Position numbers and translations under genes: made by a program
IMG/VR virus record: IMGVR_UViG_3300023184_000448
Coordinates: 1-27,007 of that record
Strand: one strand, 5' to 3'
Length of the DNA: 27,007 nucleotides
Source: a virus
Notes under the pieces: generated by a model
Seen by the model: the letters and a program-made list of their open reading frames with translations, nothing else
What the model was told of the DNA's origin: nothing
Database searches by the model: none
Shown here: positions 1 through 27,007 of the stretch, in pieces
How positions within the stretch are numbered: the stretch's first letter is position 1
Layout of the letters: each line of letters opens with the position of its first letter

Positions 1-1
1 A

Positions 2-2314
2 GGTGGTGGAGGCAAAGGCTTAGATTCTCCTATGGTATCCGCTGCGGCTGCCGCTATGGGACCTGAAGCACAGGCTGCTTTGATGGCGGCTAAAGCAGCA
101 TTGAAGATTATTAACGTAGTTAAAGATACTGTTAATAAAGGTATCAACATGGTTGACGCCCGCACTGATAGGGGCTACCAATCAGCGTTAATCAATGACC
201 GACAAAGCGTCATGTACCAACAAATGTATGGTGTGACGCAGCAACAGAACTACAACGTTTTTAGGCAACCTTTAAACAATTACCGTTTAGGACCTGGTGG
301 CATTAACGCCATGCTGCAACTACAAGCAACTACTGGGTTAAATGCTCAAAAGATGGCGCCAAGTGTGGAAGGTATCCGAGCCATTACAGGTTACGGAATG
401 GACACAGGCACCGTAAATAACATGATTGCAAACATGGCTGCCCCAGAAACCAATAACCGTCTAACAATGACACTTGGTACAGGTATTTATGGTCCTGGTG
501 GTAAGCAACGAACCCCGATGAGCGTTATTCAAGCAATCGTTCGTGGTGCTGGTTTAACTAATGAAAAAGTTGTAAAAGGCGCAATGCAACCTGGGTCCAT
601 GACTAGGGCACGTCTTACAGCCATGGGTGTTCCAGAAGATATGCAAGATGTAGTTATTCAGTATGCCATGGAGAACATCCAGTATCAAAAGAAAACTGGC
701 GGGAAAAAGGGTATGTATAACCCTAGCGACCGTGACCAACTTAAGACCATGGGTATTGATAAGAACTTTGCTACTGAAAAAGAAGTAACAGACACGAAGA
801 AAGAACTTCGTGATGAGCACTACTACAACAAGCAAAAAGATAATTACGCCTCTATGGAACGTAACACCCAGAAGATGGAAACGTTAACCATGAAAATTGA
901 GGACTTGACATCCGCAATTATAGGGGCACGCATCTCTACAAGAGGAAACCCCATTACTGTTGGCTTAGGTAAAATCTTTGGTGCTCTAAACCCTTTTGGT
1001 GACCCTGTAGAAAAAGGAAAGAGTTCTAAAGCAACTCAAGTATCCTCTGGAAGTCGTGGCGCATCAAGAGTTCCTTCAAACATTAACAGTAAGTTTGGAG
1101 ACCGTCTACAAAGCATGATGGCAGAACGACCAGGTGTTTCTATTGGTCAAGGGTTCCGTTCCTCTGCCGCTCAACGCACCATGTTCTTATCTCGCTACTC
1201 AAAGACTTCTGAAAAAACAGGTGTTTATTGGGACGGTTCCTATTGGAAAAAGCATTCAGGTGTCCCTGACGCTGCACCTCCTGGTATGTCTATGCACGAA
1301 TTGGGTCTTGCGGCTGACTTGCACTATGCGACTAAGGCTGATGAGAATTGGGTTCAACAAAATGCTGCTCGCTTTGGTCTTAAAACCATTGCAAGTATCA
1401 ACGAACCTTGGCACGTACAGCCAGCAGAACTTCCAAATAGTCGCCGTGAATATGAAAAAGGTGGAGCCATTTGGGGTCGTGGACCTTCTGGTGCGGCTCA
1501 GTTTCCTTTTGATGCCACCTTTGAAGGTAACGCCGAAAGTACTTCAAGCAGCCTCAGCACCACTACCGCTATTCAAATAAACTCACAGATGAGTATTTCA
1601 GATTCAATTACTTTTGACCGTGCTTCAAACCGTATGAGGTTAGGTGGTGGTGGAGCAGGTGGGCGCATGGTTACACTGCGTACTGCTGGGAAAAACAACA
1701 CTGACAGTGAAGCCACCCCACCAGCAGGTTTACGAATGAAGCATTCAGATAAATACAACAAAGATTATTGGGTGCCAGATCGTGCGTTTACTACAGCAGA
1801 TTGGGAAGCCATTGCTACAAATGAATCGGGTGTTACAGGCGGCAACTGGCGTTTCCGTACTAAAGGACCTAATTATGCTGGTGGCCTTGCTATGCTCCGA
1901 GACAACTGGGTTGCTTATGGTGGTTTAGAGTTTGGTCCTAAAAACTCATTTGAGCAAGTTGCTACAGAAGCAGAACAAATTATGGTGGCTAACCGTGCCG
2001 CTTTTACTGGTTGGACAAACCCTGATACTAAGAAGTTTAACCCACCCGCTGGAATTGGCGGTTGGGAAAGTGTTAGAAACAATTTGATCAAATGGCCTGC
2101 CATTTCTACAAATGGTGGTGACCCTATGGAAGTACCCTCTCGTGGAGGAGGCGGTAATAAGACAGTAATTATGGAAGGTGGAGGAATTACGATTGCTCCT
2201 AATATCTATGTGCAGTCCACGGGTAACAACACCGCAGACGCTAATAGGATCGCCCAAGAGATAGCCGATATTGTTGCAAGAAGAGTAAAGACAACAGCAC
2301 TAAGGAGCAGGTAA
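2..2314 (+). CDS. Tape-measure protein C-terminal part with M15 peptidase and Rpf-like muralytic domains (5' partial)
   Basis: The reading frame is open to the left edge through a Gly-rich stretch and the first ATG (32) has no nearby ribosome binding site, so the gene starts upstream. Residues are numbered from that ATG. The first 300 or so are Ala/Gly/Met-rich and helical, as in tape measures. About 365-470 is an M15 (VanY-type) D,D/L,D-peptidase: zinc ligands H422 and D429 in SMHELGLAAD, then E458 and H461 in EPWH. About 588-665 resembles the Rpf fold: catalytic-type E598 in NESG, then GGNW and YAGGL. It lacks the usual Rpf cysteine and has a three-residue insertion after the glutamate. The C-terminus (ANRIAQEIADIVARR) is like other tape-measure ends. 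Known for the families: tail-borne muralytic domains help the tail pierce peptidoglycan. Inferred: the host is an actinobacterium. It overlaps the next gene by TAATG. A separate tail lysin is less likely. Confidence 0.8.
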   Translation, partial: GGGGKGLDSPMVSAAAAAMGPEAQAALMAAKAALKIINVVKDTVNKGINMVDARTDRGYQSALINDRQSVMYQQMYGVTQQQNYNVFRQPLNNYRLGPGGINAMLQLQATTGLNAQKMAPSVEGIRAITGYGMDTGTVNNMIANMAAPETNNRLTMTLGTGIYGPGGKQRTPMSVIQAIVRGAGLTNEKVVKGAMQPGSMTRARLTAMGVPEDMQDVVIQYAMENIQYQKKTGGKKGMYNPSDRDQLKTMGIDKNFATEKEVTDTKKELRDEHYYNKQKDNYASMERNTQKMETLTMKIEDLTSAIIGARISTRGNPITVGLGKIFGALNPFGDPVEKGKSSKATQVSSGSRGASRVPSNINSKFGDRLQSMMAERPGVSIGQGFRSSAAQRTMFLSRYSKTSEKTGVYWDGSYWKKHSGVPDAAPPGMSMHELGLAADLHYATKADENWVQQNAARFGLKTIASINEPWHVQPAELPNSRREYEKGGAIWGRGPSGAAQFPFDATFEGNAESTSSSLSTTTAIQINSQMSISDSITFDRASNRMRLGGGGAGGRMVTLRTAGKNNTDSEATPPAGLRMKHSDKYNKDYWVPDRAFTTADWEAIATNESGVTGGNWRFRTKGPNYAGGLAMLRDNWVAYGGLEFGPKNSFEQVATEAEQIMVANRAAFTGWTNPDTKKFNPPAGIGGWESVRNNLIKWPAISTNGGDPMEVPSRGGGGNKTVIMEGGGITIAPNIYVQSTGNNTADANRIAQEIADIVARRVKTTALRSR

Positions 2315-3912
2315 TGGCTAACCCACGTACTTACGCTACAGAACAATTTTACAATTTTAATTCATATGAAGGTGGCTATGCACCTACAGAAGATGGTTAC
2401 TTTGGTAAAAATGACAACGTTAAGTTTATGTACCCTGGCGAGTCTCATAAAAATGCACATACAGGGATAACTACTAAAGTACAACGTGGTTATATGAGAA
2501 TGATTACGGAAGCATATGGCAATGATAGTGCCTCCAGATCACTGGCAAAACGAAGGTTTCATTTTCAATTTAACCCTGATGTACTCGTGCGTTCTGTTAC
2601 AGCCCGTAATGACGTTCAATTTTGGATGAATCAAGACCCAGGTCAGTTAGTGTCCCCTATACCTGGTGATGCCAACTTTGCTTTTGAGTTTATATTAAAC
2701 AGGGAAGCAGAGGTGGCATCTGGAAGGGATGCCAATGGAAGTACTGCGGAAAGATACAGCACTAGAAGAGATGCCTCAGGTTGGAGTGGATTTGGTGCAA
2801 CTTCTTCAACTAGGACTGATTCAAGTGGGCATTCTGGTTTTGGTGCAACGTCTGCACCTATAACTAACCCAACTAGGCCATACGACATTGGGGTACTTGC
2901 AGACCTCATCGTGTTTGACGCCATCATTGGGCAAGGACTTAACGCAGATTTACTAAACGCTATTATTAGTAAGTACAACGCTAACGTTAAAACCTTTAAA
3001 GCCACGAACACAGGAGCCTCAGCGGATAAAACTCTAGACGGTCAAGATATGGCTTCCGTAGTGGGTACAGAAGCCATTGCAAAGAAAACCTTAAATAGTG
3101 CAGTAGGTAACTCTGCGTTTCTTATTTCTCAACCTGTTCGTGTTGTTTTTTCTTCTTTGTACATGGTAGAAGGTTTTGTAACATCGTCTACGGTTACTTT
3201 TAATAAATTTAATCCTGCTATGGTACCTACACAGTGCACGGTTAGTATCAATATGCAAGCAATGTACATTGGTTTTGCTGCAAAAGATACATTCTTGACA
3301 ACAACATTGCGAGATGCTAATGCAGCCTACGTAGAAGATGCTGCTCAAGCCGATGGAGAAGTCACATCCATAGGACAGTTGACGTTATACAAGGACAATC
3401 TGAGAATCGCAACGCTAGGGTATATAACACCAAAAGAAATACTTACAAAATCAAATAACGGTTCGGCATGGGAATTTGCATTTAATAAAACTTCAGAGTT
3501 AAGTGCTGCTATGAAAGCAGGAAGTATAACTAATATTAATGCTCATATAGAAATTACAATGAGGTATAAAGGAAGGGTAGACGGTAGTGTCCCTGTGATG
3601 CCCACGTCGTACTACAAAATAGACGACGTCGTGCATACAATCAGTGCAGATATACAAGAAAAAGAATCAGCCAAAGGACCAACGGGAGCCACGTATCCTA
3701 GTTTTTTGTTTGAAATGGTGCGTGCCACTCCTGAACTGTCAAAACCTTGGGATACCAATGCTAACGCTTTATATGAATTTGAAGCGCATGTCACCTTTGA
3801 TGTAGATAGCCCTACAGTAGGTAACCAACCAGCGTTAGACAAGTTTCAAATAAAAGAAACAGTTAGATGGGATCAAAAACTTTACAGCAACAAAGCAACA
3901 AGGGAAAACTAA
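2314..3912 (+). CDS. Baseplate/tube-proximal structural protein (CIS-tube-like N-terminus)
   Basis: 532 residues, starting in a TAATG overlap with the tape measure, with AAGGAG six bases upstream. Residues 82-95 (FHFQFNPDVLVRSV) match the short motif I associate with the N-terminal domain of contractile-injection-system tube-initiator/adaptor proteins, which join the inner tube to the spike and baseplate. A Gly/Ser-rich repeat lies at residues 153-184. The rest is beta-rich (for example around 265-340 and 390-420). Position supports the role: directly between the tape measure and the LysM-like protein, as in phage and eCIS clusters. No enzymatic motif is visible. Structural assignment is good; the exact homologue (for example an Afp7-like protein) is inference. 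Confidence 0.6.
   Translation: MANPRTYATEQFYNFNSYEGGYAPTEDGYFGKNDNVKFMYPGESHKNAHTGITTKVQRGYMRMITEAYGNDSASRSLAKRRFHFQFNPDVLVRSVTARNDVQFWMNQDPGQLVSPIPGDANFAFEFILNREAEVASGRDANGSTAERYSTRRDASGWSGFGATSSTRTDSSGHSGFGATSAPITNPTRPYDIGVLADLIVFDAIIGQGLNADLLNAIISKYNANVKTFKATNTGASADKTLDGQDMASVVGTEAIAKKTLNSAVGNSAFLISQPVRVVFSSLYMVEGFVTSSTVTFNKFNPAMVPTQCTVSINMQAMYIGFAAKDTFLTTTLRDANAAYVEDAAQADGEVTSIGQLTLYKDNLRIATLGYITPKEILTKSNNGSAWEFAFNKTSELSAAMKAGSITNINAHIEITMRYKGRVDGSVPVMPTSYYKIDDVVHTISADIQEKESAKGPTGATYPSFLFEMVRATPELSKPWDTNANALYEFEAHVTFDVDSPTVGNQPALDKFQIKETVRWDQKLYSNKATREN
2770..2865 (+). repeat. 16-residue tandem repeat inside the baseplate protein gene
   Basis: Residues 153-168 and 169-184 of the upstream structural protein are two copies of a 16-residue unit sharing D-x-S-G-x-S-G-F-G-A-T-S. 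The copies are adjacent and in frame (48 bases each). They interrupt a region between the FQFNP-containing domain and the beta-rich body, so they most likely form a surface loop. At DNA level the copies differ at several third positions, so the duplication is not recent. Confidence 0.75.
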
Positions 3913-3914
3913 TA

Positions 3915-4166
3915 ATGGCACTTAACACTTCTTCTAGGTATACCACAGAAATTGATGTGGATACAGGGTCTGTTGTGGCTGTTCGCAAAGTTAACCGACC
4001 TACCGCTTACACAAACTATACAACTGCTACTAATGAAACATTTGAATTAATTGCTGTGCGCATATTTCGTGATGCAACTCAATACTGGCAAATTGCAGAT
4101 CTAAACCCACATGTAAAGTTTCCAGACCACATTCCTGTAGGAACTGTTATCCGCATACCCTCATGA
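3915..4166 (+). CDS. LysM-like baseplate protein (gp53 / gpX-like)
   Basis: 83 residues. The ATG at 3915 is preferred over an upstream in-frame non-ATG start that would overlap the previous gene; AGGGA lies about 10 bases upstream. The C-terminal half (FELIAVRIFRDATQYWQIAD, then N-P and PVGTVIRIPS) is a LysM-type pattern like that of P2 gpX tail proteins and LysM segments of baseplate wedge proteins. In those systems the domain helps dock the tube or spike, and is not necessarily a peptidoglycan binder. It overlaps the hub gene by ATGA, so the two are probably translationally coupled. Confidence 0.7.
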   Translation: MALNTSSRYTTEIDVDTGSVVAVRKVNRPTAYTNYTTATNETFELIAVRIFRDATQYWQIADLNPHVKFPDHIPVGTVIRIPS

Positions 4167-5332
4167 TTTTTAAAAGCACACATCCAGGTTCTCCAGATGT
4201 ATCTGTTGTCCTCAGTGGAGTTTCTGTTGACTACACCACCATACAGTCGGTAACAGTTGACATGCATGAAAATATGCACGACATGGCAACCATTACGTTT
4301 TCTGGTTTAATTCCTGTGGGTATCACTGATTATATTGGTGTTCCCGTGTATATATCTATTGCAGCAGGGGTTAGGCAAAACGTAGAGTTTTTTGGATATG
4401 TTTCATTTATTGAACCGCTTATGGAAACCCGAAAAGGTTTAGTTAATAACAGCCCTGTTCAATCTGCTGTGGCTACATGCATGGGTGCGTCATATGACAT
4501 GACTTTACCTAAATATAGAACTTGGGAAAAAACAACTCTTCCACAATTAGTGGAAAAGATTGCTACATCCTATGGGTACTCCTATGCTGTGCCAAACGAT
4601 TCTTTTGTTTGGCAACGGTTACTACAGAATGGCATATCAGATTGGGATATTTTACTTAAAGCATGCCAAGCCGTTGGGTACTCTTTAACAACTTCTGCAA
4701 CACATATACATATCTATGACCCTTACAAAACAATATTTAGACAACTTCCATACGTAGAACTTGTCACTGTAAAAGGTGCCTATGGAGATATTCAGTATGC
4801 ACCTGGACGCATTATGGAATTTAAGGGTCTTTTTGGAAACACAACTTTAGATGGAATAGTTTACAATTATGATTTTGTAGGTCTTGACTCAACAGGGAGT
4901 GTTGTAAAAGCCTCTACCAACAACGAGTCTTACTCTAAGTATGGAGAACTCGTAGAACGTGTAAACACGGCAGAAGCAACTGCAAACGTGACATCTCAAG
5001 AAATGTTAAACAAGTTTGCAGGGGCTTCAACAAAAACTAACTACCCGTATAATGCTACTGTTGTGACTACAGGTATACCTGACCCTGTACCTGGGTCTGT
5101 TGTTAAAATAGATAAATACGCTTCTAACTTTGATGGTTTTTGGTTGGTGCGTGGGGTAAAACATATAATATCCCGCTCTAATTATGTCACTGAATTAACA
5201 ATTTCTACAGATTCAACTACAGGAAAAGAATATGAAACAGTAACTGTAAGCGCTTTTAAGACTCCTCCTGTACCCCAATTAAGTAACAACCAATGGGAAG
5301 CCTCCGTAGACTTTGGGGACGTCTATGTTTGA
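4163..5332 (+). CDS. Baseplate hub protein (gp27 / late-control gpD-like)
   Basis: 389 residues. Length, beta-rich make-up and position between the LysM-like protein and a gp5-like OB protein fit the gp27/gpD hub that forms the trimeric collar between tail tube and spike. Visible supporting pieces are an early beta-barrel region with repeated hydrophobic strands (about 10-110), a helical segment with the LPQLVEKIATSYGY pattern (about 127-145) typical of the gpD family, WDILLKACQAVGYSL (about 160-175), and a C-terminal OB-like part (PDPVPGSVVKI, about 310-320). It begins in ATGA with the previous gene and overlaps the next by eight bases. Assignment is by fold pattern and synteny rather than an invariant motif. 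Confidence 0.7.
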   Translation: MIFKSTHPGSPDVSVVLSGVSVDYTTIQSVTVDMHENMHDMATITFSGLIPVGITDYIGVPVYISIAAGVRQNVEFFGYVSFIEPLMETRKGLVNNSPVQSAVATCMGASYDMTLPKYRTWEKTTLPQLVEKIATSYGYSYAVPNDSFVWQRLLQNGISDWDILLKACQAVGYSLTTSATHIHIYDPYKTIFRQLPYVELVTVKGAYGDIQYAPGRIMEFKGLFGNTTLDGIVYNYDFVGLDSTGSVVKASTNNESYSKYGELVERVNTAEATANVTSQEMLNKFAGASTKTNYPYNATVVTTGIPDPVPGSVVKIDKYASNFDGFWLVRGVKHIISRSNYVTELTISTDSTTGKEYETVTVSAFKTPPVPQLSNNQWEASVDFGDVYV

Positions 5333-5651
5333 TAATCCTGTATACCGAGCAATCGTCCACTACTCTGACAGTTCTACAGGTCTTATAAGAGTTCGTGTCC
5401 CTGTGCTTTCAGGGGCTTCCAGCATTCTAGACATCTCCTACATTGGTAGAACAGCGTACAATGGAGTCTGGGCAGTTCCTGAAATTGGATCACAAATAGT
5501 AGTCACCGCTGACGATGCAAACCTTACAAATGTGTTTTGGGTACAGGTAGCCCCTGTTCCTGCCACGGCTGTAGACCTTGCAGAAGTCCTAGTACGCCTT
5601 AATGAACTAGAGTTGTATAGAGATGCTTTACTTTTAGGAGTTTTTGAATAA
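5325..5651 (+). CDS. gp5/gpV-like OB-fold spike protein
   Basis: 108 residues from the ATG at 5325, inside the end of the hub gene; a TTG four codons earlier is an alternative. The N-terminal 80 residues read as a small OB barrel (IVHYSDSSTGLIRVRVP, then WAVPEIGSQIVVT and VFWVQ). This is the pattern of the gp5 N-terminal/gpV OB domain that plugs the hub and carries the central spike. There is no lysozyme domain and no long beta-helix, so either a separate tip protein exists or the spike is minimal. Residues 85-108 look helical (VDLAEVLVRLNELELYRDAL). Confidence 0.65.
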   Translation: MFDNPVYRAIVHYSDSSTGLIRVRVPVLSGASSILDISYIGRTAYNGVWAVPEIGSQIVVTADDANLTNVFWVQVAPVPATAVDLAEVLVRLNELELYRDALLLGVFE

Positions 5652-5654
5652 TTT

Positions 5655-6062
5655 ATGTCAGCCATTAAAACACCATTCCAAATAGCACCGTCGGGACGAG
5701 TTGCGCACGTGTTGGATCAAAACACTATTGCCCGACAACAAATACTGGATGTTTTAACAACCTCAAAGTTTGAACGAACTATGAGGGCAGGGTATGGTGC
5801 TGGGGCTAATGAACTCATGTATGAGCCTGTAGATGAACTAATTTTCTCAGAGTTTAAAGTAGATGCCATGATGGAACTTAATAAACAAGTGCATATGGCT
5901 TCTGTAATTGATATCAGAGTAGCACCACTATCTACCCCGTATTTTGGAGACGGTGAGAATACGTCTATTGAAGTATCCGTTTATTATAAAACAAATGCAC
6001 CAGGAGTGCAATCCCTTACTTTTAATGTTGTTTCTCCAGACACACTTACCGAGGAGTCCTAA
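5655..6062 (+). CDS. Baseplate wedge protein, gp25 / gpW-like
   Basis: 135 residues. The gene lies immediately before the gpJ-like gene, as gp25/gpW genes usually do. The N-terminal PFQIAPSGRVAHVLDQNTIARQQILDVLTT segment, read in pieces, matches the family pattern: a short strand with Pro, then a helix carrying queue-like I/V-x-Q-x-I-x-x-I/L. It is followed by ERTMRAGYGAGANELMYEP, where family members carry a conserved E-R-x-x-R/P-x-x-G motif. The protein caps the wedge that triggers sheath contraction. Start is the ATG at 5655; a TAGGAG lies about 14 bases upstream. Confidence 0.8.
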   Translation: MSAIKTPFQIAPSGRVAHVLDQNTIARQQILDVLTTSKFERTMRAGYGAGANELMYEPVDELIFSEFKVDAMMELNKQVHMASVIDIRVAPLSTPYFGDGENTSIEVSVYYKTNAPGVQSLTFNVVSPDTLTEES

Positions 6063-6065
6063 ACC

Positions 6066-7640
6066 ATGGCTACATTTGATTACACCAGCAGAGATTACAA
6101 TTCAATCCAGGCTGACCTCTTGGCTAGGGCAAGTAGAGTTTTACCAGAATGGACTAGCCGAGACGCTTCTGATTTTGGTGTGCTCATGGTGGATCTTTGG
6201 GCATACATGGGTGACACACTCCATTATTACATTGACCGTGCTGCAAAAGAATCATTTCTTGGAACGGCTACTCAACGTGAAAGTGTTATAGCAATTGCTA
6301 ATTTGCTTGATTACCTTCCAACAGGACGACGTTCAGCAACAGCGTCAATCACTATTAATGCTGCCAATACAACAGCAACAGATAGCACTCCAATCTACAT
6401 ACCAAAAAATACAAGATTTGTAGCATCTCCTTTGGTTGACACAGCCTCCAGTGTTATTTTTACTTCTAATACACCAATTGCTTTTGTGGGAACCTCAACA
6501 GGTGCAAGTGTGAATCTTGTTTCAAACGGTGTCACTTATAACACTTACTCAAAAAGTACAATTGTTACTGTGCCTCTTACGGAAGGTGAACTTTTTACTG
6601 AAACTTATACATCTACAGGGTTGCTTAATCAAAGAATTACACTACGCCAAACAGGTACCGTTACAAGCAGTATCGGTGTAATGGTAAATGAAGGAGCCGC
6701 TGGTGCAGACATATCCTATGGTTACGTTGATAGATTAATTGAGGGTAACAGTAGTGACAAGATATTTGCAGTAGACATTACCGCAGACAATTACTCAGTA
6801 GTAACCTTTGGTAACAATATTAACGGAATCATTCCAGCCATAAACTCCACCATAACAATTACATACCGAAAGAGCCGTGGTAGCGCAGGCAATGTTGTTG
6901 TGGGTGCAATCAAAGCCATTGAAAGTACACTTGTTCCTAACAAGCCAGCCCTTGATGGTTTGGTAATTATTCCAAACACTTCACAAGCAATTGGTGGTAT
7001 TGACATTGAATCAATGGCCTCACTTAAAGCAAATATTCCAGCATCATTTCGTTCGCAAGACCGTGCTGTGTCTCTTCAAGATTACAAAGATCTTATTTTA
7101 AGAGTTCCTGGTATTGTGCGATCTACGGCATATTTAAGTGGCAGTACTGTAAACATATTGGCAGCATCCCAACCGTCTGATTATGGGTCTACAAATACGC
7201 TGGTACTGACTACTGATGAAGTTACCAAAATTACAGACTACTTAAGCCCAAGACAAATTACTTTTGTAACGTCTAGCGTCGGTGCTTCTGTGTCATTAAC
7301 ACCTATTAACCTTGTTGGTAGCGTTCAAATAAAAGACAATTACATTCAAGAAAGTGTTTATGCAAACGTTGTTGTAGCCATTAAGAATCTATTTAGTTTT
7401 GATAATGCAGACTTTGGAAATAAAGTGTCATTGGGAGAGTTGTATAGAACGATGTTAGCCGTAGACGGGGTGGACTATGCAGTAATTACCAGGTTTACTA
7501 CAACAGGTTCTAACGTGATTGACAGTGCATCTGGTTTTACAGGAGTGAAGGCTGCGACTACATCTATGCTTGTGTTCAGTAGTATTTCTACTGCATTTAC
7601 GCTTGTTCCAAGCGGTGGCATTACTGCTTCTGGAGGTTAA
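6066..7640 (+). CDS. Baseplate J-like protein (gp6-type wedge)
   Basis: 524 residues. The N-terminus (FDYTSRDYNSIQADLLARA, then DFGVLMVDLWAYMGDTLHYY and ATQRESVIAIANLLDY) is highly characteristic of baseplate J-like proteins of contractile tails. The middle has strand-rich segments with a conserved early Pro (YIPKNTRFVA, about 115-125). A later region around 310-350 (IPASFRSQDRAVSLQDYKDLILRVPGI, in pieces) is the other signature block of the family. The protein forms the ring of wedges linking hub, sheath and tail fibres. It follows gp25 and precedes gpI, the standard order. A short C-terminal Ser/Thr-rich tail ends at an SD-bearing junction. Confidence 0.88.
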   Translation: MATFDYTSRDYNSIQADLLARASRVLPEWTSRDASDFGVLMVDLWAYMGDTLHYYIDRAAKESFLGTATQRESVIAIANLLDYLPTGRRSATASITINAANTTATDSTPIYIPKNTRFVASPLVDTASSVIFTSNTPIAFVGTSTGASVNLVSNGVTYNTYSKSTIVTVPLTEGELFTETYTSTGLLNQRITLRQTGTVTSSIGVMVNEGAAGADISYGYVDRLIEGNSSDKIFAVDITADNYSVVTFGNNINGIIPAINSTITITYRKSRGSAGNVVVGAIKAIESTLVPNKPALDGLVIIPNTSQAIGGIDIESMASLKANIPASFRSQDRAVSLQDYKDLILRVPGIVRSTAYLSGSTVNILAASQPSDYGSTNTLVLTTDEVTKITDYLSPRQITFVTSSVGASVSLTPINLVGSVQIKDNYIQESVYANVVVAIKNLFSFDNADFGNKVSLGELYRTMLAVDGVDYAVITRFTTTGSNVIDSASGFTGVKAATTSMLVFSSISTAFTLVPSGGITASGG

Positions 7641-7642
7641 TA

Positions 7643-9295
7643 GTGTCAAGACAATCTTTTAGATTACGAAGGTCTTCTGGTGCGGGGGACGCTATTGGCG
7701 TAGGTTCCTTTGTACGTGGTACTTCCGATATTCAACGTTTAGCGGGTGCTTCTGTTGTTGATCAAGACTCCGCTCTTAGATCTACAGGAATTATTACAGT
7801 AACACAAACGTCAGATCTTTCTTATTTCTTTGCTAGTGCTATTGAGTACAATGCAGTACTTTTGAATTGGACATTAACCGAGGAATTTGTGGATGTAGCC
7901 ACAATAGGCATTGGTGATAGCGGACTTATTGGGATTGCTATTGTTTATTCAGACGTTGGATACCCTGAAACAGTTGCTGACGGTAAGGTAATTGTGCAAG
8001 GTGCTGTAAACACTTATCTACACCAAGCACAAATTACAATTAATACAGATGCAGGTGTCACGTACATAAGTGAACCTGAACCAGGTAGATGGGCTTACTA
8101 CACCCTTTTTGGCTATTACAATACTGACGGTGTTGATGGTTCTTTCTTTTATGAAAGACTTACCTCTTTGGAAGTTATTGTCCCTTACGATTACGGTTCT
8201 CGTTCAGATATGTGGAACAGGATTCCTTTGTATTACCGCCTTGCAGACACTGACACGGCATACCTTGACCCTTCTAGTTTAAATAGAGGGCAGTTAGAAC
8301 GCTACATTGACGTCTTTGGTTTTGAAGTAGACAGAATGAAAACCATTATTGATTCCAGCATGGTTCAATATGACCCAATTTTGGCTGATGCCAATGCAAT
8401 TGCTGAACTTAGTAGCATGCTTGGACTTGAGGTAGACCGTAATGATATTGGTATTGGACGTGTGCGTGCCTTACTACATGATATTGGAGCCATTAGAAGA
8501 CAAAAAGGTACAATAAATGCTACAAAAGCGTATGTCACTGCGGTCAGTGGAGGCAACGTATCCGTATTCACTGGTGCAAGCGCTCCTTACTTTACGTTTG
8601 CTGTGCACGCTCAAAGAGCCAACCTTATTGCTAACCCACAATTCGTTGGAAATACTTCTTGGAATGTTACTTCTCAATATGGTGTTACGACGGTTGGTGC
8701 ATCACATGGAATTACGATTACAGCAGGAGCCACCCCTACTAAAGTAGCCATTAGGTCTACGGTAGGAGTTCCTGTAGACGCAGATACCGTGTATTACACA
8801 TCGTCTAGTACTACAGGTGCTTCAGCACCACTACATACTTATGGTGGGTTATGGCATACATCAGCATCTTGGAATGACTGGGGAAGTGTCACAGCGGATG
8901 TAACTGAACTTGCTGCTGGCATTAGTGGACGTTCATATTTTGAAATGGCAGATACGGCTACCACGGGTACCAAGTATCCAGTATTCGTAATAGGTCTTGC
9001 GGCTAATCAATCAATTACTTTTAAATATTGGATGGTGGAGCCTAATAAGTATGGCGATTTCTTTGACGGTGACTCTGTCTTTGGTGGGTTTCTTTATCAA
9101 GGATTTGCTTCCGACTTTAAATGGGCTGGAACAAAGTATGCTTCTTACTCCATCTACACAACCAATAGAAAAAAGACCCAAACGGCAATAACCCAATTGC
9201 TTCCTCAAATTCTGCCTGTTACCCTAATGGGGACAAGCGGTGGAATTAATAAGTACGCAACACAATTTGATTGGATTCCTGGAAAGACTTTATGA
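7643..9295 (+). CDS. Tail protein I-like baseplate protein fused to an adhesin-like C-terminus
   Basis: 550 residues from GTG at 7643, with GGAGG six bases upstream. About 190-310 is a tail-protein-I domain: WNRIPLYYRLADTD, then LERYIDVFGFEVDRMKT, then IGIGRVRALLHDIGAIRRQKGT, the block that ends in the conserved R-x-K-G-T. From about 325 a different module begins: NLIANPQF, Ser/Thr/Gly-rich strands, FFDGDS near 472-477 and KWAGTKYASYS near 495-505. That layout (N-L-x-x-N-P start, F-D-G-D, W-x-G-T-x-x-A-S end) is typical of carbohydrate-binding or fibre modules in actinophage minor tail proteins. I infer a baseplate protein that also contributes host recognition. It overlaps the next gene by ATGA. 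Confidence 0.75.
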   Translation: MSRQSFRLRRSSGAGDAIGVGSFVRGTSDIQRLAGASVVDQDSALRSTGIITVTQTSDLSYFFASAIEYNAVLLNWTLTEEFVDVATIGIGDSGLIGIAIVYSDVGYPETVADGKVIVQGAVNTYLHQAQITINTDAGVTYISEPEPGRWAYYTLFGYYNTDGVDGSFFYERLTSLEVIVPYDYGSRSDMWNRIPLYYRLADTDTAYLDPSSLNRGQLERYIDVFGFEVDRMKTIIDSSMVQYDPILADANAIAELSSMLGLEVDRNDIGIGRVRALLHDIGAIRRQKGTINATKAYVTAVSGGNVSVFTGASAPYFTFAVHAQRANLIANPQFVGNTSWNVTSQYGVTTVGASHGITITAGATPTKVAIRSTVGVPVDADTVYYTSSSTTGASAPLHTYGGLWHTSASWNDWGSVTADVTELAAGISGRSYFEMADTATTGTKYPVFVIGLAANQSITFKYWMVEPNKYGDFFDGDSVFGGFLYQGFASDFKWAGTKYASYSIYTTNRKKTQTAITQLLPQILPVTLMGTSGGINKYATQFDWIPGKTL

Positions 9296-9546
9296 CCTAT
9301 TTGATTGCAGGGTTAGCCGTTTACAAGTTGATGCAAGTGCTAGATCTACTTACACCTAGAGAAGCAATGCCCTGGGTCAAAGTTCTTATTGGAGTTGCCT
9401 TTGGGTATGGCTCATTATTTATTTTAAATATCCACGACAAGTGGATTTCGGGGTTGGCTGTTGCTACTATTGCAGGTGCCTGCCACGGAGTACTTAGATT
9501 GATTACTCTCATGGGAGATACAGCACAACGCAAATCAATCAAATAA
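9292..9546 (+). CDS. Small membrane protein, holin candidate
   Basis: 84 residues from the ATG at 9292 (ATGA overlap with the previous gene). Three hydrophobic stretches at about 3-20, 28-45 and 51-74 could span the membrane. The C-terminus is short and basic (AQRKSIK). Size, topology and position directly after the last tail gene fit a class I type holin, which would make membrane holes at lysis. No endolysin gene sits next to it within this window; the nearest muralytic domains are in the tape measure. It could instead be a tail- or membrane-associated protein. No family motif was recognised. Confidence 0.5.
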   Translation: MTYLIAGLAVYKLMQVLDLLTPREAMPWVKVLIGVAFGYGSLFILNIHDKWISGLAVATIAGACHGVLRLITLMGDTAQRKSIK

Positions 9547-9557
9547 ACGGAGCACAA

Positions 9558-10358
9558 GTGTTAAAAACATATGGAGTACTAGGTAACGGAAATACAAATA
9601 AGAATGTCATTGAAGATGCATTACGTGAATTAGGGACTGACAACGAGTTCATCGTTGCGTGTGGTTCAAAGACATCTGAATCAGAGTCACGAGTTTTGAA
9701 CTGGCTCATTGACATGGAAGTGTTTTACAAGGTGATACATGCAGGTAAGGCGCCTGAAGCATTTCTTGAGAAAGCAATGACCGTGCATGTTCATCAAGAC
9801 CCCGTAGTGCCAATGTTAAAGTTGCTAAAGAGCGCTTCGGGAACATTGCTACTTCTTTGGGATGATGCCCAAATAGATCGCATGGAAAAGATTTGTATTG
9901 CTGCGGCAGATGCAGGTATCCCAATTCTAGATTTGACAAATGGTCTTGTACCGATCATGGTCACTGGCGAAGACACACAAGAACAAGCAGAACCAACAGA
10001 GACCGAAGAAGTAGAAATAGAACCGTTCAGCCACGACGAGATGATGTCAATGTCAATTGGTGTTCTGCGCAAGACCGCAAAGTCACAAGGAATTGTTGTG
10101 GACCAACACGCCACAAAAGAAGACATTGTAAAAGCCATCATGTCAGATGAGCCTATTGAGGTAGAAGAGGAAGAGATACTCCCACCTATTGAGTTAGGTA
10201 CGTTTCATGTTGTAACTAGCGCCCCAACTGCCCAAGCAATTACTAGTTCTTATAACACCTGCATGCTTACAGCAACATTCCCTAGTGGAGTAATCATGAG
10301 CCGTCCTGCAAACGTGGAAGAAGTCAAACAGTTGTTTGGCTTTGGGTCAACTATTTAG
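9558..10358 (+). CDS. Unknown: Rossmann/SLOG-like N-terminus plus SAP/HeH-like helical motif
   Basis: 266 residues from GTG at 9558. Residues 1-130 alternate strands and helices (TYGVLGNGNTN, EFIVACG, YKVIHAG, TLLLLWDD, IPILDLTNG), with a Gly-rich first loop, like a nucleotide- or ligand-binding Rossmann/SLOG fold. A Glu/Thr-rich acidic linker (about 135-160) follows. Residues 161-195 (MSIGVLRKTAKSQGIVV, then ATKEDIVKAIM) match the pattern of SAP/HeH or Rho-N type two-helix motifs, often nucleic-acid binding. The last 60 residues are unassigned. It ends the rightward tail operon. Function unknown. Confidence 0.6.
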   Translation: MLKTYGVLGNGNTNKNVIEDALRELGTDNEFIVACGSKTSESESRVLNWLIDMEVFYKVIHAGKAPEAFLEKAMTVHVHQDPVVPMLKLLKSASGTLLLLWDDAQIDRMEKICIAAADAGIPILDLTNGLVPIMVTGEDTQEQAEPTETEEVEIEPFSHDEMMSMSIGVLRKTAKSQGIVVDQHATKEDIVKAIMSDEPIEVEEEEILPPIELGTFHVVTSAPTAQAITSSYNTCMLTATFPSGVIMSRPANVEEVKQLFGFGSTI

Positions 10359-10362
10359 TTGA
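10347..10362. terminator. Inverted repeat between convergent operons, possible weak bidirectional terminator
   Basis: A 7-base perfect inverted repeat, TCAACTA and TAGTTGA, separated by TT, includes the stop codon of the + strand gene and lies five bases from the stop of the convergent - strand gene. It has no clear T-run, so a factor-independent terminator is weakly supported; the convergent position is the main argument. Confidence 0.3.
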
Positions 10363-10366
10363 AGCC

Positions 10367-10627
10367 TTAACAATCCCATTTGCGTAATGCTAAAGCCTTA
10401 CGAGTAGGTTCACCGTTTGGCTTCTTCATTGGACCTTCCATGCCACCCATACGAGCGCAAAAAGACTTACGGCGAGCCGCAGACTTTGGAGATTTACTAG
10501 CCTGTTTTTTAGATACAGGAGGTTTGAGGTTATGCCCTTCTGCTTTTGCAGACGCACGACCTTTAGCGTTTAAGCCGCCTTCAGGGTTCTTACCCTCTTT
10601 GCGTTGCCATGCAGGTGATTTAGCCAT
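10367..10627 (-). CDS. Small basic phage protein, DUF6321-like
   Basis: 86 residues, last gene of a five-gene leftward cluster. The N-terminus (SPAWQRKEGKNPEGGLNAKG), the central RRKSFCARMGGM and the C-terminal LRKWDC agree with a small uncharacterised family found in many tailed phages, which I recall as DUF6321 (name from memory). It is very rich in Lys and Arg and has two cysteines (in SFCARM and at the C-terminal residue). It overlaps the upstream gene by one base in TAATG. Family function is unknown. High basic charge suggests nucleic-acid contact, which is inference. Confidence 0.8.
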   Translation of the reverse strand: MAKSPAWQRKEGKNPEGGLNAKGRASAKAEGHNLKPPVSKKQASKSPKSAARRKSFCARMGGMEGPMKKPNGEPTRKALALRKWDC

Positions 10628-10851
10628 TACTTTGCTTTCTTATGAGGGTGCTTTGAATGCCAGTTCTTAGTAGCAGCAACACCTTCTTTAACTGTCTTGG
10701 CTCCAGCCATTTGAGTTAAATTGATCTTGTCATTCTTTCCCTTGGTTTTGCCAAGGTGATCTACAATGATCTTATTATCTTTTGCGTAAATGACATGAGG
10801 CTCGCCACCAGCAGAAATGGTTGCTGGTGATTGTTTCTTCTTTGCTGCCAT
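10627..10851 (-). CDS. Small Lys-rich hypothetical protein
   Basis: 74 residues. The N-terminus is a short basic tail (MAAKKKQS), the middle is strand-like (PHVIYAKDNKIIVDHLG), and the end is basic and His-rich (NWHSKHPHKKAK). The centre, DKINLTQMAGAKTVKEG, is probably one amphipathic turn-helix. TAATG junctions on both sides lock it into the leftward operon and decide the start. No family function is known to me. The regular gene junctions are the best evidence that it is expressed. Confidence 0.7.
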   Translation of the reverse strand: MAAKKKQSPATISAGGEPHVIYAKDNKIIVDHLGKTKGKNDKINLTQMAGAKTVKEGVAATKNWHSKHPHKKAK

Positions 10852-11021
10852 TATTTCTTTTTAACCTTTTTGGCTAATGTTTTATCCATCTTGGTATCTT
10901 CCTTGCGAGAAGGTTTTTTCTTGTCCATAGCCTCATCAGCCTTGGCAAACTTCTTTTTCTCTTCTGGAGTCATACCTTTCATGACTTTTGCATCTTGCTT
11001 TTTATCTGACATATTTGCCAT
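10851..11021 (-). CDS. Small Lys-rich hypothetical protein
   Basis: 56 residues, short enough to be missed by length filters. About a third of the residues are Lys. It starts MANMSDKKQDAKVMKGMTP, continues with an acidic/basic helical stretch (EEKKKFAKADEAMDKKK), and ends in KKVKKK. One-base stop/start overlaps (TAATG) with both neighbours fix the ends. No homologue is recognised. Charge and size resemble small nucleoid-like or packaging-associated peptides, but that is only suggestive. Confidence 0.65.
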   Translation of the reverse strand: MANMSDKKQDAKVMKGMTPEEKKKFAKADEAMDKKKPSRKEDTKMDKTLAKKVKKK

Positions 11022-11185
11022 TACTTTTTTCCTTTTTTAGAAGCAGCCATGTTGTCTATGAGGTTTGGGTAAGGACGACCAGCGGCCTTAGCCCGAGCCT
11101 TTGCTTTTGACTTTTGCTCAGGCGATAACTTTCCTGATTTCTTTTTGGGATTAGGTGTATCCCAAACCTCTTTTTTAGACGCCAT
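11021..11185 (-). CDS. Small basic phage protein with RPYPNLIDN motif
   Basis: 54 residues. It starts MASKKEVWDTPNPKKKSG, has an Ala/Lys-rich helix (EQKSKAKARAKAAG) and then the conserved-looking RPYPNLIDNMAA. I recall short phage proteins of this shape (K-E-V-W-D start, A-G-R-P-Y-P-N-L-x-D-N end), often in the same neighbourhood as DUF6321-type genes, but cannot name the family. Its stop overlaps the next start (TAATG). Role unknown; basic character suggests nucleic-acid or nucleoprotein contact. Confidence 0.7.
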   Translation of the reverse strand: MASKKEVWDTPNPKKKSGKLSPEQKSKAKARAKAAGRPYPNLIDNMAASKKGKK

Positions 11186-11187
11186 AA

Positions 11188-11286
11188 CTATTTCTTCTTA
11201 GCGATTTTCTTTGCAGCCTTTTTAGGACCTTTGCCGTAACCTGCTTGTTTTTTGTCGGTCATACCGCAACCACATGTCTTGCACAT
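11188..11286 (-). CDS. Tiny Cys-motif basic peptide, first gene of the leftward operon
   Basis: 32 residues: MCKTCGCGMTDKK, then a Gly/Lys-rich tail ending KKIAKKK. The start is well supported by AAGG six bases upstream of the ATG (on the minus strand, from 11286). The CxxCxC at the N-terminus could bind a metal or form a small knuckle. It is the promoter-proximal gene of the five-gene cluster and lies two bases upstream of the next stop/start region. The small size keeps confidence moderate. Confidence 0.6.
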   Translation of the reverse strand: MCKTCGCGMTDKKQAGYGKGPKKAAKKIAKKK

Positions 11287-11527
11287 AAAATACCTTATCC
11301 TTCTTTGTAGGGATTTTACCAGTGTAGCAATTAGGAGGAGGGCTAGTTTGACACGGACGCAGGTTGAAAGGAGGGAAAGACCTGCGCTCTGTAAACCCTG
11401 AGGAGGTTGCCCTCCCCCTAACGCTTATCATCACTATACAGCACCAAATTAAGTGATGGTGCTTATTAGTGGTGTGGACAGTGTAGCATGGGCAACCCAA
11501 TGTTGAACAACCTGAGGAGCGTAAGTA
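11287..11527. promoter_or_regulatory. Divergent intergenic region: promoters expected, inverted and direct repeats
   Basis: About 240 bases without a gene, between the leftward small-gene operon and the rightward replication operon, so promoters for both should lie here. Visible: an inverted repeat GCACCA/TGGTGC at 11441-11446 and 11457-11462, interlocked with CATCAC/GTGATG at 11429-11434 and 11453-11458; a GGAGG/CCTCC pair with a four-base loop near 11402-11414; and a 10-base direct repeat CAGTGTAGCA at 11320-11329 and 11479-11488. Read leftward, that repeat gives TGCTACACT, an extended -10-like sequence. TAAAAT preceded by TG (leftward, 11313-11318) is another -10-like site. No convincing -35 boxes were found. 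GAGGAG at 11514-11519 is the RBS of the initiator gene. Confidence 0.45.
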
Positions 11528-12013
11528 ATGGCACGAAATAATAGGTTAAGTGGACCATTTCTTCCCGTTCCGAGGTGGGTGCTTCCGTACATTGCAACGG
11601 ATTACATTTCGCATGCCGTACTGAATCACTTCCTCCAGTACCTGCACCCAGATACCCAGGAACTGACAACCTCCTACCAACACATCGCAGAGCAGATGGG
11701 GTGTGACCGACGGACAGTGATCCGCTCTATCAAGCGCCTAGAGGAAATTGGGCTGATCGTAAAGCAACAACGAACGAAGAATAATAAGAACCTGACGAAC
11801 CGCTACTACGTCAACTTTAATAACCCAATGGTGACACACGAGTCACCACTAGTAGTGACTCTGGAGACACTAGGTAGTGTCACGGGAGACACCACTAGTA
11901 GTGTCACCAGTGACACCCAATCAAGAGTAAATATCAAGAGTAAAAGAATCAAGAAAGGGGAAATTTCTAAAGTGAACATTGATTGGAGATTGGTAAATGA
12001 AGAAGCAGATTGA
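11528..12013 (+). CDS. Winged-helix replication-initiator-like protein
   Basis: 161 residues, with GAGGAG eight bases before the ATG. Residues about 15-82 form a winged-helix domain: WVLPYIATDYISHAVLNHFL, then LTTSYQHIAEQMGCDRRTV, IRSIKRLEEIGLI and a basic wing. This is the HTH type seen in phage and plasmid initiators (lambda O/DnaD N-terminal style). Residues 102-131 are a Val/Thr/Ser/Asp repetitive linker encoded by a cluster of palindromic repeats. The tail is basic (IKSKRIKKGE), then acidic. It is the first gene of the rightward replication operon, four genes upstream of the DnaC-like loader and helicase pair. I infer that it binds the repeats within its own gene and opens the origin. 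A transcription regulator is the alternative. The gene is GC-richer than its neighbours. Confidence 0.7.
   Translation: MARNNRLSGPFLPVPRWVLPYIATDYISHAVLNHFLQYLHPDTQELTTSYQHIAEQMGCDRRTVIRSIKRLEEIGLIVKQQRTKNNKNLTNRYYVNFNNPMVTHESPLVVTLETLGSVTGDTTSSVTSDTQSRVNIKSKRIKKGEISKVNIDWRLVNEEAD
11831..11916. repeat. Cluster of palindromic repeats (iteron-like) inside the initiator gene
   Basis: Half-sites related to GTGTCAC/GTGACAC recur about every 9-13 bases over 86 bases. The visible palindromes are: 11841-11860 (AGTCAC and GTGACT flanking ACTAGT, one mismatch pair); 11866-11881 (GACACTA, GG, TAGTGTC, perfect); 11888-11905 (GACAC and GTGTC flanking ACTAGT, one mismatch pair); and 11901-11916 (GTGTCAC, CA, GTGACAC, perfect). 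GTGAC/GTCAC at 11831-11846 adds a fifth. The near-helical phasing suggests cooperative binding of a protein on one face of the DNA. Confidence 0.8.
11920..11956 (+). repeat. AT-rich direct repeats next to the palindrome cluster (unwinding-element-like)
   Basis: ATCAAGAGTAAA occurs at 11920-11931 and 11933-11944, 13 bases apart, with a degenerate third copy ATCAAGA at 11948-11954. The stretch that follows to about 12000 is A-rich. Thirteen-base-spaced AT-rich repeats beside initiator sites resemble the layout of DNA unwinding elements in bacterial and lambdoid origins. Confidence 0.6.
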
Positions 12014-12395
12014 TGACTGGGGCACAGGGCTAGGAGCAGACCCCGACCGTCAGCCAGAGATACACATCCCGAAGGGGAACTCCCGCTCGGCTCTGGTCTA
12101 CTTCTTTCGTGACAACATGCCCACCGAAGCCATGGACAGAATCACCGCCACGGTCAACGCTCCCGCACTTATGAAGGGCTTTGCCAAACTTACACAACGA
12201 GGCTTTACAGTAGACCAAATACATGCCATGATCATGGCCTTCGCAAGAGACATAACACGGAGACCGCTACCAGTGGAAGTAGCGCCGTGGAGAGCCTTTC
12301 TAGCGAACTTAGACAAGTATGCAAAGGATGCAACAAAACATGAAGACACTGATACAACAACCCCCTCAATTGACCCGAGGCTCTCGGAAGCCTAA
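11997..12395 (+). CDS. Conserved-looking hypothetical replication-operon protein
   Basis: 132 residues. The ATG at 11997 overlaps the end of the initiator gene by 17 bases. Residues about 30-105 read as a compact helical domain: SRSALVYFFRDNMPTEAMD, then ALMKGFAKLTQRGFTVDQI, MIMAFARDITRRPLP and PWRAFLANLDKYA. Both ends are polar, with an acidic Thr-rich tail. No catalytic motif was recognised. Position between a winged-helix initiator and a DnaC-like loader suggests a role in initiation or loader recruitment, for example as the C-terminal half of a split initiator. The coding sequence is notably GC-rich (hand counts of 33/60 and 36/60 in two stretches). Confidence 0.65.
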   Translation: MKKQIDDWGTGLGADPDRQPEIHIPKGNSRSALVYFFRDNMPTEAMDRITATVNAPALMKGFAKLTQRGFTVDQIHAMIMAFARDITRRPLPVEVAPWRAFLANLDKYAKDATKHEDTDTTTPSIDPRLSEA

Positions 12396-12510
12396 AGCCA
12401 CCATTCATTGTGTGCTCTGTGATATTTATTTCTTATACGCAGATGCATACTTAACTCATCCTTGTGCGGTATCATCGTTACCCCCTCACAAAATGGATAC
12501 ACATGACTGA
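12340..12510 (+). CDS. Possible small zinc-finger protein
   Basis: 56 residues if started at the ATG at 12340; in-frame ATGs at 12319 and 12328 are alternatives. C24, C27, H40 and C42 form C-x2-C-x12-H-x-C in HCVLCDIYFLYADAYLTHPC, a plausible zinc finger with the aromatic and Leu spacing of C2H2/C2HC fingers. It fills what would otherwise be a 107-base gap, overlaps the previous gene, and its TGA overlaps the loader start by eight bases, as is usual in this operon. The lack of a good ribosome binding site keeps confidence moderate. Confidence 0.5.
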   Translation: MKTLIQQPPQLTRGSRKPKATIHCVLCDIYFLYADAYLTHPCAVSSLPPHKMDTHD

Positions 12511-13135
12511 CTGGAAGAGTTCAAAATACTGGCGCAATCGTTCTACAGAGGAGCGCTTGCGTAACTTGCGCCTTCCACCTCGTTATAAGAATTGCTCGTT
12601 CAATTCTTTTGAGAGCACAGAGTCATCCGCACCATTCAGTAGCGCTGTTAGTAAATGGGCAGGCAACATTGACAAGCGTATGGAAGACGGCATGGGTTTA
12701 TATATCCATGGCAAAACAGGTTTAGGTAAAACACATCTAGCCGTTGCGGCTTTAAAAGAAGCAGTTACAAAACACGAGTTGAGTGGACTCTTTCTTTCTT
12801 ACGACATCTACGTTGAGATGGTTCATGACGCTCGTAACAATGACAACGAACTTCCTGACATGTATGGTGACGCCAATTTGCTTAAGTATGTTCGCCGTGT
12901 TTATGACGTTGTCGTAATTGACAACTTGAACGCAGACCGTTTGACCGACTACATGGCAAAGACAGTTTCCAGCATGATTGAATCACGCTATGACATGCAG
13001 TTGCCAACCATCTTTACAACGGACATCAATCCCGATAAGTTGTCGGTGCTGTACACCAGCCGTGTGCAGTCCATCATTCGTGAGTCTTGTTATTTAATAC
13101 ACATCACAGGAGAAGATTACAGGGGGCAACAATAA
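12503..13135 (+). CDS. DnaC-like AAA+ helicase loader
   Basis: 210 residues from the ATG at 12503; an upstream in-frame GTG at 12464 is less likely. Walker A is at 70-77 (GKTGLGKT) and Walker B at 136-140 (VVVID). The segment YKNCSFNSFE before the ATPase core is the typical F-x-N-F/S-F style linker of DnaC/DnaI/IstB loaders. Later, PTIFTTDINPDKLS and SRVQSIIRES match the sensor-1 region and the arginine-finger box of this family. It would load the DnaB-like helicase encoded three genes downstream onto origin DNA. It ends in TAATG with the next gene. Confidence 0.85.
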   Translation: MTDWKSSKYWRNRSTEERLRNLRLPPRYKNCSFNSFESTESSAPFSSAVSKWAGNIDKRMEDGMGLYIHGKTGLGKTHLAVAALKEAVTKHELSGLFLSYDIYVEMVHDARNNDNELPDMYGDANLLKYVRRVYDVVVIDNLNADRLTDYMAKTVSSMIESRYDMQLPTIFTTDINPDKLSVLYTSRVQSIIRESCYLIHITGEDYRGQQ

Positions 13136-13365
13136 TGCCAAGCAAAGTACGACCACCAAAGACACGTGCACAATTGGATAGAGTTAATTTAGTAAACCGA
13201 CAAAAACGTGCACGTAAATCGGTATGCATTGAAGGACTGCGCAGATGCGCTTATCCAGAATGTACAACTATCTTGAGTCGCTTTAACTCAAGGGATATCT
13301 GCGCTCCCCATGAGCGGCTAACTGCTCGCACTACTACCCCCAGTCTTTTTAATTGTGATTTTTGA
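13135..13365 (+). CDS. Small zinc-binding-motif protein
   Basis: 76 residues from the ATG at 13135 (TAATG with the loader gene). The basic N-terminus (RPPKTRAQLDRVN, then RQKRARK) is followed by a metal-site-like pattern C38-x4-C43-x12-C56-x2-H59 around CAYPECTTILSRFNSRDICAPH, quoted as a pattern only. The C-x-x-x-x-C, L-S-R-F/Y-N, C-x-x-H/C shape occurs in short regulators and phage proteins of actinobacteria. DNA binding or a scaffold role is inferred; function is unknown. Confidence 0.65.
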   Translation: MPSKVRPPKTRAQLDRVNLVNRQKRARKSVCIEGLRRCAYPECTTILSRFNSRDICAPHERLTARTTTPSLFNCDF

Positions 13366-13805
13366 TGCTCAAGAATGACATTCAGTCATTTGATGACATC
13401 GGGTACGGGGTTATCTTTGAAGATCTTTTAGCGAGTCCACCTGAAGGTTTAAAAGCAGTAGGTAGCGCTCTATACAAGAATCGTAATAACTGGAACCGAG
13501 TACTTAATCTTTGGACACCACATGACCTTCCATTGAAGGCTCTCTATGACACAACACATCGTTTAGGCATTGGTGCAGAGGTCTTCACCCTCCTGCATGA
13601 AGATGCAGTTGATGCTATTGACAATTGGTTACAACGTAAAGGAATGTCTCTTCCTATTTTTTATTATAAAACTTTAGGAGATCTTGAATATGACTTGCGT
13701 TTCAAGAGGTCAGTCCGTACAATCTTTGTTCCACACCAAGACCAGGCAGCAGTGTTAGGTATTCGTGCGACAGTCACATCATCTACGAGCGCTTGGGTAC
13801 TTTAA
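13365..13805 (+). CDS. Hypothetical protein, possibly HAD-like remnant fold
   Basis: 146 residues, starting in TGATG with the previous gene. Three readable parts: an N-terminal Asp-containing segment (SFDDIGYGVIFEDLL), a helical middle (LPLKALYDTTHRLGIGAEVFTLL) and a strand-like C-terminal part (VRTIFVPHQDQAAVLGIRATV). The end pattern, hydrophobic strand then P-H-x-x-Q-A-x-x-L-G-I-R-A, recalls the end of HAD-type domains, but the DxD catalytic loop is not evident. It sits between loader and helicase genes. No specific function can be given. Confidence 0.6.
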   Translation: MLKNDIQSFDDIGYGVIFEDLLASPPEGLKAVGSALYKNRNNWNRVLNLWTPHDLPLKALYDTTHRLGIGAEVFTLLHEDAVDAIDNWLQRKGMSLPIFYYKTLGDLEYDLRFKRSVRTIFVPHQDQAAVLGIRATVTSSTSAWVL

Positions 13806-15062
13806 ATGGCATCAACTGAACATCTCCTCATCAGCAAGGTCATTCAAACTGCTGACCTTAGTGAAGTCATTGATGCAGGGTTACGTCCAGAACACTTTAG
13901 TGGTGAGTGGTCAGATGTTTGGTTGTGGGTTCTCAACTACTGGCGTGAGTACGCCACCATTCCGTCTCCACGAGTATTCAAACAAGAGTATGGAGATACC
14001 CGTTTACTCAACGCAGAGAACGAACCATTCGCCGCACTCATTGACGAGATTTATATTGCGTACAAACAACAGCATCTTGTTGACGCCATCACATCGGCAC
14101 TACCTGCTCTTAACAACAATGAAACAGAAGTCGCTTTTAATAAACTCTCAGAAGGTTTGCAAAAAGCCTCAGTGGAAGTTGCACGCCTCCGAGATATTGA
14201 CCTCACACAATCATGGGAAGGACGTCTAGCAAAATATGAAGAAATGCGCAACACTCCGAACGGTCTTCGTGGCATTCCAACGGGGTTCCTTGGTCTTGAT
14301 CGGATCACTGCTGGTCTTCGGCCTCAGCAACTTGTCACTTTCGTGGGTGAAGCGAAAAAAGGAAAATCGCTAATCACTCTCATCATGGCACAAGCCGCAC
14401 ACAACCACGGCATTGTTCCCATGTATGTTTCATTTGAAATGAGTATTGAAGAGCAAGCGGCTCGTTATGACGCCATCATCTCAGGCATTCCACACACACG
14501 CATCATCCGTGGTGACTTAACAGCGCAAGACATGGATAAGTTAAACAAGGTGTTGGGTCTTCGTAAAAACATGCAACCTTTTATCATGACGGAAGATACT
14601 CACTCACTCACTACGGTGAGCGCTCTTGCGGGCAAGGTACAACAGCACAGACCACGCCTCCTCATTGTTGACGGTGTGTATCTCATGGACGATGAAAACG
14701 GTGAGCCAAAGGGTTCACCTCAGGCGCTTACAAACATCACCCGTTCACTTAAACGGCTCGCTCAACGCTTTGACATTCCAATCATTGGAACTACACAAGT
14801 ACTGTCTTGGAAATTAGGTAACAAGAAGTCAAGGCAAATCACGGCAGAGGCGATAGGTTACACATCCTCCTTCGCACAAGACTCCGATCTTGTGCTGGGT
14901 GTTGAGTCAGATCCAGATATAGACAATCAAGCAATTATCAGAGTAGTGCTTTCCCGATCTTCACCTAAAGGAGAAGTTCGTATTAAGTGGGATTGGGACA
15001 CGATGAACTTTACGGAGGTAGACGAAAATGCTGACGGCGACAGTGACAACTGGTACTACTAA
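13806..15062 (+). CDS. dnaB: DnaB-like replicative helicase
   Basis: 418 residues. The N-terminal 130 are helical (DLSEVIDAGLRPEHFSGEW, then W-x-W-V-L and YATIPSPRVFKQEY), the primase-interaction region as it appears in phage DnaB-type enzymes. The RecA-like motor starts near 165 (GIPTGFLGLDRITAGLRPQQ). Walker A is at 181-188 with K187 in EAKKGKS, H1a is VSFEMS, and Walker B D289 sits in LLIVDG. Near the C-terminus, EAIGYTSSFAQDSDLVLGVE and VVLSRSSPKGEV match motif H4 and the arginine-finger region. It unwinds the fork 5' to 3' as a hexamer. It overlaps the primase gene by 35 bases. Confidence 0.88.
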   Translation: MASTEHLLISKVIQTADLSEVIDAGLRPEHFSGEWSDVWLWVLNYWREYATIPSPRVFKQEYGDTRLLNAENEPFAALIDEIYIAYKQQHLVDAITSALPALNNNETEVAFNKLSEGLQKASVEVARLRDIDLTQSWEGRLAKYEEMRNTPNGLRGIPTGFLGLDRITAGLRPQQLVTFVGEAKKGKSLITLIMAQAAHNHGIVPMYVSFEMSIEEQAARYDAIISGIPHTRIIRGDLTAQDMDKLNKVLGLRKNMQPFIMTEDTHSLTTVSALAGKVQQHRPRLLIVDGVYLMDDENGEPKGSPQALTNITRSLKRLAQRFDIPIIGTTQVLSWKLGNKKSRQITAEAIGYTSSFAQDSDLVLGVESDPDIDNQAIIRVVLSRSSPKGEVRIKWDWDTMNFTEVDENADGDSDNWYY

Positions 15063-15951
15063 TATCGCAGACGTCCTAGTGGAACTTGGCGTGGATGTAC
15101 GCCGCACAAGTGGTCGTGAGATTTCAGGGTGTTGCCCTGTACACGAGAAGCGCACAGGGCGTGCGGATGGTTCCCCATCATGGTCAATGAATGCAGAGAG
15201 TGGTCTTTGGATCTGTCACTCTTGTGGTGCCAGGGGGACACTTGCTTCACTTGTTTCTGAGTTGACAGGTAATCCTGACAGCGTTGCCGCTGTTAACCAA
15301 TTACTTATTGAGACAGGTATGAATCGTTTAAGTGCACCAGAACGAGTGGAGTACCAACCTGAAGTTGACTGGATTTCATACAGTCGTTTTGAACAAGTAC
15401 CCTCATCAGTTTTACGCTCTCGCCATTTAGACGCTGACGTCGCTTTGGCACACGGAGTTAAATGGAACATGCTTAAGAAGGCATGGGTCATTCCGATTGT
15501 GTCACCACTCGGTGAACTTCTTGGGTGGCAAGAAAAAGGACCAGACTGGTTTAAGAATAATCCAGTGGGTATTAAGAAGAGCAGTACCTTGTTTGGCATT
15601 GAACGCTTTCAAGCACGCACCGCCATCCTTGTTGAGTCCCCTTTGGATGTAGTGCGCTTTGCATCTACCTTTGAAGGTATTCAGGCTCTTGCAACTTTTG
15701 GAGCGCACGTCAGCAAAGAGCAGATGACGATTGCATCTAATGTTGCAGAGCGCATCATCATTGCTATGGATCATGACAAAGCAGGAACAGAATCGGCTAA
15801 GACACTCTTAAGGTCATTGCCTCGCTTTCGCAACGGTATTTACTTCCTGCACTACGCACACACTGATGCCAAAGACATTGGTGATATGACAGACGATGAG
15901 ATTGACATTGCGGTCACCAAGTCCTCAGTAGTCCCTTGGTGGATTGCATGA
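15028..15951 (+). CDS. dnaG: DnaG-like primase (zinc finger + TOPRIM)
   Basis: 307 residues, shorter than bacterial DnaG. The N-terminal zinc finger has C36 and H39 (CCPVHEK) with C63 and C66 (WICHSCGARG). The catalytic TOPRIM core has E203 in AILVESPLDVVRF and D248/D250 in IAMDHDKAG. The DnaG C-terminal helicase-binding domain is absent or highly reduced, as in some phage primases. It makes RNA primers for the polymerase. The start lies inside the helicase gene, so the two may be made in a coupled way, and the end overlaps the SNF2-type gene by ATGA. Confidence 0.85.
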   Translation: MLTATVTTGTTNIADVLVELGVDVRRTSGREISGCCPVHEKRTGRADGSPSWSMNAESGLWICHSCGARGTLASLVSELTGNPDSVAAVNQLLIETGMNRLSAPERVEYQPEVDWISYSRFEQVPSSVLRSRHLDADVALAHGVKWNMLKKAWVIPIVSPLGELLGWQEKGPDWFKNNPVGIKKSSTLFGIERFQARTAILVESPLDVVRFASTFEGIQALATFGAHVSKEQMTIASNVAERIIIAMDHDKAGTESAKTLLRSLPRFRNGIYFLHYAHTDAKDIGDMTDDEIDIAVTKSSVVPWWIA

Positions 15952-17495
15952 CGTTTAATGGCACTCTTTATCCTTTTCAACAGGAGGCAATGGAAAGAAT
16001 GGCTGACCGTGGTCAGATGCTCCTTGCCATGGTCATGGGTGCTGGTAAGACTCCGACAACTCTGTCAGCAATAGAAAAACTTATGGCTGATGGAGAAGTC
16101 AAACTTACTGCCATTGTGGTTCCGTCTTCTTTAAAGTATCAATGGCTTCATGAGATTAAGAAGTTCACAGACTCTAAAGCCATTGTCATTGATGGTTCTA
16201 AAGCAGCACGTGCTCCTCTTTGGCGCATGGCACATATGTGCAAGTACGTCATTGTCAATTCCGAATTGCTTGTCAAAGATGAAGCAGAGTTTAAAGCACT
16301 CTCTTGTGATGCAATGGTGATTGACGAAGCAACTATTATTAAGTCACCTCGTGCAAAGCGTTCTCGCTTACTTAAACGCTTAGGCGCTCGTTGCCACTAC
16401 CGCTTTGCTCTGACAGGACAACCTATTGAGAACAAACCAGAAGAATTGTTTTCTATTATGGAATTTGTTGACAAGACAGTGCTTGGTCGTTTTGATATCT
16501 TTGACCGCACTTTTATTGCTAGAGACCATTACGGTAAGCCCGTCCGTTACCGCAACTTAAAACAATTACAAGACAGCCTTAAAGAGTCCATGGTTCGCAA
16601 GACTCGTGCAGACATTGCTGACCAGTTGCCTAGTGTCATTCACCAAGTTGTTCCTGTTTCTTTTGATACCGCAGGATCCATCGCTTACCAATCCATTGCC
16701 CGTGACTTACTCAACGAGATTCAAAAAGCAATTACTACACATGGTCGTGGTTTTGATTTGTGGTCCCACTACAACGGCAGTGATAAAGGTGGAGAAGCAC
16801 AAGGGCAGATCATGGCTCGCCTTACCATCCTTCGTATGCTCTGCGACAACCCTTCATTGGTGTTTGAGTCTGCACGGCAGTTTAGAGAAACTCGGGGCAG
16901 CACAGGAAGTATGTACGCCAATAAAGTAACTACAAACGGCTGGCTCTCTGAAAGTACAAAAGCCCCCAAACTTAATGCAGTCATTGAATACATGACCGAC
17001 ATCTTGTCAGGAGAACCTGACAGTAAGATTGTGCTGTTCTCCTTCTTCAAACGTAACTTGAGGCTCATTCAGGAGGCTATGAACTCCACTACCAATAGCG
17101 TTCTTTTCATGGGCGGTATGAATGCTGAGGAACGAGATGCCGCTAAACAGCAGTTTGCCAAAGACCCCAATACCCGTCTATTTCTCTCTTCAGACGCTGG
17201 TGGCTATGGCGTGGACTTACCTAACGCCAATTACCTCATCTCCTATGACCTGCCATGGAGTGCTGGAAAACTGGATCAAAGAGAAGCCCGCATCATCCGT
17301 CTATCCTCGGTACACCCCCACGTTACAATTGCATCCTTCGTTATGAAAGGATCCATTGAAGAACGCCAATACGAAATGCTTCAACAGAAGCGTGGAATTA
17401 ATGAGGCTTTCATTGATGGAAACTACGACAGTCAAGGTAAGTTTGAATTAACTATCGGGACGCTTTCAGATTTTCTATCAACATCACACATATAA
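15948..17495 (+). CDS. SNF2-type superfamily 2 DNA-dependent ATPase/helicase
   Basis: 515 residues from the ATG at 15948. Motif Q-like start LYPFQQEAMERM, Walker A MVMGAGKT (K34), DEAx box D126-E127-A128 in MVIDEAT, motif III-like FALTGQPIENKPEEL, motif V-like SSDAGGYGVDLPNANYLI and motif VI Q444-R445-E-A-R448-I-I-R451. The LTGxPI block, then a second RecA-like domain starting near ILSGEPDSKIVLFSFF, is the SNF2/Rad54-like arrangement. Such phage enzymes are thought to remodel nucleoprotein or promote branch migration. It lies between primase and SSB genes, supporting a fork or recombination role. Confidence 0.85.
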   Translation: MTFNGTLYPFQQEAMERMADRGQMLLAMVMGAGKTPTTLSAIEKLMADGEVKLTAIVVPSSLKYQWLHEIKKFTDSKAIVIDGSKAARAPLWRMAHMCKYVIVNSELLVKDEAEFKALSCDAMVIDEATIIKSPRAKRSRLLKRLGARCHYRFALTGQPIENKPEELFSIMEFVDKTVLGRFDIFDRTFIARDHYGKPVRYRNLKQLQDSLKESMVRKTRADIADQLPSVIHQVVPVSFDTAGSIAYQSIARDLLNEIQKAITTHGRGFDLWSHYNGSDKGGEAQGQIMARLTILRMLCDNPSLVFESARQFRETRGSTGSMYANKVTTNGWLSESTKAPKLNAVIEYMTDILSGEPDSKIVLFSFFKRNLRLIQEAMNSTTNSVLFMGGMNAEERDAAKQQFAKDPNTRLFLSSDAGGYGVDLPNANYLISYDLPWSAGKLDQREARIIRLSSVHPHVTIASFVMKGSIEERQYEMLQQKRGINEAFIDGNYDSQGKFELTIGTLSDFLSTSHI

Positions 17496-17504
17496 AGGAA
17501 CAAC

Positions 17505-17936
17505 ATGGCAACTGTAAAACGAGAAAAACCAGAAACAGCAATCATTGCAAACTTTGACGAAGCGCATTTAGAGCGACTTGCTGAAGAGTTTAAGAAGTCT
17601 AAAGAGACTCTTGAAATCTTAGAGAAGCGTCACAATGACATGAAGAAGCAACTTAGTGAAGCCGTAGACACCTTTGGGTACTCCGATGACAAAGGACATA
17701 AGTGGCTAAAAGTTGGTAGCGCAGAACTCAAACGTGAGCGCCGTGTTTCTCGTTCCTTGGATGTCACCGCCGTAGAGCAATGGGCACGGGAAGGTGAGTA
17801 CTGGGATGACATCAAAAAAGTGATTGAAGTTGTAGACGAAGATAATCTTGTTAAGTTTGCATGGGAGCACAAAGATCAATCCGATGTTGTAACTGCTTTC
17901 TATGTAGAGAAAGAGACATGGGCATTTAAAGCATGA
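17505..17936 (+). CDS. Hypothetical coiled-coil protein of the replication operon
   Basis: 143 residues with AAGGA five to six bases before the ATG. Residues about 18-60 form a charged coiled coil (LERLAEEFKKSKETLEIL, then EKRHNDMKKQLSEAVDTF). The rest is mixed alpha/beta with many acidic residues (VIEVVDEDNLVKFAW). The first part superficially recalls Gam-type nuclease inhibitors, but I see no diagnostic motif. It overlaps the MerR-like gene by ATGA. Function is unknown; a partner of the neighbouring DNA transactions is the best guess. Confidence 0.6.
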   Translation: MATVKREKPETAIIANFDEAHLERLAEEFKKSKETLEILEKRHNDMKKQLSEAVDTFGYSDDKGHKWLKVGSAELKRERRVSRSLDVTAVEQWAREGEYWDDIKKVIEVVDEDNLVKFAWEHKDQSDVVTAFYVEKETWAFKA

Positions 17937-18370
17937 AAGATAAAGCCCTAGAAATGTTTGGTGAGTTGCCTGACTTTCCAGGTAATCGTGCGCCCAAGAA
18001 CAGACCTAACTCTAAGAAGCCCACAGACTCAAATATCACTGATCGCTTATATGGCGCTAAATCAAAATCGTACCGTATCAACGGTGAGCAAATAGAGATG
18101 TTTACCATTGGTCAATTAGGTAAAGTAATAAACCGCAAGCCTGTAACCATTCGTATGTGGGAATCTCGTGGTTGGATACCAAAAGCCACGTACCGCACGC
18201 CTAAACCAAGGGCTGCACAAATTCCTGATAAAAATATGAAAGGACGTAGGCTTTACAGTAGAACGCAGGTAGAGTTCCTGCTTCAAGCAACAACAGATTT
18301 CGTTCTAGATACTGCTAACGCAGACTGGGACGGATTTGCAAAACATACAGCAAACAATTATCCAAAATAA
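17933..18370 (+). CDS. MerR-like helix-turn-helix DNA-binding protein
   Basis: 145 residues. Residues about 57-90 match the MerR/excisionase winged HTH: FTIGQLGKVINRKPVTIRMW, then ESRGWIPKATYRTP. R102-L-Y (GRRLYSRTQVEFL) is the wing block that follows in this family. The N-terminal 45 residues are basic, Pro-rich and probably disordered. There is no dimerisation coiled coil or effector domain, as in phage excisionases and small regulators. It could control operon expression or serve as a replication accessory protein. It follows the coiled-coil protein with an ATGA overlap. Confidence 0.75.
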   Translation: MKDKALEMFGELPDFPGNRAPKNRPNSKKPTDSNITDRLYGAKSKSYRINGEQIEMFTIGQLGKVINRKPVTIRMWESRGWIPKATYRTPKPRAAQIPDKNMKGRRLYSRTQVEFLLQATTDFVLDTANADWDGFAKHTANNYPK

Positions 18371-18396
18371 ACACACAGAACAAAGGAAAAACAGAT

Positions 18397-19125
18397 ATGC
18401 CATTCAACGAATTTGAAGATGACGAGCAAGAATTCCAACCAGTAGTACGCAAGAAACCTTCCCAAGCAACTGGGAATACAGAAGTTACACGCAAACCACG
18501 TCCAGTAATCGTTCTTGAAGAAGACGGTGAGTCCGCACCAAAAGCCCGCAAGGTAGTTCGCAGTGGGTGGAGCGGTGTTGACTCCGTTAAGACTGGTGGC
18601 ACCGATTACGCCGTTCGCTTGAAGTTGAGCGAAGAGACCCAGATCATCAAGTTCATTGGTGATGCCCCTTACGCTTCCTACGGTCAACACTGGTTGGAGC
18701 GCTCAGGTCAAAAGTCGTTCGTTTGCATTGGCGAAGATTGCCCACTATGCAAAGCAGGCAACCGTCCATCCAAGCGCCACGCTTTCAACGTCGCTCTGCT
18801 TACCGAAGGCGAAGACACAACGCTTCGTTCCTTGGAAGTTGGTCCTCGTGTTATTGACCAGTTGAAGAACTTTCACAACTCGGAACGCACGGGTCCTTTG
18901 GACAAGCACTACTGGGCGATCTCTCGCACAGGTAAGGGCGCCACTTCATCCACACTTCTTCAGATGGTGAAAGCCGCTGATCTTGAAGAATGGAACTTGT
19001 CCGCTATTACCGAGGCAGAAGCCATTGAGTTCAATGAGACTGCTTACAACGAGGACATCATCCAAGTACCAACTAAGCGTGACTTGATGCAAATTGCATC
19101 AGAAGAACTTGGCTACGACAACTAA
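18397..19125 (+). CDS. Single-stranded DNA-binding protein, zinc-containing, gp32-like
   Basis: 242 residues; AAGGA lies upstream of the ATG at 18397. An acidic N-terminus precedes an OB-type beta core (DYAVRLKLSEETQIIKFIG). A zinc-type pattern H98-x11-C110-x4-C115-x2-C118 (FVCIGEDCPLCK) resembles T4 gp32, where His and three Cys hold zinc inside the ssDNA-binding core. Basic and aromatic residues follow (HAFNVALL). The C-terminal tail is moderately acidic. Position just before the DNA polymerase fits an SSB that coats the lagging strand and recombination intermediates. The OB assignment is inferred from pattern and context. Confidence 0.7.
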   Translation: MPFNEFEDDEQEFQPVVRKKPSQATGNTEVTRKPRPVIVLEEDGESAPKARKVVRSGWSGVDSVKTGGTDYAVRLKLSEETQIIKFIGDAPYASYGQHWLERSGQKSFVCIGEDCPLCKAGNRPSKRHAFNVALLTEGEDTTLRSLEVGPRVIDQLKNFHNSERTGPLDKHYWAISRTGKGATSSTLLQMVKAADLEEWNLSAITEAEAIEFNETAYNEDIIQVPTKRDLMQIASEELGYDN

Positions 19126-19128
19126 GCC

Positions 19129-21210
19129 GTGCCTTTCCTTACTGAAACACTCACGGGGCGCCCAGCGCCCCGTGTTGTGTCCACCCTTGATGAGATACAA
19201 ACAATTATTACAACTTGCCAAGAGGCAGGTGCTTTTGCCTTTGACATTGAGTCTCGTGGCATCCTTTCTCGCCATCCCGATGTGCTTGAGCATATTGAGA
19301 AGGATTGGAAACAGCACATCGCCAAATTGAAGAACCCTAGTCCTGACATCTCACGCAAAGCACGAGAAAAGGTAGAAAGCGATTACCTTAAGATGCTTGC
19401 CTTAGATCCTTTGCGTAACGAAGTCTTTTGGATTGGCATTGCTACCACAGGTATTTCTTGGGCTATCCCTATGGGGCATAGCCAAGGTTTCTTAGTTAGC
19501 CCCGAGGAAGTTGGTGATGGTACAACTACACCACCCGAGGGCTACCGCAAGATACTAAAGAACGGGCAAGAGTCCACAGCAAAGGCTCGTTACTTCATTC
19601 CTGCTGTATATGAAGAACCACCAACTCAATTATCTCGTTCTGTTGTGTTTGAGGCTTTGAAGCCTCTCTTCTTTAGTGACCTTACCAAGATTGGTCACAA
19701 CGTAAAGTTTGATGCCCGTTCTATCAGCAAGTACTACGGTGAAGTACCCCCAGGCCCATATCGGGACACAATGTTGCTTCAGCATGCCATCAATGAGAAC
19801 CTGATGTCTTACTCGTTAGAGAACTTGATTAAGCACAATTATGACAACCTAAACCCATACGCCAGCGAAGGCAAGTTGGGTAAGATCATTGATACTGTCC
19901 CCTTTGATATGGCTGCACGTTACGTGCACTTAGATGCACGCTGGACATGGATGCTTTACGAGCGCTTGGCTGGATACATCAAAAGCCAAGATGACCTTAC
20001 CCGAGTGGTAGAGCAGGACTCTAAAGTGCTTCGTGTATTGATGCAAATGGAAAACGAAGGCATCCCAGTTGATCACCAGCGCCTCAAGCATCTTGGAACA
20101 GAGTTGGATGGCAAGATGAGAGACACACTGCTTGCCTTGTCCAAGTATGCACCTATTGGTTTTAATCCTGATTCCACAAAGCATAAGCAGGCTTTCTTAT
20201 TTAACAAGAAGCGTGAAGGTGGACTGGGCTTAAAGCCTTTTAAAGAAACTAAAGGTGGCGCTCCTTCAGTAGATGAAGAGTCATTGCATCGGCTGGAGTC
20301 AAAGCATCCTGCGATTACTTTGCTTTTGGATTGGTCCGAAACGCAGAAACTTAAAACAACATATGTAGATGGGTTACTACCTAAGTTGTATAACGGACGA
20401 TTGCACCCTTCCTTTCACTTGCACCGCACCGCAACGGGTCGCTTATCTGCGTCTAATCCAAACCTTCAGAACATCCCACGAGAGTCCAGTATCCGAAGTC
20501 TGTTTACTGCCCCCGACGGCTACACCTTGATGGTTGCTGACTACGATCAAATTGAACTCCGTGTTATGGCTATGTTCTCTAAAGACCCTGAACTTATCCA
20601 CATCTTTAACAATGACATTGACATTCATGCTGGTGCCGCCGCACTCCTCTTTGGAAAGCCCGTAGAAGATGTGACCAGTGAAGAACGTCAGATTGGCAAA
20701 GGCGTTAACTTCCTTACTGCCTACGGCGGTGGTTATCAAAAACTGTCTCGCACCACGGGTATCACCGAGGAGCGGGCTAAGTACATGATTAACCGTTACT
20801 ACGAGCAGTTCTCGGGACTAACTCAATGGAAGCGCCATGTCATATCACAAGCCCGTGGTAAGGGCTATGTAAAGACCCTGACAGGGCGTAGGCGTCGTTT
20901 ACCCGACATTAAGTCTTTGGACGATGAGAAGCGCTCCAGAGCCGAGAGGCAGGCTATTAACGCCGTGGTGCAAGGCAGTGCCGCAGATATCTGCAAAGTA
21001 GCCATGATTGACATTGAAAAAGCCTTAGAAGGAACTGGTACTAAGATGTTGCTTCAGGTTCACGACGAAATCGTGACCGCAGTACCAGAAGACTCTTGGG
21101 AGACAGTTATGCCACAATTTATAAAAGCCATGGGAGATGGGGTCCTCCTTCGTGGAGTACCTCTACGAGTGTCCTGCAACGTTGCCCACAACTGGGCAGA
21201 CGCTAAGTGA
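19129..21210 (+). CDS. polA: Family A DNA polymerase with 3'-5' exonuclease
   Basis: 693 residues from GTG at 19129, similar in size to T7-type enzymes; there is no 5'-nuclease domain. Proofreading domain: D39 and E41 (FDIES), D195 (GHNVKFDA), then Y265 and D269 (YVHLD). Polymerase: TATGRLSASNPNLQNIP, motif A D471 in VADYDQIELR, motif B R520-x3-K524-x3-F528 in RQIGKGVNF, and motif C H645-D646-E647 in QVHDEIV. The Phe at the position matching E. coli F762 predicts discrimination against dideoxynucleotides. All catalytic carboxylates are present. It is the phage replicative polymerase, three bases after the SSB gene. Confidence 0.95.
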   Translation: MPFLTETLTGRPAPRVVSTLDEIQTIITTCQEAGAFAFDIESRGILSRHPDVLEHIEKDWKQHIAKLKNPSPDISRKAREKVESDYLKMLALDPLRNEVFWIGIATTGISWAIPMGHSQGFLVSPEEVGDGTTTPPEGYRKILKNGQESTAKARYFIPAVYEEPPTQLSRSVVFEALKPLFFSDLTKIGHNVKFDARSISKYYGEVPPGPYRDTMLLQHAINENLMSYSLENLIKHNYDNLNPYASEGKLGKIIDTVPFDMAARYVHLDARWTWMLYERLAGYIKSQDDLTRVVEQDSKVLRVLMQMENEGIPVDHQRLKHLGTELDGKMRDTLLALSKYAPIGFNPDSTKHKQAFLFNKKREGGLGLKPFKETKGGAPSVDEESLHRLESKHPAITLLLDWSETQKLKTTYVDGLLPKLYNGRLHPSFHLHRTATGRLSASNPNLQNIPRESSIRSLFTAPDGYTLMVADYDQIELRVMAMFSKDPELIHIFNNDIDIHAGAAALLFGKPVEDVTSEERQIGKGVNFLTAYGGGYQKLSRTTGITEERAKYMINRYYEQFSGLTQWKRHVISQARGKGYVKTLTGRRRRLPDIKSLDDEKRSRAERQAINAVVQGSAADICKVAMIDIEKALEGTGTKMLLQVHDEIVTAVPEDSWETVMPQFIKAMGDGVLLRGVPLRVSCNVAHNWADAK

Positions 21211-21566
21211 TGACCGACATTGATAAGCGTAATTTCTATTTGATGCTTTCAGTTTCTGAGGGACAGACTTACGCCCACCAAATGGGTTTCTCACCACCAT
21301 CAGTAGACGTTGAAGATGTAGAACTTGCAGACATCATGTCACGTTGGGGCGTTCTCATGGCTACAGATGTTTACAATGAAATTACCGAAGGTTCCCTTTG
21401 GTTTGCTGATTTTCTAGAAAAGTCCGATAAACTAATATCTCCCAAAGAAGAGATCATTTCGGTGTTCACTGTTTTTGGAATGGCTTTGCTAAATAAATTA
21501 ATTGAGTCAGAAAAGATCCTACTTCTGTTGGATCAGTTTGAAATAGAAAGAGACGACGATGAGTGA
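21210..21566 (+). CDS. Hypothetical protein downstream of DNA polymerase
   Basis: 118 residues from the ATG at 21210 (TGATG overlap with the polymerase; a GTG one codon earlier is possible). The sequence is mainly helical and acidic (VDVEDVELADIMSRWGVLMA, then SLWFADFLEKSD), with a hydrophobic helix near the end (VFGMALLNKLIESEKILLLL) and an acidic tail. No motif was recognised. It overlaps the zinc-ribbon gene by eight bases. Confidence 0.6.
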   Translation: MTDIDKRNFYLMLSVSEGQTYAHQMGFSPPSVDVEDVELADIMSRWGVLMATDVYNEITEGSLWFADFLEKSDKLISPKEEIISVFTVFGMALLNKLIESEKILLLLDQFEIERDDDE

Positions 21567-21957
21567 TTGGTGGGCAAAAAAGATTGCAGGAGAACGACCA
21601 ACTCCTGAACGAACATACGCAACACCACCGACTTCCCCAGCCCTGCGTTTTCCTACGCCTCAAGCACAGCCACACAGACCATTGCAAGAAGGTGAACGCC
21701 AAGCAGTGCTTGATCCACAACGCCAACCTACAGAACAAATTGGAATGGGTGATGCCATCAGACTTTGGAAAGGTGGAGAAGCCGCACGTAAAGAAGGCAA
21801 TATGTCGTGTCCTGAATGCGGAAGTAAAAACGTATTTAGTCGTGTGGGACGTGGTTCAAACAGTATGATCAACGGGGCACAGCCAGCACCACGTTGTTTT
21901 GAATGTGGCTGGAATGGTAAGTACGGACAAGCCGATCAATCAAGTTGGAGCGTTTAA
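21559..21957 (+). CDS. Zinc-ribbon protein
   Basis: 132 residues. The first 65 are Pro/Gln/Thr-rich and probably disordered, after a short WWAKKIAGERP start. A C-terminal zinc ribbon has C84-x2-C87 (SCPECGSKN) and C113-x2-C116 (RCFECGWNG) with about 25 residues between. I recall similar phage proteins with a W-W-x-K-K-x-A start and a C-terminal ribbon beside recombination genes, but without known function. It sits directly before recA with no gap. Confidence 0.65.
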   Translation: MSDWWAKKIAGERPTPERTYATPPTSPALRFPTPQAQPHRPLQEGERQAVLDPQRQPTEQIGMGDAIRLWKGGEAARKEGNMSCPECGSKNVFSRVGRGSNSMINGAQPAPRCFECGWNGKYGQADQSSWSV

Positions 21958-22974
21958 ATGTCAGATTACGAGAGCCTCAGATCCATTATCAATGCTATGA
22001 ACAAGAAGTATGGTGAAGGGCATATCGTAAAAGGAAGTGACGTTCGCCAAGAAATGCCACGCATTACGTCGGGCATTCTTGCTTTTGACTTGATGCTTGG
22101 CGGTGGCTGGCCTGCTAACCAGTGGAGTGAAATCATCGGAGAAGAGTCATCGGGTAAGACCGCTCTTGCGTATAAAACCATTGCGGCTAATCAAGCGCTC
22201 AACCCCGACTTCTGCGCTCTTTGGGTTGCTGCTGAAGAGTACGTCCCTGACTATGCCAAGTCTCTTGGTGTAGACCTTGACCGTTTGTGGGTTGTTGAAA
22301 CCAACATTATGGAACATGTTTACGATCTTGTTATCAAGACACTAGACAACCGTGCTGTAGACCTCATTGTTATTGACTCTCTTCCAGCGCTAGTTCCTGG
22401 TGATGAGTCAGAGAAAATGATGGAAGAGTTCACTGTTGGTTTAGGCGCACGCCTCACAGGTAAGTTCTTCCGCAAGTCTTCTAAAGCGCAAAAGCGCTCC
22501 TTGATCCATGATGAACGAGAGTGCACAGGATTAATGATTAACCAATGGCGTGAAAAGATTGGTGTGATGTACGGAGACAACCGTACGACCCCAGGTGGCA
22601 AGGCTAAGAATTTCCACTACTTCTCTCGTGTAGAGGTCAAGCGTGACGAATGGATTAAAACTAAAGATGAGACAGTAGGTCAAACTATTAAGGCTCGCAC
22701 CATTAAGAACAAGACTTACCGACCACAACAAGTGGCTGTCGTGGATTACTACTTTGCTCCAACGCAAGGTTTTGATCGTGGTGACTTTGACACTACAAAA
22801 GACGTTGTTAACATTGCTATTGCATATGACTTGATTACCCGTGCAGGCGCTTACTACTCTTATGGTGAACAGCGTTGGCAAGGTAAAGATGCAGTTCTAC
22901 AGTCCGTGCGAGAAGACACAACCCTTCGTGAAGGGATCACCAAAGCCGTCTTTGAGAAGTTTGGATTGGCGTGA
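21958..22974 (+). CDS. recA: RecA-family recombinase
   Basis: 338 residues, near the usual RecA length. Residues 36-50 (ITSGILAFDLMLGGGWP) lead into Walker A 61-68 (GEESSGKT). The glutamate-like switch region lies at AAEEYVPDYAKSLGVD. Walker B is VDLIVIDS with D140. NQWREKIGVMYGDN and TPGGKA match the L2-side region (RecA has N-Q-I-R-x-K-I-G-V-M-F-G, then P-x-G-x-A-x-x-F). GGS is used nowhere else in the window, so this is the only strand-exchange protein here. It would support recombination-dependent replication and repair. GGAG lies eight bases before the ATG. It overlaps the next gene by GTGA. Confidence 0.92.
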   Translation: MSDYESLRSIINAMNKKYGEGHIVKGSDVRQEMPRITSGILAFDLMLGGGWPANQWSEIIGEESSGKTALAYKTIAANQALNPDFCALWVAAEEYVPDYAKSLGVDLDRLWVVETNIMEHVYDLVIKTLDNRAVDLIVIDSLPALVPGDESEKMMEEFTVGLGARLTGKFFRKSSKAQKRSLIHDERECTGLMINQWREKIGVMYGDNRTTPGGKAKNFHYFSRVEVKRDEWIKTKDETVGQTIKARTIKNKTYRPQQVAVVDYYFAPTQGFDRGDFDTTKDVVNIAIAYDLITRAGAYYSYGEQRWQGKDAVLQSVREDTTLREGITKAVFEKFGLA

Positions 22975-23312
22975 TCTTTGGTGGGGACGGTACAGACCGC
23001 AAAGCGATCAACAAGAAGTCCAAGCGCCAAGAGCAACGCTCTGCCAAGTCCTACAAGGGATCACGCAACGCAGGCTCAGGATCAGGTTGGCTTCGTAAGA
23101 ATGACGTGCGCACTGCTGACATCCTCATTGAAAACAAGTTTACGACTAATGAAACTCAGATAACTCTTAAGCACAAAGATCTTGCAGAACTCATTGAGCG
23201 TGCCATTCTGGAAGATAGGCTCCCTGTATTACAGTTTGACTTACATAACCGACGCTATGTTGTTCTTACTGAAGATGACTTCCTAGAAATGAGTGGTTTA
23301 AATAATGACTGA
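22971..23312 (+). CDS. Small PD-(D/E)XK-type nuclease, resolvase-like
   Basis: 113 residues from GTG at 22971, in a GTGA overlap with recA. The N-terminal 35 residues are basic. GSGSGWLRKNDVRTADILIE then NKF fits a PD-(D/E)XK core, with D45 or D50 and E54-x-K56 as candidate metal ligands. LKHKDLAELIERAILEDRLP and RRYVVLTEDDFLEM match the helix and closing strand I associate with small phage Holliday-junction-resolvase-like proteins. I infer cutting of branched DNA made by RecA. Exact family and cut specificity are open. Confidence 0.65.
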   Translation: MIFGGDGTDRKAINKKSKRQEQRSAKSYKGSRNAGSGSGWLRKNDVRTADILIENKFTTNETQITLKHKDLAELIERAILEDRLPVLQFDLHNRRYVVLTEDDFLEMSGLNND

Positions 23313-24333
23313 AACACCATGGCACCTCCAAGAGTACAAGAAGGCGCTTACTGCTAAAGGTAAGGTTGTGCCTCTCGTACAAGGTTTGCTTATTCAACAA
23401 CGCCTTGATTCCAACCGTGACACTCTGCATCTGCACCCTAGTGAAATCTCTAAGAAAGATTGGTGCCCACGCTCATCTTGGTACACCATCAAAGGCTACA
23501 AAGGCATTGAAGACAAGTTTGGCTTTCAGCGTTTAAACGTATTTGCTGAAGGTCATTCCATCCACTCCAAGTGGCAGAATTGGATTAAAGACTTAGGTTT
23601 TCTTAAAGGTATGTGGCAGTGCTCAAATACTATTTGTAACCACAAGTGGGAAGACACCTCCCCTAAAGCCTGCCCAAGTTGCGGTATCCCGTATCCGCTA
23701 TATCGGGAAGTGCCTGTCACTAATGAATACCATCGGATCCTTGGACATGCTGACGGTATTGTAGATACAGGTAAAGAGCCGCCATTCTTGATTGAACTAA
23801 AGAGTGTGGGCGCTGGCACCGTGCGTTACGAAAGTTATGACATCTTTAAAGATGCTGACGGTAACCCCGATGAAATGTGGAAGCGCATTAGGCAACCCTT
23901 CCCATCACATGTCCGACAAGCCATGCTCTACATGTACTGCACGGGCATACACACCATGGTTTTTATCTATGAATGGAAAGCCACCCAGGACGTAAAAGAG
24001 TTTGTGGTGCATTTCCAGCAAGAGTTAGTAGATCCTATTTTGACCGCTTGCGAAACGGTTACCAAAGCGCTAGATTCATCTATCCCACCTATGCGTCCTG
24101 CATGGGTGAACGATTCAGACCACAAAACATGCAAGACATGCCCACACAAAAAGACATGCTGGAAGGAAGACAATGACAACACGAACTATTACACGACCAG
24201 AGCCATTAACACAGACAACACAGACACAAACGACAGCGCAAGCGCAGTTCAGCAAGAAGTTCACACTGCCACCACGCCCGACATCGGAGATTCCACAGTT
24301 ACCCGAGTATCTGGACGAGTTATCCGACGCTGA
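23305..24333 (+). CDS. Cas4-like PD-(D/E)XK exonuclease with Fe-S cysteines and inserted zinc ribbon
   Basis: 342 residues. C54 (DWCPRSSWY) with C276, C279 and C285 (CKTCPHKKTCW) is the split four-cysteine set that binds 4Fe-4S in Cas4/AddB-type nucleases. The nuclease core has H84 (EGHSIH), D150 (GHADG), E164-x-K166 (IELKS) and Q205-x3-Y209 (VRQAMLYMY). Between H84 and D150 is an added zinc-ribbon-like C106-x4-C111-x11-C123-x2-C126. The last 50 or so residues are low-complexity and overlap another gene. Phage Cas4-like enzymes are exonucleases for recombination; no CRISPR array was seen here. It overlaps the preceding nuclease by eight bases. Confidence 0.82.
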   Translation: MTETPWHLQEYKKALTAKGKVVPLVQGLLIQQRLDSNRDTLHLHPSEISKKDWCPRSSWYTIKGYKGIEDKFGFQRLNVFAEGHSIHSKWQNWIKDLGFLKGMWQCSNTICNHKWEDTSPKACPSCGIPYPLYREVPVTNEYHRILGHADGIVDTGKEPPFLIELKSVGAGTVRYESYDIFKDADGNPDEMWKRIRQPFPSHVRQAMLYMYCTGIHTMVFIYEWKATQDVKEFVVHFQQELVDPILTACETVTKALDSSIPPMRPAWVNDSDHKTCKTCPHKKTCWKEDNDNTNYYTTRAINTDNTDTNDSASAVQQEVHTATTPDIGDSTVTRVSGRVIRR

Positions 24334-24697
24334 ACTTATGTCCCTTTACGGGGAACTCATGGCGTGGGTTTCTTACGCTAAAGCCGAGTTAGTTACAGCA
24401 GAGATTGACGAAGAGCGCCAAGCCAACAATTGTCGCATCATTGAAGCGCAGATACTGATCGGTCAATGGGGAGACAACGCTAAAGGTGACACCGTCACAC
24501 TTGCTAAAGCACGCCGTGATGTTGACCCTCGTGTAATTGAGCAGCAAGAAGCGCACCTCAACACTCGTGCTTACCGCAAGATGGTGGACTCAGTATTTGA
24601 AAGATGTGAGCGAAGCGCTCAAGTGCTCTCCCGAGAACTGAGTAGACGTATCAGTGTGGCTCCACAAGAGCGCCGTCAACACAGGTACCTTCCGTGA
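24173..24697 (+). CDS. Hypothetical helical protein of the recombination module
   Basis: 174 residues. The start at 24173 has a strong GGAAGGAAG just upstream and lies 161 bases inside the Cas4-like gene in another frame. Residues 1-40 are Thr/Gln/Pro-rich. From about 45, long charged helices dominate (LSDAELMSLYGELMAWVSYA, then EIDEERQANNCRIIEAQILI, and VFERCERSAQVLSRELSRR), so it may be a coiled-coil oligomer. Location among recA, nuclease and resolvase genes suggests a recombination mediator or nuclease partner, but I see no defining motif. Confidence 0.65.
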   Translation: MTTRTITRPEPLTQTTQTQTTAQAQFSKKFTLPPRPTSEIPQLPEYLDELSDAELMSLYGELMAWVSYAKAELVTAEIDEERQANNCRIIEAQILIGQWGDNAKGDTVTLAKARRDVDPRVIEQQEAHLNTRAYRKMVDSVFERCERSAQVLSRELSRRISVAPQERRQHRYLP

Positions 24698-25479
24698 CAA
24701 TCTCACTTTTGCGGAATCAGGCTCTTGGGTACATCCCCCCAACACCCCTGACTCCAGTGTTATCGGATTCGGTTACATCCACAACTCACGAACTTCTTTT
24801 CAGCGTTGCAAATTTCCTTGGGCATCCTGTTGGGTATCTGCAAGAGCAACAAGGAAACCTTGTTCAAAACATTCTGCCAAACCCAAAGACAGAGTATTCA
24901 CAGATATCCACATCCTCTAAAGTCAACTTAGATTTACACACCGAGTCATGTTTCCATCCATACCTTCCAGATTACGTTTTACTTTTGTGTTTGCGAGGTG
25001 ACCCTGCTGCTGCAACTACTTATGCCGACCTTGATGACATCCTTCCTGACTTAAGCGACAAGAGCATAGAGATACTTAAACAACCCTGGTTTCGTACTTC
25101 TGTTGATGAAAGTTTTAGAACTAACGGAGAGCCTGATCAACCAAGAGACCTTCCTGTTCTATACGAACTACCAGATGGTACGCACCGAATAAAGTATGAC
25201 AAAGCCGTCATGGTAGGTCTTTGGAAAGACGCCGTATCGGCTTTAGAAGAATTAAACGAAGTTATTGAGAAGCACACCTCAACAGTTATTCTTCAAACAG
25301 GAGACTTACTTGTTATTGATAACGCCACAACGGTGCATGGTCGCAGACCTTTTCAAGCCCGCTATGACGGTACAGACCGTTGGTTACAACGTGTCCTCGT
25401 ACGTAAGAGTGTTAAAGATATGCCTCACAAACATTGCACTAAAACAGGTTACTTAATCATTACTAAATACACGGAGTAA
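24694..25479 (+). CDS. Fe(II)/2-oxoglutarate-dependent oxygenase, clavaminate synthase/VioC/AsnO-like
   Basis: 261 residues from GTG at 24694 (GTGA overlap). Iron facial triad: H82 and E84 in LHTES, then H215 in NATTVHGRR. R229 lies 14 residues after H215 (YDGTDRWLQRVLVRK), the place of the 2-oxoglutarate-binding Arg in VioC-type enzymes (recalled). R233 corresponds to an Arg that contacts the substrate carboxylate there. H-P-Y-L-P-D-Y, LLLCLRGDP and the TGDLLVIDN strand also match the family. Relatives hydroxylate free Arg, Asn or a clavam precursor. At 261 residues it is shorter than the usual 320-350, mainly at the N-terminus. Substrate is unknown: a free amino acid, a modified nucleotide or a protein residue are all possible. 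Such a gene inside a recombination operon is unusual. Confidence 0.85.
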   Translation: MTISLLRNQALGYIPPTPLTPVLSDSVTSTTHELLFSVANFLGHPVGYLQEQQGNLVQNILPNPKTEYSQISTSSKVNLDLHTESCFHPYLPDYVLLLCLRGDPAAATTYADLDDILPDLSDKSIEILKQPWFRTSVDESFRTNGEPDQPRDLPVLYELPDGTHRIKYDKAVMVGLWKDAVSALEELNEVIEKHTSTVILQTGDLLVIDNATTVHGRRPFQARYDGTDRWLQRVLVRKSVKDMPHKHCTKTGYLIITKYTE

Positions 25480-25481
25480 GT

Positions 25482-25658
25482 ATGTCTAAAGATGAAATGC
25501 CGTTAAGTGAAACTGTCCGCCTCATGGCTGACGTCATCAGAGAAGGAAAAGGCAGAGTTCAAGTTAACTTTGAGCCATCTTTTCTTTATGAAATTGCTAA
25601 TGTCTTGTCACACTACGAAGATTGGGAATGGGAGTTTGGTAATGGGCAACAAGAATAA
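25482..25658 (+). CDS. Small hypothetical acidic protein
   Basis: 58 residues, ATG at 25482 with GGAG five bases upstream. It is a single amphipathic region (LSETVRLMADVIREGKGRVQ, then NFEPSFLYEIANVLSHYEDW) with an acidic, Trp-containing end. It overlaps the next gene by 17 bases and starts two bases after the oxygenase stop. No family recognised; junctions and ribosome binding site support translation. Confidence 0.6.
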   Translation: MSKDEMPLSETVRLMADVIREGKGRVQVNFEPSFLYEIANVLSHYEDWEWEFGNGQQE

Positions 25659-26007
25659 AGCCAAAGGCACTTCTTATGAGGTCTTGGTTCGTGACCACCT
25701 CATTGCTAACGGCTTCCCTAATACGCACAGGACAGCCCTTGCAGGCGGATTAGACTCTGGAGACTTGCACGGTATACAACGACCAGACACTCAACGCAAA
25801 GTCTGTGTGCAATGTAAGAATGACAAGTCCTTCAATATCAGTGGATGGCTTAATGACACTGTAGAGCAAGCAAAGCGTTTGAATGACGCTGTTCCTGCAC
25901 TGGTTGTGAAGAGGAAAGGTAAGGGGGAAAAAGCACTGGGTGAATCGTATGTTGTGATGCGCTTAGATGACCTGATTGAACTCTTAAAGGAAGCAAATTA
26001 CTCCTAA
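25642..26007 (+). CDS. Hjc-like PD-(D/E)XK nuclease (Holliday junction resolvase family)
   Basis: 121 residues from the ATG at 25642, with GGGAG eight bases before; longer in-frame starts upstream lie inside other genes. E13 (GTSYEVLVRDHLIANGF), D41 (SGDLHG) and Q57-x-K59 (CVQCKN) form the core; the usual E of E-x-K is Q here. The Lys-rich start (GNKNKAKGT), D-x-G-D, then the LNDAVPALVVKRKGKG strand fit Hjc-like and VRR-type resolvases. It probably cuts four-way junctions. Together with the 22971 protein, two such small nucleases lie in one operon. The stop codon is within a hairpin that covers the next ribosome binding site. Confidence 0.72.
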   Translation: MGNKNKAKGTSYEVLVRDHLIANGFPNTHRTALAGGLDSGDLHGIQRPDTQRKVCVQCKNDKSFNISGWLNDTVEQAKRLNDAVPALVVKRKGKGEKALGESYVVMRLDDLIELLKEANYS

Positions 26008-26046
26008 ACTTTGTGAACAATATAAATAACTTGTTCTATTAGGAGT
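26000..26046 (+). promoter_or_regulatory. Hairpin spanning an upstream stop codon and the SpoVS ribosome binding site
   Basis: Outer arms ACTCCTAA (26000-26007) and TTAGGAGT (26039-26046) are perfect complements. Inner arms GAACAA (26015-26020) and TTGTTC (26031-26036) are also perfect, with TATAAATAAC as the loop. The 3' outer arm contains the AGGAG RBS for the gene at 26053; the 5' outer arm contains the TAA of the nuclease gene. TATAAA in the loop could alternatively be a -10 box, though no good -35 was found. Confidence 0.6.
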
Positions 26047-26052
26047 CCTACA

Positions 26053-26343
26053 ATGTCACAAGAACTACACACACCTATTGACGATATCTTAAAAGTCTCA
26101 GGAAGTAGTAACCCACAAAGTGTTGGTTCTATTCTTGCTCGTGCGGTTAACGCAGGGCAAGCACCCAAGATGCGTGCTATCGGCGCCAGTGCTGTCAATC
26201 AAGCAGCCAAAGCAGCAGCAATCGCCCGAGGCTTTGTTGCCCCACGTGGTATTGATCTCACTTATATTATCGGCTTTGATGATATTATTGGAGACAACGG
26301 AGAAGCCATCTCGGCTATCTCATTTAAACCAGTCGTGAGGTAG
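26053..26343 (+). CDS. spoVS: SpoVS-family protein
   Basis: 96 residues. From residue 12 the sequence follows stage V sporulation protein S almost end to end: DILKVSGSSNPQSVGSILA, then MRAIGASAVNQAAKAAAIAR, GFVAPRGIDLTYI and an acidic turn before ISFKPVV. The A-I-G-A-x-A-V/L-N-Q-A-x-K-A-x-A-I-A-R-G-F core (42-61) is the family signature. SpoVS is a small alpha/beta protein with an Alba-like fold; in Bacillus it affects sporulation by an unclear route. Here it may be a nucleic-acid-binding regulator of phage or host. AGGAG lies seven bases before the ATG, inside the hairpin stem. Confidence 0.9.
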   Translation: MSQELHTPIDDILKVSGSSNPQSVGSILARAVNAGQAPKMRAIGASAVNQAAKAAAIARGFVAPRGIDLTYIIGFDDIIGDNGEAISAISFKPVVR

Positions 26344-26345
26344 TA

Positions 26346-26744
26346 ATGGGTATCTTTAATAAACTTCGTGGTGGCAGTGGCGGTTATACAGGACAGCCAC
26401 CAGCAAAAGCACAATTCGGTGGCGGTATGCCTGGACGTCTCCCTCCTGGTCCCCCTGCTCGTCCAAGTACAAAGGGTGGACTTCCTCCTATATCAACGAT
26501 GAGCCAAGCAGACAAAGATAACAAAGGCATTCAACTAAAGATTCAGAGTACTCGCATGACAGCCGATCAACATCGGATGAGTGGTGGGCATGCAAGTGCT
26601 GACACCTACTATCGTAGAGCCGATGAGATGGAAAGTCGTTTGAAGCAAGGCGCTCCTCAACTTGACGATAACGCAATGTCTAAAATTAGACCATCACAAA
26701 ACTTGCGTGATACGCCAGGAAGTGGTTGGGGACGATCCCTGTAA
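26346..26744 (+). CDS. Hypothetical Gly/Pro-rich protein
   Basis: 132 residues, ATG at 26346, three bases after the SpoVS stop. Residues 1-50 are Gly/Pro-rich and probably disordered (GGSGGYTGQPPAKAQFGGG, then LPPGPPARP). Residues 60-115 are helical and charged (QLKIQSTRMTADQHRMSG, then YYRRADEMESRLKQ). The C-terminus is again Gly-rich (DTPGSGWGRSL). It resembles a structural accessory or assembly protein in composition only. No family is recognised. Confidence 0.6.
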   Translation: MGIFNKLRGGSGGYTGQPPAKAQFGGGMPGRLPPGPPARPSTKGGLPPISTMSQADKDNKGIQLKIQSTRMTADQHRMSGGHASADTYYRRADEMESRLKQGAPQLDDNAMSKIRPSQNLRDTPGSGWGRSL

Positions 26745-26747
26745 ACA

Positions 26748-27007
26748 ATGGCTCGTAAAAAGCACTTTCACGCAGGCAAGTCACCAGATGGCAAAGACCT
26801 AGTATGGAATGGATCAGCGTTTCAGGCAAAAGAATCCTTTAGTTCGGCTCCTGATTCACAGCCATTCAAGATTTGGGATATGCCCAATATGTCACGAGGT
26901 AGCGCAGAGCCAACAGAACGAATAGTTCCTGAAGTGCATACCCCTGCACGAGCACCTGGAACCAACGGTCCAGATGACAAAGGCTATGAGGCAAAACTTA
27001 CCAGCAG
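26748..27007 (+). CDS. Hypothetical protein, cut by the window end
   Basis: ATG at 26748, open for at least 86 residues to the right edge, three bases after the previous stop. The start is basic (MARKKHFHAGKSPDG), then a Trp/Phe-containing stretch (DLVWNGSAFQAKESFSS) and a polar Pro-rich region. Similar composition and tight spacing to the preceding gene suggest the same transcript. Function unknown. Confidence 0.5.
   Translation, partial: MARKKHFHAGKSPDGKDLVWNGSAFQAKESFSSAPDSQPFKIWDMPNMSRGSAEPTERIVPEVHTPARAPGTNGPDDKGYEAKLTS

What the first reader, a model, noticed from the sequence alone, without database searches (positions are those of the whole stretch)
24694..25479. Amino-acid-type Fe/2OG oxygenase within a phage recombination operon
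The H82-x-E84...H215 triad and R229/R233 match the clavaminate synthase/VioC/AsnO group, enzymes known for hydroxylating free Arg or Asn or making clavam precursors. Phage 2OG oxygenases known to me are mostly other subfamilies. A carboxylate-binding Arg suggests a free amino acid substrate. It could alter a host amino-acid pool, make an antimicrobial-type precursor, or act on an unusual base or protein. The overlapping start and stop codons place it firmly in the operon.
Basis: partly seen in the sequence, partly recalled or inferred. Interest (0 to 1): 0.75.

Follow-up and report, generated by a model that had tools for sequence, protein, structure and literature searches.

The report
Phage-borne compact amino-acid hydroxylase
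A group of uncultured, probably actinobacterial, phages carries a shortened form of the iron enzymes that bacteria use to put a hydroxyl group on a free amino acid such as lysine or arginine; this points to an unstudied way in which phages may alter host amino-acid or surface chemistry.

Summary
Window 24694-25479 encodes an intact 261-aa enzyme of the clavaminate synthase-like (CSL) group. The H82/E84/H215 triad, R229 and R233 lie where stated and are invariant in 45 non-redundant viral rows. The AlphaFold2 model (pLDDT 95.4) matches only CSL enzymes at Z 25-32, best L-lysine 3-hydroxylase KDO1 (Z 31.9); non-CSL enzymes follow at about 20 or below. Every published substrate-contact position is present: E51 (amino group), S72 and R233 (carboxylate) and the D138/D169 pair that binds basic side chains. 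Best explanation: a beta- (C3) hydroxylase of a free basic amino acid. Lysine is the leading guess, unproven. The nearest cellular relatives support the chemistry: they often sit beside a GntG/threonine-aldolase-like gene, an enzyme class that cleaves beta-hydroxy amino acids. Two corrections. The gene is optional cargo in a variable slot of the recombination operon: 20 related operons have it, 29 lack it. And it is no oddity: 297 viral loci encode relatives, in several contexts; those inspected form a compact clade lacking the N-terminal 57-95 residues of characterised CSL enzymes. Only one of 50,697 catalogued phages has it. What the product does for the phage remains open.

The parts
24694..25479 (+). 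Compact clavaminate synthase-like Fe(II)/2-oxoglutarate oxygenase, 261 aa, GTG start
24937..24945 (+). Iron ligands H82 (24937-24939) and E84 (24943-24945), H-x-E motif
   Evidence: invariant
25336..25338 (+). Iron ligand H215
   Evidence: invariant
25378..25392 (+). R229 (25378-25380; 2OG carboxylate, logo P18, KDO1 R328) and R233 (25390-25392; substrate carboxylate, logo P19, KDO1 R332)
   Evidence: mapped on PMC6224419
24844..24846 (+). E51, logo P2 (AsnO E125): contacts the substrate alpha-amino group
   Evidence: E in 45/45 viral rows
24907..24909 (+). S72, logo P6 (KDO1 S168, AsnO N146): substrate carboxylate
25105..25113 (+). D138-E139-S140, lid motif, logo P12-P14 (KDO1 D234-E235-S236)
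   Evidence: D and S invariant, E139 variable
25198..25200 (+). D169, logo P15 (KDO1 D268, AsnO D241): second acid of the basic-side-chain pocket
   Evidence: invariant in 71 rows
21958..22974 (+). RecA/UvsX-like recombinase (conserved operon)
22971..23312 (+). Holliday-junction-resolvase-like ORF
   Evidence: (phrog_2002)
23305..24333 (+). Cas4/RecE-type exonuclease
24173..24697 (+). Conserved 174-aa ORF of unknown function; its TGA overlaps the GTG start of the oxygenase
25482..25658 (+). 58-aa ORF directly downstream
   Evidence: read by eye; not tested further
25642..26007 (+). PDDEXK / RusA-like resolvase; closes the variable cargo slot
26053..26343 (+). SpoVS-like protein, downstream boundary of the conserved operon

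Best explanation
A phage auxiliary metabolic gene for a compact clavaminate synthase-like hydroxylase of a free alpha-amino acid, most likely a basic one (L-lysine first; ornithine or arginine-like next), oxidised at C3 (beta). Mechanism: Fe(II) on H82/E84/H215, 2OG held by R229 and T108; the substrate carboxylate is held by R233 and S72, its amino group by E51, its side-chain cation between D138 on the mobile lid and D169. O2 splits 2OG to succinate and CO2, and the ferryl oxidises the beta carbon. Well supported here: family, fold, presence of every contact residue, purifying selection, optional cargo status. Inferred: basic side chain, beta position, lysine, and the use. The most likely use is to make a hydroxylated amino acid in infected cells, either as a building block for a surface or virion glycan or as a change to the host amino-acid pool; the data do not choose between these two.
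For: CSL family hits. A profile of 41 viral-clade members scores KDO1, L-lysine 3-hydroxylase, highest of all PDB sequences (169.6 bits; AsnO 159.8, OrfP 155.9, VioC 148, CS1 138, KDO5 56.8). Model pLDDT 95.4, pTM 0.92; VIA Z 31.9 to KDO1-Lys, 31.5 AsnO, 31.2 VioC, 29.4 CAS, then 20.1 for the first non-CSL. Contact positions E51, S72, D138, S140, D169, T108, R229 and R233 are invariant in 45 viral rows and equal those of KDO1; the D..D pair marks CSL enzymes for positively charged side chains. No Arg at P3 (Q52), the position tied to C4 regioselectivity. Sister long-form enzymes have an RpiR regulator (30/39, mostly divergent) and a nearby GntG/threonine-aldolase-like gene (21/39); that enzyme class cleaves beta-hydroxy-alpha-amino acids (established knowledge of PF01212 aldolases; GntG retro-aldol step named in PMC10367076).
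Against: Only 29% identity to KDO1, which sits on a long and uncertain branch. P3 (Q52) and P16 (A171) differ from KDO1, and P16 varies among phages (T, S, F, W, A), so substrates may differ between members. No PF01212 aldolase was found in 19 phage records (virus records may be fragments), so the phage does not seem to bring the sister operon's second step. No activity is shown.
Confidence: 0.6

Rival explanations
1. Same enzyme class, with the use fixed as glycan chemistry: the hydroxylated amino acid (or a related small zwitterion) is a dedicated building block that the glycosyltransferases and methyltransferases encoded next to it in many phages attach to a surface or virion glycan.
For: 32 of 88 viral neighbourhoods have the gene before methyltransferases, GT2, GT17 or other glycosyltransferases and often a very large protein, lectin-domain in one that was scanned. 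The six short-form cellular relatives lie beside genes of the 3-deoxy-manno-octulosonate sugar pathway and a GT8-like gene. DSL-LC01 has a methyltransferase and a mannosyltransferase next to it.
Against: The window itself has no such cassette beside the gene; 21 loci lie in the recombination operon and 23 near a ribonucleotide reductase or its flank. No ligase that would join an amino acid to a sugar was identified.
Confidence: 0.2
2. Same enzyme class, with the use fixed as a host-pool effect: the phage converts a free amino acid into a hydroxylated analogue that blocks a host synthetase, transport or regulation, or feeds glycine through host aldolases.
For: The sister cellular enzymes sit in an RpiR plus aldolase neighbourhood that looks catabolic. 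The gene is a stand-alone cargo in the window group.
Against: No paper in the searched library holds hydroxylysine, bacteriophage and free lysine together. The inhibitory idea is recalled, not tested.
Confidence: 0.2
3. It modifies DNA, nucleotides or a protein side chain as part of the recombination or replication module.
For: Position inside the recA/exonuclease/resolvase operon and, in other phages, near ribonucleotide reductase.
Against: The operon slot is variable: 29 related operons lack the gene and others hold unrelated small ORFs. Contacts for both the alpha-amino and alpha-carboxylate groups are invariant, which suits a free amino acid, not a nucleotide or an internal residue. CSL enzymes of known function act on amino acids and derivatives.
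Confidence: 0.05
4. A transferred host gene without a function in the phage (decaying passenger).
For: Patchy presence.
Against: dN/dS 0.11-0.13 and a fully conserved active site in a diverse viral clade.
Confidence: 0.03

Closest known systems
KDO1, L-lysine 3-hydroxylase (PDB 6f2a)
   Same: Top profile hit and top structural match; same triad, 2OG ligands, Glu at P2, Ser at P6, D-E-S lid and second Asp.
   Different: 29% identity; P3 Gln instead of Gly; P16 Ala instead of Asp; the phage protein starts at KDO1 residue 96, so the N-terminal 95 residues are absent.
AsnO, asparagine oxygenase (PDB 2og5-2og7)
   Same: 34% identity, Z 31.5, Glu at P2.
   Different: AsnO has Pro in place of lid D138 (P12), so its side-chain pocket lacks the acid pair; its N-terminal 72 residues are absent in the phage form.
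VioC / CmnC / OrfP / NapI, arginine hydroxylases and desaturase
   Same: Best Z about 30-31; Asp at both pocket positions in the rows aligned.
   Different: Gln or Leu at P2 and a longer lid; the extra P16 Asp that grips guanidinium in VioC is Ala here.
Clavaminate synthases CS1/CS3
   Same: Z 29.4, same fold.
   Different: Leu at P2 for proclavaminate; no clavam pathway gene was recognised in the window.
GntD, L-enduracididine beta-hydroxylase
   Same: Best NCBIfam score (186 bits); sister cellular enzymes also pair with a GntG-like aldolase.
   Different: Far below the equivalog cut-off of 345 bits.
DSL-LC01 'TauD/TfdA family dioxygenase' (WJZ48424.1, Dishui Lake phage)
   Same: The only relative in 50,697 catalogued phage records, 42% identity over 99% of the query; also short (272 aa).
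   Different: Different gene neighbourhood; the source paper's text does not mention TauD or a dioxygenase.

Membership tests
Clavaminate synthase-like (CSL) amino-acid oxygenases | Sequence homology to characterised CSL enzymes | tested here: met
Clavaminate synthase-like (CSL) amino-acid oxygenases | 2-His-1-Glu triad plus two C-terminal Arg (P18, P19) | tested here: met
   H82, E84, H215, R229, R233, invariant
Clavaminate synthase-like (CSL) amino-acid oxygenases | CSL fold over the whole catalytic domain | tested here: met
   Z 25-32 to CSL entries, at most 20.1 to the others listed
Clavaminate synthase-like (CSL) amino-acid oxygenases | Gln or Glu at P2 that contacts the alpha-amino group (large majority of groups) | tested here: met
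   E51, 45/45 viral rows
Clavaminate synthase-like (CSL) amino-acid oxygenases | N-terminal region of about 57-95 residues seen in all characterised members | tested here: not met
   Absent in the window and the viral clade (median 261 aa against 320 aa in the sister group). It is not part of the published active-site definition, so membership of the catalytic domain stands; this is why it is called a variant.
Clavaminate synthase-like (CSL) amino-acid oxygenases | 2OG-dependent turnover of a free amino acid | not testable with these tools
   needs purified protein
CSL enzymes for positively charged side chains (D..D pocket) | Asp at P12 and P15 | tested here: met
   D138, D169 invariant; rule from PMC6224419
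L-lysine 3-hydroxylase (KDO1 type) | KDO1-like contacts including P3 and P16 | tested here: inconclusive
   P2, P6, P12-P15 as in KDO1; P3 and P16 differ
VioC-type L-arginine beta-hydroxylase | NCBIfam TIGR03946 equivalog cut-off (418.6 bits) and extra P16 Asp | tested here: not met
   150.2 bits; A171 at P16
GntD L-enduracididine beta-hydroxylase | NF041363 equivalog cut-off (345 bits) | tested here: not met
   186.1 bits
Clavaminate synthase Cs1 | NF043003 equivalog cut-off (450 bits) | tested here: not met
   135.4 bits
KDO5-type lysine 4-hydroxylase | Arg at P3 (C4 regioselectivity) | tested here: not met
   Q52 in 45/45 viral rows

The most novel reading that the evidence does not exclude
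Phages of freshwater actinobacteria have their own old, compact branch of free-amino-acid beta-hydroxylases and use a hydroxylated basic amino acid as a new kind of building block, for instance to decorate virion or host-envelope glycans, a chemistry that I know from no virus.
Probability: 0.2. Interest if true: 0.85.

Novelty: new variant of a known kind. Interest (0 to 1): 0.55.

Why it matters
It adds free-amino-acid C-H hydroxylation to what phages may encode, in a branch with hundreds of viral loci that is nearly absent from catalogued phages. The contact residues make a specific, cheap test possible (which amino acid, which carbon). The compact form is shorter than every characterised CSL enzyme found here and may be of use in biocatalysis. 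If the product ends up on a glycan or blocks a host process, it would be a new phage strategy.

Tried and rejected
Recombination-specific role: rejected as the default because the same operon lacks the gene in 29 related loci and holds other ORFs in the slot. Split or truncated gene: the missing N-terminus is not encoded in the upstream ORF, which is a separate conserved 174-aa protein; the short form is shared by the whole viral clade. VioC/CAS/GntD orthology: scores far below cut-offs. Phage-borne retro-aldolase: no PF01212 match in 19 phage records. tRNA genes in the window or in the 97-kb relative: none. Literature on phage CSL enzymes or free hydroxylysine in phages: nothing relevant found in the searched library, which holds open-licence papers only. 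The first AlphaFold run with 41 rows of the viral clade left residues 66-78 under pLDDT 50; adding cellular relatives fixed that. BFVD search: no CSL-like viral model among the top matches, which does not exclude one. The identity figures for the downstream resolvase (HJR2) come from a query of mine that started one base late, out of frame, and are not used; only the positions are. My simple ORF caller missed or overran some genes in high-GC cellular loci, so the aldolase and regulator counts were redone by tblastn.

Full report
Observation. The ORF at 24694-25479 encodes 261 aa from a GTG start. Two close relatives start with ATG at the same aligned codon. Against four close viral relatives dN/dS is about 0.11-0.13, so the gene is under purifying selection.

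Family. Pfam gives TauD (66 bits). NCBIfam resolves this further: GntD 186, VioC 150 and clavaminate synthase Cs1 135 bits, all well below the equivalog cut-offs. Thus it belongs to the clavaminate synthase-like (CSL) group and cannot be filed as any of these three. A single-sequence PDB search puts AsnO first; a profile of 41 members of the viral clade puts KDO1, the L-lysine 3-hydroxylase, first (169.6 bits against 159.8 for AsnO).

Structure. With 71 aligned rows AlphaFold2 reaches pLDDT 95.4 and pTM 0.92. VIA-align gives Z 31.9, rmsd 1.9 over 256 residues to KDO1 with lysine, 31.5 to AsnO, 31.2 to VioC, 29.4 to CAS, then a clear step to 20.1 for gamma-butyrobetaine hydroxylase. Z values within 1 are tied, so structure alone does not choose between KDO1, AsnO and VioC. 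Model residue 1 aligns with KDO1 96, VioC 84, AsnO 73 and CAS 58: the phage protein lacks their N-terminal 57-95 residues.

Active site. Bastard et al. (PMC6224419) define numbered pocket positions for CSL enzymes. Mapped by alignment, the window has E51 at P2 (alpha-amino group), Q52 at P3, S72 at P6 (carboxylate), H82 and E84 at P8-P9, D138-E139-S140 at P12-P14 (mobile lid), D169 at P15, A171 at P16, H215 at P17, R229 at P18 (2OG) and R233 at P19 (substrate carboxylate); T108 matches the 2OG-binding Thr204 of KDO1. E51, Q52, S72, T108, D138, S140, D169, the triad and the Arg pair are invariant in 45 viral rows; E139 and A171 vary. The assignment of P16 to the residue two after D169 is mine. 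The acid pair P12/P15 marks enzymes for positively charged side chains in that study. Arg at P3 marks C4 hydroxylases and is absent. The extra P16 Asp of VioC, which grips guanidinium, is absent. This favours a lysine- or ornithine-like substrate and C3 chemistry, but is inference. The dimer-interface Asp (D93 here) is kept in 33 of 45 viral rows.

Relatives. A scan of IMG/VR with a profile of nine viral members confirmed 297 loci; the best 80 were kept, and the proteins of the viral loci have a median length of 261 aa. Among 50,697 catalogued phage records only one, DSL-LC01 from Dishui Lake, has it (42% identity); its paper predicts an Actinomycetia host and does not discuss the gene. In a maximum-likelihood tree (quick search) the viral rows and six short cellular proteins form one group (SH-aLRT 98). 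With one fragmentary cellular row (L077) it is sister to a long-form group (median 320 aa), mainly from Acidimicrobiia and related Actinomycetota metagenome bins; the joint group has support 98. KDO1 sits on a long branch outside. The branch below the viral group is long, so the direction and time of transfer are not resolved.

Cellular context. In the long-form group 30 of 39 loci have an RpiR-type regulator within 3 kb, mostly divergent, and 21 of 39 a PF01212 aldolase-like gene, nearly always shortly downstream on the same strand (identification, GntG-family score below cut-off). Such PLP enzymes cleave beta-hydroxy-alpha-amino acids (family knowledge; GntG is named as the retro-aldol enzyme in PMC10367076). 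This is the strongest independent support for beta-hydroxylation. The six short cellular relatives instead lie next to genes for the sugar 3-deoxy-manno-octulosonate.

Phage context. Of 88 viral neighbourhoods, the window included, 21 are the recombination operon as in the window, 32 a cassette of methyltransferases and glycosyltransferases, mostly behind endolysin genes, 23 lie near a B12-type ribonucleotide reductase or share its flank, 7 near an endolysin only, 4 are another type and 1 is unassigned. Counts are of contigs and include near-copies. In the window's own phage group the order recA-resolvase-exonuclease-ORF174-[slot]-resolvase-SpoVS is conserved; the oxygenase sits in the slot in 20 loci, is absent from 29 and undecided by my length rule in 31. 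Other phages hold unrelated small ORFs there. The 97-kb relative G003 reads across its ends like a complete circular map (by eye) and encodes WhiB, a ferritin-like protein, a PhyH-type and a further 2OG-oxygenase-like protein, a glycosyltransferase and a methyltransferase; WhiB suits an actinobacterial phage.

Judgement. Family membership is close to certain (about 0.97). Free alpha-amino acid substrate about 0.85, basic side chain about 0.7, C3 position about 0.65, lysine itself about 0.35; these figures are my estimates. The use to the phage is open: glycan building block and pool effect are the two serious options. The finding is a compact, phage-dominated variant of a known enzyme kind.

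Noticed in passing
window 24697-25642 and loci L175-L251: Variable cargo slot between a conserved 174-aa ORF and a PDDEXK resolvase in a recA operon: oxygenase in 20 loci, absent in 29, other small ORFs (one cytidylyltransferase-like, one HNH-like, by eye) in others.
   Followed up: partly
L021, L022, L024, L029, L031, L042: Short-form oxygenase in actinobacterial metagenome bins, convergent with a cluster for 3-deoxy-manno-octulosonate synthesis (KdsA, KdsD and KdsB-like) and a GT8-like gene; such sugar genes are unusual in Actinomycetota as far as I recall.
   Followed up: partly
L109-L167 (context B), e.g. L148:11442-12206, L154:10136-13969: Phage cassette with oxygenase, methyltransferases, GT2, GT17 and a protein of over 1000 aa; in L154 with a legume-type lectin domain. 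Looks like a glycan-decoration module.
   Followed up: partly
L063, L065-L067, L070, L071, L073, L076, L080: Cellular CSL homologs in open frames of about 590 aa or more, possibly fused to an N-terminal domain; high GC may inflate the frames.
   Followed up: no
window 26053-26343: SpoVS-family protein conserved downstream of the phage recombination operon in most related loci that reach that far.
   Followed up: no
L172:931-1719 (-), L172:19176-19700, L174:12814-13260 (-), L171:456-872: The 97-kb relative encodes a PhyH-type oxygenase, a second (below cut-off) 2OG oxygenase, a ferritin-like protein and a WhiB regulator: a phage rich in iron- and 2OG-linked genes.
   Followed up: partly
L122:2842-3087 (-) and 20 other loci: Phage-encoded 4Fe-4S ferredoxin close to the oxygenase, mostly in the ribonucleotide-reductase context.
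   Followed up: no
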